This document shows positions 1 to 64,000 of a DNA stretch of 64,000 bases, piece by piece; position 1 is the stretch's first letter; every line of letters starts with the position of its first letter. The notes under the pieces are model-generated. The model saw only the letters and a program-made list of their open reading frames with translations, was not told where the DNA came from and made no database searches. Source of the DNA: Flavobacterium sp. (GTDB taxonomy: Bacteria; Bacteroidota; Bacteroidia; Flavobacteriales; Flavobacteriaceae); assembly GCA_015665265.1 (NCBI GenBank), contig JADFAM010000043.1, forward strand, positions 29,627 through 93,626. The letters are read 5' to 3'. Made by a program: the position numbers and the translations under genes.

Positions 1-2
1 TT

Positions 3-80
3 CCTTTTATATTTATTTCTTCGCTAGCTCAAATAGGACTTCAAGAGCTCAAAGACAAACTCTGGAAAATGCTAAACTAG
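3..80 (+). CDS. 3' fragment of a CDS truncated by the window edge (PFIFISSLAQIGLQELKDKLWKMLN*)
   Basis: Open frame +3 from the window start to TAG at 78-80. It shares a CTAG stop overlap with the convergent minus-strand gene. Confidence 0.3.
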   Translation, partial: PFIFISSLAQIGLQELKDKLWKMLN

Positions 81-547
81 TTTTTTACCGCTATTCTAAT
101 TGGTAATTTATAAACCGTTGTTACTGGAATACCTCTCTTAATTGCAGGATAGATAGCAGGAAGTTCTTCCACACTTTTTTTTAGAATAGCTTTCAACGAT
201 GGAAGTATAACCAACAAACTATCAGATGATTTTATAGAGGTTAATTTTACCTCTTTATTGGATTGGATGGTGATGGCTACTTCAATAGTTTCATCTACAG
301 ATTGAGTAACTTGTATAGATTGCTTGGCTAAACTGCTAGAAATTTCTTGTCGAATGGTTGTTCTAAAGCAACTACTTTTTTTGTCCCTATCTATTAGGGA
401 GTCACAGACTTTAAAAGAAGGAGAAACATCTACAGAGGTGAAATCTACATCCATGTTTATTTTCTCTATATTCTTGTTTTTTTCAAATGAAAAATACTCA
501 CAAGAAGTAAAGGAAAATAGTAAACATATGAATAAAAAATAACGCAC
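77..547 (-). CDS. Small putative lipoprotein, unknown function
   Basis: ORF of 156 aa with N-terminal signal and lipobox-like FTSC (MRYFLFICLLFSFTSC). Confidence 0.7.
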   Translation of the reverse strand: MRYFLFICLLFSFTSCEYFSFEKNKNIEKINMDVDFTSVDVSPSFKVCDSLIDRDKKSSCFRTTIRQEISSSLAKQSIQVTQSVDETIEVAITIQSNKEVKLTSIKSSDSLLVILPSLKAILKKSVEELPAIYPAIKRGIPVTTVYKLPIRIAVKN

Positions 548-711
548 TTGAAATGATCATTAATTTAGTGTGAAATTACGCAATTATAATGACTTTAGCT
601 ACTAGAACTTTTGTGTTTACTGAACCTTTTAGATTAACTAAATCTATAGCTTGAATTATAACTGTAACAAATAAAAAGGAGAAACGTCCTATAGTAACAA
701 CAAGTAAATCC

Positions 712-1212
712 ATGGATCTTCTTCTACTTCTATTAGGTGTTTTTTTTATAATTCTTGGAATTATTGGTTCCTTTATTCCGGTATTACCTGGCCCCATTAC
801 AAGTTGGGTAGGTTTATTGTTAATTCATCTTACCAATGCAATTCCCTATAATTGGACTTTTATACTAACTACCCTAGCGGTTGCCATACTCGTGTATATA
901 TTAGATTATATCATTCCTGCTCTAGGAACAAAAAGATTTGGTGGGAGTAAATATGGCATTATAGGAACTACAGTAGGTTTAGTAGTAGGGCTTATTTTTC
1001 TGGGTCCTTTTGGTATTATCATAGGCCCATTCATTGGGGCATTTATAGGAGAGCTTATCCATGATAATGAAAACTCTAACAGAGCATTAAAAGCTGCTTT
1101 TGGATCTTTTATAGGGTTTCTGTTTTCAACTGGATTAAAATTTATAGTTAGCAGTATTTATGCAGGATTATTTTTTTCAAAAATTTGGGAAATGAAATCT
1201 AACTTCTTTTAA
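712..1212 (+). CDS. DUF456-like small membrane protein
   Basis: 166 aa with glycine-rich hydrophobic repeats typical of DUF456 (GIIGSFIPVLPGPITSWVGLLL ... GPFIGAFIGELI). Confidence 0.8.
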   Translation: MDLLLLLLGVFFIILGIIGSFIPVLPGPITSWVGLLLIHLTNAIPYNWTFILTTLAVAILVYILDYIIPALGTKRFGGSKYGIIGTTVGLVVGLIFLGPFGIIIGPFIGAFIGELIHDNENSNRALKAAFGSFIGFLFSTGLKFIVSSIYAGLFFSKIWEMKSNFF

Positions 1213-1214
1213 GC

Positions 1215-1322
1215 GCAAAAAAAAGCGACCCATCTCAGGGAAGCTTTCCATTGGTTAACAAAACCAAGACACTTTTTACGAAAGTGCCAAAACAACACAA
1301 CACGTTGCTTAAAATTAGCAAC
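1215..1322 (-). ncRNA. Candidate structured small RNA, unknown family
   Basis: Minus-strand TATATTTG -7 box at 1326-1333, then three perfect 6-bp hairpins (1304-1322, 1270-1286, 1251-1267), then a hairpin and T-run terminator (1217-1246). No ORF track entry covers it. Confidence 0.5.
1217..1246 (-). terminator. Intrinsic terminator of the candidate sRNA
   Basis: Minus strand AAGCTTCCCTGAGATGGGTCGCTTTTTTTT: outer AAGC/GCTT and inner CCC/GGG stems with a 2x2 internal loop, followed by an 8-T tract. Confidence 0.6.
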
Positions 1323-1325
1323 AGA

Positions 1326-1333
1326 CAAATATA
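1326..1333 (-). promoter_or_regulatory. Bacteroidota -7 promoter element (TATATTTG)
   Basis: Matches the TAnnTTTG consensus. TGTT lies 19 bp upstream in the -33 position. Confidence 0.5.
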
Positions 1334-1400
1334 GCTCTTTTTTTAATTTTAAAACACCATTATTTCTTTTTTAACTGTAAAGTTCTTTTTTGCAAATCAC

Positions 1401-1408
1401 TATCTTTG
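1401..1408 (+). promoter_or_regulatory. -7 promoter element of lysS (TATCTTTG)
   Basis: TAnnTTTG match about 34 nt upstream of the likely ATG at 1442. Confidence 0.5.
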
Positions 1409-1441
1409 CAGCTTATAATCATTTTGAGAAAAGAAAATAGA

Positions 1442-3136
1442 ATGCAATTATCAGAACAAGAAGTTGTACGTAGAGAAAAACTAACGAGATTACGTGAATT
1501 AGGTATCAATCCTTATCCTGCAGATTTATTTCCTGTAGATGCTAATTCTAAGGAGATAAAAAACAACTTTAAAGAAGGTAAACAGGTAACTATTGCTGGA
1601 AGATTAATGGTTATAAATATTCAAGGTAAAGCCTCTTTTGGTCAATTACAAGATGGCGAAGGGAGAATTCAAGTATATTTTAACAGAGATGAAATTTGTC
1701 TTGGAGAAGATAAATCTTTGTACAATACTGTTTTTAAAAAATTACTAGATTTAGGAGATTTTATTGGGATAACGGGAACACTTTTTACTACTAAAGTTGG
1801 TGAAAAAACTGTGATGGTAAAAGAGTTTACCTTACTTTCTAAATCATTAAAACCCTTGCCAATTCCCAAAGTAAAAGATGGCGTTACTTATGATGCATTT
1901 ACAGATCCTGAACTAAGATATAGACAACGATATGCAGATTTAGTAGTAAACCCACATGTGAAAGAAGTTTTTGTAAAAAGAACTAAACTTTTTAATGCCA
2001 TGCGATCGTTTTTTAATGAGGCTGGTTACTTTGAAGTTGAGACCCCTATTTTACAACCTATCCCTGGTGGTGCTGCAGCGAGACCTTTTGCAACACATCA
2101 CAATTCTCTAGACATTCCTTTGTACATGAGAATTGCAAACGAATTGTATTTAAAAAGATTAATTGTTGGTGGTTTCGATGGGGTGTACGAGTTTTCTAAA
2201 AACTTCAGAAATGAGGGTATGGATAGAACTCACAATCCAGAATTTACAGCGATGGAAATTTATGTTTCGTACAAAGATTACAACTGGATGATGGAGTTTG
2301 CAGAACAATTATTAGAACATTGTGCTATAGCAGTAAACGGAACTTCAGTTGCTACTTTTGGAGAACATACCATAGATTTTAAGGCGCCTTATGCAAGAGT
2401 AACCATGACAGACTCTATCAAGCACTTTACTGGTTTTGACATTACTGGAAAAACAGAAGATGAAATTAGAGCAGCTGCAATAGCAATGAATATTGCTGTT
2501 GATGAGACCATGGGGAAAGGAAAGTTAATCGATGAGATTTTTGGAGAGAAATGTGAAGGCAATTATATTCAACCCACCTATATTACAGACTATCCAAAGG
2601 AAATGTCTCCACTTTGTAAAGAACACAGAGACAACCCAGAACTCACAGAACGTTTTGAATTGATGGTCTGTGGAAAAGAAATAGCCAATGCCTATTCAGA
2701 ATTAAATGATCCAATAGATCAACGAGAACGTTTTGAACATCAACTAAAACTTGCTCAAAAAGGAGATGATGAAGCTACAGAATTTATTGATCATGATTTC
2801 TTAAGAGCATTAGAATATGGAATGCCTCCTACCTCTGGAATGGGAATTGGAATGGACAGATTAATTATGTTTTTAACCAACAATCAGTCTATTCAAGAAG
2901 TATTATTCTTTCCTCAGATGAGGCCAGAACAAAAAGCGCCTTCTATTGAATTAAATGAGGAAGAAAAAACTGTTCTAGCTATAATTTCTAAAACTGAAAA
3001 AATAGATTTAATAGCCTTAAAAACTCAATCTGGATTAAGCAATAAAAAATGGGATAAAACCATTAAAGGCTTAACAAAAAAAGAGGTGGCAAAGGTTACT
3101 AAAACTGAAGATGGGTTGTTTGTAGAAGTTGTTTAA
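1442..3136 (+). CDS. lysS: Lysyl-tRNA synthetase, class II
   Basis: Class II motifs (FRNEGMDRTHNPEFTAMEIY, GMGIGMDRLIMFLTN). The ORF track starts at 1406, but the internal ATG at 1442 fits the promoter and family start (MQLSEQEVVRREKL). Confidence 0.95.
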   Translation: MQLSEQEVVRREKLTRLRELGINPYPADLFPVDANSKEIKNNFKEGKQVTIAGRLMVINIQGKASFGQLQDGEGRIQVYFNRDEICLGEDKSLYNTVFKKLLDLGDFIGITGTLFTTKVGEKTVMVKEFTLLSKSLKPLPIPKVKDGVTYDAFTDPELRYRQRYADLVVNPHVKEVFVKRTKLFNAMRSFFNEAGYFEVETPILQPIPGGAAARPFATHHNSLDIPLYMRIANELYLKRLIVGGFDGVYEFSKNFRNEGMDRTHNPEFTAMEIYVSYKDYNWMMEFAEQLLEHCAIAVNGTSVATFGEHTIDFKAPYARVTMTDSIKHFTGFDITGKTEDEIRAAAIAMNIAVDETMGKGKLIDEIFGEKCEGNYIQPTYITDYPKEMSPLCKEHRDNPELTERFELMVCGKEIANAYSELNDPIDQRERFEHQLKLAQKGDDEATEFIDHDFLRALEYGMPPTSGMGIGMDRLIMFLTNNQSIQEVLFFPQMRPEQKAPSIELNEEEKTVLAIISKTEKIDLIALKTQSGLSNKKWDKTIKGLTKKEVAKVTKTEDGLFVEVV

Positions 3137-3158
3137 ATAATGGCTTCATTAGCTAATA

Positions 3159-3713
3159 TCACTTCCATTTAATATTACAGCCAATACTAGGTTTAGGAAT
3201 ACCTGTATACGGTTTTTCACATTCAAGAAGATCTAAAACTTCTCGAATATCTATCCCAGTAACTGGAAGATCATTGCCAGGTCTAGAATCATCTAATTGA
3301 CCATGATATACTGATATTAAATTACTGTCAAAAATATATAAATCTGGAGTACATGCAGCGTCATAAGCTTTAGCGACTTCTTGGGTTTCGTCATACAAAT
3401 ATGGAAACGGAAAGTTTTCTTTTTTAGCATGAATTTTCATATTGGCAGGGCCATCCATCGGGTATTTTTCTGAATCATTACTACTAATGGCAATAAAACT
3501 AAATCCTTTAGAACTATACTCATTTGCTATTTGAACTAGGGCTTTGTTAATATGAATTACAAAAGGACAGTGGTTGCAAATAAAGAAAATAACTGTTCCT
3601 TTCTTCCCTTTTAATTCATCTAACGAAACCTCTTTTTCTGAGATAGTATCTACTAATGTGAACTTGGGAGCAGCAATGCCTTTCTGAAAATTATTGGACG
3701 GTGTTAATGCCAT
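3159..3713 (-). CDS. Thioredoxin-fold AhpC/TSA-type redoxin
   Basis: 184 aa; FFICNHCPFVIHIN redoxin motif and CTPDLYIFD segment. Confidence 0.85.
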   Translation of the reverse strand: MALTPSNNFQKGIAAPKFTLVDTISEKEVSLDELKGKKGTVIFFICNHCPFVIHINKALVQIANEYSSKGFSFIAISSNDSEKYPMDGPANMKIHAKKENFPFPYLYDETQEVAKAYDAACTPDLYIFDSNLISVYHGQLDDSRPGNDLPVTGIDIREVLDLLECEKPYTGIPKPSIGCNIKWK

Positions 3714-3724
3714 ATTCTTAATTT

Positions 3725-4354
3725 TTAGACTTTATACTTCATGGGCAAATGCACCACTTTTTTTGTGTCAAAAAAATCTTCATCAAAAAAATCTGATAAA
3801 TTAAAAATTGAAACTGTGGTATATTTTTTTAATTCTTCGGTTAAATCACCCCCTTTTAAATATAAAATTCCATTTTTAATTTTGTGCTCTTGTTTTTTGT
3901 TAATTTTACCTTTAGTCCAGCAAACAAACGTTTCCATTTGAGCCACTGCTCTACTTACAATAAAATCGTAGTTATCTTGATCTTCTTCAACTCTTCCATG
4001 AGTAGTTGAAATGTTTTGCAAACCTAAACCTTCGGCTACTTCATTTACAACCTTAATTTTTTTACCAATACTATCTACAAGATGAAAATGTGTTTCTGGA
4101 AATAATATAGCTAAAGGAATCCCTGGAAAACCTCCTCCAGTTCCAACATCTAGTACTTTAGTGTTTGGCTTAAACTGAACTACTTTAGCTATTCCTAAAG
4201 AATGTAACACATGCCTTAGGTATAACTCATCAATATCTTTTCTTGAAACAACATTAATTTTTAAATTCCAATCTTTATAAAGCTCTTGTAATTTTGAGAA
4301 CTGTGTAATTTGGTCTTGAGTTAATTTCGGAAAATATTTTAAAATTAAATCCAT
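3725..4354 (-). CDS. rsmG: 16S rRNA (guanine527-N7)-methyltransferase
   Basis: VLDVGTGGGFPGIPLAILFPETHFHLVDSIGKKIKVV, a GidB/RsmG signature. ATG at 4354 is preferred over the 4387 ORF start. Confidence 0.93.
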   Translation of the reverse strand: MDLILKYFPKLTQDQITQFSKLQELYKDWNLKINVVSRKDIDELYLRHVLHSLGIAKVVQFKPNTKVLDVGTGGGFPGIPLAILFPETHFHLVDSIGKKIKVVNEVAEGLGLQNISTTHGRVEEDQDNYDFIVSRAVAQMETFVCWTKGKINKKQEHKIKNGILYLKGGDLTEELKKYTTVSIFNLSDFFDEDFFDTKKVVHLPMKYKV

Positions 4355-4448
4355 GATTTTTATTATATCACAAAAGTAATTAATCATAAGAACAATTCCG
4401 TTAAATAATAATCGTTTATCATCATATCGTAGTCAAAAATGTTTATTT

Positions 4449-5564
4449 TTGGTATATACCATTCACCCATTTATGAAGTCAATAAATTTTTCAAGAATAG
4501 ATAAAGCCAAGTTTTTTAGAACTCTAAATAAAAGAGTAAATACTTACTTTAAAGAAAATAATATTAAGAGAACTGGCAATTGGAAGCTATATACCAAAGC
4601 CTTTATAATGTTTTCTGTTTTTTTAGTACCATTTATTTTAATTCTCACTGTTGAAATGCCACAATGGCTGATGTTTATTTTAATGGCTGTTACAGGTGTT
4701 GGAATGGCTGGTGTTGGAATGAATGTAATGCATGATAGCAATCATGATTCTTTTTCTAGTAAAAAATGGGTTAACAAATTAATGGGGAGTAGTATCTATA
4801 TCCTTGCAGGAAATGTATATAACTGGAAAGTACAACACAATGTCTTACACCATACATTTACCAATGTTAAAGACCATGATGAAGATATTGATGCCGGTAG
4901 AATTATACGTTTTTCTAAACATTCTAAATGGCTGAAGATTCATAAGCTTCAAAAATATTATTCTATTTTCCTCTATGGATTATTAACAATTAATTGGGCA
5001 ATTACTACCGATGTTAAACAGATGCATAATTATTTGAAAAGAAAATTATCGTATGGTAAATTTCCTAGTCCTGCAGTAGAATGGACAAAATTAGTGATCT
5101 CTAAATTAGTTTACTACTCTTTATGGATCGTTTTACCTTTAGCTGTTTTAGATATCGTATGGTGGAAAGTTTTGATTGGATTTTTTGTAATGCATTATAC
5201 AGCTGGTATGATTTTAAGCCTCGTTTTTCAATTGGCTCATATTGTTCCTAATACAAAAATGCCAATACCAGATAAAGATGGAAATTTAGAGCATACTTGG
5301 GCAGTCCACCAATTATATACCACCTCCAACTTTGCTCCTAGTAATAGACTCGTGAATTTCTATACCGGAGGCTTAAATCATCAAGTTGAACATCATATTT
5401 TTCCGCATATCTCTCATGTACATTATGGTAAGTTGGCTAAAATTGTAAAGGAAACAGCTAAAGAATTTAATTTGCCTTATAATGAGTATAAAACTACTAG
5501 AAAAGCCATTATAGAACATTTTAGACATTTAGGTGTTTTAGGTAAAAAACCAGAAATAGCATAA
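4449..5564 (+). CDS. Membrane fatty acid (acyl-CoA/acyl-lipid) desaturase
   Basis: Three His boxes: HDSNHDS, HNVLHHTFTN, HQVEHHIFPHISH. Confidence 0.92.
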   Translation: MVYTIHPFMKSINFSRIDKAKFFRTLNKRVNTYFKENNIKRTGNWKLYTKAFIMFSVFLVPFILILTVEMPQWLMFILMAVTGVGMAGVGMNVMHDSNHDSFSSKKWVNKLMGSSIYILAGNVYNWKVQHNVLHHTFTNVKDHDEDIDAGRIIRFSKHSKWLKIHKLQKYYSIFLYGLLTINWAITTDVKQMHNYLKRKLSYGKFPSPAVEWTKLVISKLVYYSLWIVLPLAVLDIVWWKVLIGFFVMHYTAGMILSLVFQLAHIVPNTKMPIPDKDGNLEHTWAVHQLYTTSNFAPSNRLVNFYTGGLNHQVEHHIFPHISHVHYGKLAKIVKETAKEFNLPYNEYKTTRKAIIEHFRHLGVLGKKPEIA

Positions 5565-5590
5565 AAAGTACTTATAACTTTACAATATAA

Positions 5591-6781
5591 ATGGCACATC
5601 CATTATCGAATAGAATAAATAGCCTACCTGTATCTCAAACATTGGCTATGGCAGCAAAGGCAAGAGAGTTAAAAGCTGAAGGTAAAGACATCATTAGTTT
5701 AAGTTTAGGAGAACCAGACTTTAACACACCAGACTTTATTAAAGATGCAGCTGTAGAAGCGATTAATCAAGATTATAATTCTTACACCCCTGTAGATGGG
5801 TATGGAGAATTAAAAGAAGCAATCTGTACTAAGTTCAAAAGAGACAATAACTTGAGCTATAAGCCGAGTCAAATTGTAGTATCTACTGGAGCTAAACAAT
5901 CTATTGCTAATGTTGCTCAAGTACTTCTTAATCCTGGAGACGAAGTGTTATTACCAGCACCATATTGGGTAAGTTATTCTGCGATTGCAATTTTATGTGA
6001 AGCAACATTCGTAGAAATCCCATCTTCTATAGAAACTGATTTTAAAATTACACCAGAACAGTTAGAGGCATCTATTACACGAAAAACAAAGATGGTGTTT
6101 TTCAACTCTCCAAATAACCCTAGTGGAACAATTTATACGGAAGAGGAATACAGGGCTTTAGCAAAAGTTTTGGAAAAACATCCTCAAATATATGTACTTT
6201 CTGATGAGATTTATGAGCATATAAACTACAACAATCCAACCTTTAGTTTTGCTGCAATCGAAAATATGTTTGACAGAACGATTACAGTGAATGGTTTAGC
6301 AAAAGCTTTTGCTATGACTGGCTGGAGAATTGGTTATATTGGAGCTCCAGAATGGATCGCTAAAGCATGTACAAAAATGCAAGGCCAAATTACATCTGGA
6401 ACAAATTGTATTGCGCAACGAGCTGCTATAACTGCCGTACTAGCTCCGGTATCTAAAGTACAATACATGGTAGACGAGTTTAAATCTCGCAGAAATATTG
6501 TATTAGAATTACTCGGAGATATTGAGGGGTTTAAATTAAATATCCCGGACGGTGCTTTTTACGTTTTTCCTGATATTTCTTATTTCTTTGGAAAAACTAT
6601 CAAAGGAAAACACATTAAAGATGCTAATGACTTTTCTTTATTTCTCCTTGAGGAAGCTAATGTAGCCTCAGTTACTGGAGCTGCTTTTGGAGCTCCAAAC
6701 TGTATTCGATTATCGTATGCTGCTTCTGAAGCTATCTTAAGAGAGGCTATTAAACGCATTGGTAAAGCATTAGAAGCTTAA
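5591..6781 (+). CDS. PLP-dependent class I aminotransferase (aspartate aminotransferase-like)
   Basis: SLGEPDFNTPDFIKDAA, FNSPNNPSGTIY, NGLAKAFAMTGWRIGYIG. Confidence 0.92.
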   Translation: MAHPLSNRINSLPVSQTLAMAAKARELKAEGKDIISLSLGEPDFNTPDFIKDAAVEAINQDYNSYTPVDGYGELKEAICTKFKRDNNLSYKPSQIVVSTGAKQSIANVAQVLLNPGDEVLLPAPYWVSYSAIAILCEATFVEIPSSIETDFKITPEQLEASITRKTKMVFFNSPNNPSGTIYTEEEYRALAKVLEKHPQIYVLSDEIYEHINYNNPTFSFAAIENMFDRTITVNGLAKAFAMTGWRIGYIGAPEWIAKACTKMQGQITSGTNCIAQRAAITAVLAPVSKVQYMVDEFKSRRNIVLELLGDIEGFKLNIPDGAFYVFPDISYFFGKTIKGKHIKDANDFSLFLLEEANVASVTGAAFGAPNCIRLSYAASEAILREAIKRIGKALEA

Positions 6782-6811
6782 AAAAAACCGCACTCAAATG
6801 AATGAGTACGG
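6781..6811 (-). terminator. Intrinsic terminator downstream of ftsZ (dcw operon end)
   Basis: Minus strand CCGTACTCATTCATTTGAGTGCGG hairpin followed by TTTTTTT. Confidence 0.75.
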
Positions 6812-6838
6812 TGGAGGAGATAGCCGGGGTCATGTTTT

Positions 6839-8755
6839 CTAGTCTACGTTGTCATGCAAAAAAGAGTTATTTGACTTTAATTGTATATCATCATTATCAT
6901 CTGTAGACAAGGTTGTTTTAGATTTGCTAATTACTGAACTACTTTCATCTAAATTTACACCCAATCTTTTGTAGGCTGGCTGACGTTCAATTTCATCTAT
7001 ATTTTTATTCATTTGATCAGTGAATTTATAGTTGAATCCTTTCATTTTTTTCCTTCGTTCTTCAGCTCTTTTTTGAAGTTCTGTAATGGTAAGACTCATT
7101 GGAGACACTTCTTCACTAGAGGCTTCAATTTCATTAATTTCTGACTGTGGAATTGAAGTTTTTAATTCAAATTGTAATTCTTGCTCTGGTTCTTTTGGAT
7201 CTTTATTTATTGATGAACTTTTACCTATGGTAGGCTGAATATCAAAATCTTCTAAGATATGTTTTGTAACTGACTCATCTCTTTTGTCAGCAATAATTTC
7301 CTGTGCATCCGTAACCTCAAAATTCAAAATATCTGGTGTGAGCTCATGGCGAATTTCATCTTTATTTATTTTAATCTCTTCAAAATCATTGATTGGAAGA
7401 TCAAATAATAAATCGGGTTGAATTGATGAAGATTCATCTTTAACTTCTTCTTCAACAACTGGTGATATATTGGTAATAATAAAATCATCTTCAGAAATAT
7501 CTTCAGAAAGAATTTCATCATAAACTACAGTACTGTTTCTGATAACCTCAGAAGTTGGAATTAAATCCATTTGAAACTCTTCTCTCTCTTCTTGATGTTC
7601 TGGTTCATCATCTACTTCAAGAACATGAATTATTTTCTTTTCACTTGTATCAATTGGATCTTTAACTAATGGAGTTTTAGATAAAATAGTATCTGAAAAA
7701 TCGTACGTAGCTTTTTGTTCGTCTTCCAGAGTATAAACTGTTTTCTTAACTTCTGTATTTGTAATGTTACTTTGTTGATCTAAGGCAAAACCAGTAGCCA
7801 CAACTGTGACAGCTATAGCATCTCCTAGATCTTTATCTTCTCCAATACCCATAATAATATTGGCTTCAAAACCTGCTTCTGTTTGGATGAAATCATTAAT
7901 TTCTCCAATTTCGTCTAATGTTACCTCATTAGTTCCTGAAACAATTAATAATAATACATTTTTTGCACCAGTAATCTTGTTGTCATTTAATAAAGGAGAA
8001 TCTAATGCTTTAACTATAGCACTTTTAGCTCTAGAAGTTCCTTCTTCTTTAGCAGAACCCATAATGGCTGTTCCACTATTAGAAAGAACTGTTTTTGCAT
8101 CGTGTAAATCTATATTTTGTTTGTAGTGATGTGTTATTACTTCTGCAATTCCTCTCGCTGCTGTAGACAAAACTTCATCAGCTTTTGAAAATCCAGCTTT
8201 AAATCCTAAATTTCCATATACTTCTCTTAGTTTGTTGTTGTTTATAACAATAAGAGAATCAACATTGTCTCGTAACTCATCAATACCAGCTTGTGCTTGT
8301 TTAGATCTCATTCTTCCTTCAAATTGAAAAGGCATGGTCACAATTCCTACAGTTAGAATGTCCATATCCTTAGCAATTTTAGCAATAATTGGAGCTGCCC
8401 CTGTTCCTGTTCCACCACCCATACCAGCAGTAATAAACACCATTTTCGTTTGGGTGTTTAACATCTCCTGAATCTCTTTAATGCTTTCCTTGGCAGCCTG
8501 CTCTCCAACTTCTGGATTTGCTCCAGCACCTAGTCCTGAAGTTAAGTTAACTCCTAACTGAATTTTATTAGGTATAGAGCTGTTTTCTAGTGCTTGAGCA
8601 TCTGTGTTACAGATGACAAAATCTACCCCTTTGATGTCTTGCTGAAACATGTGATTAACAGCATTGCTTCCTCCACCACCCACACCAATTACTTTAATAG
8701 TGTTTGATTGTGATTTTGGCATCTCAAATAAAATGTTATCGAATTCTCCGCTCAT
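6839..8755 (-). CDS. ftsZ: Cell division protein FtsZ with long C-terminal linker
   Basis: GTPase motif [10 protein letters not shown] and [15 protein letters not shown]; 638 aa. Confidence 0.97.
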
Positions 8756-8796
8756 AATAACTTTTCTATTTTTATTTATTTATATGTTCTTACTAA

Positions 8797-10113
8797 TTAT
8801 TCTGCATTGTCTAAAAACTCTTTCAATCCGTCTGTAAACTTGTCGAAAAAAGATTTTTTATTTGTCTTTGGTTTGGGATCTAATTCTGGAACATTCTCTT
8901 CAACATTTTCCTCTTGTTTTTGTCTTTCTTGCTCCTCTTTGTCCTCTCTTGAATGATTTTCTAGACCTTCCATTAATAGTCCAACAGCAGTTGCATAAGA
9001 TGGACTAGATAGGCCTTCATCAGAATCTCCTGCTAGATGCTCATTAGGATAACCAATCCTTGCATCCATACCTGTAATATACTCAACTAGTTGTCTTAAA
9101 TGTTTTAGCTGAGAACCTCCACCTGTTAAAACAATTCCTGCTATTAGTTTTCCTTTTTGTGTCTCATGCCCGTAGTTCTTTATCTCTAAGTATACATGTT
9201 CAATAATTTCTTGAACTCTAGCATGAATTATCTTTGAAAGATTTTTGAGTGTAATTTCTTTTGGTTCTCTACCTCTTAACCCTGGAATAGATACTATTTC
9301 TGTTTCCTTATTTTCTCCAGGCCAGGCTGATCCAAATTTAATTTTTAATAACTCTGCTTGTTTTTCAATGATAGAGCAACCTTCTTTAATATCTTCTGTA
9401 ATCACATTTCCTCCAAACGGAATAACTGCGGTGTGTCTAATAATTCCATCTTTAAAAATTGCCAAATCAGTGGTACCACCTCCAATATCAATCAAAGCAA
9501 CTCCAGCCTCCTTTTCTTCTTGACTTAAAACCGCTGATGCCGAGGCTAGTGGTTCTAAAGTAATATCAGATAAATCCAATCCTGCACTTTTTACACAGCG
9601 ACCAATGTTTCTAATTGATGAAACTTGCCCAACTACTACATGAAAATTGGCTTCTAGTCTTCCACCATACATTCCAATTGGTTCTTTAATATCTGCCTGA
9701 CTGTCTACTTTAAATTCTTGAGGTAATACATGAATAATTTCTTCACCAGGGAGCATAACCAGTTTGTGAACTTGGTTTACTAGATTTTCAATATCGTTTT
9801 CGTCTATAACTTCGTCTGCATTAGATCTTGTAATATAGTCACTATGATGAAGGCTTCGAATATGTTGACCAGCTATACCAACAACTACATTTTCTATTTT
9901 CTGACCAGAAACACTCTCTGATTCTTCAACTGCTTGCTGTATAGATTGTATTGTTTGAGTAATATTACTAACTACACCTCTTTTAACACCTAGACTTTTT
10001 GCTTTACCAATTCCTAAAATCTCTAACTTTCCATATTCATTTTTACGACCAATCATAGCTACAATCTTAGTTGTACCTATATCTAAACCAACGGCTATTT
10101 TATTATTTTCCAT
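8797..10113 (-). CDS. ftsA: Cell division protein FtsA
   Basis: Actin-like ATPase (VGLDIGTTKIVAMIG, VALIDIGGGTTDLAIF), upstream of ftsZ. Confidence 0.95.
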   Translation of the reverse strand: MENNKIAVGLDIGTTKIVAMIGRKNEYGKLEILGIGKAKSLGVKRGVVSNITQTIQSIQQAVEESESVSGQKIENVVVGIAGQHIRSLHHSDYITRSNADEVIDENDIENLVNQVHKLVMLPGEEIIHVLPQEFKVDSQADIKEPIGMYGGRLEANFHVVVGQVSSIRNIGRCVKSAGLDLSDITLEPLASASAVLSQEEKEAGVALIDIGGGTTDLAIFKDGIIRHTAVIPFGGNVITEDIKEGCSIIEKQAELLKIKFGSAWPGENKETEIVSIPGLRGREPKEITLKNLSKIIHARVQEIIEHVYLEIKNYGHETQKGKLIAGIVLTGGGSQLKHLRQLVEYITGMDARIGYPNEHLAGDSDEGLSSPSYATAVGLLMEGLENHSREDKEEQERQKQEENVEENVPELDPKPKTNKKSFFDKFTDGLKEFLDNAE

Positions 10114-10118
10114 TTCTT

Positions 10119-10853
10119 TTATTTTACACCAACAACTTGATTGTGATATTTAATATTTATGGTTTTGTACTTTTGTATTGTACTATCTAAAAAAGCTTTG
10201 CCATAAAACGCTTTTAACTTTTTTATTTTTTCATCTATTTTTGTCAGATTCCCAAAATCTATCCTGTAATCTCCACTTCTAACTGTCATCAAATACTCTT
10301 TATTGTCTTTTCTATGGATTGAAGTAACCTCTTTGTTCAAAAAATTATCCTCATCAATTTTATTTAACAATACCAATAATTCTAACAAATTACTATCATC
10401 ATTTAAACCAGACACCAAGGGAACTCTAGCTGAATAGTTTTCAGAAATTGGAACTTTTACTCCCTCTGAATCAATGTAGTAAGATAAATTACTAGTAAGT
10501 ATTCTAGCGATAGGTTGCCTTTGTTTTATGAAAGACCCAAGCGTGCCATCTATGGTAAAAAAAAGTGATGCTTTTTCAACATATGGGTTTTCTAGAACCA
10601 ATTCTTCTAACTTGTATAAATCTATTACAGATTTTGCTTGTTTTTGTACTCTATCGTTGTTTTGTATTAACAATTTATTAACTATTTCGTGAGTTAAGAA
10701 ATATGGCTCTTCAGATTCAAATTGAATATCTATTTTCTTAATTATTTTTTGTGTATTTCTTTGATTAGAAAAAATGAATAAGAATACCAATACCCCAATA
10801 AAAATGGGTATAAATAGATATTTTATAATTCTTTTTAACTTCATAATTAACAT
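10119..10853 (-). CDS. ftsQ: Cell division protein FtsQ/DivIB-like
   Basis: Single N-terminal TM segment and position between murC and ftsA. Confidence 0.8.
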   Translation of the reverse strand: MLIMKLKRIIKYLFIPIFIGVLVFLFIFSNQRNTQKIIKKIDIQFESEEPYFLTHEIVNKLLIQNNDRVQKQAKSVIDLYKLEELVLENPYVEKASLFFTIDGTLGSFIKQRQPIARILTSNLSYYIDSEGVKVPISENYSARVPLVSGLNDDSNLLELLVLLNKIDEDNFLNKEVTSIHRKDNKEYLMTVRSGDYRIDFGNLTKIDEKIKKLKAFYGKAFLDSTIQKYKTINIKYHNQVVGVK

Positions 10854-12187
10854 ATAGAAATTAATTCATTTTTAACATCTTCAACCATCTTTCCGATATC
10901 TCCTGCACCTAACATTGCAACTATATTGGCTTCAGAATTTTTAATATCTTTTACTAAATTTTTTTTATCTGTGATTTTTTTATTCTTGTTGAGAATTTTT
11001 TCTAACAGCCATAAAGAAGAAACTCCACTTATAGGTATTTCTCTTGCCGGATAGATATCAAGCAAGAGTACTTCATCAAACTTTGATAACTCAACTGCAA
11101 AATCGTCAATAAAATCTCTAGTTCTTGTGTATAAGTGAGGCTGAAAAACTACTATATTTTTTTTAAAAGGATACAACTCTTTTATAGAACTATGAACAGC
11201 TCGAATCTCTGTTGGATGGTGCGCATAATCATCAATTAGAGTTAGTTTTTCTGATCTAATTTTATATGAAAAGCGTCTTTTTACTCCTCTAAATGTTTCT
11301 AGTGATTTTTTAATGTTTTCAGTAGGGATACCATAGCAATCTGCCATAGCAAAAGCTGCCAAGGCATTCATCATATTGTGTTTCCCTGGCAATAAAAATG
11401 ATACCTCATTGATAATTTTATGAGGTGTTTTTACATCAAAAACATAGTGGCCGTTTTTTCTTTTTATATTAGATATACTATAATCTGCATCTTCTTCTAA
11501 AGCATACGTTAACCCCTCTAATTTACATCCTTTAGCAACAATTAATTGATTTGAAACCTTGTCTGCAAATTCTTGAAAAGAATTCTCTAAAGAATTTTTC
11601 TCACCATAAATATCTAAGTGGTCTGCATCTGTAGATGTAACACAAGCTATGTTTGGTGAAAGTTTTAAAAATGAACGATCAAATTCATCTGCTTCTACAA
11701 CTGAAATTTCATCCTTTCCTAAAATTAAATTAGACTGATAATTCTCTGAAATACCTCCCAAAAAACTAGTGGCATTGTAAGGTTGCATAATATGACCTAA
11801 AATTGCAGTTGTAGTTGTTTTACCGTGTGTTCCAGCAACTGCAAGACAAAAAGTGTTTTTTGTGATAAGGCCTAAAACCTCTGCACGCTTCATAACTTTA
11901 AATCCGTTATCAATAAAAAAATTTAATTCTAAATGATCTGAGGAAACTGCTGGCGTGTATACCACCAAAGTATGATGTTTATTTTTGAAATTTTCAGGAA
12001 TTGAATCTAATGAATCTTCATAATGTGTATCTATTCCTATATTTCGCAAACCTTCTGTAATGCTAGAAGCTACTTTGTCATACCCTGAAACTTGTTTTCC
12101 CACAGCGTGAAAATACTTTGCCAAAGCACTCATACCGATACCCCCGATACCAATAAAATAAATAGTATGTATGCCTTTTAAACTCAA
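10847..12187 (-). CDS. murC: UDP-N-acetylmuramate--L-alanine ligase
   Basis: Mur ligase motifs ([31 protein letters not shown]). Confidence 0.96.
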
Positions 12188-13284
12188 AAATCTACTAATT
12201 TTTCTACTTGATTTATTATTTTGTTTGTTGCATTTGGTAATGCTAACTCCTTAATATTTTGACTTAAACTTTCCTGTTTTCCCTCATCTTTTAACAAGGT
12301 TTCAAAAACTATTGGAAAAGTTTCTAATTCAGACTCTTTCAATAAAATAGCACCGTGTTTTTCTGCAATAGATAGTGCATTTTTAGTCTGATGATCTTCT
12401 GCCACATTGGGTGATGGAATAAAAATGGTAGGCTTACCAACAATACATAATTCAGATACAGAGCTAGCACCAGATCTTGATATAATAATATTAGCTGCTG
12501 CATATGCTAAATCCATTTTATTAATGAATGAATGAACATGAATATTTTCGAACTCATTATATTTTTTATATTCATCAAAATAAAGCTTACCACATTGCCA
12601 AATTACTTGTACTTTTTGTTCTTTAAAAAACACAATATTTTGTTCAATTAACTGATTTATTTTCCTAGCACCCAGGCTACCTCCTAGAACTAAAATTGTT
12701 GTTGTTTTCTGTTTTAGATGAAACAATTTATTCCCATCAAAAATCTTATCCTTGGTGTGTATTGATAATAAGCTTGATCTAACTGGATTCCCTGTTTTTA
12801 CAATTTTCTCTTTTGGAAAAAATCGATCTAAACCATCATAGGCAACACAAATAATTTTAGATTTTCTGCTCAATAATTTATTTGTAATTCCAGGATAAGA
12901 ATTTTGTTCTTGAATCAATGTTGGAATCTTACACATATTAGCAATTATAATTGTTGGCCCGCTAGCAAAACCTCCAGTCCCTATCGCAACATCTGGCTTA
13001 AATTGTCTTATAATTTTTCTTGACTTAAATAGACTGACCAATAATTTTAGAGGGAATAATAAATTTTTGATTGTTAATTTTCTTTGAATCCCTGAAATCC
13101 ATAGCCCTGTTATTTCATACCCTGCTTCCGGCACTTTTTCCATCTCCATTTTATCCTTTGCTCCAACAAATAAAAATTTTGCATGCGGAAACCGTTCTTT
13201 TAACTCATTAGCAATAGCAATAGCCGGATAAATGTGACCTCCCGTGCCACCACCACTAATTAATATGTTAATCGATTGCTTCAT
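12184..13284 (-). CDS. murG: UDP-N-acetylglucosamine transferase MurG
   Basis: [32 protein letters not shown]. Confidence 0.96.
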
Positions 13285-14455
13285 GTAAAATATCTAATGG
13301 ATTATCATCTAAAATTGTTTCCTCAGTTTCTTGTTTAGAAGAACTTACACTAAGAATCATACCAAGAGCAAAGCATGTCATCCAAATGGAAGTACCTCCA
13401 CTACTTATTAATGGTAATGTTTGGCCTGTAACTGGAAACAAATTTGTAGCCACTGCCATATTAATAACTGCTTGAAAAATAATAGGTAAGCCCACCCCAA
13501 TCACCAATAATGTGCCAAAAATTGTACTTGCTTTTTTAACCGTAACAAAAATTCTAAATAGTAATAAAAAATAAACAAAAACAATAAGTACAGCCCCTAC
13601 CAATCCGTATTCTTCAACTATAATGGCATAAATGAAATCTGACGATGATTGCGGTAAGAAGTTCTTTTGTATACTCTTTCCAGGACCTTTTCCAAAGGTT
13701 CCTCCTGTTGCTATGGCTATTTTTGCTTTTTCTACTTGATAGGACTCTTGACCTTCTGAATTGGAAAAGTTTTCAATTCTACTTCCCCAGGTATTTACTC
13801 TATTAGGCATCGAATCTGGAAATGCTTTAGCAATTAAAATAAATAATGTTAGTGATAAAATTCCAGCTCCAATTATATACCCTATATATTTTATGGGATA
13901 CCCTCCTATAAAAGCTAAAATTAAAATCATTGAAAAAATAATTGCAGTGGTAGAAAAATTAGCAGGTAAAATTAATATTAGAATTAAAGCAACTGGCAGC
14001 CATAGTTGAATCAAACTTTCTTTAAAAACTATTTTTAGATCTTTATTTTTAGCCAAATATCTTGATGTATAAACCATTAGCACCAAGCCAGCAAGTGTTG
14101 ATGTTTGAAAGCCAACTCCTATAAACGGAATGCTAATCCATCTACTCGCATAGGTTCCTCCTATTGTTGTTCCTTGTGCTAAAGTGTAGATCAATAAGAA
14201 GAAAACAACTGGTAACAGCAACACAGATCCACCACTAAAATATCTATAAGGGATTTTATGAACTGCATAAATTATAGCAAAACCCATAATTAAAAGCACA
14301 ACATGTTTTAATAAATATCCTAAAGTTGAACCTCCTACTACACTTACTAGATTTGCGCTAGCGCTGTAGACAGGCATAAAAGAAAATAATGCCAAAATAG
14401 CCACCAAAGCCCAAATGGTTCTATCTCCTTCTATATGTTTGAAAATTCCTTTCAT
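13268..14455 (-). CDS. ftsW: Lipid II polymerase FtsW (SEDS family)
   Basis: Polytopic SEDS protein ([19 protein letters not shown]). Confidence 0.94.
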
Positions 14456-14489
14456 AAATGGAACTTATTCTTTACAATTTTATAACTAG

Positions 14490-15824
14490 TTACAAACTCA
14501 TTACTGCATTTTTAAACTGACGTCCTCTATCTTCATAATTATCAAATAAATCGAAGCTAGCACATGCTGGTGATAACAAAACATTATCGCCTGATTGAGA
14601 TAGTTTAAAAGCAACCTTAACAGCTTCCTCAGCTCCTGCAGTTTCTATCATCATATCTACTACATTATAAAACACAGATTTTAACTTTTCATTGTCTTCA
14701 CCTAAACAAACGATTGCTTTTACTTTTTCTCTAACTAAAGGCAATAAATCTTCATAATCATTACCTTTATCAACACCTCCAACAATCCAAACAGTTGGCT
14801 GCTCCATACATTCCAAGGCATAAAAAGTAGCATTTACATTTGTAGCTTTAGAATCGTTAATAAATTGAACTCCATTAACTTTATGTACATTCTCTAAGCG
14901 GTGTTCTGCTCCTTCAAAATTTGCAAGACTTTCCTTTATGGTTTGACTTCTTACATTAAGTAATTGAGAAGCCAAGGCTCCAGCCATGGTATTTTTAATA
15001 TTATGTTTTCCTTGTAATCTTAGATTAGATGTGCTCATGCTATATTTTTCTGTATTTATTTTTATTTGTATCGTATTTTTTTTTAAAAATGCTCCTTTGT
15101 CAACCTCCTTTTCAATTGAGAAGGGAATTAATTTTGCATTTACCTTGTGTTCTTTTAGCCAGGTACTTATTACCTGATCATCTGCATCATATATCAAAAA
15201 ATCGTCAGCCGTTTGGTTTTTAGTGATTCTAAACTTTGAGGCTACATATTGATTAAAATCATATTCATATCGATCTAAATGATCTGGGGTAATATTTGTA
15301 ATTATTGCAATATGTGGTCTAAAATTTATAATTCCATCTAATTGAAAACTACTCAACTCCAATACATAACTTCCAAAGTCTTGCTCTGCAACTTGTTGAG
15401 CGAAACTATCTCCAATATTTCCAGCAACTCCTACACTCAAATTTGCTGATGTAAGCATATGATGTGTGATAAGGGTAGTTGTTGTTTTTCCATTTGATCC
15501 GGTTATTCCTACAATTGTTGCCTTTGTAAATTGAGAGGCAAATTCAATTTCAGAAATTACTGGAATCCTTTTTTTAAGGAGTAATGAAACTACTGCAGCT
15601 TTTTCTGGAATGCCTGGGCTTTTAACCACTAAATCAGCATTTAAAATCAATGAGTTTGTATGATGACCCTCCTCAAAACTTATTTTATGATGTGAAAGAA
15701 CTTTTTTATATTTTTCTGAAATACTTCCTATGTCTGAAAGAAAAACATCAAACTCTTTTTGTTTTCCCAGTATGGCGGCTCCAACTCCACTTTCTCCTCC
15801 ACCAAGTATGACTAATCTTTTCAT
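14490..15824 (-). CDS. murD: UDP-N-acetylmuramoylalanine--D-glutamate ligase
   Basis: Mur ligase ATP motif GITGSNGKTTTTLITHHML, NDSKATNVNAT. Confidence 0.95.
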   Translation of the reverse strand: MKRLVILGGGESGVGAAILGKQKEFDVFLSDIGSISEKYKKVLSHHKISFEEGHHTNSLILNADLVVKSPGIPEKAAVVSLLLKKRIPVISEIEFASQFTKATIVGITGSNGKTTTTLITHHMLTSANLSVGVAGNIGDSFAQQVAEQDFGSYVLELSSFQLDGIINFRPHIAIITNITPDHLDRYEYDFNQYVASKFRITKNQTADDFLIYDADDQVISTWLKEHKVNAKLIPFSIEKEVDKGAFLKKNTIQIKINTEKYSMSTSNLRLQGKHNIKNTMAGALASQLLNVRSQTIKESLANFEGAEHRLENVHKVNGVQFINDSKATNVNATFYALECMEQPTVWIVGGVDKGNDYEDLLPLVREKVKAIVCLGEDNEKLKSVFYNVVDMMIETAGAEEAVKVAFKLSQSGDNVLLSPACASFDLFDNYEDRGRQFKNAVMSL

Positions 15825-15857
15825 TATTTATAAACTCCTAATTTTAGGGTTTGAATA

Positions 15858-17084
15858 CTATCTTAATTTTAATGTTACAATGGTAAAAACCGCCAAAAGA
15901 ATTCCTATAATCCAAAAACGGACTACTATTTTACTCTCATGATATCCAGACTTTTGATAATGATGATGTAGAGGCGACATCTTAAAGATTCGTCTTCCTT
16001 CACCATATTTTTTTCTTGTGTATTTGAAATAGGAAACTTGAAGTATTACAGATAAATTTTCTACTAAAAAAATACCTGCAAGAATTGGCAATAATAATTC
16101 TTTACGAATTGAAATAGCGATCACTGCTATTATACCTCCAATTGTTAAACTACCTGTATCTCCCATAAAAACTTGTGCTGGATAGGTGTTGTACCACAGA
16201 AAACCTATCAAAGCTCCTGCAAAAGCTAAGATGTATACTGTCATTTCTCCAGAATTTGGGATATACATGACATCTAAATAATCTGAAAAAATAATATTTC
16301 CTGACACCCAAGCAAAAAGCCCCAAAACAACCACTATAATAGCTGAAGAGCCAGTTGCTAAACCATCTATACCATCTGTAAGATTTGCACCATTAGAAAC
16401 AGCTGTTATAATGAAAATTGTAATGAAAATAAATACTAACCAACCATACTTTTCATATCCTTCACCTAAAAAACTCAAGAAGTCAGAATAATCTAATTCA
16501 TTGTTTTTAAAAAATGGAACAGTTGTTTTTGTTGACTTATGCGCTTGTCCAAAAACCTGAGTTTTCCCATTTTGTTGAACTACTTGTTGTGCTAATGGCA
16601 ACTCTTCTTTAATTGTTACATTGTCATTAAAATAAAGCATAGAACCAACTATTAAACCCAACCCTACTTGACCTAAAATTTTAAATTTTCCCTGTAATCC
16701 TTCTTTGTCTTTTTTAAATACTTTGATATAATCATCTAAAAAACCAATTAAACCCATCCAAACTGTTGTTATAAGCAGTATGATGATATAAATATTGTCT
16801 AATTTGGTTAATAATAACACAGGAATTAGTGTAGAAAAAATAATGATAATACCGCCCATTGTTGGAGTTCCTGCTTTTTGAATTTGCCCCTCAAGACCCA
16901 GGTCTCTGATACTTTCTCCTACCTGCTGTGTTCTTAAAAAATTAATGATTCTTTTACCATATATAGAGGACACTGATAAGGCTAAAATAAAAGCAGCTGC
17001 AGCTCTGAATGTAATAAACTGAAATAACCCTGCTCCAGGGAAATTAAAATGAGACTCCAAATAATCAAATAAATAATACAGCAT
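15858..17084 (-). CDS. mraY: Phospho-N-acetylmuramoyl-pentapeptide transferase
   Basis: [34 protein letters not shown]. Confidence 0.96.
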
Positions 17085-17085
17085 C

Positions 17086-18549
17086 CTATTTTTTTAAAAG
17101 GTTAAAATATTTTTTTACTTCTACTAAATCATCAAAATGAAAGCGTTCTCCACTTATCTCTTGATAGTTTTCATGGCCTTTTCCAGCTATTAATAAAATA
17201 TCACCAGTTTCTGAAAATTTACAAGCTGTTTTAATGGCTTGTCTTCGATCTGATATGGTTATTATTTTTTTTAAATTTTCTGCAGATACTCCCTCTTCCA
17301 TCTCTTCCAAAATTGTATCTGGATTTTCTGTTCTTGGATTATCTGAAGTAAAAATTGCCTGAGTACTTAATTGAGAAGCAATATGAGCCATCTTAGGTCT
17401 TTTTGTCTTATCTCTGTCTCCTCCACAACCAATAACTGTAATTAGCTTTTCGTTGTTCGTCCTAATATCATTGATAGTTTGAAGTACATTTCTTAGCGCA
17501 TCTGGTGTGTGTGCGTAATCTACAATAGCAATAACTCCATTATCTGAAACAAGATGTTCAAATCGTCCACTAACACTTTCTAACTGACTAATAATTGTTA
17601 AAATCTCTAGTTTTTCTAAGCCTAATTCATAAGCCACCCCAATGATAGCTGCTAAATTATAGGCATTAAAATTTCCAATTAACTTTGTCCAAAATTCTGT
17701 ATCATTTATAGAAATTAATGTCCCTGAAAAACTTTTTTCAATAATTTTCGCCTTATAATCTGCCAATGTTTTTAGCGCATAAGTTCTTTTTCTAGCTTTT
17801 GTATTTTGCAGCATTATGTTACCATTTTTATCATCTAAATTGGTAAGGGCAAATGCTGTTTTTGGTAGTGAATCAAAGAATGATTTTTTAACATCTCTGT
17901 AGGATGCAAAAGAAACATGGTAATCTAAATGATCATGTGATAGATTAGTAAAAATTCCACCCGCAAACTCTAGACCTTCTGTTCTTTTTTGATGAATCCC
18001 GTGAGAACTAACCTCCATAAAACAGTAATCTACTCCTAACAAAACCATTTGATGTAAGTAGTAATTTATAGTTACAGAATCTGGTGTTGTATGAGTTGCA
18101 TTAAAGACAGTTGTATCTACTAAAATTTGAACAGTAGATAGCAATCCTGTTTTATATCCCGATTTTTTTAACAATTGATATAATAATGAAGCTACTGTTG
18201 TTTTACCATTAGTTCCTGTAACACCTATCAACTTTAATTTTGAAGACGGATTATCATAGAAATTTGAGGCAATAATTGCTAACGTTTTACAGGAATCTTC
18301 TACTTGAATAAAAGTAATATTTGCCTCTAAGCGAATTGGTAGTTCTTCACAAATAATTGTTGTAGCTCCTAAGCTAATTGCCTTATCTATATATAAATGA
18401 CCATCAACGGAAGTGCCTTTTTGAGCAACAAATAAGGAATCTTTTACAACTTTTCTTGAATCAAAATCAACTTGAACTACCTTCACATTAGTATCTCCAT
18501 AAACAGCGTTTACAGAAACCTTATATAATATGTCTTTTAATAATTTCAA
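17086..18549 (-). CDS. murE: UDP-MurNAc-tripeptide synthetase
   Basis: [33 protein letters not shown]. Confidence 0.95.
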
Positions 18550-20562
18550 CTAAGACAGATTTAAAATTATAGTTGCTCCCTTTTTTATGAGAGTTCCTTT
18601 TTTAATAGATTGTTTTTTTACTTTTCCAATTCCTTTAATTTTAACATTTAATCCAACATTTTCCAGTAATGAAACTGCATCCATAGCTGGCATTCCTATT
18701 ACATTTGGAATGGTTTCTGTATTTTTTATTTTAGTGTAAAAGCTTGAATATTGATCGCCAATTTTTTGAGAAGAAAACTTTTCTTTTACAAGATCATCAT
18801 CCACTGAAGTAGTTGTATATATTTTTTGTGCAATTTCTTTAAAAACAGGGGCAGCTACTGTAGCTCCGTAATACCCTTTTTTCTTCAAAGGGTCATGAAT
18901 AACTACAATACATGAATATTTTGGAAGATCTGCAGGAAAGAAACCTGCAAATGAAGCTACATATCTCTTATTTGAATATCCTCCAGCAATAGTATCTCCC
19001 TTTTTATTTACATGTCTACCAACATATTTTTTTGCAGTACCTGTTTTTCCTGCCATAGAAAAATTGGAAGAATAGATATTATTTGCTGTTCCTTTTTCAA
19101 CAACATTTTCTAGGACTTTTTTTAATTTTTTTATAGTTTCTGGAGTTGCAATTTGTGGATTTATAACCTCTTTTTGAAAAGATTTTTTAATTCTGTTTTC
19201 TTTTCTCAACTCTTTTATAAACCTTGGCTTTACCATTTCACCATTATTAGCAACAGCGTTGTAAAGCATTAATGTCTGAAGTGGGGTCACAGCAATACTA
19301 TAGCCCCATGACATCCACTCTAAGCTTATTTTATTCCATCCCGGCTTACCAGGATAATAAACAATTGGTTTTCCTTCACCTTTTATTGGTAATCCAATTT
19401 TATTGGTAAGTCCATAATCTTTTAAATGATCTAGGAATTTTTCTGGTTTATCATCATAATGTTCACGAATTAGTTTAACTATTCCAACATTTGAGGATAC
19501 TTCAAACACTCTAGCTGCCGATATTTCTCCATAGCCTCCTCTTTGGGAATCTTCTACTCTTTTACCATGAATAAAAATCCGTCCTTTTTCTGTATCTACA
19601 ACAGTAGAGGTGTCTATCATTTTATCATCTAAAGCAGCCATTAAACTAGCTAATTTAAATGTTGATCCTGGCTCATGAGCTTCCCAAACTGCATAGTTTC
19701 TTTTTTCATAATATTTTCCTGCTGAAGTTCTCCCTAAATTTGAAATTGCTTTGATTTCACCTGTTGCAGTCTCCATTACTACAGCACATCCGTGATCGGC
19801 TTCAAAATATTCTAATTGACGAAGTAATGCATGATGAGTAATATCTTGAATATTTACATCTAGAGTAGTTACTACATCATACCCTTGAACTGGTTCTTTT
19901 TCATTTACATCGTTTATTGGCTTCCATTGCCCTTTAGCAATTTTTTGTTTCCATCTAAGGCCGTCCTCACCTTTTAAATAATCAACAAAAGCTCCTTCAA
20001 TCCCCGCATCTCCTCTATTATCATGATATCCTATAGTTCTTTCAGCTATTTTGCCAATTGGATGTGCTCTCACCGTTTTATGCTCTGCTATAAAGCCACC
20101 TTTATAAACTCCAAGTTTAAATATGGGAAACTGCTTCATTTTCATGTAATCATTATATCCAATATCTTTCGCAATAAGTATATACCTGTTTTTTGATTTT
20201 CGAGCATTTCTTAGTTTTTTCTCAAAAAACTTAGGAGGCTTTCCTAAAAAATTTGCCAAGTTTCTAGAGAGCTTTACCACGTCTCTATCAAAGATTTTTA
20301 CATCAACAGACATGACATCCATTCTAATTGTAAATTTTGACATTGAAGTTGCTAATAGATTTCCATCTGAAGCATATACATTTCCTTTATTGGCCTCAAT
20401 AGCAAATGGCTTTCTAGTAAGATCTTTTGATATTTTCCTATACTTATTACCTTGGAGATATTGAATATCTATGACTCTAAAAATTATCAAGGAAAAAAGA
20501 AGCGTCATAAAAGCAGCTACAATGTAGAATTTTGTTAGTATGCTTTTTTGATGATCTCTCAA
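18550..20562 (-). CDS. ftsI: Division transpeptidase (PBP3/FtsI) with C-terminal PASTA domain
   Basis: Transpeptidase motifs SNVG and KTGTAKK; C-terminal PNVIGMPAMDAVSLLENVGL PASTA unit. Confidence 0.93.
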   Translation of the reverse strand: MRDHQKSILTKFYIVAAFMTLLFSLIIFRVIDIQYLQGNKYRKISKDLTRKPFAIEANKGNVYASDGNLLATSMSKFTIRMDVMSVDVKIFDRDVVKLSRNLANFLGKPPKFFEKKLRNARKSKNRYILIAKDIGYNDYMKMKQFPIFKLGVYKGGFIAEHKTVRAHPIGKIAERTIGYHDNRGDAGIEGAFVDYLKGEDGLRWKQKIAKGQWKPINDVNEKEPVQGYDVVTTLDVNIQDITHHALLRQLEYFEADHGCAVVMETATGEIKAISNLGRTSAGKYYEKRNYAVWEAHEPGSTFKLASLMAALDDKMIDTSTVVDTEKGRIFIHGKRVEDSQRGGYGEISAARVFEVSSNVGIVKLIREHYDDKPEKFLDHLKDYGLTNKIGLPIKGEGKPIVYYPGKPGWNKISLEWMSWGYSIAVTPLQTLMLYNAVANNGEMVKPRFIKELRKENRIKKSFQKEVINPQIATPETIKKLKKVLENVVEKGTANNIYSSNFSMAGKTGTAKKYVGRHVNKKGDTIAGGYSNKRYVASFAGFFPADLPKYSCIVVIHDPLKKKGYYGATVAAPVFKEIAQKIYTTTSVDDDLVKEKFSSQKIGDQYSSFYTKIKNTETIPNVIGMPAMDAVSLLENVGLNVKIKGIGKVKKQSIKKGTLIKKGATIILNLS

Positions 20563-20573
20563 GGTGAATTATT

Positions 20574-20900
20574 TTATTCGTTGTTAATGACTTTTATTCT
20601 TTTTGGCGGAGTTTTAGAGGGTTGCAATCCCGTCATTTTTGCTCTCTGACGAATGTTAGACTCCATTTTCATTCGCATTAATGTTGTTTGAGTATCTATA
20701 TATATAGCTCTTAACTCTCTTTTTAACTTATTTAATTCTGAAATCTCCAACACCTTCTTATCAGAACTATGTGCGCTAGAAATCATGATTAAAAGAAGAA
20801 CCACAATAAAAAAAATCATTCTCCAATTTTTAAAGGAAGATTCATTAATTAAAAAACCTCCTCTCAAAACATCATATATGTTTTTTTTTACCTTAGACAT
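20574..20900 (-). CDS. FtsL-like division protein
   Basis: 108 aa with one TM segment and a short coiled coil, in the ftsL position between rsmH and ftsI. Confidence 0.75.
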   Translation of the reverse strand: MSKVKKNIYDVLRGGFLINESSFKNWRMIFFIVVLLLIMISSAHSSDKKVLEISELNKLKRELRAIYIDTQTTLMRMKMESNIRQRAKMTGLQPSKTPPKRIKVINNE

Positions 20901-21805
20901 TATATTTTTAATTTAGCTACTCTTAGCTTTGCACTCCTTGCCCTATTATTACTATTTATCTCACTTTTCTCTGGAACAATTAATTTTCCAACCTTCATTA
21001 AAGGAACATCTATATTTCCAAATAAATCTTTTTCTGGCTCACCAGAAAACAACCCTGTTCTTATAAATCTTTTCACAAGCCTATCTTCTAACGAATGATA
21101 AGAGATGACGCTCAATCTGCCCTCAGGTTTTAATAAAGTAGGTATCTGTATTAAAAACTCTTTTAAAACATCTAATTCTTCATTTACTTCAATTCTAATA
21201 GCTTGAAAAATTTGAGCTAATATTTTATGCTCCTTAGCCTTGGGTAAATATCTCTGAAGAACACTTCTAAACTGGAAACTTGTATCTATTTTTTTAATTT
21301 CTCTTTCCTCTACAATAGTTTTAGCAATCGATCTAGCATTTCTTAACTCACCATACATAAACAGAATATCTGCAAGCTTTTCTTCTGGGTAGGTATTGAT
21401 AATTTTTTTTGCTGAATTCTTGGAGCTCTGATTCATCCTCATATCTAATTCTCCGTCAAAACGTATAGAAAATCCTCTTTCTGCCTCATCAAATTGATGA
21501 GATGAAACTCCTAAATCAGCTAAAACACCATCGACTTTTTTTATTCCATAAAATTTTAAAAACCTGCTTATATACCTGAAATTTTCTTCTATTAAAATAA
21601 ATCGACTGTCTTCAATTTTATTTCTTATTGCATCCGAGTCTTGATCAAAAGCAAGCAACATTCCATTACTACCTAGGCGTTTTAATATCTCTCTTGAATG
21701 ACCTCCACCTCCAAATGTAACGTCTACATAAACACCATCTTTCTTTATTGACAGTGCGTCTATACTTTCAGATAACAGTACTGAATTATGATACTCCATT
21801 ATCAT
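20900..21805 (-). CDS. rsmH: 16S rRNA (cytosine1402-N4)-methyltransferase
   Basis: YVDVTFGGGGHSREIL, DLGVSSHQFDEAERGFS. Confidence 0.96.
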   Translation of the reverse strand: MIMEYHNSVLLSESIDALSIKKDGVYVDVTFGGGGHSREILKRLGSNGMLLAFDQDSDAIRNKIEDSRFILIEENFRYISRFLKFYGIKKVDGVLADLGVSSHQFDEAERGFSIRFDGELDMRMNQSSKNSAKKIINTYPEEKLADILFMYGELRNARSIAKTIVEEREIKKIDTSFQFRSVLQRYLPKAKEHKILAQIFQAIRIEVNEELDVLKEFLIQIPTLLKPEGRLSVISYHSLEDRLVKRFIRTGLFSGEPEKDLFGNIDVPLMKVGKLIVPEKSEINSNNRARSAKLRVAKLKI

Positions 21806-22253
21806 CAGAATTACCCATTACCTCCTCCGTTAATGAAGCAAAATCCATGGCTGTATCGTCTATAGATTTTTCATAACTATCTTTATCCCAAATCTCAATG
21901 ATATTTATTGCCGAAGACAAAACTATCTGTTTCTTTATTCCAGCAAAATGACACAAGTCTTTTGGAATCAATAATCTTCCTGAAGAATCTAACTCAACTT
22001 CTTTTACTCCCGCAGTAAATCTTCTGATGAAATCGTTGTTTTTCTTAATAAAACGATTTAGACTATTAATCTTAAGCGTGACCTTATTCCACTCTTGCAT
22101 AGGATACAACTCAAGACAAGGTTGAAAAACAGCTCGTTTTACAACAAAACCCTCTTGCAAAATAGGAGACAATTGCTTTTTAAAAGCTGATGAAATCATC
22201 AACCTTCCTTTAGCATCAACCTTACACTCATATGTACCTATTAAATTTATCAA
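21786..22253 (-). CDS. mraZ: Transcriptional regulator/division protein MraZ
   Basis: NLIGTYECKVDAKGRLMIS and VELDSSGRLLIPKDL AbrB-like repeats. The TTG at 22253 is my preferred start (family start usually M-x-x-IIGTYECK); the ORF track uses the TTG at 22280. Confidence 0.93.
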   Translation of the reverse strand: MINLIGTYECKVDAKGRLMISSAFKKQLSPILQEGFVVKRAVFQPCLELYPMQEWNKVTLKINSLNRFIKKNNDFIRRFTAGVKEVELDSSGRLLIPKDLCHFAGIKKQIVLSSAINIIEIWDKDSYEKSIDDTAMDFASLTEEVMGNSDDNGVS

Positions 22254-22293
22254 TGGAACTAATTTTACCTTTGGATTCAAAAATAAAAATTAT

Positions 22294-22320
22294 TTACCAC
22301 TTTTTACCACTTTTTACCAC
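22294..22320 (-). promoter_or_regulatory. Predicted MraZ operator: three direct GTGGTAA boxes at 10-bp period
   Basis: TTACCAC at 22294-22300, 22304-22310 and 22314-22320, immediately upstream of mraZ. Confidence 0.75.
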
Positions 22321-22453
22321 ATTGTTAATAAGTATTGTGAAAGGTCCTATTTTTAGTAGCCTAAAAGCCCAAAACTAATTCTTAGTGCATAATCAATTCA
22401 TCGTATTTGTCATAAAAAAGAACTACATTTGTAATTAGCCTAATCAAGAAATA

Positions 22454-23218
22454 ATGACTGAAAGCTTAAAAACTGAAGGGGAATTTACATACGCAGAAGC
22501 TGGAGAAGGGAGATCTTTAATTATTCTCCACGGACTAATGGGGGCACTAAGTAATTTTGACGAAACTTTTCAGTATTTTTCAAAAAAAGGGTATCGAGTT
22601 TTAATCCCAGAACTTCCTTTATATACATTACCATTACTAAAAACTAATGTAAAACACCTAGCCAAGTTTATTCACGAATTCATAAAATTTAAAGGGTTAG
22701 AAAAAGTTACCTTACTTGGTAATTCTTTGGGAGGACATATTGCACTTTACTACACAAAACATTATCCTGAAGATGTTCATTCATTAGTTCTAACTGGAAG
22801 CTCTGGTCTTTATGAAAAGGCCATGGGAGATACCTATCCTAAAAGAGGTAATTACGAATATATTGAACAAAAAACTAGAGATGTTTTTTATGATCCAGCT
22901 ATTGCCAGCAAAGAGCTTGTAGATGAAGTATATGGGATCGTTAATAATCGTATTACGGTTTTAAAAACATTAACTATTGCAAAAAGTGCAATCAGGCACA
23001 ATATGGCTGATGATTTACCAAACATGAAGCAACCCACTTGCTTAATTTGGGGAAAACAGGATTCAGTGACACCACCTGATGTTGCTAATGATTTCCACAA
23101 ACTATTACCTAATTCTGATTTATTTTGGATTGATAAGTGTGGACATGCAGCCATGATGGAAAAGCCTAAGGAATTTAATCAAATTCTAGAATCTTGGTTT
23201 AGTTCTAGAAACATCTAA
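22454..23218 (+). CDS. Alpha/beta hydrolase
   Basis: LHGLMGALSNFDE, GNSLGGHIALYY nucleophile elbow, catalytic GHAAMMEKP. Confidence 0.9.
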   Translation: MTESLKTEGEFTYAEAGEGRSLIILHGLMGALSNFDETFQYFSKKGYRVLIPELPLYTLPLLKTNVKHLAKFIHEFIKFKGLEKVTLLGNSLGGHIALYYTKHYPEDVHSLVLTGSSGLYEKAMGDTYPKRGNYEYIEQKTRDVFYDPAIASKELVDEVYGIVNNRITVLKTLTIAKSAIRHNMADDLPNMKQPTCLIWGKQDSVTPPDVANDFHKLLPNSDLFWIDKCGHAAMMEKPKEFNQILESWFSSRNI

Positions 23219-23221
23219 TTC

Positions 23222-23833
23222 ATGAAAATTAAATCTGCAGAGTTTGTAATGAGTAACAGTAATGTTACAAAGGCTCCAAAAGACAGGATTCCAGAATATG
23301 CTTTTATTGGAAGATCTAATGTTGGTAAATCTTCATTAATTAACATGTTAATGGGGCGAAAGGACCTAGCAAAAACATCTGGAAAACCAGGAAAAACTCA
23401 ACTTATTAATCATTTTAAAATAAATAACAACTGGTTTTTAGTAGATTTACCTGGCTATGGTTATGCGCAGATTTCAAAAAAGAAAAGAACCATCTTTCAA
23501 TACTTTATTGAAAACTATTTTAAAGAAAGAGAACAACTAGTTTGTACATTTGTCTTAATTGATTCTAGACATGATCCTCAAAAAATTGATCTTGAATTTA
23601 TGCAGTTTTTAGGTGAAAATCAGATACCTTTTTGCATAGTTTTTACAAAAGCAGATAAATTAGGAAGTTCTAAACTGAACAAACAAATTATTTCCTACAA
23701 GAAAAAATTACTTACCAGTTGGGAAACACTCCCTACCTCCTTTATTACTTCGTCATCAACCGGCCTAGGTAAAGATGAATTTTTAGAGTTCATAGCAACA
23801 GTGAATGATGATGTTGCTGATAATTTCAACTAA
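23222..23833 (+). CDS. engB: Ribosome biogenesis GTPase YihA/YsxC/EngB
   Basis: FIGRSNVGKSSLIN, DLPGYGYAQ, TKADKL. Confidence 0.95.
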   Translation: MKIKSAEFVMSNSNVTKAPKDRIPEYAFIGRSNVGKSSLINMLMGRKDLAKTSGKPGKTQLINHFKINNNWFLVDLPGYGYAQISKKKRTIFQYFIENYFKEREQLVCTFVLIDSRHDPQKIDLEFMQFLGENQIPFCIVFTKADKLGSSKLNKQIISYKKKLLTSWETLPTSFITSSSTGLGKDEFLEFIATVNDDVADNFN

Positions 23834-23835
23834 TA

Positions 23836-24525
23836 ATGTATTCTAATAAAGATAATTTAGAGGTTCTTTTTGAAGACAATCACTTAGTGATAGTTAATAA
23901 AAAATCAGGAGATATTGTTCAAGGTGATAAAACTGGAGACAAACCTTTAAGTGATGTTGTAAAAGAGTATATCAAAGAAAAATATAATAAACCAGGTGAA
24001 GTTTTTTTAGGTGTAGTCCACAGATTAGATAGACCCACCTCTGGGATTATTATTTTTGCAAGAACTTCAAAAGCACTAGAGAGATTAAACAAGATGCTTC
24101 GAAACAGAGTCATTTCAAAAACATATTGGGCAGTAATAAAAAACAATCCAAAAAAGCCAACGGATACTTTAATACATTTTCTAAAAAAGAATCCTAAAAA
24201 CAATAAGTCTACTGTTTTTAAAAAAGAAGCTCAGGGAAGTAAAAAAGCCATTCTTCATTACACAACTTTAAAAAATTTAGAGAATTATTTACTTTTAGAA
24301 ATTGATTTAGAAACGGGTAGACACCATCAAATTAGAGCTCAACTTTCTTTCATTGGAAGCCCAATCAAAGGAGACCTGAAATACGGCGCATCTAGAAGTA
24401 ACAAAGATGGAAGCATTCACTTACACGCTAGAAAAATAAACTTTACTCATCCTGTATCAAAAAAAACAATTACAATTATAGCCCCTACTCCAAGTGAAGT
24501 AATTTGGAATGCATGTATGGATTGA
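23836..24525 (+). CDS. RluA-family pseudouridine synthase
   Basis: GVVHRLDRPTSGIIIFAR, ETGRHHQIRAQL. Confidence 0.94.
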   Translation: MYSNKDNLEVLFEDNHLVIVNKKSGDIVQGDKTGDKPLSDVVKEYIKEKYNKPGEVFLGVVHRLDRPTSGIIIFARTSKALERLNKMLRNRVISKTYWAVIKNNPKKPTDTLIHFLKKNPKNNKSTVFKKEAQGSKKAILHYTTLKNLENYLLLEIDLETGRHHQIRAQLSFIGSPIKGDLKYGASRSNKDGSIHLHARKINFTHPVSKKTITIIAPTPSEVIWNACMD

Positions 24526-24563
24526 TTATATTTAGAAATATTATTTTTAACTATATTTTTGAT

Positions 24564-25970
24564 ATGACTACTAGAAGAAAATTCCTTAAAAAAACTTTAG
24601 CAGGTTCTGCAGCATTTTTTATTGTCCCAAGACATGTTCTTGGACGCGGTTACACCGCACCCAGTGATAAATTAGGAATCGCGGCCATAGGTATTGGTGG
24701 GAGAGGAACAAGTAATTTAATGAATAGTTTTGCTTCAAATGGAGCTAATATCGTAGCACTTTGTGATGTAGATGACAGAAGAGCTAAGCAAATGAGAGAA
24801 CAATTTTCTGAAGCTCCATATATGAGAGATTATAGAGATATGTTAGAGAATCATCACAAAGATATTGATGCTGTAATTGTAAGTTCTGCAGATCACATGC
24901 ATTATGTTCAATCTATGGCTGCAATGGATTTGGGGAAGCATATGTATATAGAAAAGCCTTTAACTCACGATATTTGGGAAGCCAGGAAGCTTACCGAAAT
25001 GGCAGCAAACAAAAAATTGGTGACCCAAATGGGAAATCAAGGAGCTAGTGGAGATGGAACAAGATGGATTGATGCCGTTGTTCAAGAAGGCATCATTGGT
25101 GAAGTAAAAGAGGTTCATGTGTGGACTAACAGACCTGTTTGGCCTCAAGGAATCCCCGTTCCAAAAGAGACCATGCCAGTTCCAAAAGAAATTGATTGGA
25201 ATTTGTGGTTAGGAACTGCGCCATGGAGAGCGTATCATGAAGCTTTTATGCCAACCAGATGGAGAGGGTATTGGGATTATGGTACAGGTGCACTTGGAGA
25301 TATGGGATGTCATTTAATCGATGTTCCTTTTAGAGCACTAAAACTTGGCTACCCTACCTCTGTAGAATGTAGTTTAACAAATACGTATCAAGATTTTTTT
25401 GAGGAAGTTGTCTATGATGAAACACCACCTGCATCCTCAGTTATTCACCTTGAGTTCCCAAAAAGAGAAAACATGCCTGCTGTTGAGCTTCATTGGTATG
25501 ATGGTGGAATAGAACCTGAAAGACCGGATTTACTTCCTGCCAACGAACCGCTTGGTGATTGGGGTGGTGGTGTAATTATGAAAGGATCTAAAGGAGTCTT
25601 AATTTGTGGAACATATGGATCTAATCCCAAAGTATTTTTAAACGATGGTTCAGAGGTTCCAGAGCTTAAAAATATGGCTTCATTGGTAGAAAATGGAATG
25701 AGTGGGCATCAAGCACAATGGATTAATGCTTGTAAAGAAGGGTACGGTGCATATACCAGCTCACCATTGTCTCAAGCAGGGCCATTAACCGAAACCGTAT
25801 TAATGGGGAATCTAGCCATTAGAGCTGCCCTACTTCATGAAAAAGTTGAGAATAGATATAAATTCCCAGGCAGAAGAAAGAAACTTCTTTGGGACGGAGA
25901 AAATATGAAAATTACAAATTTTGATATGGCCAATCAATTCATTAAAAGAGACTACAGAAAAGGCTGGTAA
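24564..25970 (+). CDS. Gfo/Idh/MocA-family oxidoreductase with Tat-type leader
   Basis: TTRRKFLKKTLAGSAAFFIV twin-Arg signal, then a Rossmann GxGxxG and EKPLTHD. The ORF track start 24504 overlaps the previous gene; ATG 24564 is better. Confidence 0.9.
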   Translation: MTTRRKFLKKTLAGSAAFFIVPRHVLGRGYTAPSDKLGIAAIGIGGRGTSNLMNSFASNGANIVALCDVDDRRAKQMREQFSEAPYMRDYRDMLENHHKDIDAVIVSSADHMHYVQSMAAMDLGKHMYIEKPLTHDIWEARKLTEMAANKKLVTQMGNQGASGDGTRWIDAVVQEGIIGEVKEVHVWTNRPVWPQGIPVPKETMPVPKEIDWNLWLGTAPWRAYHEAFMPTRWRGYWDYGTGALGDMGCHLIDVPFRALKLGYPTSVECSLTNTYQDFFEEVVYDETPPASSVIHLEFPKRENMPAVELHWYDGGIEPERPDLLPANEPLGDWGGGVIMKGSKGVLICGTYGSNPKVFLNDGSEVPELKNMASLVENGMSGHQAQWINACKEGYGAYTSSPLSQAGPLTETVLMGNLAIRAALLHEKVENRYKFPGRRKKLLWDGENMKITNFDMANQFIKRDYRKGW

Positions 25971-25984
25971 ACTAACTATATTTT

Positions 25985-26716
25985 ATGACACAAAAAACAG
26001 TAGAGGAAGCGATTAATTATCGTAGATCCGTCAGAATCTATGACCCTAAAAAGAAAATAGATAGTGCGCTTGTGAAAAAATGTATTTATCAGGCTTCATT
26101 GGCTCCAAATAGTAGCAATATGCAGCTTTGGGAATTCTATCACATCACTTCTAAGGAAACCATTCAAAAAATAGCGCCTTTGTGTTTTAATCAAAACGCT
26201 GCCAGAACAGCTGAAGAATTGGTGGTTTTTGTAACACGTAAAGATCTCTGGAAAAAAAGAAAAAATTCAAACTTACAAATGATTGATCAAATTTTTCCTC
26301 CAAAACCTAAGTCTCAACAAAGCAGCAGAGAAAAGGTAAGTAGAAATTATTATGGAAAATTAATTCCATTTGCCTACAGTGACTTTTTAGGAATTTTTGG
26401 GTTTTTAAAATATCTAATGATTTTAGTAATCGGGCTTTTTAAACCTATTTTTAGGGAAGTTAGAAATAGTGATATGAGAATAGTGGCTCACAAAACTTGT
26501 GCGCTAGCTGCAGAAAATTTTATGTTAAGTATGGCTGCAGTGGGTTACGATACTTGCCCAATGGAAGGTTCTGATACTTGGAGAGTAAAGAAAGTCTTAA
26601 ACTTGCCACGAGGTGCGGAAATAAATATGATTGTTTCATGTGGTATTAGAAAACCAGAGGGTGTTTATGGAGAACGTTTTAGAATTCCATTTGAAGAAGT
26701 TTATACAGAAGTTTAA
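25985..26716 (+). CDS. Nitroreductase-family protein with internal hydrophobic insert
   Basis: INYRRSVRIYDP, SLAPNSSNMQLWEF nitroreductase signature. Confidence 0.88.
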   Translation: MTQKTVEEAINYRRSVRIYDPKKKIDSALVKKCIYQASLAPNSSNMQLWEFYHITSKETIQKIAPLCFNQNAARTAEELVVFVTRKDLWKKRKNSNLQMIDQIFPPKPKSQQSSREKVSRNYYGKLIPFAYSDFLGIFGFLKYLMILVIGLFKPIFREVRNSDMRIVAHKTCALAAENFMLSMAAVGYDTCPMEGSDTWRVKKVLNLPRGAEINMIVSCGIRKPEGVYGERFRIPFEEVYTEV

Positions 26717-29100
26717 TTTTCCTTTCTCTTAAAAATTAATCGATTTTTACTCTTTAAAATTTTAGACGGATTCAATTCCATTTTTATAAAATCACCTTTT
26801 AAGTATTTCTGGGCTTGATCCTTATAATATGGACTAAATGCATTTCCAGATTGCCCCGTTGGAATGATACTTAATCCATTTTCTACATCAGAAAAATCTA
26901 CAACTCTTCGAGTAGATGGTCCTGCAGTAACTTTATAAATTCCGGTACTATCTAGTTTAAAAATCTGGTTATTAATCACTTCGTTTCCTCCAGAGGTTTT
27001 AAAAGGGCCCACATTAAAAAAATTTCTTAAAACCCCACCTGCTTTTCCAATAGCATGTTCGTGCTCTACAGAAATAACCCGATTCCAATTCCATTTATTT
27101 ACATCATCACCTAATTGTTTTTTTAAAAAAGCGATGCTGTTCTTATAAGATTTTAAAATGATTTCTTGCTTGGTTTCTTCGACATCTTTAGTTTCTATAT
27201 TGTCCCACCAAACAGATTGTTCCCTTGCTATTTGAACAGGCAATACCTGGTCTTGCAATTGTGAATTTATAAAGAGGTTAAAGGCATCACCTGTTTCATC
27301 TTTGAAGGTATTCTTGAGAAATTCAAATAAAAATCGATTATAAATGGTAGGGCCAACAGATGTCATCAAGTATTCTCCCTCCCAGTTTTTTAGAGTTTCA
27401 TAAGCTTCAATTTCCGAATCACTTAACTCATTTTTAGGTAAAAAGGATAATAAATCTCTTGCAAAAACATGGTCTAAGGATGAGGTTACATCGAACAACA
27501 TTTTGGCAACATCTCCTTTGGTGAAATCATCTTTTGCCTCTAATAGTGTCACAATTCTTTTTGATCTATTTTCTGGTTGATAATATCCAGGGTATAATTT
27601 CCCTCGAACAGAATCTGGCTGATGATTCGCAGAATATACATAATTCCATTTAGGATTTATTGCCTTTGGATTCTCTTCAAAATCTAACACCTCAATAATT
27701 TCATCTTCTCCAGAAGTACCATTCAGATAAGTTTTAGAAGACAAACCCTCTCTTAATTGGTATAATTTTGCAGACGCAAACCAGGCAATATTATCTTGAC
27801 TATCACCATACATTACATTTAGTCCAGGAGCATGAATTTTACTAACGGATACTTTAAAATCTTCGAGCGATTCAGCGTGAGTCATCCCATAAGAAACATC
27901 TAACATCTCGTTTTTTAATTTTGTATAAATCCAATTCATAGCAATTGGCTGGTCTTCATCAATATGTTTAATTAATCCATTCATTATTGGACCATGTTGA
28001 CTAATTTTCACTTGAAAAGTAGTATCAGCAGCATCTTTAACCTTAATGGTCTTCGTTAGAACTTCATATTTTTTAAAACCGTTATTTGTTTTGTATTCAG
28101 AAGAATTATTAGGGTTGTTTTCTTCAGTATAAAAATTTAAGTCATCATTTGCCAACATAGTTAAACCATAAGCATATTTTCTATTATGACCTAAAAGTGG
28201 ATAAGGCATCAATGCTAAATTAAAACCATACATTTCAAAATCTGGTGTTTTAATATGATTTTGATACCAAACAGAGGGTTGTGAAAACCCGATGTGAGGA
28301 TCGTTGGCAAAAATAACTTTTCCGTTTTTTGTTTTGTCTGCTCCGATAACCCAGGAATTACTTCCAATTAATGGAGAGACTGGCATTTTATCCATAATAA
28401 GACTGACACTTTTTGAAAATTTAGCTTGTAGTTTAGAAATACTATCTGTTCTGTTTATGGTTAAGTTTTCTGGGTGAGAACCTAAGATTTCATCTAAATA
28501 TACGTTCCCTAATTTTTCTTTGATTTCCGTCAATAAAGGATCTGTTTTATGAGCTACAGCAAAACTAAAAGACATATAACCTAATACATTATAGATATCT
28601 TTTATCGTATATTTTTCTTTTTTTACACCTACCAGAGAAAATTCTAAAGGTGTTTTCCCTTTTTCAATGTATTGATTAACACCATCTAAATAGGCTTGAG
28701 CCAATAAATAAGCTTCAGAATTTTTATTTAAATCATTAATTGCAATAGCTGCAGCCTCCTCTATTCCTAATCCGGAGAAAAAAATATCTGTATCTAATAA
28801 ATCTTTTCCAAAAAGCTCTGACAATCTTCCTGGAGCTATTCTTCGAATGAGTTCCATTTGCCATAATCTATCTTGTGCATGAACATAGCCTAAAGCAGTA
28901 TATGCATCTTTTTGAGTTTGTGCATTTATGTGAGGCACTCCATTATCATCAAAATGAACGCTAACATTTTCCGAAAGGTTATTTAATGTTAATTCTCCAT
29001 TGTAAATTGGCTGTAATGTTCTTGAATATAACCATGCTGACACAAAAATAAGAACACAGCTTAGGACTACTATTTTAATAATTTTCAAGAGGCTTTTCAT
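26713..29100 (-). CDS. Penicillin acylase-family Ntn hydrolase
   Basis: Catalytic junction GSNSWVIGADKTKNGK; conserved GYVHAQDRLWQMELIRR. ATG at 29100 is preferred over 29124 because the -7 box overlaps the latter. Confidence 0.93.
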   Translation of the reverse strand: MKSLLKIIKIVVLSCVLIFVSAWLYSRTLQPIYNGELTLNNLSENVSVHFDDNGVPHINAQTQKDAYTALGYVHAQDRLWQMELIRRIAPGRLSELFGKDLLDTDIFFSGLGIEEAAAIAINDLNKNSEAYLLAQAYLDGVNQYIEKGKTPLEFSLVGVKKEKYTIKDIYNVLGYMSFSFAVAHKTDPLLTEIKEKLGNVYLDEILGSHPENLTINRTDSISKLQAKFSKSVSLIMDKMPVSPLIGSNSWVIGADKTKNGKVIFANDPHIGFSQPSVWYQNHIKTPDFEMYGFNLALMPYPLLGHNRKYAYGLTMLANDDLNFYTEENNPNNSSEYKTNNGFKKYEVLTKTIKVKDAADTTFQVKISQHGPIMNGLIKHIDEDQPIAMNWIYTKLKNEMLDVSYGMTHAESLEDFKVSVSKIHAPGLNVMYGDSQDNIAWFASAKLYQLREGLSSKTYLNGTSGEDEIIEVLDFEENPKAINPKWNYVYSANHQPDSVRGKLYPGYYQPENRSKRIVTLLEAKDDFTKGDVAKMLFDVTSSLDHVFARDLLSFLPKNELSDSEIEAYETLKNWEGEYLMTSVGPTIYNRFLFEFLKNTFKDETGDAFNLFINSQLQDQVLPVQIAREQSVWWDNIETKDVEETKQEIILKSYKNSIAFLKKQLGDDVNKWNWNRVISVEHEHAIGKAGGVLRNFFNVGPFKTSGGNEVINNQIFKLDSTGIYKVTAGPSTRRVVDFSDVENGLSIIPTGQSGNAFSPYYKDQAQKYLKGDFIKMELNPSKILKSKNRLIFKRKEN

Positions 29101-29121
29101 TCTGATAAATTTAATTTTGAC

Positions 29122-29129
29122 CAAAGATA
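29122..29129 (-). promoter_or_regulatory. -7 element (TATCTTTG) for the penicillin acylase gene
   Basis: TAnnTTTG on the minus strand upstream of ATG 29100. Confidence 0.45.
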
Positions 29130-29143
29130 ACAGATTTATATTG

Positions 29144-29151
29144 TATTTTTG
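29144..29151 (+). promoter_or_regulatory. -7 element (TATTTTTG) for the DegT aminotransferase gene
   Basis: TAnnTTTG upstream of ATG 29173, divergent from the neighbouring promoter. Confidence 0.45.
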
Positions 29152-29172
29152 AACCTTAAAAAACCTGTATCA

Positions 29173-30336
29173 ATGAAAAAAATTCAGATGGTTGATCTTC
29201 AAGGTCAGTACTCAAATATCAAAAAAACTATTGACTCCTCTATTGAAGAAGTTTTGAATTCCTCTGCTTATATTAATGGCCCATATGTACACCAATTTCA
29301 GGAAGATTTAGAGAAATACTTGTCTGTAAAACATGTTATTCCGTGTGCAAACGGAACCGATGCATTACAAATAGCCATGATGGGCTTGGGGCTTGAACAA
29401 GGCGATGAAGTAATTACTGTAGATTTTACTTTTGCAGCCACTGTTGAAGTAATTGCCCTATTAAAATTAACCCCCGTATTGATTGACGTTGAACCAAATA
29501 CGTTTAACATCGATATTGATGCCTTAAAAAAAGCCATCACTTCAAAAACAAAAGCCATTGTTCCAGTTCATTTATTCGGATTATGCGCCAATATGGATGC
29601 AGTTATGGAAATTGCTGAAAAACATAACTTATTTGTAATTGAGGATACAGCTCAAGCCATTGGTGCAAGCTACACTTTTGCTGATGGACGCAAACAAAAA
29701 GTTGGAACTATTGGTCATGTAGGAACTACATCATTTTTTCCTTCAAAGAATCTGGGTTGCTATGGTGATGGTGGTGCAATTTTTACCAATGATGATGATT
29801 TAGCACATACCATACGCGGAATGGTTAATCATGGTATGTATAAACGTTATTATCATGATGTAGTAGGTGTAAACTCAAGATTAGATAGTATACAAGCGGC
29901 AGTTTTAAAAACTAAATTACCCTTGTTAGACAAGTATTGTGATGCCAGAAGAGACGCGGCTAGATACTACAACAATGCTTTTTCTCAAAATGCTAATATC
30001 ATTACACCAACTACAAAATCTAATGCAACAGTAAATTGTGGAGAGATTTGTGACTCTTGTGACTGTCATGTATTTCATCAATACACCATCAAGATAACCA
30101 ATGGAAAACGAGATGAATTACACCAACATTTATTAAATAACGGAATTCCTAATGCTATCTATTATCCAGTGCCGTTACACGCACAAAAAGCATATCAGGA
30201 CAATCGTTATCAAGAAGATGACTTTACCACAACTAATGAATTAATTGAAACGGTAATTTCCTTACCGATGCACACAGAATTAGATAAAGAGCAGTTAGCT
30301 TTTATTACAAAAACAATCAATGATTTTGTAGGTTAG
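29173..30336 (+). CDS. DegT/DnrJ/EryC1/StrS-family aminotransferase with Cys-rich insert
   Basis: IPCANGTDALQIAMMGL, FFPSKNLGCYGDGGAIFTND; CGEICDSCDCHVFHQ. Confidence 0.93.
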   Translation: MKKIQMVDLQGQYSNIKKTIDSSIEEVLNSSAYINGPYVHQFQEDLEKYLSVKHVIPCANGTDALQIAMMGLGLEQGDEVITVDFTFAATVEVIALLKLTPVLIDVEPNTFNIDIDALKKAITSKTKAIVPVHLFGLCANMDAVMEIAEKHNLFVIEDTAQAIGASYTFADGRKQKVGTIGHVGTTSFFPSKNLGCYGDGGAIFTNDDDLAHTIRGMVNHGMYKRYYHDVVGVNSRLDSIQAAVLKTKLPLLDKYCDARRDAARYYNNAFSQNANIITPTTKSNATVNCGEICDSCDCHVFHQYTIKITNGKRDELHQHLLNNGIPNAIYYPVPLHAQKAYQDNRYQEDDFTTTNELIETVISLPMHTELDKEQLAFITKTINDFVG

Positions 30337-30366
30337 TTCAAATTTTAAACAAAAAAAAGATCCCTT

Positions 30367-31374
30367 ATGAAAAAAATATTAGTAACAGGAGGACTTGGCT
30401 TTATCGGTTCTCATACTGTTGTTGAACTTCAACAAGCAGGCTATGAGGTTGTTATTATTGATAATTTATACAATTCAAAAATTGAAGTTTTAGATAGTAT
30501 CACTTCAATAACTAGTATAAAACCCTCTTATTTTAATATCGATTTAAGGAATAAAATAGCTGTTGAAGATTTTTTTAAAAACAACAAAATAGATGGCATC
30601 ATACACTTTGCAGCATCAAAAGCAGTAGGAGAAAGTGTTAATAACCCTTTGTTGTATTATGAAAATAATATTAGCACATTGGTCTATCTCTTGCAAGAGA
30701 TGAAGAAACACAAGTTGTCTAACTTTATTTTCAGCTCTTCATGTACTGTTTATGGTCAAGCAGATGAGTTGCCAATTACAGAAAATGCTCCAACTAAACC
30801 CGCAGAATCTCCCTACGGAAACACGAAGCAAATTGGTGAAGAAATAATTAGAGAAAGTTGTAAAGCAAACGGACTAAAGGCTATTGCCTTAAGATATTTT
30901 AACCCGATTGGAGCTCACGAAACAGCTAATATAGGAGAGTTACCTATTGGTGTTCCTCAAAATTTAATTCCTTTTGTAACACAAACTGCAGCTGGTATTA
31001 GAAAAGAGTTATCTGTTTTTGGAGATAACTATCCAACTAAAGACGGAACTGCGGTTCGTGATTATATACATGTTGTAGATTTGGCAAAAGCACACATAGC
31101 TGCATTAGAAAGATTATTAAAAAATAATAATAAAAAAGATTTTGAAGTTTTTAATGTTGGAACTGGAACTGGGAGTTCTGTTTTAGAAGTTATCCAAGCT
31201 TTTGAAAAGGTTTCCAAGACTAAACTTAACTATAAAATTGTAGGTAGAAGAGAGGGAGATATCACATCTGCCTTCGCAGATACCACTTTAGCTAAAGTTG
31301 AATTAGGTTGGAAAACGGAAAAAACACTTGAGGAAGCTCTATTGGCTGCTTGGAAATGGCAATTAAAACAGTAA
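30367..31374 (+). CDS. galE: UDP-glucose 4-epimerase
   Basis: VTGGLGFIGSHTVVEL, YGNTKQIGE, ALRYFNPIGAH. Confidence 0.95.
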   Translation: MKKILVTGGLGFIGSHTVVELQQAGYEVVIIDNLYNSKIEVLDSITSITSIKPSYFNIDLRNKIAVEDFFKNNKIDGIIHFAASKAVGESVNNPLLYYENNISTLVYLLQEMKKHKLSNFIFSSSCTVYGQADELPITENAPTKPAESPYGNTKQIGEEIIRESCKANGLKAIALRYFNPIGAHETANIGELPIGVPQNLIPFVTQTAAGIRKELSVFGDNYPTKDGTAVRDYIHVVDLAKAHIAALERLLKNNNKKDFEVFNVGTGTGSSVLEVIQAFEKVSKTKLNYKIVGRREGDITSAFADTTLAKVELGWKTEKTLEEALLAAWKWQLKQ

Positions 31375-31381
31375 TACCAGA

Positions 31382-32266
31382 TTATTCAAAACTAGCACCT
31401 GTTGCCTCAACACTTCTATCTATCTTTCTCATCAACCCTTGTAAAACTTTACCTGGACCAACTTCAATAAACTGTGTTCCACCGTCAGCTATCATAGATT
31501 GAATAGATTGTGTCCACTTTACTGGAGCTGTTAATTGCTTTATTAAATTTTCTTTAATTTCAAGAGCAGTTGTTATTGCTTTCGCAGGTACGTTTTGGTA
31601 TACCCTACAAGTTGGTTCATTAAATTTTGTGGCTTTTATTGCAGCAGCTAACTCCTCTCTTGCAGGCTCCATCATAGGTGAATGAAAAGCACCTCCAACT
31701 GGAAGAACAAGGGCTCTTCTAGCCCCTTTTCCTTTTAGTAATTCACAAGCAGTTTCTATGGCAGAAACTTCTCCAGAAATCACTAATTGACCTGGGCAAT
31801 TATAATTTGCAGCAACCACTACTCCATCAACAGCATCACAAACCTCTTCAACAATTTGATCTTCTAATCCTAAAACTGCAGCCATAGTTGAAGGCATAAT
31901 TTCACAGGCTTTTTGCATTGCTTCAGCCCGTTTAGAAACCAACTGAAGCCCATCATCAAAGGACAAAACACCTGCAGCTACTAAAGCAGAAATTTCACCT
32001 AAAGAATGACCAGCTACCATTTCTGGCTGAAATGAATTCCCCAAAACTTTTGCTAATATTACAGAGTGTAAAAAAATAGCTGGTTGTGTAACATTAGTTT
32101 GTTTTAGTTGCTCAGCAGTACCCTCAAACATAATGTCCGTTATGCGAAATCCTAAAATTTCATTAGCCTTTTCAAAAAGTTCATGAGCCATTTGAGAATT
32201 ATTGTATAAATCTAAACCCATCCCTGTAAATTGTGCTCCTTGGCCCGGAAAAATATATGCTTTCAT
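31382..32266 (-). CDS. fabD: Malonyl-CoA:ACP transacylase
   Basis: FPGQGAQFTGMG, GHSLGEISALVAAG. Confidence 0.96.
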   Translation of the reverse strand: MKAYIFPGQGAQFTGMGLDLYNNSQMAHELFEKANEILGFRITDIMFEGTAEQLKQTNVTQPAIFLHSVILAKVLGNSFQPEMVAGHSLGEISALVAAGVLSFDDGLQLVSKRAEAMQKACEIMPSTMAAVLGLEDQIVEEVCDAVDGVVVAANYNCPGQLVISGEVSAIETACELLKGKGARRALVLPVGGAFHSPMMEPAREELAAAIKATKFNEPTCRVYQNVPAKAITTALEIKENLIKQLTAPVKWTQSIQSMIADGGTQFIEVGPGKVLQGLMRKIDRSVEATGASFE

Positions 32267-32294
32267 CTAAATTAAATTTCAATTGTTACTGGTG

Positions 32295-32302
32295 CAAAAA
32301 TA
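32295..32302 (-). promoter_or_regulatory. -7 element (TATTTTTG) of fabD
   Basis: TAnnTTTG about 29 nt upstream of the fabD ATG. Confidence 0.4.
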
Positions 32303-32410
32303 GGGATTTCTTATCTGATTTCGAAGTCTTTTAAGTAGGTTCAAAGTTTCTTATTAAATAGTTTAAAACACCAGCTATTGTAATGATAAATAATTAGTAT
32401 TTTCGTTTAT

Positions 32411-33112
32411 ATGATTGCCGAAAAAAAATCTCAAGCTCAAATAATCTACCTTATTCTAGCAGCCTTATTTATTGCTTCATTGGTAACGTCTAATTTAATT
32501 TTTCAAAAATTTTTTTATTGGTACCCTTTTGATAATGAAGTTTTTGGTGTAAAATTATTTGAAGTTTCTGTTGGCTTACTACCTTACCCGATTACTTTTT
32601 TAATTACAGATATTTTATCTGAGATATACGGTAAAAAGAAAGCTAATCATGTTGTTATTGCAGGTATTTTTGCCTCTTTCTTTTCTTTAGGAATTGTTTA
32701 TGTTTCCATGGCTGCTCCATCTACTTCTTGGTCTGTAGTTAATGATAATACTTTTATTGAAGTGTTTGGTGCTGCTCCTTTGGCAGTTTTAGCCTCTATG
32801 ATGGCGTATTTATTTGCTCAGTTTATAGATATTAGAGTATATCATTTCTGGAAAACTCTCACAAAAGGAAAACATTTGTGGTTACGAAATAATTTTTCAA
32901 CCTTTTCATCTCAAATTATAGATACACTAACTGTTTTGTTATTGCTTTGCTCTTTTGATATTATAGCTTGGGATAAATTTTTAGGATTATTAATTAGTGG
33001 AGTTGTTTTTAAGATGATGATAGCTGCATTAGATACCCCAATTTTATACATGGTAGTCTTTTTCTTTAAAAAACATTTTAATTTAAAAATGGGAGAAGAA
33101 ATAGAAATTTAA
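32411..33112 (+). CDS. Queuosine precursor transporter (VUT/YhhQ family)
   Basis: Polytopic; FLITDILSEIYGKKKANHVV signature. Confidence 0.9.
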   Translation: MIAEKKSQAQIIYLILAALFIASLVTSNLIFQKFFYWYPFDNEVFGVKLFEVSVGLLPYPITFLITDILSEIYGKKKANHVVIAGIFASFFSLGIVYVSMAAPSTSWSVVNDNTFIEVFGAAPLAVLASMMAYLFAQFIDIRVYHFWKTLTKGKHLWLRNNFSTFSSQIIDTLTVLLLLCSFDIIAWDKFLGLLISGVVFKMMIAALDTPILYMVVFFFKKHFNLKMGEEIEI

Positions 33113-33165
33113 AAATCGATTTTATTTGTAAACTCTCTCTAATTAAACGTCTAAATAATAGTTTT

Positions 33166-33873
33166 ATGAACAAATTTGTTACATTCATATGCCTGCTTTT
33201 CTTTGTTTCAATTCAAGGGCAGACCACTATTTTTAATAGTTTATTAAAAAAAAATGTGGATGGGAAGGGAATGGTAGATTATCAATCTTTAAAAAACAAC
33301 GAAACAATTTTAGATAATTATTTAACACATCTACAGGAGACTATACCAACTGAAAATTGGTCATTAAATAAAGAAAAGGCTTATTGGTTAAATACCTACA
33401 ATGCATACACTATTAAAATTATTTTAACCAATTACCCCTTGAAAAGTATCAGAGATATTAAAATAGATGGAAAAACAGCTTGGAAAATCCCTTTCATAAA
33501 AGTGGGTGAAAACAGCTACTCATTAGACTGGATTGAACACGAAATCTTACGAAAAAAATACAATGATCCAAGAATTCATGTGGGTATTAATTGTGCTTCT
33601 GTATCTTGTCCTAAATTAGGAAATTTCGCTTTTTCAGAAAGTAATGTAGAAACTGCTTTAACTAATTTAATGATAGATTTTATTAATAACGATGATAGAA
33701 ATAAAATAAGTAAAAACAATGTAGAGCTATCAAAAATATTTGATTGGTTTTCCTCTGATTTTACAAAAAATGGAACTATAATAAAATATTTAAACAATTA
33801 TGCTAGTAAAAAAATAAATGAAAAAGCAAGCATAAAATACCTAACTTACGACTGGAGTTTGAACATTAAATAA
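33166..33873 (+). CDS. DUF547-domain protein with signal peptide
   Basis: KAYWLNTYNAYTIKIIL, DPRIHVGINCASVSCPKL. Confidence 0.9.
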   Translation: MNKFVTFICLLFFVSIQGQTTIFNSLLKKNVDGKGMVDYQSLKNNETILDNYLTHLQETIPTENWSLNKEKAYWLNTYNAYTIKIILTNYPLKSIRDIKIDGKTAWKIPFIKVGENSYSLDWIEHEILRKKYNDPRIHVGINCASVSCPKLGNFAFSESNVETALTNLMIDFINNDDRNKISKNNVELSKIFDWFSSDFTKNGTIIKYLNNYASKKINEKASIKYLTYDWSLNIK

Positions 33874-33879
33874 ATTTTT

Positions 33880-34215
33880 ATGTCTAAAACATATTATGAC
33901 CCTGCCGATCTTCGCAAATTTGGTAATATAACGGAGTGGAATGAAGAACTTGGAAACAAATTCTTTGATTATTATGGAAAAGTATTTGAACCAGGAGCCT
34001 TAACAGCTCGTGAAAAATCATTGATTGCTCTGGCTGTATCCCATACAGAACAATGCCCCTATTGTATAGACGCTTACACAAAAGACGGTTTGCAAAAGGG
34101 AATCACAAAAGAAGAAATGATGGAGGCTGTTCATGTAGGTGCTGCTATTAAAAGTGGTGCCACACTAGTTCACGGAGTTCAAATGATGAACAAAGTGAAT
34201 AAATTGGAAATGTAA
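33880..34215 (+). CDS. Carboxymuconolactone decarboxylase/AhpD-like protein of arsenosugar loci
   Basis: EQCPYCIDAYTKDGLQKG CxxC active-site pattern; adjacent to ArsS. Confidence 0.88.
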   Translation: MSKTYYDPADLRKFGNITEWNEELGNKFFDYYGKVFEPGALTAREKSLIALAVSHTEQCPYCIDAYTKDGLQKGITKEEMMEAVHVGAAIKSGATLVHGVQMMNKVNKLEM

Positions 34216-34216
34216 C

Positions 34217-35272
34217 ATGAGTAAAAAATCACTTTTAGCTAGAAAAAATGAACTAGCCAATACAAAAAGACAAATAGAGGTTTTATCCAACGGACTCTTT
34301 GCTACTGGAGAGTTACCAACATTTGCAAAAAAAATAGCCGAAACAAATCAGTTCCCATTACGCTCAAAAAAATTAGAAATTCTACAAATTAATCTGGGTT
34401 ATATGTGTAATCAGGTATGTGCACATTGCCATGTAGATGCTGGTCCTGACAGAAAGGAAATCATGACTAAAGAAACCATGCAACAATGCTTAAACGTGAT
34501 ACGTAAAACAGGAGCTCATACTCTAGATTTAACAGGTGGAGCTCCGGAAATGAATCCAAATTTTAGATGGTTTGTTGAAGAAGCTGCAAAAGTTGGGATC
34601 AAAGACTTTATTGTTCGCTCAAACCTAACAATCATCAGAGCCAATAAAAAATATCATGATTTACCCAAATTTTTTAAAAAACACACTGTTCATGTTATAA
34701 GTTCAATGCCACATTGGACACGTGGAAAAACCGACAAACAACGTGGAAACGGTGTTTTTGATAAATCTATTAAAGCCCTACAAGAATTAAACGTTGTTGG
34801 TTATGGAATTCCAGGAAGTAAGTTACAATTAGATTTGGTATATAATCCATCTGGGGCATTTTTACCTGGTGACCAAATGGCTTTAGAAAATGATTTCAAA
34901 AAGGCTTTAAAAGAAGATTTTGAAATTGATTTCCATAATTTATTTGCCATTACTAACCTGCCAATTAGTAGGTTTTTAGATTATTTAATAGCATCTGAAA
35001 ACTATGAAGAGTATATGTATTCTCTAGTAGAAGCTTATAATCCTGTTGCTGTAGAAAATGTTATGTGTACAAATACACTTTCAATAAGTTGGGATGGCTG
35101 GTTATACGATTGTGACTTTAATCAGATGCTAGACTTAAAAGTAAATAGTTCAGTGAAACATATTTCTGAATACAACGAAGAATTACTTCAAAACAGAAAT
35201 ATTAGTATCAATCAACATTGCTACGGATGTACTGCTGGTGCAGGAAGTAGTTGTCAGGGAGTTGTAGCGTAA
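34217..35272 (+). CDS. arsS: Arsenosugar biosynthesis radical SAM protein ArsS
   Basis: Radical SAM CNQVCAHCHVDAGPDRKE; C-terminal DUF3641-like region CYGCTAGAGSSCQGVVA. Confidence 0.9.
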   Translation: MSKKSLLARKNELANTKRQIEVLSNGLFATGELPTFAKKIAETNQFPLRSKKLEILQINLGYMCNQVCAHCHVDAGPDRKEIMTKETMQQCLNVIRKTGAHTLDLTGGAPEMNPNFRWFVEEAAKVGIKDFIVRSNLTIIRANKKYHDLPKFFKKHTVHVISSMPHWTRGKTDKQRGNGVFDKSIKALQELNVVGYGIPGSKLQLDLVYNPSGAFLPGDQMALENDFKKALKEDFEIDFHNLFAITNLPISRFLDYLIASENYEEYMYSLVEAYNPVAVENVMCTNTLSISWDGWLYDCDFNQMLDLKVNSSVKHISEYNEELLQNRNISINQHCYGCTAGAGSSCQGVVA

Positions 35273-35273
35273 T

Positions 35274-35885
35274 ATGAGTCACAAAAACTTACTTATTATT
35301 TTTACTCGCAATCCGGTATTGGGCAAAGTAAAAACTCGTTTAGCAAAAACTGTTGGAGATAAAACAGCACTGGATATTTATCATTTTTTGTTACAAAAAA
35401 CTGAAGAGGTCACTAAAAAAATATCTTGTGATAAGAAAGTTTATTATTCTGAAAAAATTATAGAAGATGATCTTTGGGATCAATCTATTTATCAAAAAAA
35501 GGAACAATACGGTAGTGATCTCGGAGAAAGAATGAAAAATGCCTTTAATGATGGTTTCAAAAAAAACTATGAAAAAATTATAGTTATTGGTAGTGATTTG
35601 TTTGATTTAGAACCTTCCCATATCAATGAAGCTTTTAAAAAATTAATTCATAACAATGTTGTGATTGGCCCTGCTTTAGACGGAGGTTATTATCTAATTG
35701 GACTGAAAAAACTACATCCAAAAATCTTTCAAAATAAAAATTGGGGGACTTCATCTGTAAGAAAAGAAACACTGAAAAATTTAGAAAAAGTTGATGTACA
35801 TTTGTTACCAATGCTAAATGATGTAGATGTTATCGAAGACATCAAAAACCATTCTGCTTTTACTAAATTCTTAAAACCTAGATGA
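35274..35885 (+). CDS. DUF2064/TIGR04282-type glycosyltransferase
   Basis: FTRNPVLGKVKTRLAKTVGD, IGSDLFDLEPSHINEAF, GPALDGGYYLIGLK. Confidence 0.88.
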   Translation: MSHKNLLIIFTRNPVLGKVKTRLAKTVGDKTALDIYHFLLQKTEEVTKKISCDKKVYYSEKIIEDDLWDQSIYQKKEQYGSDLGERMKNAFNDGFKKNYEKIIVIGSDLFDLEPSHINEAFKKLIHNNVVIGPALDGGYYLIGLKKLHPKIFQNKNWGTSSVRKETLKNLEKVDVHLLPMLNDVDVIEDIKNHSAFTKFLKPR

Positions 35886-36697
35886 AAAAACAACAACTAC
35901 AAGAAACTACCAATTTTTTAAAATTAAAAGGGTTTCAAAATCCAGAAATTGGAATAGTATTAGGTACAGGTTTAGGTCAATTAATTAATGAAATTGTTAT
36001 TGAACAAGAAATTGCCTACAAAGATATTCCACATTTTCCAAAAGCAACTGTAGAGTTTCATTCTGGGAAATTAGTATGCGGATCACTTTCAGGAAAAAAA
36101 GTGGTTGTCATGTCTGGAAGATTTCATCTTTACGAGGGTTATAATCAATGGGAGGTAACCTATGGCATTAGAACAATGCAACAACTAGGAATTAATACGT
36201 TATTAATTTCTAATGCAGCAGGAGCCATCAATTTATCTTATAAAAAAGGAGATTTAATGGTTATTGATGATCACATTAACTTGCAAGGAGGTTCGCCACT
36301 AGCATTTGCCGAAATAGGAGAGTTTGGTGAACGTTTTTCAGACATGCTAGAACCTTATTCCAAAAAAATAAACGATTTAATGAAATCAATCGCAAAACAA
36401 AACGACATAAAACTACAAGAAGGTGTTTATGCAGGTGTTTTTGGTCCTCAATTAGAAACCAGAGCTGAATATAGAATGCTTCAAATTTTGGAAGTTGATG
36501 CTGTTGGAATGAGTACTGTACCTGAAGTTATAGTTGCCAAGCATTTAAATTTGACATGTGCTGCAATTTCAGTTCTAACAGACGAATGTGATCCAAAGAA
36601 TTTAGCCCCCGTAGACATAGAGGAAATTATTCAGATTGCTGGCGAAGCAGAACCTAAAATGATTACATTATTTAAAGAATTGATATATAAAATTTAG
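35882..36697 (+). CDS. Purine-nucleoside phosphorylase
   Basis: GIVLGTGLGQL, HSGKLVCG, SNAAGAINLSYKKGDLM, GPQLETRAEYRM. Confidence 0.94.
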   Translation: MKKQQLQETTNFLKLKGFQNPEIGIVLGTGLGQLINEIVIEQEIAYKDIPHFPKATVEFHSGKLVCGSLSGKKVVVMSGRFHLYEGYNQWEVTYGIRTMQQLGINTLLISNAAGAINLSYKKGDLMVIDDHINLQGGSPLAFAEIGEFGERFSDMLEPYSKKINDLMKSIAKQNDIKLQEGVYAGVFGPQLETRAEYRMLQILEVDAVGMSTVPEVIVAKHLNLTCAAISVLTDECDPKNLAPVDIEEIIQIAGEAEPKMITLFKELIYKI

Positions 36698-36709
36698 CGT
36701 ACATTAAAA

Positions 36710-37678
36710 ATGAGTTATTTAGAAACTACACATAATGTTTACAAGGAAGCAGCTTTAACACCCGATGTTGGTTTGTGTTGCACAACAAATCCAATTTGGG
36801 AATTACCTGGCTTAAAAATACCAAGAATAATGCAAGAAATGAATTATGGATGTGGTTCTACAGTGCATGCTAGTGATTTAACTAACAACCCAAAAATGTT
36901 ATATGTTGGTGTTGGTGGCGGTATGGAATTACTCCAATTTGCCTATTTTAATCGAAATAAAGGAGGAATAATAGGTATCGATGTTGTAGATGAAATGTTA
37001 GAAGCCTCTCGCAAAAACTTTGTAGAAGCAGAAGAAATGAATCCTTGGTTTAAAGGTAACTTTGTGGATCTTCGAAAAGGAGATGCTATGAATTTACCGG
37101 TAGATGGTAATTCTATAGATGTTGCTGCACAAAATTGTTTGTTCAACATCTTTAAATCAGACGATTTGAAGAAAGCAATTGCAGAAATGTATCGAGTATT
37201 AAAACCACATGGTCGTTTGGTAATGAGTGATCCAACTTGTGAGCAACCAATGAATGACGAATTACGAAACGATGAACGTTTACGTGCGCTATGTTTAAGT
37301 GGTAGTTTGCCAATTAATGAGTACATAAAAGCATTAACTGATGCTGGTTTTGGAACCATTGAAATAAGGGCTCGTAAACCCTACAGGATTTTAGATCCAA
37401 AAAACTATCCAACTGATGAGTTAATATACATAGAGTCTATTGAAGTTGCAGCAATTAAAGATCCAATGCCAGAAGATGGGCCTTGTGTTTTTACAGGAAA
37501 AGCAGCGATTTATTATGGTGATAAAGATTATTTTGATGATGGTGCTGGACACACTTTATTAAAAAACCAACCCCTTGCTATTTGTGATAAAACAGCTCTT
37601 GCGTTAAAGTCATTAAAAAGAGACGACATCTATATATCTGATGCTACTTTTCATTATGATGGCGGTGGCTGTTGCTAA
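36710..37678 (+). CDS. arsM: Arsenite methyltransferase of arsenosugar pathway (ArsM)
   Basis: SAM-MTase YVGVGGGMELLQFA; Cys-rich ends VGLCCTT and DGGGCC; downstream of ArsS. Confidence 0.88.
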   Translation: MSYLETTHNVYKEAALTPDVGLCCTTNPIWELPGLKIPRIMQEMNYGCGSTVHASDLTNNPKMLYVGVGGGMELLQFAYFNRNKGGIIGIDVVDEMLEASRKNFVEAEEMNPWFKGNFVDLRKGDAMNLPVDGNSIDVAAQNCLFNIFKSDDLKKAIAEMYRVLKPHGRLVMSDPTCEQPMNDELRNDERLRALCLSGSLPINEYIKALTDAGFGTIEIRARKPYRILDPKNYPTDELIYIESIEVAAIKDPMPEDGPCVFTGKAAIYYGDKDYFDDGAGHTLLKNQPLAICDKTALALKSLKRDDIYISDATFHYDGGGCC

Positions 37679-37705
37679 TTTGAATTCATACTTTTTTATT
37701 TAAAA

Positions 37706-38575
37706 ATGGAACCTTACCTAGACATTATAAAGCACTCTTTTTCTGGCTACTATCATTATCTAGTAACAGAAATTACAAATCCACACTGGGGTAATTATTT
37801 TTATTGGTTACTTGCTATTTCAATTATTTTTTGGGGCTTAGAGGTTTTAATTCCTTGGAGAAAAAATCAACATAATATCAGAAAAGATTTTTGGCTTGAT
37901 GGTTTCTATATGTTTTTTAACTTTTTCCTATTTTCATTGATTGTATACAATGCCTTATCTAACGTTGCAGTTGCCTTTTTTAATGATATCTTAATGAGCA
38001 TTGGGATAAATAATTTAGTTTTTTTTAATATTGAAGCCTTCCCTTATTGGGGACAACTGTTTGTTCTTTTTTTACTAAGAGATTTCATACAGTATTGCAT
38101 CCATAGATTATTACATCGAGTCCCTTTTTTATGGAATTTTCACAAAGTACATCACTCAGTCAAAGAAATGGGATTTGCAGCTCATCTCAGATATCATTGG
38201 ATGGAAACTGTCGTTTACAGAACTTTAGAGTACCTTCCCTTGGCTTTAGTTGGTTTTGGTATAGATGATTTTATTTTGGTTCATTTATTCACTCTTACAA
38301 TGGGGCATTTTAATCACAGTAATATCTCTATTCCATTAGGAGTTTTTAAATATATTTTTAACAATCCTCAAATGCATATATGGCATCATGGAAAGAAGAC
38401 TCCTAACAAATTTGGTGTTAATTTTGGACTCACACTGAGTGTTTGGGATTATCTTTTTAAAACTAATTATATCCCATCTAACGGACGAGATATTGAATTG
38501 GGATTTGAAAATGATGAAAATTTTCCAAAAAACTTCATAAGTCAAGAAATATATCCATTAGGACGAAAAAAATAA
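37706..38575 (+). CDS. Sterol desaturase/fatty acid hydroxylase superfamily protein
   Basis: His clusters HRLLH, HKVHHS, HFNHSN, HIWHHGK. Confidence 0.92.
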   Translation: MEPYLDIIKHSFSGYYHYLVTEITNPHWGNYFYWLLAISIIFWGLEVLIPWRKNQHNIRKDFWLDGFYMFFNFFLFSLIVYNALSNVAVAFFNDILMSIGINNLVFFNIEAFPYWGQLFVLFLLRDFIQYCIHRLLHRVPFLWNFHKVHHSVKEMGFAAHLRYHWMETVVYRTLEYLPLALVGFGIDDFILVHLFTLTMGHFNHSNISIPLGVFKYIFNNPQMHIWHHGKKTPNKFGVNFGLTLSVWDYLFKTNYIPSNGRDIELGFENDENFPKNFISQEIYPLGRKK

Positions 38576-38584
38576 TGTAAAATT

Positions 38585-39592
38585 TTATGGAATCTCTTTA
38601 TAGAGATTTCTTAGCAGAACTTCTGCAGGCTTATTTTGCGGAGTAAATCTATTATTATTTTCACCACCAACTTCTTTATGTTTGTGAAACCATTTCCAAA
38701 TAAATCCTCCTGCAAACCAGGTTTCATTCCAAAACTGATTGTAAATGGCTTGTAATCCATTTTTTTGGGCTTGTAAATTAATTAACCCAGTAACTCTTTT
38801 AGAATCCCACGGTTTTTCCCCTGTAAAATCAATACTACGATAACCAAACTCTGTAAATAGAATAGGTTTTTTTAGATTAGATTGTACGTTTTTAATTTGT
38901 GCTTTATGAAGTTGCCATCCAGCTTCAAAATCTTTAACTGTAGGTGTCTTTTTTTCTGTCAAAGGAAAATATGCATCAATCCCGATATAATCTAATTGAT
39001 CCCACAAAGGAAATCTTTTAAATTCATCCCAATTGGCTGCATAAGTAAGTTTTCCTTTAAAAATTTTTTTAACTCTTTGAATCAGATCTTTCCAATACGC
39101 AGGTCTTTTATTAACAAAATTTTCTAGTTCGGTTCCAATACAAAAAATATCTGCTTTAATTTCTTCAGCAGTTTTTGCATAGGTTAATATAAAAGACGCA
39201 TATGAATCTTCAAAAATTCTCCACTGTTCCTCTGAATCCATGGTAATATGTCCTGTAAATTGTCCTTTCCAAATCCAAATTTGTGGCTTAACCATTAGTT
39301 TTACCTTCTTAAATTGTAATTCTTTTGCATATTGACGAATCCCTTGATCTCGTTCACCAAACCATTGCCTTTTAGAATTAAAACGAATAGTTGGAAAAGA
39401 TAAATCTCTAATAAATCCAAAAGGCATCAGAGCAACATAATTAGCATTAACGTTAATTACTGAGGTAACATGGTGAGATTTAATACTGTCTTTGGATGCT
39501 ACAAAACTTATTCCATTAATTTTTTGAGCTGAAGCTAGCAAAGAAAAATAAAGAAGCACAATAACAAAGAAAAAAAGCTTACTTACATTCAT
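38585..39592 (-). CDS. Exported GH113/GTA-like TIM-barrel protein
   Basis: Signal peptide; IGTELENF, YIGIDAYFPL, FTEFGYRS catalytic-type motifs. Confidence 0.75.
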   Translation of the reverse strand: MNVSKLFFFVIVLLYFSLLASAQKINGISFVASKDSIKSHHVTSVINVNANYVALMPFGFIRDLSFPTIRFNSKRQWFGERDQGIRQYAKELQFKKVKLMVKPQIWIWKGQFTGHITMDSEEQWRIFEDSYASFILTYAKTAEEIKADIFCIGTELENFVNKRPAYWKDLIQRVKKIFKGKLTYAANWDEFKRFPLWDQLDYIGIDAYFPLTEKKTPTVKDFEAGWQLHKAQIKNVQSNLKKPILFTEFGYRSIDFTGEKPWDSKRVTGLINLQAQKNGLQAIYNQFWNETWFAGGFIWKWFHKHKEVGGENNNRFTPQNKPAEVLLRNLYKEIP

Positions 39593-39715
39593 AATTACTA
39601 TTAAATTAATGGATTTAATAAAAATATTACAAATTTATTTATACTTGTTATAAATTAAAGAATCCTTTTAAGAAATTCTCATTAACTTCGACTTATAAGT
39701 AAACTTTTTAAGAGT

Positions 39716-41065
39716 ATGGAACATATTGTCATTATTGGAAATGGAATTTCTGGAGTTACTCTTGCTAGACATATTCGAAAGAATTCAGATAAAAAAATTA
39801 CCATAGTGTCTGCAGAAACGGAGTACTTTTTTTCTAGAACCGCATTGATGTACGTATATATGGGGCATATGAAATTTGAACATACTCAACCCTATGAATC
39901 TTGGTTTTGGGAGAAGAACAAAATCAATTTGAAAAAAGGCTATGTAAAAAAAGTTGACTCCAGCAATAAACAAATTATATTCTCAAACGACGAATATATT
40001 TCTTATGATAAGTTAGTATTAGCGACAGGTTCAAAACCTACAAAATTTGGCTGGCCAGGACAAGACCTTGAGGGGGTAATGGGTATGTACCATAAACAAG
40101 ATTTAGAAAACTTGGAAAAATATGCCCCTAATAATCAAGTTTGTAAAAGAGCTGTTATAGTGGGTGGTGGATTGATAGGAATAGAGTTAGCAGAGATGCT
40201 ACATTCCAGAAAAATTCCAGTTACCTTTCTAGTTAGAGAATCTAGTTTTTGGAATGGAGTTTTACCAGCAATGGAGAGTGAAATGATTAATAGGCACATT
40301 CAAAATAATCAGATTGATCTTCGTTTAAATTGCAATCTAAAAGAGATAAAATCTGATGCAAAAGGATTTGTAAAATCTATTGTCATTGAAGAAACAGGTG
40401 AAGAAATTGAGTGTAACATTGTTGGCTTAACCACTGGTGTTTCTCCTAATATAGACTTTATTAAAAACTCTACTATTGAAACAAACAAAGGAGTTTTAGT
40501 AAATCGATTTTTGGAAACAAATAGTAAAGATATTTATGCAATAGGAGATTGTGCTGAACAAAGACAAGCCATTGGAAATAGGAGAGCAATCGAAGCAGTT
40601 TGGTATACAGGTAGGATGATGGGAGAAACACTAGCGCAAACTATTTGTAAAAATAAGATAGAGTATAAACCAGGAAACTGGTTTAACTCAGCTAAATTTT
40701 TTGATATTGAATACCAAACCTATGGGTGGGTGTTTCCTGAGAAAAACAGTACCTCTTATGAAAAACATTTTCAATGGAAACATCAAGATGATACTAAATG
40801 CATCACGATAGCCTATCATAAAGATTCTTTGCTTTTTCTTGGAATAAATACTTTTGGGATAAGGATGAGACACGAAGTTTTTGATAAATGGCTCTCCGAA
40901 AAAAGAACTATAGATTATGTTATAGAATATCTGGCCGATGCCAATTTTGATCCAGAATTTTATTCCCTTTACGAAAAAGACATTACTTCAAAATTTAACC
41001 AAGAAAACGGAAAGTCCATTCAGTCTAGAAAGAAAAGCTGGAAACGAATATTTACCAAAGCCTAA
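39716..41065 (+). CDS. NAD(P)/FAD-dependent oxidoreductase
   Basis: IIGNGISGVTLARHI, VIVGGGLIGIELAEML, DIYAIGDCAEQ. Confidence 0.92.
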   Translation: MEHIVIIGNGISGVTLARHIRKNSDKKITIVSAETEYFFSRTALMYVYMGHMKFEHTQPYESWFWEKNKINLKKGYVKKVDSSNKQIIFSNDEYISYDKLVLATGSKPTKFGWPGQDLEGVMGMYHKQDLENLEKYAPNNQVCKRAVIVGGGLIGIELAEMLHSRKIPVTFLVRESSFWNGVLPAMESEMINRHIQNNQIDLRLNCNLKEIKSDAKGFVKSIVIEETGEEIECNIVGLTTGVSPNIDFIKNSTIETNKGVLVNRFLETNSKDIYAIGDCAEQRQAIGNRRAIEAVWYTGRMMGETLAQTICKNKIEYKPGNWFNSAKFFDIEYQTYGWVFPEKNSTSYEKHFQWKHQDDTKCITIAYHKDSLLFLGINTFGIRMRHEVFDKWLSEKRTIDYVIEYLADANFDPEFYSLYEKDITSKFNQENGKSIQSRKKSWKRIFTKA

Positions 41066-41069
41066 AAAA

Positions 41070-42692
41070 ATGAAAATACTCAAACATATAGGATTGGTTC
41101 TATTTTTGATTGGACTATCAATCTTTACAGGAGTCCTATTTACAGGTTCTTTTAATTTATCTTCAACCGAACTAACCTCATACGTTTCAAAAAAAGGCTA
41201 TAAGAGTGAGTTAATTTTAAACAACCTGAAAAAGGCAGTTGTTACAAATGAAGAACTTACTATTTTCGAATTTTCTAGCAGAGTTAGAGAAGCATATAAA
41301 GATTCTAATGATCATTACGATGCTTTAATTACTAAATTTAACGAGGAAAAAGACTGGGATAAAAAAGGAGAGCAATATCAATATAAAATTTATGGAAAAC
41401 CACATACATTAAGTTTTGAACTTGCTAAAATAGCTGGTAAAGGATCTGCTAGAGAACTTCCTGGAACTCTATGGCTTCTTACTTTTGGATTGGGGATTAT
41501 TGGAGCGTTACTTTTTATTTTACCTAATCTTTTCTTACTGGGTAAAGCTGGCATAAAAAATAATGGGATTTATTTAGAATCTAGCACCAACAGAGGCTTT
41601 ATTGCTTGGCTGGTACTAGTATATTTAGTTTTATTTTATTTGGTTTTATACTTCATGCCAGACTATGTGGTAAATTGGACCTATATATTGGATCCAATTA
41701 GCAAATCACTTAATGGAGGTTTAGCCTCTCAATGGTTTGTTTATGGGTTTTTATATTGCATCATAATGCTAGTAATGGCAACACGCATGTATATTAAATA
41801 CAGGCACAATAAACACCAACTCATTCGAACAACTTCTGTATTGTTCTTTCAAATTGTTTTTGCTTTTTTAATCCCTGAGATTATGACCAGTCTAAATATG
41901 CCTGGTTATGATTTTAAAAATGCATTCCCTTTAGATTATGATTTCTTTTTTGATTGGAATTTAAATAGTCTTTTAAATAGTGGAGGTATTGGAATTTTTA
42001 TTCTTGTTTGGGGAATTATTTTAACCCTTATTATTGTTCCTGTAATGGTCTATTTCTTTGGTAAACGTTGGTATTGTTCTTGGGTTTGTGGATGTGGTGG
42101 ATTGGCTGAAACTTTAGGTGACCCCTACAGACAGCATTCAGACAAAAGTTTAAACGCATGGAAGTTAGAACGTTGGTTAATTCATTTTGTTTTACTCTTT
42201 TCTTTGGTGATGACCTTGGTTACTCTGTACACTTATTTCACAGGTACAGACTCTCTTTTAGGCATCAACTCTCAGTGGATTAAAGACACCTATAGTTTCT
42301 TAATTGGCGCCTGGTTTGCTGGTGTTATTGGAACTGGGTTTTATCCAATTTTCGGGAATAGAGTTTGGTGTAGATTTGGATGCCCATTAGCAGCTTATTT
42401 GGGTTTTGTTCAACGATTTAAATCAAGATTTAGAATCACAACCAATGGAGGACAATGCATATCATGTGGAAACTGCTCTACTTATTGCGAACAAGGAATA
42501 GATGTAAGAGCTTATGCACAAAAAGGAGAAAATATTGTTCGATCTAGCTGTGTTGGTTGTGGTATTTGCTCGGCTGTATGCCCTAGAGGAGTATTAAAAT
42601 TAGAAAATGGTCCAGAAAATGGAAGAATAAATCCAACAGACATTTTATTAGGAAATGATGTAAATTTAATGGAGTTAATAAACAACAAGTAG
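41070..42692 (+). CDS. Membrane 4Fe-4S polyferredoxin (NapH/NosR-like)
   Basis: Several TM segments; CSWVCGCGG, CRFGCP, CISCGNCSTYCEQG, CVGCGICSAVCPRG. ATG at 41070 is preferred to the track's 40938 start, which lies inside the upstream gene. Confidence 0.9.
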   Translation: MKILKHIGLVLFLIGLSIFTGVLFTGSFNLSSTELTSYVSKKGYKSELILNNLKKAVVTNEELTIFEFSSRVREAYKDSNDHYDALITKFNEEKDWDKKGEQYQYKIYGKPHTLSFELAKIAGKGSARELPGTLWLLTFGLGIIGALLFILPNLFLLGKAGIKNNGIYLESSTNRGFIAWLVLVYLVLFYLVLYFMPDYVVNWTYILDPISKSLNGGLASQWFVYGFLYCIIMLVMATRMYIKYRHNKHQLIRTTSVLFFQIVFAFLIPEIMTSLNMPGYDFKNAFPLDYDFFFDWNLNSLLNSGGIGIFILVWGIILTLIIVPVMVYFFGKRWYCSWVCGCGGLAETLGDPYRQHSDKSLNAWKLERWLIHFVLLFSLVMTLVTLYTYFTGTDSLLGINSQWIKDTYSFLIGAWFAGVIGTGFYPIFGNRVWCRFGCPLAAYLGFVQRFKSRFRITTNGGQCISCGNCSTYCEQGIDVRAYAQKGENIVRSSCVGCGICSAVCPRGVLKLENGPENGRINPTDILLGNDVNLMELINNK

Positions 42693-42702
42693 TAAGTAGG
42701 AA

Positions 42703-43410
42703 TTGGAATTGAAATCACAAAAAATTAAAGTAATTATTCCTGCATATAATGAGGAGGATTCTATAGCAAAAGTAATTAACGACATCCCTTCCAATGTAGA
42801 TGAAATTATAGTAGTTAGTAATAATTCAACTGATAAAACATATGAAAATGCCGCTAGAGCTGGAGCTACCGTTCTAAAAGAAAACCGAAAAGGGTATGGA
42901 TATGCTTGTTTACAAGGGATGAAATATATTGCTAACTTAAAAAAAAATGAGCTTCCAAATATTATTGTTTTTTTAGATGGTGACTACTCTGATTATCCCG
43001 AACAGTTAACGGAGCTTGTTTCACCTATTATAAAAGATAATATTGATTTTGTAATTGGTTCTAGAGTACATCAATTAAGAGAAGCTGGGTCTATGACACC
43101 ACAACAATTAGTTGGAAATTGGCTAGCTACTTTTTTAATGAAAGTATTTTTTAGAGCTTCATTTACAGACTTAGGACCATTTAGAGCCATTAAGTATGAA
43201 AAATTACTTCAACTAGAGATGGAGGATAAAACCTATGGATGGACTGTTGAAATGCAATTAAAAATTATCAAAAAGAAATTTTCATACACAGAAATTCCAA
43301 TGAAATACAGAAATAGAATTGGTGTTTCTAAAGTTTCTGGGACCATAAAAGGCTCTATATTAGCTGGTGTAAAAATTTTAGGTTGGATCTTTAAATACAG
43401 TCTTAAATAA
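42703..43410 (+). CDS. GT2 glycosyltransferase (polyprenyl-phosphate glycosyltransferase-like)
   Basis: VIIPAYNEEDSIAKVI, VFLDGDYSDYPEQL; TTG start. Confidence 0.88.
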   Translation: MELKSQKIKVIIPAYNEEDSIAKVINDIPSNVDEIIVVSNNSTDKTYENAARAGATVLKENRKGYGYACLQGMKYIANLKKNELPNIIVFLDGDYSDYPEQLTELVSPIIKDNIDFVIGSRVHQLREAGSMTPQQLVGNWLATFLMKVFFRASFTDLGPFRAIKYEKLLQLEMEDKTYGWTVEMQLKIIKKKFSYTEIPMKYRNRIGVSKVSGTIKGSILAGVKILGWIFKYSLK

Positions 43411-44900
43411 TGGTTTTTATCTACATCATTATAGTTATTTATTCATTGGCACTCGTTCTCATCTTTATGTATGCCTTAGCACAATTAAATCTATTATTTA
43501 ACTATATAAGTGCTCAAAAAAAAGTAGATGATTCTCCCAAATTTGATTTTTTAAATTCAAATGAAATTCCTTTGGTTACTATACAACTTCCCGTCTACAA
43601 TGAGTTATATGTCATGAAACGTTTACTAGATAATATCGTAAAGTTAGAGTACCCAAAAGAAAAAATAGAAATACAGGTATTAGATGACTCTACTGACGAA
43701 TCTGTTGTAACCACCAAACAACAAATTAACGAACTTCAAAAGACCGGAATAGATATTCAACATATTCAAAGGACTAATAGAAAAGGGTTCAAAGCAGGAG
43801 CATTAAAGGAAGGCTTAAAAATTGCGAAAGGAGAATTTATTGCCATTTTTGATGCTGATTTTTTACCTCAAAAGGATTGGTTATTAAAAACCATCCCCTA
43901 TTTTAAGGATAACAAAATTGGAGTTGTTCAGACTCGTTGGGGGCATCTCAACAGAGATTATTCTACCTTAACTAAGATACAAGCTTTTGCTTTAGATGCT
44001 CATTTTACTCTAGAACAGGTTGGCAGAAACACCAAAGGACATTTTATAAATTTTAATGGAACAGCAGGTGTTTGGAGAAAAAAATGCATCATAGATGCAG
44101 GAAATTGGGAGGGAGATACTTTAACTGAAGATTTAGATCTTAGCTACAGAGCTCAATTAAAAAAATGGAAGTTTAAGTTTTTGGAAGAGGTAAAAACTCC
44201 TGCAGAATTACCAATTATTATTAGTGCTGCTAGATCTCAACAATTTAGATGGAATAAAGGTGGTGCAGAAAATTTTCAAAAAATGGTAAAACGTGTTTTG
44301 TTAAACAATGATATTTCCATAAAAACAAAAATTCATAGTGTATTACATCTTCTAAATAGCTCTATGTTTTTCATGATTTTATTAGTGGCTGTATTAAGTA
44401 TTCCTATGTTGTATATTAAAAATGAATATCCACATTTAAGATCATACTTCTACATGATGAGTTTCTTTGTTGTAAGCTCCATTATCTTTTTTATCTGTTA
44501 TTGGTATATGTTTAAAAAGAGTTACGGTGGAGGGATTAAAAACTTCGTAAAATATACAGGCACATTTTTTACTTTTTTTTCTTTGGCAATGGGATTCTCT
44601 TTGCATAACACAATAGCTGTTTTGGAAGGGCATTTAGGTAAAAAAAGTGAATTTGTAAGAACTCCAAAATTTAATATAAATAATACAAAAGATTCCTGGA
44701 GAAAGAACAAATACATTCGAAAAAAAGTTTCTTTAAATGTAATTATTGAAGGAATTTTAACCCTGTATTTTGCCTTTGGGATGTACAGTGCATTTGTAGT
44801 TGGAAACTTAGAAGGAGACTTTGGTTTATTACCTTTTCACTTGATGTTATTTTTTGGTTTTGGATATGTTTTTTACAAGTCTATTTTTACTAAAACTTAG
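43410..44900 (+). CDS. Membrane GT2, cellulose synthase-like glycosyltransferase
   Basis: TIQLPVYNE, IFDADFLP, TLTEDLDLSYRAQLKKW, QQFRWNKGG. Confidence 0.9.
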   Translation: MVFIYIIIVIYSLALVLIFMYALAQLNLLFNYISAQKKVDDSPKFDFLNSNEIPLVTIQLPVYNELYVMKRLLDNIVKLEYPKEKIEIQVLDDSTDESVVTTKQQINELQKTGIDIQHIQRTNRKGFKAGALKEGLKIAKGEFIAIFDADFLPQKDWLLKTIPYFKDNKIGVVQTRWGHLNRDYSTLTKIQAFALDAHFTLEQVGRNTKGHFINFNGTAGVWRKKCIIDAGNWEGDTLTEDLDLSYRAQLKKWKFKFLEEVKTPAELPIIISAARSQQFRWNKGGAENFQKMVKRVLLNNDISIKTKIHSVLHLLNSSMFFMILLVAVLSIPMLYIKNEYPHLRSYFYMMSFFVVSSIIFFICYWYMFKKSYGGGIKNFVKYTGTFFTFFSLAMGFSLHNTIAVLEGHLGKKSEFVRTPKFNINNTKDSWRKNKYIRKKVSLNVIIEGILTLYFAFGMYSAFVVGNLEGDFGLLPFHLMLFFGFGYVFYKSIFTKT

Positions 44901-44903
44901 TCT

Positions 44904-46256
44904 ATGTTTTTATCGCAAAAAAATAGAGCTGTTATCGCTATAAGTATTGGTATTATCTGTTACTTCATAACAGGCTATTTCTTAGATCGAACAAATTATT
45001 TTCAGCTGACAGTCCAATACTTAATTTTATGTATTGTTTTTTGGTATCTAATTACTACTGAAAAAAATAATTTTTCACTACTATTAGCTCTTTCTATTTT
45101 GTTTAGGTTGATATTTTTATTTGCTATTCCCAACTTATCTCAAGACTTTTATCGATTTATATGGGATGGAAGAATGATTTTTGAGGCAATCAACCCTTAT
45201 GAATCTTTACCAGAAACCTTTATTAAAAACGAAGCCTACCCAATAAATCAAGCAATTGATTTATATAATGGCATGGGAAGTTTAAATGGGAGTCATTACA
45301 CAAATTATCCTCCTTTAAATCAACTAAGCTTTGTTATTGCAGCAATTTTTGCAAAAACAAGTATCCTGTGGTCTGTTGTAGTAATGCGATTACAAATTAT
45401 ACTTGCTGATATTGGCATTATTTATATTGGAAAAAAGATATTGGAAAAACTAAAGATCCCATTACATCATATCTTTTTATATGCTTTAAATCCTTTTATT
45501 ATCATTGAATTAACTGGCAACCTTCACTTTGAAGCTGTTATGTTATTTTTCTTGGTTTGGAGTTTGTATTTATTACTTCAAAAGAAATGGATTTGGTCTG
45601 CATTTATTTTTGGACTTTCTGTATCTGTAAAATTAATTCCATTATTATTTATACCTCTTTTTTATCAGTGGTTTACCAAAGATGGAAAAAGTAAAGGAAT
45701 TTTAAACTTTTTCTCTTTTGGAGCCATTATCATTGGAATAAATATGCTATTATTTCTTCCTTTCCTTTCTTCAAATTTACTTGACAACTATCTAAGCTCT
45801 GTTGGATTATGGTTTCAAAATTTTGAATTTAATGCGAGTGTTTATTATATCGCAAGGGAAATTGGATACTTGTTTAGAGGATGGAATGAAATAGCTATTA
45901 TTGGAAAAATTTTACCAATAATCACTGTTGTATTTATAGTTGTTATTACATTCTTGAGAAAAAATAACTCCCCTCAACAATTGTTCACCGCAATGTTGTT
46001 AGGGCTTACTTTTTATTATTTTATGGCTACAACCGTTCATCCGTGGTATATTGCAAGCTTAGTATTGTTATCGGTTTTTACAAAATACAAGTATCCAATA
46101 GCATGGAGTATTGTTATAATTCTTAGTTATCAAGCATATGCAAATAATTCTTGGCAAGAAAACTTATGGCTAATAGCTTTAGAATACCTTCTGGTGTATG
46201 GTTTCCTATTTTGGGAAATTATTCAACTAAAAAAAGGTTCTTTATCAAGAGAATGA
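44904..46256 (+). CDS. Polytopic mannosyltransferase-like (GT-C/DUF2029-type) protein
   Basis: Many TM segments; early acidic loop SQDFYRFIWDGRMIFEAINPYE typical of GT-C enzymes. Confidence 0.78.
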   Translation: MFLSQKNRAVIAISIGIICYFITGYFLDRTNYFQLTVQYLILCIVFWYLITTEKNNFSLLLALSILFRLIFLFAIPNLSQDFYRFIWDGRMIFEAINPYESLPETFIKNEAYPINQAIDLYNGMGSLNGSHYTNYPPLNQLSFVIAAIFAKTSILWSVVVMRLQIILADIGIIYIGKKILEKLKIPLHHIFLYALNPFIIIELTGNLHFEAVMLFFLVWSLYLLLQKKWIWSAFIFGLSVSVKLIPLLFIPLFYQWFTKDGKSKGILNFFSFGAIIIGINMLLFLPFLSSNLLDNYLSSVGLWFQNFEFNASVYYIAREIGYLFRGWNEIAIIGKILPIITVVFIVVITFLRKNNSPQQLFTAMLLGLTFYYFMATTVHPWYIASLVLLSVFTKYKYPIAWSIVIILSYQAYANNSWQENLWLIALEYLLVYGFLFWEIIQLKKGSLSRE

Positions 46257-46312
46257 CCTATGATTGATTTTTTAAAAAATGATTCTCTTACTTTTAATTT
46301 AAAATATCTAAT

Positions 46313-47125
46313 ATGGATTTATCAAATGTGAAACTAATTGTTTCTGATATGGATGGAACATTACTTAATTCAAGAGAAGAGGTTAGTCAATTGTTTTTTA
46401 AACAGTTTCATAAACTTAAAGAGCTAGGAATTCATTTTGTAGCTGCTAGCGGCAGACAGTATAACAGTATCGCACAAAAACTTCATCCAATATTGAATGA
46501 AATTACTATTGTTGGTGAAAATGGAGGGGTCATTAAAAGACAACAAAAAACACTTCTTTTACAAACATTTGACACCAATAAAGTAATTAAATTAATTCCT
46601 GCATTGAGGAATATAAATAATACCTCTATTATTTTATGTGGGGAAAACTCAGCTTTTATTGAATCTAAAAATCAAAATTTTATTAACATGTTTCAAGAAT
46701 ATTATAGCAAACATGAAAAAGTAAAAGATCTAACCACCATACCACATAAGAATCCAATTATCAAAATTGCTTTGTATCATCCAGAATCTTCAGAGGAATT
46801 TATTTATCCGTCTGTTAAGCAGTTTGAAGAAACTTTTTTATTAAAAATATCAGGTAAAAATTGGTTAGATATTTCTAACCAAAACTCAAATAAAGGCACT
46901 GCTATTAAATATCTTCAAAACGAAATGAAAATTACTCCACAGGAAACTATGGTATTTGGTGATTATCTAAATGATCTCGAAATGCTTGAGTCTGCTCACC
47001 ACAGCTATGCAATGAAAAATGCTCATGAAGATGTTAAAAAAATAGCTCGTTTTATGACGGATAGTCATAATAGTTTTGGTGTTGAAAAAATTATACAACA
47101 GGTAATAGAATCGAAAAGAAATTAA
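46313..47125 (+). CDS. HAD-superfamily Cof-type phosphatase
   Basis: VSDMDGTLLNS, GDYLNDLEML, YAMKNAHEDVK. Confidence 0.92.
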   Translation: MDLSNVKLIVSDMDGTLLNSREEVSQLFFKQFHKLKELGIHFVAASGRQYNSIAQKLHPILNEITIVGENGGVIKRQQKTLLLQTFDTNKVIKLIPALRNINNTSIILCGENSAFIESKNQNFINMFQEYYSKHEKVKDLTTIPHKNPIIKIALYHPESSEEFIYPSVKQFEETFLLKISGKNWLDISNQNSNKGTAIKYLQNEMKITPQETMVFGDYLNDLEMLESAHHSYAMKNAHEDVKKIARFMTDSHNSFGVEKIIQQVIESKRN

Positions 47126-48078
47126 TTCTCAAAAACAACAGTACTCTGACGGTCTCTATTTACGTGTAGTTTAGTAATATCTGGCCTTGAATAATGGCCA
47201 GCCACATCAAAATTCTGGCGCTCTTGCAACACTCTAGAGAAATCTAATGTTTCATAAAATAATCCTTCTTTGTTAATTACCGGTTCTAAAATCCATTCAC
47301 CATCTGGTCCTGCGATACAAGACCCTCCGTTTACTAGAGTTTCAGGAGCATTTTTTATGATTTTATCAAAATGTGGTGTATCTGTTGGAAAATCTGATTT
47401 ATGCATCAAACTTGAGACAGAAATAACAAAAGAACGAGATTCTCTGGCTATAAAACGAGTAATGTCTTTGGTATTATGATCACTCCCTGGCCATACAGCT
47501 ACATGTAAATTTTCTCCTTGACCATATAAGGCTGCTCTAGGTAATGGCATCCAATTTTCCCAGCAGTTTAAACCACCAACTGTAAAGTTTTTTAATGGAT
47601 GAACTTGTAACCCATGCCCATCTCCTGGGGCCCAAGTTAATCGCTCATCATAGGTTGGCTGTAATTTTCTATGCACAGATTTTATCTCTCCTTCTTGATT
47701 AATATATACTAAGGAAGCGTAAATACTATGCCCTCCTCTATTTTGAGCACGTTCTATAATTCCTAGATAAACTGAAATATGATGTTCTTTTGCTAGATTA
47801 CAAATAGTATCTAATTCCCCTTTTTCTATAGTAATTGAATTTTGCACGTAATGTGCATGAATTTCTTTTTGAACAGATGAATTCCATTCTGCACCATTTG
47901 TTAAACCAATCCAAAATGGATAACCTGGTAGCAAAGCCTCTCCATAGACAATTAACTCTGCTTTTTCTTTAGAGGCATCTATAATTGTATTTTCTATTTT
48001 TTGAATAGTTTGTTTTTTATTTAACCAAATAGGAGAGATTTGTGCTAAAGCTACTTTAAGGAAATTAGAGTTTTTCAT
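47122..48078 (-). CDS. Nitrilase-family carbon-nitrogen hydrolase
   Basis: Catalytic E/K/C: GEALLPGYP, HRKLQPTYDER, GGLNCWENWMPL. Confidence 0.9.
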   Translation of the reverse strand: MKNSNFLKVALAQISPIWLNKKQTIQKIENTIIDASKEKAELIVYGEALLPGYPFWIGLTNGAEWNSSVQKEIHAHYVQNSITIEKGELDTICNLAKEHHISVYLGIIERAQNRGGHSIYASLVYINQEGEIKSVHRKLQPTYDERLTWAPGDGHGLQVHPLKNFTVGGLNCWENWMPLPRAALYGQGENLHVAVWPGSDHNTKDITRFIARESRSFVISVSSLMHKSDFPTDTPHFDKIIKNAPETLVNGGSCIAGPDGEWILEPVINKEGLFYETLDFSRVLQERQNFDVAGHYSRPDITKLHVNRDRQSTVVFEN

Positions 48079-48109
48079 AATTATTTAGAGTGTTTTTTGT
48101 AATCTGCAT

Positions 48110-48904
48110 TTAATTTATAGTTAATCTTACTACTATTCCTTCATTAGATCTAATATTGAATACTTTCTGATCTTCAAAAATCAAATACTGTCCTTTTATA
48201 CCTACTAATTTCCCTGTGTAACTTTGTTCTTTTGCAATATTTAAACTTTTGGGAGTTTCAGGATATTGATGAACAGGGAAATTAATTTGTGTTTCAGAAT
48301 TATTTTCAATAAAATATTCTTGTGCCTCCTCCGGAATGAATGCTTTTAATTTATGTTGCCATGATTTTAAATCTACCTCTTCAATATCATTTTTCAACAT
48401 TTTTCTCCAATTAGTTTTGTCTGCCACATGAGCTTTTAGTGCTACTTCAGTAATTCCTGCTAAATATCTGTTAGGAACTTCTACAATTTCAATAGCTTCA
48501 TGCGCCCCTTGGTCTATCCATCTAGTTGGTACTTGTTGTTTCCTTGTAACCCCAACTTTTACGTTACTTGAATTTGCTAAATATACAATATGAGGTTGTA
48601 GTTGAACAGATTTTTCATAGGCTAAATCCCTATCTTCTTCTCCTAAATGAGCCTTACTTAACTCTGGCCTCATGATCCAATCTCCTACACTTGGTATATC
48701 AAAAAAACAGTTTTTACAAAATCCTTGACGATAAATTTCTTTTTCAATATGACAATTCATACATCTATACTTCACGAAAGCAATTTCTAGGTTTCTGTTT
48801 AACAATTGATTCATATTAATAAAATCAGATTTTAAATCTAAATAGTATTGAACTATATGACTATTTTCTGTTATCATTTTTTTTAAAACTCCTTGGTATT
48901 GCAT
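48110..48904 (-). CDS. DUF2797-domain protein
   Basis: CMNCHIEKEIYRQGFCKNC zinc-ribbon-like motif; VKVGVTRKQQVPTRWIDQGA. Confidence 0.85.
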   Translation of the reverse strand: MQYQGVLKKMITENSHIVQYYLDLKSDFINMNQLLNRNLEIAFVKYRCMNCHIEKEIYRQGFCKNCFFDIPSVGDWIMRPELSKAHLGEEDRDLAYEKSVQLQPHIVYLANSSNVKVGVTRKQQVPTRWIDQGAHEAIEIVEVPNRYLAGITEVALKAHVADKTNWRKMLKNDIEEVDLKSWQHKLKAFIPEEAQEYFIENNSETQINFPVHQYPETPKSLNIAKEQSYTGKLVGIKGQYLIFEDQKVFNIRSNEGIVVRLTIN

Positions 48905-48924
48905 CTAAAATATTTTTCTATTTT

Positions 48925-48932
48925 TAACTTTG
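48925..48932 (+). promoter_or_regulatory. -7 element (TAACTTTG) for the GH3-family gene
   Basis: TAnnTTTG overlapping the ORF-track TTG start at 48930, supporting translation from ATG 48990. Confidence 0.4.
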
Positions 48933-48989
48933 TATTGTAAGTACCTCACAAACTTACGGAAAAATCAATTTATTAAACTTAAAATCGTT

Positions 48990-50498
48990 ATGGCAATTCC
49001 ATTTGTTAACTCCATTATTTCTTGGTTTCTCAAAAAAAGAAAGCATCAGATGGAATTATTCATAAAGTATCCTGTAGATGTTCAAAATGAACTTCTTTTT
49101 GGTTTGATTCAAGTAGCTAAAAATACAGAATTTGGGAAGAAATATGATTTTTTATCAATCAAGTCCTATGAAGATTTTGCTCTTAGAGTCCCTATTCAAC
49201 AATACGAAAGTATAGAGCCTTTAATTGAGCGCTGTAGAAAAGGAGAACAAAACTTATTTTGGCCAACAAAAATTAAATGGTTTGCAAAGTCTAGTGGAAC
49301 TACTAATGCTAAAAGTAAATTTATACCAGTAAGTGACGAGGCAATTGAAGATTGTCATTTAAAAGCTGGAAAAGATATGCTTTGTTTATACATCAACAAC
49401 AATGAAGAAACTAGACTTTTTAATGGAAAAGGGTTACGTCTAGGTGGAAGTGCTGCTGTTTATGAGGACAATAATTCATACTTTGGAGATTTATCAGCTA
49501 TTATCATTGAAAATATGCCTTTTTGGGCAGACTTTAGCTCAGCTCCCAGTCAAGAAGTAGCTCTAATGAGTGAGTGGGAAACAAAAATGGAAGCAATAAT
49601 CAGTGAAACTATTAATGAAGATATTACAAGTCTAGTGGGAGTGCCCTCATGGATGTTAGTTCTTTTGAATAAAGTGTTAGAAAAAACTGGGAAAGATCAT
49701 ATTTTAGAGGTGTGGCCAAATTTAGAGGTGTATTTTCATGGAGGGGTAAATTTTAATCCCTACAGAGAGCAGTATAAAAAGTTAATTCCCAAAAAGGATT
49801 TTAAATATTACGAAACTTACAATGCATCAGAAGGATTCTTTGCATTACAGGATATCAATGGGTGTTTAGATTTATTATTAATGCTAGATTATGGTATTTT
49901 TTATGAATTTATACCAATGAATGATTATGATGGAGAAACTTCTACAGCTATCCCACTATCCAAAGTAAGACTTCATGAAAATTATGCTGTTGTAATTACT
50001 ACCAATGGTGGTTTATGGAGGTATCTTATAGGAGATACCATTAAATTCACTTCACTAAACCCATACAGAATAAGAATTACAGGAAGAACAAAGCACCATA
50101 TTAATGTATTTGGTGAAGAGTTAATTATAGAAAATGCTGAGGAGGCACTAAAATTAGCTTGTTCAAAAACTAAGACAACAATAACAGATTATACAGTAGG
50201 ACCAATTTTTATGGATGGAAAAGTAAAAGGTAGTCATGAATGGGTTATTGAATTTGCGAGTGCTCCAGATAATTTGGAATACTTTACAGAACTACTAGAC
50301 AATGCTTTAAAATCTATTAATTCAGATTATGAGGCCAAGCGATATAATAATATGACCTTAGTAATGCCAAAAGTTCATAGTGTAAGAAAAGGATTATTTT
50401 ATTCATGGTTAAAGAAAAAAGGAAAGCTAGGTGGGCAACATAAAGTACCAAGATTGTCTAACAAAAGAGATTTTGTTGAAGAATTACTTAGTCTTTAG
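48990..50498 (+). CDS. GH3 auxin-responsive promoter-family protein (acyl-amido synthetase-like)
   Basis: KWFAKSSGTTNAKSKFIPVS adenylate-forming motif, YNASEGFFALQD, GRTKHHINVFGEEL. Confidence 0.92.
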   Translation: MAIPFVNSIISWFLKKRKHQMELFIKYPVDVQNELLFGLIQVAKNTEFGKKYDFLSIKSYEDFALRVPIQQYESIEPLIERCRKGEQNLFWPTKIKWFAKSSGTTNAKSKFIPVSDEAIEDCHLKAGKDMLCLYINNNEETRLFNGKGLRLGGSAAVYEDNNSYFGDLSAIIIENMPFWADFSSAPSQEVALMSEWETKMEAIISETINEDITSLVGVPSWMLVLLNKVLEKTGKDHILEVWPNLEVYFHGGVNFNPYREQYKKLIPKKDFKYYETYNASEGFFALQDINGCLDLLLMLDYGIFYEFIPMNDYDGETSTAIPLSKVRLHENYAVVITTNGGLWRYLIGDTIKFTSLNPYRIRITGRTKHHINVFGEELIIENAEEALKLACSKTKTTITDYTVGPIFMDGKVKGSHEWVIEFASAPDNLEYFTELLDNALKSINSDYEAKRYNNMTLVMPKVHSVRKGLFYSWLKKKGKLGGQHKVPRLSNKRDFVEELLSL

Positions 50499-51472
50499 AT
50501 TTTTCGCTCTACCACATAATCAATCATTTTAATCAAAGAAGATTTGTAATCAGAATCTTCAAAATTACTAAGAATAGTCAATGCTTTTGTTTTGTAATCG
50601 TGCATCTTTTTTATTGTAAACTCTATTCCTCCACTTTTTTTTACAAATTCAATTACTTGTTTTACACGTTTTTTTTCTTTGTTATGTTTTTTAATAGAAT
50701 TAATTAACCACGCTTTTTCTTTTTTGGAGCAATTGTTTAATGTGTAAATTAAAGGAAGAGTCATTTTTTGTTCTTTAATATCTATCCCAGTGGGCTTCCC
50801 AATTTTTTCTTCAGAATAGTCAAATAAATCGTCTTTTATTTGAAATGCCATTCCTATATATTGTCCAAATTTTCTCATTTGTTGAATAGTATCCTGATTG
50901 GCACCAACTGATGCCGCTCCAATACCACAACAAGCTGCAATTAGTGTGGCTGTTTTCTGACGGATTATTTCATAATAAACATCTTCAGTAATATCTAATT
51001 TTCTTGCTTTTTCTATCTGTAATAATTCTCCTTCACTCATTTCTCTAACAGCTATGGAAATTAATTTTAATAAATCAAAATCTTCATTATCAATTGAAAG
51101 TAACAAGCCTTTAGACAGCAAATAATCCCCTACTAAAACTGCAATCTTATTTTTCCAAAGTGCATTAATTGAGAAAAAACCTCTTCTTCTATTACTATCA
51201 TCTACAATATCATCATGAACAAGAGTTGCTGTATGAATTAACTCTACTACAGAAGCACCTCTATAGGTTCGTTGATCGAAACCACCGTCAGAAACCATTT
51301 TAGCTACTAAAAAAACAAACATTGGTCTCATTTGCTTTCCTTTTCTTCTAACTATGTAGTATGTAATTCTGTTGAGTAATGGAACTTTAGATATCATAGA
51401 GTCTTTGAATTTTTTTTCAAAGAGTTCCATCTCCTTTTGGATGGGTTTTTTTATTTCCTCTACTATCTTCAT
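50495..51472 (-). CDS. Polyprenyl synthetase
   Basis: ATLVHDDIVDDSNRRRG and FQIKDDLFDYS Asp-rich motifs. Confidence 0.94.
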   Translation of the reverse strand: MKIVEEIKKPIQKEMELFEKKFKDSMISKVPLLNRITYYIVRRKGKQMRPMFVFLVAKMVSDGGFDQRTYRGASVVELIHTATLVHDDIVDDSNRRRGFFSINALWKNKIAVLVGDYLLSKGLLLSIDNEDFDLLKLISIAVREMSEGELLQIEKARKLDITEDVYYEIIRQKTATLIAACCGIGAASVGANQDTIQQMRKFGQYIGMAFQIKDDLFDYSEEKIGKPTGIDIKEQKMTLPLIYTLNNCSKKEKAWLINSIKKHNKEKKRVKQVIEFVKKSGGIEFTIKKMHDYKTKALTILSNFEDSDYKSSLIKMIDYVVERKI

Positions 51473-51512
51473 AAATGATTACAAATTTATAAAATATATC
51501 TACAGAAGCATG

Positions 51513-52553
51513 CTAAGATTTATTCGCTAATTGACCACATGCTGCATCTATATCCTTTCCTCTAGATCTTCTCACATTTACAACAATATCATGCATTTCA
51601 AGGTTAGATATGTAGTTATCTATAACTCTTGAACTAGCTTGTTGAAATTCTCCATCATCAATAGGATTGTATTCAATCAAATTAACTTTACAAGGAATAT
51701 GTTTACAAAAATTAATCAATGCTTTGATATCCTCTTTTTTGTCATTTATACCATCCCAAACTACATACTCATAAGTAACATGACGCTGAGTTTTTTCATA
51801 CCAGTATATTAATGATTCTGCCAAATCATGAAGTGGAAATGTTTCATTAAATGGCATAATAGAAGTTCTAACCTTATCGATAGCAGAATGTAAAGAAACA
51901 GCTAGATTAAATTTTACTTGATCATCTGCCATCTTCTTTATTATTTTTGGAACACCTGATGTTGACACAGTAATACGCTTTGAAGACATTCCTAATCCTT
52001 CTGAGGAGGTTATTTTATCAATTGATTTTATAACATTATTATAATTCATCAATGGTTCTCCCATTCCCATAAATACAATATTGGTTAATCTATGATTGTG
52101 ATATAATTGACTTTGTTTGTCTATGGCAACTACTTGATCATAAATTTCATCAGGATTCAAGTTTCGCATTCTTTTTAATCTGGAAGTAGCACAAAAACGG
52201 CAATCTAAACTGCATCCAACCTGGCTAGAAACACATGCTGTTGTTCTTTTTTCTGTAGGTATTAACACAGACTCTACAATTAATCCATCATGCAATCGAA
52301 TACCATTTTTAATGGTTCCATCTTTACTTCGTTGCATGGAATCTACCTCTATGTGATTTATGACAAAATTTTCTTCTAACATTGTTCTAGTCTCCAAAGA
52401 AATATTGGTCATATCCTCAAAGGTGTGTAGAGATTTATTCCAAAGCCATTCATATACTTGATTACCTCTAAAAGCTTTGTCTCCATTTTTTACAAAGAAA
52501 TCTCTTAATTGTTCTTTGGTGAGCGATCTTATATCTTTTTTCTTTGAGTTCAT
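51513..52553 (-). CDS. rlmN: 23S rRNA (adenine2503-C2)-methyltransferase
   Basis: Radical SAM CSLDCRFCATS; FMGMGEPLMNYNNV. Confidence 0.95.
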   Translation of the reverse strand: MNSKKKDIRSLTKEQLRDFFVKNGDKAFRGNQVYEWLWNKSLHTFEDMTNISLETRTMLEENFVINHIEVDSMQRSKDGTIKNGIRLHDGLIVESVLIPTEKRTTACVSSQVGCSLDCRFCATSRLKRMRNLNPDEIYDQVVAIDKQSQLYHNHRLTNIVFMGMGEPLMNYNNVIKSIDKITSSEGLGMSSKRITVSTSGVPKIIKKMADDQVKFNLAVSLHSAIDKVRTSIMPFNETFPLHDLAESLIYWYEKTQRHVTYEYVVWDGINDKKEDIKALINFCKHIPCKVNLIEYNPIDDGEFQQASSRVIDNYISNLEMHDIVVNVRRSRGKDIDAACGQLANKS

Positions 52554-52600
52554 TGGGCGCTTTTATACTCTTATCAATTGATTTTGTAAAAATACAAAAA

Positions 52601-52622
52601 CCTCTTAGCTTAGCTAAGAGGC
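52601..52622 (-). terminator. Intrinsic terminator between queA and rlmN
   Basis: Perfect hairpin CCTCTTAGCTTAGCTAAGAGG flanked by A/T runs. Confidence 0.7.
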
Positions 52623-52646
52623 TTTTATTATAAATTAATTTTATAA

Positions 52647-53696
52647 TTAAATAATTAACATAGCGTCCCCATAAGTATGAAACTTATATTCTTCTTTAAC
52701 AGCTATTTTATAAGCCTCCATCAGAAAATCATATCCTGCAAAAGCGGCTGCCATCATCATTAAAGTTGATTTGGGTGAATGGAAATTTGTAATCATTGAA
52801 TTAGCAATACTAAAATCATACGGAGGAAAAATAAATTTATTGGTCCATCCATTATAGCTATTTAGTCTAGCACTCGCAGAAACAGAAGACTCTACTGCAC
52901 GCATTACCGTTGTTCCAACGGCACAAATTTTTCTTTTACTAACTATAGCATCATTTATTAAATTAGCAGTGCCAGAAGGAATAATAATTTTTTCCGAATC
53001 TGTTTTGTGCTTAGATAAATCTTCGACCTCAACTGGACTAAAGGTTCCTAAACCTACATGAAGTGTTAATTCAGCAAAATCTACTCCTTTGATTTCCAAA
53101 CGTTTCATTAAATGTTTAGAAAAATGTAATCCTGCAGTAGGTGCAGCAACAGCTCCCTCATTTTTTGCAAATATCGTTTGATAACGTTCTTTGTCAGAAT
53201 CTTCTACACCCCTTTTAATGTATTTAGGTAACGGTGTTTCTCCAAGTTCTAATAGCTTTTCCCTGAACTCTTCATAACCACCATCATACAAAAAACGTAA
53301 TGTACGCCCTCTTGAAGTTGTATTGTCTATAACCTCTGCAACTAAACTATCATCCTCTCCAAAGAAAAGTTTGTTTCCAATTCTAATTTTTCTTGCTGGG
53401 TCTACCAACACATCCCATAATCTATTTTCAGCATTGAGCTCACGTAATAAAAACACTTCAATTCTAGCACCAGTTTTTTCTTTATTACCAAACATTCTAG
53501 CAGGAAAAACCTTAGTGTTATTTAACATTAAAACATCACCTTCGTCAAAATAGTTAATTACATCTTTAAACATTTTGTGTTCAATTGTTTGTTCTTTACG
53601 ATTCAAAACCATCAAGCGAGATTCATCTCTGTGCTCTGCAGGATACTCTGCTAATAATTCCTCTGGTAATTCAAAATTAAAATGGGATAATTTCAT
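52647..53696 (-). CDS. queA: S-adenosylmethionine:tRNA ribosyltransferase-isomerase
   Basis: [43 protein letters not shown]. Confidence 0.96.
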
Positions 53697-53735
53697 ATGT
53701 CCTTAGTATTGATTTATTTTTTGTGGTAACGGCGG

Positions 53736-53743
53736 CAAATATA
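53736..53743 (-). promoter_or_regulatory. -7 element (TATATTTG) of queA
   Basis: TTG lies 21 nt upstream on the minus strand (TTGACAACCCCTATTTTCAAATCGTATATTTG). Confidence 0.55.
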
Positions 53744-53784
53744 CGATTTGAAAATAGGGGTTGTCAAGTGTTTGACAATATTAT

Positions 53785-55014
53785 TTAGAGTTCATTGAAC
53801 TGAAAACCAATTTGCTGCATATCTTCCCAAAAATTTCTATATGATTTGGTTACAACTCCTGCATCTAATATTTGAATTGGTGTTTTTATTGCTAGTGGTG
53901 TAAATGCCATTGCCATTCTATGGTCATTATAGGTTTCAATAGAAATATTAGAGTTTATTTTAGAGCTAGCTTTTAGATCTAAGCTATCATCTGTTACCGA
54001 GATAGTTGCTCCAAGTTTAGATAATTCTTTTTGCAACGCTTCAAGCCTGTCTGTTTCTTTAATTTTTAAAGTATGAAGACCATTTAGGTTACATGAAATT
54101 CCTAACCCAAAACAAGTTACAGCAATAGTTTGAGCTATATCGGGCGCCTTGTTTAAATCAATTTTTAAAAGGTCTTTACTAGATTCTTTAGTTTTTCTAA
54201 GAAGAATACTATTCTCTTTAAAAGAAGTTTCAACACCAAAATGAAGATAAATTTCAGCTAGGACTGAATCTCCTTGTAAACTTTCTTTACTGTAAGATGA
54301 TAATCCTATCTCTGAGCCAACTTTACTTAAAGCTATAATAGAGTAAAAATAGGAAGCAGAACTCCAATCCGACTCCACTACTAATTCTTGTTCCTTTCGT
54401 TTTACATAGGGCTTTACATGAATGTATTGACCTTCGAAATTAGTAGAAACACCTACTCTATTTAGTAATGATAAAGTCATTTTAATGTAAGGAATAGAAG
54501 TAATATCCCCTAACAGTTGAATACTTAAACCATTAGGTAAACTAGCAGCAATTAGCAATAAGGCAGAGATATATTGACTACTAATATTTCCATTGATTTT
54601 TACATTATTTTTTATGAGTTTTTTCCCTCTAATTTGTAAAGGGGGGAATCCATCTTTTTCGGTGTATGTAATCTCAGCCCCCAAACTTCTCAATGCATCA
54701 ACTAAAATTTTGATAGGCCTTTGGTGCATTCTCTCAGAACCTGATAAAACAACTGTTCTATTGGACTGCGTAGCAAAAAAAGCAGTTAAAAATCTCATTG
54801 CTGTTCCAGCATGACCAATGTTAATAGAAGTATCATTTGTAAAAAGAGCATGTTGTAAATGATGTGTATCATCTGAATCCGATAAATTATTGATATTTAT
54901 ACCATCAAATAATTTCTGTAAAATGAGCAATCTATTAGATTCACTTTTAGATCCAGATATAAAAATACTCTCTATAATTTGCTCATTATCAATGTCTTTA
55001 ATACAAATTTTCAT
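53785..55014 (-). CDS. aroA: 3-phosphoshikimate 1-carboxyvinyltransferase
   Basis: GHAGTAMRFLTAFFA, ISSQYISALLL, ETYNDHRMAMAF. Confidence 0.95.
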   Translation of the reverse strand: MKICIKDIDNEQIIESIFISGSKSESNRLLILQKLFDGININNLSDSDDTHHLQHALFTNDTSINIGHAGTAMRFLTAFFATQSNRTVVLSGSERMHQRPIKILVDALRSLGAEITYTEKDGFPPLQIRGKKLIKNNVKINGNISSQYISALLLIAASLPNGLSIQLLGDITSIPYIKMTLSLLNRVGVSTNFEGQYIHVKPYVKRKEQELVVESDWSSASYFYSIIALSKVGSEIGLSSYSKESLQGDSVLAEIYLHFGVETSFKENSILLRKTKESSKDLLKIDLNKAPDIAQTIAVTCFGLGISCNLNGLHTLKIKETDRLEALQKELSKLGATISVTDDSLDLKASSKINSNISIETYNDHRMAMAFTPLAIKTPIQILDAGVVTKSYRNFWEDMQQIGFQFNEL

Positions 55015-55069
55015 AATTTACTCCGTCTCATTTTAAATTCTTAAATTTATGCTCCAAAAATAAACAAAA

Positions 55070-58000
55070 ATGAAAAAAATATTTTTTGTCATCTTATGTT
55101 TTCTTTTTTCTGAAAACTACAAAGTTAATGCTCAAAAGAGTTCTACCAAATATTCTGAGGATTATTATAAAGCAACAGAATGGCGAAATATTGGTCCTTT
55201 CAGAGGAGGAAGAAGTGCTGCTGTAACAGGTGTGGCTGGAAAAGCTAATTTATTTTATTTTGGCTCAACTGGGGGTGGCGTATGGAGAACTACAGATGCA
55301 GGGAATACTTTTGAGAACATCTCCGATGGTTTCTTTGGAGGATCTGTTGGTTCAGTGGCTGTAAGTGAATGGGATAACAATGTGATTTATGTTGGGAATG
55401 GTGAAAAAACAGTACGCGGTAATGTTTCTTCAGGAGATGGTATTTGGAAATCAGAAAATGCAGGAAAAACATGGGAACCCATGGGGTTAAAGAATGCCAG
55501 ACATATTCCAAGAGTTCGTATTCATCCCAAGAATCCAGATATTGTTTTTGCTGGGGTACTTGGAGATTTATATAAATCTACTGAAGAAAGAGGAGTTTAT
55601 AAATCTGTTGATGGTGGAAAAACATGGAATAAAAAATTATTTGCAAATAAAGATGCTGGTGTTGTTGATTTGATTATAGATCCAAATAACTCGAGAGTTT
55701 TATATGCCACTACTTGGAATATTAGAAGAACCCCATACAGCTTGTCTAGTGGAGGTGATGGTTCTGCTTTATGGAAAAGTACTGATGAAGGTGAAACTTG
55801 GACTAATATATCTACTAACAAAGGACTTCCTGGGGGAATCTGGGGAATTAGTGGGGTTACCGTATCTCCAGTAAATTCAGATATTGTATGGGCATTAATT
55901 GAAAATGAAAAAGGTGGGGTTTATAAATCTACCGATGCAGGCAGAACTTGGAAATTAATTAACAATGAAAGAAAGCTACGTCAGCGAGCATGGTACTACA
56001 CACGCTTGTATGCAGACACACAAGATGAGGATATTTTATATGTATTAAATGTTAGATATCATAAATCCACAGATGGAGGAAAAACCTATAAAACTTTTAA
56101 TGCTCCTCACGGGGATCATCATGATTTATGGATAGCTCCAGAAGATAACCAAAGAATGATTATTGGTGATGATGGTGGTGCTCAAGTTTCTTTTGATGCA
56201 GGTATTAATTGGAGTACCTATAAAAATCAACCAACTTCACAGTTTTACAGAGTTACCACAGACAATCATTTTCCATACCGTATTTATGGAGCTCAACAAG
56301 ATAATTCTACTGTTAGAATTGCCCATAGAACACAGGGTAGGTTTATAGGGGAATCTGACTGGGAGTCTACAGCTGGAGGAGAAAGTGCTCATTTAGCAAT
56401 TGATCCATCAAATAATGATATTGTTTATGGAGGAAGCTATGGTGGTTTATTAACAAGACAAAATCATACAACTGGAGAAACAAGAGCAATTAACGTATGG
56501 CCAGATGACCCAATGGGGCATGGTGCTGAAGATTTTAAATATCGTTTTCAGTGGAATTTCCCAATCATGTTCTCTCCAAATCATAAAAATAAATTATATG
56601 CAGCATCAAATCATTTGCATATGACTACAAACGAGGGGCAATCATGGAAAATTATAAGCCCAGATCTAACAAGAAATGACCCTAGTACTCTAAAATCTTC
56701 TGGTGGACCAATTACAAAAGACAACACAGGTGTAGAATATTATGCAACTATTTTCGCTGTAAATGAATCGAGGCAAGAAGACGGATTAATTTGGACAGGT
56801 TCAGACGATGGTTTGGTTCATGTTACCAAAGATGGTGGAAAAAATTGGACTAATGTAACTCCAAAAAAAATGCCAGAATGGATGATGATTAATTGTATAG
56901 AGATAGATCCATTTACTAAGGGAGGTGCCTACATAGTTGGAACAAAATATAAATCTGGAGATTACCTACCTTATGTATACAAAACTGAAAATTATGGAAA
57001 ATCGTGGAAGCTAATTACAAATGGAATTGGCCCTGAAGACTTTACTCGTGCTTTAAGAGCAGACCCAAAGCGTAAAGGTTTGTTATATGCAGGGACTGAA
57101 AGAGGAATGTATATTTCTTTTGATGATGGAAATAATTGGAAAAAATTTCAGTTGAATTTACCTATTGTTCCCATTACTGATTTAGCTATTAAAAATGACA
57201 ATCTCATTGCGGCAACACAGGGAAGATCTTTTTGGATGATTGATGACTTAACTCCTTTTCATCAATTAAATACTAGCATAACAAAAGATGATGTTATTTT
57301 ATTTAAACCCCAAGATAGTTATAGAATGTCTGGGGGAAATAGCAGAACTTCAAAAACTGCTGGTACTAATCATCCTGGCGGAGTTGCTATCAACTATTTT
57401 ATCAAAGAAAAAGATAAAAAAGAAGTGGTATCCATTCAAATTTTTGACAGCAATGATCAATTAATTAAAACGTTTAGTACAAAACCCAACAAAGAAAAAA
57501 AAGAAGCTAAACTAAATACAGAAAACGGAAATAACATTTTTTACTGGGACATGATGTACCCAGGAGCAGAAAAAGTAAAAGATATGATCTTGTGGTGGGC
57601 TTCACTAAATGGACCAATGGCTTTACCTGGTAATTATAAAGTTTCTTTACAAGTAGGTGAAACAACTAAATCTCAAAACTTTACAATTCTAAAGAATCCA
57701 ATTTCAGAAACTAGTCTAGCAGATGCTACTGCTCAATTTAATTTTATAAATGATATTAATACTAAAGTAACAGAAATTCACAAAGCACTAAAAAACGTTA
57801 AGAAAGTAAGAGCACAAGTAACTTCTTTACAAAAATCAATAAGTGATAAATTAAAGTATTCAGAATTATTAGACTATGCAGATAGCTTACTTAAAGAGAT
57901 GACAGTTATAGAAGAAACTCTATACCAAACAAAAAGTAAGAGTAATCAAGATCCTTTAAATTTTCCAATTAGACTAAATAATAAATTAGCACATCTTAAT

Positions 58001-58177
58001 TCTTTAACTAGAATTGGAAGTTACGCTCCTACTGAGCAAGCTATTAATTTTAAAAATGAAATAACTCAAGAAATAGACAATCAATTATCAAAATTGTATG
58101 ATCTCTTCAAAATAAAAGTAAAAGTTCTAAATCAAAAAGTAAAAGACAGTCAGATTGATTTAATTCAATTAGACTAA
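55070..58177 (+). CDS. Exported sortilin/VPS10-type beta-propeller protein
   Basis: 1035 aa with signal peptide; repeated Asp-box-like GxTW motifs (VWRTTDAGNTFEN, IWKSENAGKTWEP, VYKSVDGGKTWNK). Confidence 0.9.
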   Translation: MKKIFFVILCFLFSENYKVNAQKSSTKYSEDYYKATEWRNIGPFRGGRSAAVTGVAGKANLFYFGSTGGGVWRTTDAGNTFENISDGFFGGSVGSVAVSEWDNNVIYVGNGEKTVRGNVSSGDGIWKSENAGKTWEPMGLKNARHIPRVRIHPKNPDIVFAGVLGDLYKSTEERGVYKSVDGGKTWNKKLFANKDAGVVDLIIDPNNSRVLYATTWNIRRTPYSLSSGGDGSALWKSTDEGETWTNISTNKGLPGGIWGISGVTVSPVNSDIVWALIENEKGGVYKSTDAGRTWKLINNERKLRQRAWYYTRLYADTQDEDILYVLNVRYHKSTDGGKTYKTFNAPHGDHHDLWIAPEDNQRMIIGDDGGAQVSFDAGINWSTYKNQPTSQFYRVTTDNHFPYRIYGAQQDNSTVRIAHRTQGRFIGESDWESTAGGESAHLAIDPSNNDIVYGGSYGGLLTRQNHTTGETRAINVWPDDPMGHGAEDFKYRFQWNFPIMFSPNHKNKLYAASNHLHMTTNEGQSWKIISPDLTRNDPSTLKSSGGPITKDNTGVEYYATIFAVNESRQEDGLIWTGSDDGLVHVTKDGGKNWTNVTPKKMPEWMMINCIEIDPFTKGGAYIVGTKYKSGDYLPYVYKTENYGKSWKLITNGIGPEDFTRALRADPKRKGLLYAGTERGMYISFDDGNNWKKFQLNLPIVPITDLAIKNDNLIAATQGRSFWMIDDLTPFHQLNTSITKDDVILFKPQDSYRMSGGNSRTSKTAGTNHPGGVAINYFIKEKDKKEVVSIQIFDSNDQLIKTFSTKPNKEKKEAKLNTENGNNIFYWDMMYPGAEKVKDMILWWASLNGPMALPGNYKVSLQVGETTKSQNFTILKNPISETSLADATAQFNFINDINTKVTEIHKALKNVKKVRAQVTSLQKSISDKLKYSELLDYADSLLKEMTVIEETLYQTKSKSNQDPLNFPIRLNNKLAHLNSLTRIGSYAPTEQAINFKNEITQEIDNQLSKLYDLFKIKVKVLNQKVKDSQIDLIQLD

Positions 58178-58193
58178 TTTGTTTTTTACTTAT

Positions 58194-58222
58194 AAAAAAA
58201 GCGACCAATAGTCGCTTTTTTT
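58194..58222. terminator. Bidirectional intrinsic terminator
   Basis: AAAAAAAGCGACCAATAGTCGCTTTTTTT between two convergent genes. Confidence 0.85.
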
Positions 58223-58254
58223 ATGAGTAATAGAAACTCTTTTTAAAGATTCCT

Positions 58255-58503
58255 TTATTTCATATTCTTATTTGATACATAGACTCCATAAACAAAACCT
58301 GCTATAACTTTAGTAGAAAAAAAACGTTTCCATAATTGATTGCTAAAGTTTTGTTCTAAAACTGCCTGCCAGTTACCTGAAAAAATATCTGAAAAACTAT
58401 TTAAAAGAAGAGAAACTATACTTAAAAAGAAAACAAATACAATTCCAATTTTAATTGTATTTGACCAAAAAAAAGATTTTTTAATATTTTCAGAGAAGGC
58501 CAT
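58255..58503 (-). CDS. Small membrane protein, unknown function
   Basis: 82 aa with one clear TM; 1 nt from the upstream MazG-like gene. Confidence 0.6.
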   Translation of the reverse strand: MAFSENIKKSFFWSNTIKIGIVFVFFLSIVSLLLNSFSDIFSGNWQAVLEQNFSNQLWKRFFSTKVIAGFVYGVYVSNKNMK

Positions 58504-58504
58504 A

Positions 58505-58831
58505 TTATTGAAGTTTTTTATTATTTTGATGACGATTATGATCTCGTTTAGCTTTAATCTCTAACTTTTTATTGAAAGATTCCTCTAAATTAATTCCTGT
58601 TTGGTTGGCTAAGCATAAAACAACAAATAATACATCTGCCAGTTCCTCTCCCAGATCTTTTCCTTTGTCTGATTGTTTCTCTGATTGCTCTCCGTATCTT
58701 CTGGCTATTATTCTGGCAACCTCTCCTACTTCTTCGGTTAGCTGAGCCATATTGGTTAATTCATTAAAATATCTAACACCGTGATTTTGAATCCATTGAT
58801 CTACTTGCTGTTGTGCTTTTTTAATACTCAT
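58505..58831 (-). CDS. MazG-like nucleotide pyrophosphohydrolase
   Basis: LTEEVGEVARIIARRYGEQ, DLGEELADVLFVVLCLANQ. Confidence 0.92.
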   Translation of the reverse strand: MSIKKAQQQVDQWIQNHGVRYFNELTNMAQLTEEVGEVARIIARRYGEQSEKQSDKGKDLGEELADVLFVVLCLANQTGINLEESFNKKLEIKAKRDHNRHQNNKKLQ

Positions 58832-58852
58832 TTTAATATAAAGTTATGACTT

Positions 58853-58860
58853 CAAATATA
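58853..58860 (-). promoter_or_regulatory. -7 element (TATATTTG) of the MazG-like gene
   Basis: TAnnTTTG about 22 nt upstream of the start codon. Confidence 0.5.
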
Positions 58861-59021
58861 GGTAACTAATTTTTATGTTTTTGATAGTTTAAACTTAGGA
58901 TATTTAATTAATTAAATTTGATTTGTGCCAAAAATTTTTTTTTAATCTTTCCATTAATCCTATTTAAAAGTAACCTTTATGAGATTCTTTCTCTTTTCAC
59001 AAAGTTTCTTATTTTTAACAC

Positions 59022-60242
59022 ATGACAAAAATTGCTACCCTATTTTTTACTTTCTTTATTTGTTCAAATTTAATAAGTCAAGAGAAATCTGATCCTAAAA
59101 CTCAACCCACTAATTTTTTATCAAAATCTTATTACAGCATAAATTTTGGCGGTATATTCTATCCTTTTTCCAATCAAAATTTAATTGATGGCTACACCAC
59201 TGAAACTTTTTCTAGAAATTATTTTTCTGGAAGAATGTTATTAGGTTACAAAATTCAACCAAATTTAGCAGTTCAATTTGGCACAATGAGACCTGCAGAA
59301 TGGTTTAAATATGACAACGTAAATAATATAGGTTATGATAGGAGTGTTTGGATAAATGCATGGTCTTTATCAATAAAAAAAAACATAAGTTTAAACAAAA
59401 AACTTTCTGTTTATGGCGAAACTGGTATTGCAAACGTTACAAGAGTTGGTTTTTCAATAAATGAAAAAGTAATATATTCTGATACCCGTTTCGCGTCTTT
59501 GTTGTATGGATTTGGCTTAAACTATAAGTTAAATGATAAATTTAGATTGAATTTAAACGGAACATTTTTACCTAAATCAGTAAAAGAAAATCAACCTTCT
59601 ATTTCTCAAGCTTCTGTTGGTTTTGAATATCATATTCAAAAATTACCTATAGAAACTGTTGGTAAATATGAAAGAAATGGATATTTCTTTCCAGAAAATA
59701 CAATTCAAATCGGATACGGAACTAGCAAAATTGGTTTTGGAGTAAATCGCTTTTTTGGAATGAGTTTAAAGGTTGGTAACTTTGAAAGTTTTGGAATTCC
59801 AGTTTTTTGGGTTGGAGAAGTAAAAGCAGAAAACTCTTTTTCTGTGACCTATCAAAGATTAGCGTTTAGAACAGAAAAGATTTTTTCTTTGGATTGGGGT
59901 ATTAGTGTTACTGCTATTAATACAGAGGCAACAAGAGAGAAAGTGCTAGCTTTCTCTATTTTTCCAACTATTCGTTTTTATTTAATGAGAAGAAAGGATT
60001 TTGATATGTATACTAATTACTCGCTTATAGGACCAACATTGTTAACAAAAGATAATTTAGATAATTTAAATACTGGTCCTAAAATTACCTATCAAGATAT
60101 GATGGGTTTAGGAATTTTCTTTGGAAAAAAAAGAAAATACAATGCAGAGCTTAGAATTATGCATTATTCAAACGGTAATATTTTTACTCAAAATGCGGGG
60201 GTAGCAGTACCAATTCAATTTACGTTTGGAAAAACATTTTAA
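59022..60242 (+). CDS. Outer-membrane beta-barrel protein, PagL/acyloxyacyl hydrolase-like C-terminus
   Basis: Signal peptide, alternating beta-strand pattern; MHYSNGN motif near the C-terminus. Confidence 0.6.
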   Translation: MTKIATLFFTFFICSNLISQEKSDPKTQPTNFLSKSYYSINFGGIFYPFSNQNLIDGYTTETFSRNYFSGRMLLGYKIQPNLAVQFGTMRPAEWFKYDNVNNIGYDRSVWINAWSLSIKKNISLNKKLSVYGETGIANVTRVGFSINEKVIYSDTRFASLLYGFGLNYKLNDKFRLNLNGTFLPKSVKENQPSISQASVGFEYHIQKLPIETVGKYERNGYFFPENTIQIGYGTSKIGFGVNRFFGMSLKVGNFESFGIPVFWVGEVKAENSFSVTYQRLAFRTEKIFSLDWGISVTAINTEATREKVLAFSIFPTIRFYLMRRKDFDMYTNYSLIGPTLLTKDNLDNLNTGPKITYQDMMGLGIFFGKKRKYNAELRIMHYSNGNIFTQNAGVAVPIQFTFGKTF

Positions 60243-60307
60243 AACTTTTTCAAATTCTAAAGAAATGACTATTTCTGACCAATAAGTATTGTATTTTTAG
60301 CCTCAAA

Positions 60308-61621
60308 ATGCAAAGAACAATACGTACTTTCTCAAAAGAAACTGTTTCAAATCTCAATGAAAAATTATTGAGATGGGCACAACAATTCGAGACTGCTGTT
60401 TGGTTAGATTCTAACAAACATAACCAAGAACACAGTAATTTTGATGCTATTCTTGCTATTGAGGAATTTACAAGTATTCAAACAGATGCAGAACATGCAT
60501 TTGAAAAACTAAAGGAATACCAATCTATCACACAAGATTATTTATTTGGCTACCTCAGTTATGATGTAAAAAATGATACTGAAAATTTAACATCCTCAAA
60601 TGTTAATGATTTAGGATTTGCTGAGTTGTTTTTCTTTCAACCACAAAAAATTCTATTCATAAAAAACAATCAAATAGAATTTCAATATCTAACAATGGTT
60701 GATGATGAAATTGACACAGACTTTAAAGCAATTTGTAACATTGCATTGACACCACAAAGTAGTCATCTAAGTGAGAAAAAAATTGAAATTAAATCACGGA
60801 TTTCAAAAAAAGACTACCATCAAAAAGTAGACAAAATTCTAGAACACATTCATAAAGGTGTTATTTACGAAGCTAATTTTTGTCAGGAATTTTATGCAGA
60901 AAACACCCGTATCAATCCACTGCATATTTATGAAGATTTAAATACTATCTCTGAGGCGCCATTTGCCACATTTTTTAAAATAGATCATCAATTTTTACTT
61001 TGTTCATCTCCGGAAAGATACTTAAAGAAAGAAGGGCGTAAGATTATTTCACAACCCATTAAAGGAACTGCCAAACGTTTTGAAGATCGTTTAGAAGATC
61101 AGAAAACTGCTACAGCCTTATCAAAAGACACTAAAGAACGATCAGAAAATATTATGATTGTAGATTTAGTTAGAAATGATTTATCTAAATCTGCTACAAA
61201 AGGAAGTGTACAAGTAGAGGAATTATGTAAAGTTTTTTCATTTAAACAGGTGCATCAAATGATCTCTACAGTAGTTTCTGAAATAAAGGAGGATGTTCAT
61301 CTTGTAGATGTCATTAAAGATACTTTTCCAATGGGAAGTATGACAGGAGCTCCAAAAATATCTGCCATGAAAATTATTGAAAGCTTAGAGGAAACCAAAC
61401 GAGGTTTGTATTCAGGTGCTGTGGGATATTTTACTCCATCTGGAGATTTCGATTTTAATGTAGTGATCAGAAGTATTTTATATGATGCAGAAAAAAAGTA
61501 TCTTTCATTTTCGGTAGGAAGTGCTATAACGGCAAAATCTTTTCCTGAAAAAGAATATGAAGAGTGTTTATTAAAAGCAAGGGCAATGCAATTTGTTTTA
61601 ACAAATTCTAACGAACTATGA
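60308..61621 (+). CDS. pabB: Anthranilate synthase component I-family / aminodeoxychorismate synthase (PabB-like)
   Basis: [51 protein letters not shown]. Confidence 0.92.
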
Positions 61622-61863
61622 TTCCAGATCAAGAAGAGAAATTTGAGGCTGTGTATAAAAGTCTTACTGAAAAAGCTACAGAGCAACTCTTATTCAATAC
61701 ATTTTTAAAAATGTATCCAGTAGCATGGAAACAACTAAAAATTACATTTTCAAAATTTAAAAGAAGTAAACAATTTGGTAAAACCATTCCTCTACCAAGA
61801 CCAGAGGAATCACTTCGTAAAAGTATTAGAATTTGGCTAAAAAAAACTACTGATGGTTCATAA
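61618..61863 (+). CDS. Small protein of unknown function
   Basis: 81 aa; ATGA overlap with the pabB-like stop and an 11-nt overlap with the next gene. Confidence 0.6.
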
Positions 61864-62674
61864 AGAATTCAATTTTCATATTTATAACACCACTTTTTTT
61901 GGTCAATATTGGGAAGCAAAAAACACAAAAGCAGTTGTTGTTCTGGCACATGGAATGGGTGAATACTCAGGGCGCTATATGCATGTGGCCAAGACCTTAA
62001 ATGAACATGATTTTTCTGTAGTTGCTTTTGATCATTTTGGACATGGAAAAACAACTGGAAAACGTGGTCATAACCCTAGTTTTGAAGCTGTATTAGAAAG
62101 TATTGCTGTAATTATAGAAAAAGCAAAGGAACTTTTCCCCAATACTCCTATTTTTTTATATGGGCATTCTATGGGTGGAAATGCTGTAATTAATTATGCT
62201 CTCAAAAAATCAACTCATTTACAAGGAATTATTGCCACAAGCCCCTTTTTAAAATTGGCTTTTGAGCCGCCTAAGATTAAATTAGCTCTAGGCAAGTTGT
62301 TGCAAAAAATTGCACCCTCAGTAACCCTAGGTAATGAGATAAACCCAAATGATATCTCTCGAGAAAAAATAGAAGTTGATAGGTATATAAATGACCCTTT
62401 AATACATTCAAAGATTAGCCCTAACTTCTCTTTAACGTTTATTGATTCTGGAAAATGGGCTATTGAAAATGCATCTCAACTAACCATCCAAATACTATTA
62501 CTGCATGGAACAGGTGATAAAATTATCGATTATAGAGGAACACAAAAATTTGCTGAAAATGCCAAGAGAGCAACTCTGAAATTGTATGAAAATGGGTATC
62601 ATGAATTACACAATGATTTGTGCAAAAATGAAATGCTGGTAGATGTTGTAAACTGGATAAGTTCTCAACTTTAA
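61853..62674 (+). CDS. Monoacylglycerol lipase-like alpha/beta hydrolase
   Basis: LAHGMGEYSGRYMHVAKTL, YGHSMGGNAVINYAL, GYHELHNDL. Confidence 0.92.
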   Translation: MVHKEFNFHIYNTTFFGQYWEAKNTKAVVVLAHGMGEYSGRYMHVAKTLNEHDFSVVAFDHFGHGKTTGKRGHNPSFEAVLESIAVIIEKAKELFPNTPIFLYGHSMGGNAVINYALKKSTHLQGIIATSPFLKLAFEPPKIKLALGKLLQKIAPSVTLGNEINPNDISREKIEVDRYINDPLIHSKISPNFSLTFIDSGKWAIENASQLTIQILLLHGTGDKIIDYRGTQKFAENAKRATLKLYENGYHELHNDLCKNEMLVDVVNWISSQL

Positions 62675-62696
62675 TTTCCATATTTTTGTAACACAA

Positions 62697-64000
62697 ATGC
62701 TACAGAAATTTAAACAACATCTTCATCAAAACTTTCCTTTTTTAGAGGACAGCAAACTACTTATTGCTATTTCTGGAGGAATAGATAGTGTTGTACTGGC
62801 TCATTTATGCAGTCAATTAAACCTAAACTTTTCTTTATGCCATTGTAACTTTAACTTGCGCGGCCAAGAAAGTGATGATGATGAAGCCTTTGTAACATCT
62901 TTGGCAGAATCACTTAAAACTCCTGTGTATACAACTTCTTTTGAAACAGAAAAATATGCTAAAAAAAACAAGGTTTCTATTCAAGTGGCTGCAAGAGATT
63001 TACGCTATACTTGGTTTTATGAACTCCTTGGCACAAAAGGGTATAACTATGTGTTAACTGCGCACAATACCAATGATAATTTAGAAACTTTTATTATAAA
63101 CTTAACTAGAGGAAGTGGTTTAGAGGGGTTTACAGGGATTCCTCCTGTAAATCAAAAATCTGTGAGGCCATTATTGGCTTTTTCTAGAGATGACATCACC
63201 TTATTTGCCATTAAAAATGGCATTGTTTGGAGAGAAGACAGATCAAATGCTAGCATAAAATATGTTAGAAATAAAGTACGTCACAAAGTAATTCCTATTT
63301 TAAAAGAATTAAATCCACATGTGTTAGAAAGTTTTCAAAACACCATAGAATATTTAAATGAAAGTCAGTCCATTATAAATGACGCTGTAAAAAATATTTC
63401 TGCCAACGTTGTTTCTTACGAAAATGATGTACTTAAAATAAGTTGTAAAGAAATCGATAAGCTTTCAAACAAGAAAGCGTATCTATATCAACTTCTGCAA
63501 GCATATGGATTTACTGCATGGAATGACATTGTTGATTTAATTTCTGCGCAACCAGGCAAACAAGTATTTTCTAATACACATAGGTTATTAAAAGACAGGA
63601 ATTTTCTAATACTAACAACCATCAATAAAAGTCAATCTATAAAAGGCCCCATTCTGATAGACCAGAAAGTATCAGAAATTACAAATCCAATTAAGCTTAC
63701 CATTCAAAACACAGATGATTACACGTCTAAAAACAAGGAGCAAATAATTATTGATAAGGATTTGGTGAATTATCCGTTATCTCTAAAAAAATGGCATCAT
63801 GGAGATGCCATGTATCCCACTGGAATGATAGGTAGTAAGAAAATAAGTCAACTTTTTAAAGACAATAAATTATCTTTGCTCGACAAAGAAAAAATTTGGA
63901 TCCTTGCAGATGCAAAAGACCATATTATTTGGGTAATTGGGCTCAGACAAGATCGACGATATCTTGCAAACAAAACAAGTAAAAATCGATTGAAAATATC
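62697..64000 (+). CDS. tilS: tRNA(Ile)-lysidine synthase, truncated at window end
   Basis: My translation from ATG 62697: MLQKFKQHLHQNFPFLEDSKLLIAISGGIDSVVLAHLC..., with PP-loop SGGIDS; open through 64000. Confidence 0.93.
   Translation, partial: MLQKFKQHLHQNFPFLEDSKLLIAISGGIDSVVLAHLCSQLNLNFSLCHCNFNLRGQESDDDEAFVTSLAESLKTPVYTTSFETEKYAKKNKVSIQVAARDLRYTWFYELLGTKGYNYVLTAHNTNDNLETFIINLTRGSGLEGFTGIPPVNQKSVRPLLAFSRDDITLFAIKNGIVWREDRSNASIKYVRNKVRHKVIPILKELNPHVLESFQNTIEYLNESQSIINDAVKNISANVVSYENDVLKISCKEIDKLSNKKAYLYQLLQAYGFTAWNDIVDLISAQPGKQVFSNTHRLLKDRNFLILTTINKSQSIKGPILIDQKVSEITNPIKLTIQNTDDYTSKNKEQIIIDKDLVNYPLSLKKWHHGDAMYPTGMIGSKKISQLFKDNKLSLLDKEKIWILADAKDHIIWVIGLRQDRRYLANKTSKNRLKI

Follow-up and report, generated by a model that had tools for sequence, protein, structure and literature searches.

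Between the DUF456 and lysS genes of the window (the whole stretch of DNA analysed, 64,000 nucleotides in length), the minus strand carries what, judged by comparison with its relatives, is a genuine non-coding RNA gene. We think it probable that its product acts in trans as a small regulatory RNA and belongs, as the lysS-linked form, to a Flavobacteriaceae-wide family; the unpaired stretch GUUGUGUUG would serve as its interaction site. The family is uncatalogued in Rfam and is new as a family, its general kind (bacterial small RNA) being known and its link to a tRNA gene unusual; taken as a whole, it suggests an old, widespread and uncharacterised regulator of gene expression.

The RNA gene in the window

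Reading along the minus strand, the gene opens with a -7 promoter box, TATATTTG (1333–1326), matching the TAnnTTTG consensus and kept in nearly all members of the genus. By the published placement of this box at -12 to -5 (PMC9723704), the 5' end of the RNA is predicted to lie near 1321; with the T-run as its other end, this gives a small RNA of ~105 nt (1217–1321). Hairpin SL1 (GTTGCT-7-AGCAAC, 1304–1322) is seen in the fold, carries both-sides changes within the genus, and is confined to the lysS-linked form of the gene. It is followed by GUUGUGUUG (1293–1301), a putative seed or binding site that is invariant in our alignments A1 and A4 and unpaired in the predicted folds, and then by hairpin SLA (GGCACTTT-5-AAAGTGTC, 1268–1288; CACTTT/AAAGTG arms at 1286–1270), free in sequence but with its pairing kept, as indicated by covariation. 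Hairpin SLB (TTGGTT-5-AACCAA, 1251–1267), again present in the fold, has an invariant GG...CC; an AATG linker (1249–1252) then connects it to the terminator, this position reading AATG, GATG or AGTG in 138/138 copies examined. The gene ends with an intrinsic terminator, recognised from both sequence and fold: hairpin SLC plus an eight-T tail (1217–1249), in which the GC hairpin spans 1249–1220 and the eight T residues 1224–1217; both-sides changes affect its upper stem in other genera.

The -7 box, the three hairpins and the GC hairpin with its eight T residues had all been named in the original prediction, and we find each of them in place, the three hairpins also forming part of the MFE fold. 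That fold (-33.6 kcal/mol) contains these three simple hairpins together with the stem of the terminator, with z = -2.7 against dinucleotide shuffles and 4 of 200 shuffles as stable; by itself, fold stability is only moderate evidence for an RNA. The window (1–64000) contains no tRNA gene and gives no match to Rfam 15 at the gathering threshold, with the Flavo-1 and 6S models among those searched, a relaxed threshold returning chance-level scores only (E about 1); this bears out the initial impression that the RNA is unlike SRP RNA, tmRNA or a TPP riboswitch. When the search was extended to the loci of 26 relatives, tRNAs alone were matched. The element is present as a single copy in its own genome.

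Conservation, covariation and distribution

A DNA search recovers the element from 33 of the 36 genomes sampled within the genus; of 23 genomes belonging to other families of the same order, none gave a match. lysS adjoins the RNA in all 30 of the loci fetched, with DUF456 also present within the fetched stretch in 19 of them; a pattern scan of named genomes identifies the genus carrying this lysS-linked form as the Polaribacter/Tenacibaculum group. Across the genus alignment, conservation is confined to the promoter box and the RNA, and the flanks diverge. Pairs changed on both sides are found in SL1 (5/7) and SLA (4/6), nine in total; the alignment holds 32 both-sides cells, where shuffles give 6.9 and 0 of 500 come up to the observed number; slid versions are far lower. 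SLB and the terminator stem are near-constant in the genus, and because they barely vary, covariation there neither supports nor opposes them. It is the retention of the element in 33 of the 36 genomes, together with compensatory changes in two stems, that leads us to regard it as a genuine non-coding RNA; as sequence comparisons go, we consider this evidence decisive as to its reality. The suggestion of a free-standing, structured RNA of ~105 nt between DUF456 and lysS, for which a lack of conservation or covariation in relatives had been named as one refuting outcome, is supported by sequence, fold and comparison alike, the compensatory changes lying above every shuffle.

Beyond the genus we made use of two covariance models, R1 (built from the genus) and R2 (built from diverse sequences), both of which match the RNA of the window. 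Matches to R1 in other genera fall into two groups: beside lysS again, or directly behind a tRNA. R2 finds the RNA in 215/301 Flavobacteriaceae genomes and 179/237 genera at E<=1e-4, a count that may include some false hits, as matches in other bacterial families begin near E = 7e-5; counted from the R2 table, 173 genomes are retained at E<=1e-5. A strict core sequence pattern is found in 91/301 family genomes, its reversal in 0; and in one large genus, probably Flavobacterium, the RNA is present in 269/301 genomes, with 0 for the reversed-pattern control. The name given to this genus is drawn from its large size and from the closeness of its ribosomal protein S2 to one PDB chain. Weak model matches also arise elsewhere in the order and class, in families other than the Flavobacteriaceae; at the loci inspected, GTTGTGTTG is missing and what stands behind the gene is an ordinary terminator, and these matches were therefore left out of the count. 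As the covariance models found no real homologue in these further families, the family looks to be confined to the Flavobacteriaceae at the search sensitivity used.

The core shared by these sequences runs, in order, through the invariant unpaired GUUGUGUUG; SLA; SLB, a GGUUU...AAACC stem in which GG...CC is kept; the linker, mostly AAUG; and a terminator whose 5' arm, opposite the T-run, is made up of purines only. Copies of the RNA have strong predicted folds. In a single subgroup of 14 sequences from other genera, all 6 pairs of SLA are changed on both sides, the subgroup showing 10 such pairs overall and 42 both-sides cells against 13.8 in shuffles (0/500); SLB has one both-sides change in other genera.

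Gene arrangements and change of place

In most genera the RNA lies 8–65 nt behind a tRNA, in almost all cases tRNA-Asp(GTC), after a gene that, from its sequence features, we take to be DUF58, and has no promoter of its own. Direct ARAGORN calls place 62 of 100 occurrences behind tRNA-Asp, mostly at a distance of 8–63 nt, with several more recognisable by eye, and the DUF58 gene shares the locus in 57 of those 62 (e.g. L045, L049 and L303). Of 77 distinct tRNA-linked copies, 74 lack a TAnnTTTG box within 60 nt, and read-through is therefore the presumed source of the RNA. Some of these copies have no intervening terminator; at many other loci (L162, L171, L187, L237, L303) a full terminator hairpin stands between tRNA-Asp and the RNA, no second promoter being visible in those named, and here the RNA would need partial read-through. 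Our literature searches turned up no tRNA-Asp-linked flavobacterial RNA. Tandem copies are seen in L229 (1471–2206), L045, L049, L055 and L260, in several of which every copy comes with a separate tRNA-Asp; there are about four in a row in L229 and three in L260, from genome G233.

A further, ‘seed-first’ arrangement comprises 10 promoter-driven copies in which GUUGUGUUG sits exactly at the predicted +1, beginning 5 nt after the -7 box (4-nt spacing); in one further copy the spacing is 3 nt. SL1 is absent from both the seed-first and the tRNA-linked forms. In the lysS-linked arrangement of the window, SL1 lies between promoter and seed, and the seed is consequently not at the very 5' end, a point that weighs against a 5' seed.

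The group to which the window belongs carries the RNA between DUF456 and lysS, and retains the DUF58–tRNA-Asp locus without it: there, a terminator belonging to tRNA-Asp stands behind it, with no copy of the RNA, DUF58 being present in nearly all genomes (in the window's own genome the contig starts too near the tRNA to show it). The RNA thus occupies the tRNA-Asp site or the lysS site, which argues for a function of its own rather than that of a mere tRNA trailer; and since in the window's lineage it is found by itself, it would appear to work without tRNA-Asp. In most genera the RNA adjoins tRNA-Asp with no promoter of its own and may share its transcript; in the window's genus the two are clearly separate.

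Proposed function and comparison with known RNAs

From these features we infer how the RNA might be transcribed, processed and paired with a target. In the model that we favour, interaction takes place through the unpaired GUUGUGUUG, which most likely works as a seed for pairing with a single mRNA or a small number of them. SLA, with its variable stem, would keep this seed apart and protect the RNA, and the part from SLB through the AAUG linker to the terminator would act as a conserved 3' module, both ending the RNA and stabilising it. Most genera would produce the RNA by read-through from tRNA-Asp and free it when the tRNA is processed; the lineage of the window would use a dedicated promoter and carry a further hairpin at the 5' end. 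Two observations fit such a regulator: an invariant unpaired GUUGUGUUG placed beside a stem whose sequence varies freely, and, in the window's genus, a TAnnTTTG box and intrinsic terminator that are both kept, as befits an independent gene. A broader and more tentative picture, for which we would claim no more than plausibility, has a family-wide core regulatory RNA whose output, tied in most genera to transcription of tRNA-Asp, could report growth or tRNA supply through its invariant nine-base seed; in the Polaribacter/Tenacibaculum group the gene would then have moved away from the tRNA, gaining a promoter and a protective hairpin.

A crude search for targets in the window's own genome, with AACAACACAAC and <=1 mismatch, gives 98 matches against 97 for its reversal and so no enrichment; among 30 sites fetched, three are exact besides the gene itself, none of these near a start codon, and a few one-mismatch sites do lie near one. 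The lack of enrichment of the seed complement would suit an RNA that instead binds, titrates or guides a protein, as 6S and CsrB-type RNAs act by binding protein, with GUUGUGUUG and the SLB/AAUG module as the protein sites; the unpaired GUUGUGUUG and AAUG do stay invariant in more than 170 genera despite variable stems. We nevertheless judge this unlikely, given an RNA that has neither a repeated motif nor a long 6S-like bubble and that gives zero matches to the Rfam protein-binding families. A far smaller chance attaches to the RNA being merely the 3' trailer and terminator of tRNA-Asp, there for processing or termination. Although most copies do lie 8–65 nt behind that tRNA, some with no terminator between, many loci already have another terminator in this interval, and the tRNA-Asp of the window's lineage has its own, with the RNA elsewhere under its own promoter; we regard the idea as largely refuted. 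Least credible of all, and to our minds barely worth entertaining, is a short peptide encoded from the conserved AUG: each form of the linker does contain ATG or GTG, but the distance to the T-run occurs in all three phases, frame-0 stops interrupt 28/138 copies, and the products are unrelated beyond the stem-coded start. We accordingly rejected the linker AUG as a start codon, the phases being mixed and in-frame stops frequent, in line with the initial statement that no plausible ORF is present: there is an internal AUG, without a conserved ORF.

A different question, one of identity rather than mechanism and hence compatible with a base-pairing RNA, is whether the Flavobacterium homologue is Rfp18, or another of the Rfp RNAs of F. 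psychrophilum, in which case the family would be partly described already. Rfp18, which is genus-wide, strongly structured and expressed also in F. columnare, is needed for normal metalloprotease mRNA levels in F. psychrophilum, with pairing ascribed to its third stem-loop (PMC9723704). Compared by description only, it is the closest published candidate, the Rfp RNAs being, like ours, genus-wide and strongly structured small RNAs from the same bacterial family, and the 269/301 genomes of what is probably Flavobacterium matching that breadth; set against this, pairing through a third stem-loop differs from use of an unpaired 5' stretch, and we hold the identity to be possible but rather doubtful.

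Returning to the base-pairing RNA that we favour, its nearest parallel is GibS of Bacteroides thetaiotaomicron, a free-standing Bacteroidota small RNA of 100–150 nt with hairpins, whose conserved unpaired 5' seed acts on translation starts (PMC7366714). Ours differs in being usually tRNA-linked, in having homologues found in the Flavobacteriaceae only, and in that the search described above yielded no target. The Flavo-1 motif (Rfam; Weinberg 2010) is likewise a structured RNA typical of Flavobacteria, but neither the window nor its relatives match that model at the gathering threshold.

The breadth of the family (~70% of the sampled genomes; 179/237 genera) and its invariant seed single this RNA out as a strong candidate core regulator. 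In marine, soil and freshwater habitats the Flavobacteriaceae are major polysaccharide degraders, and to our knowledge very few of their regulatory RNAs have been characterised; the covariance model of the family is directly usable for annotation. The probable origin of most copies also recalls the 3'ETS-leuZ sponge of E. coli, a spacer fragment released from a tRNA transcript, in that the present RNA would be made from such a transcript and freed by tRNA processing; in contrast to that fragment, it is a full terminated RNA of conserved structure that can live elsewhere under its own promoter. As the same RNA occurs naturally in tRNA-linked and in promoter-driven genes, the importance of tRNA linkage to the function of a small RNA can be tested directly.
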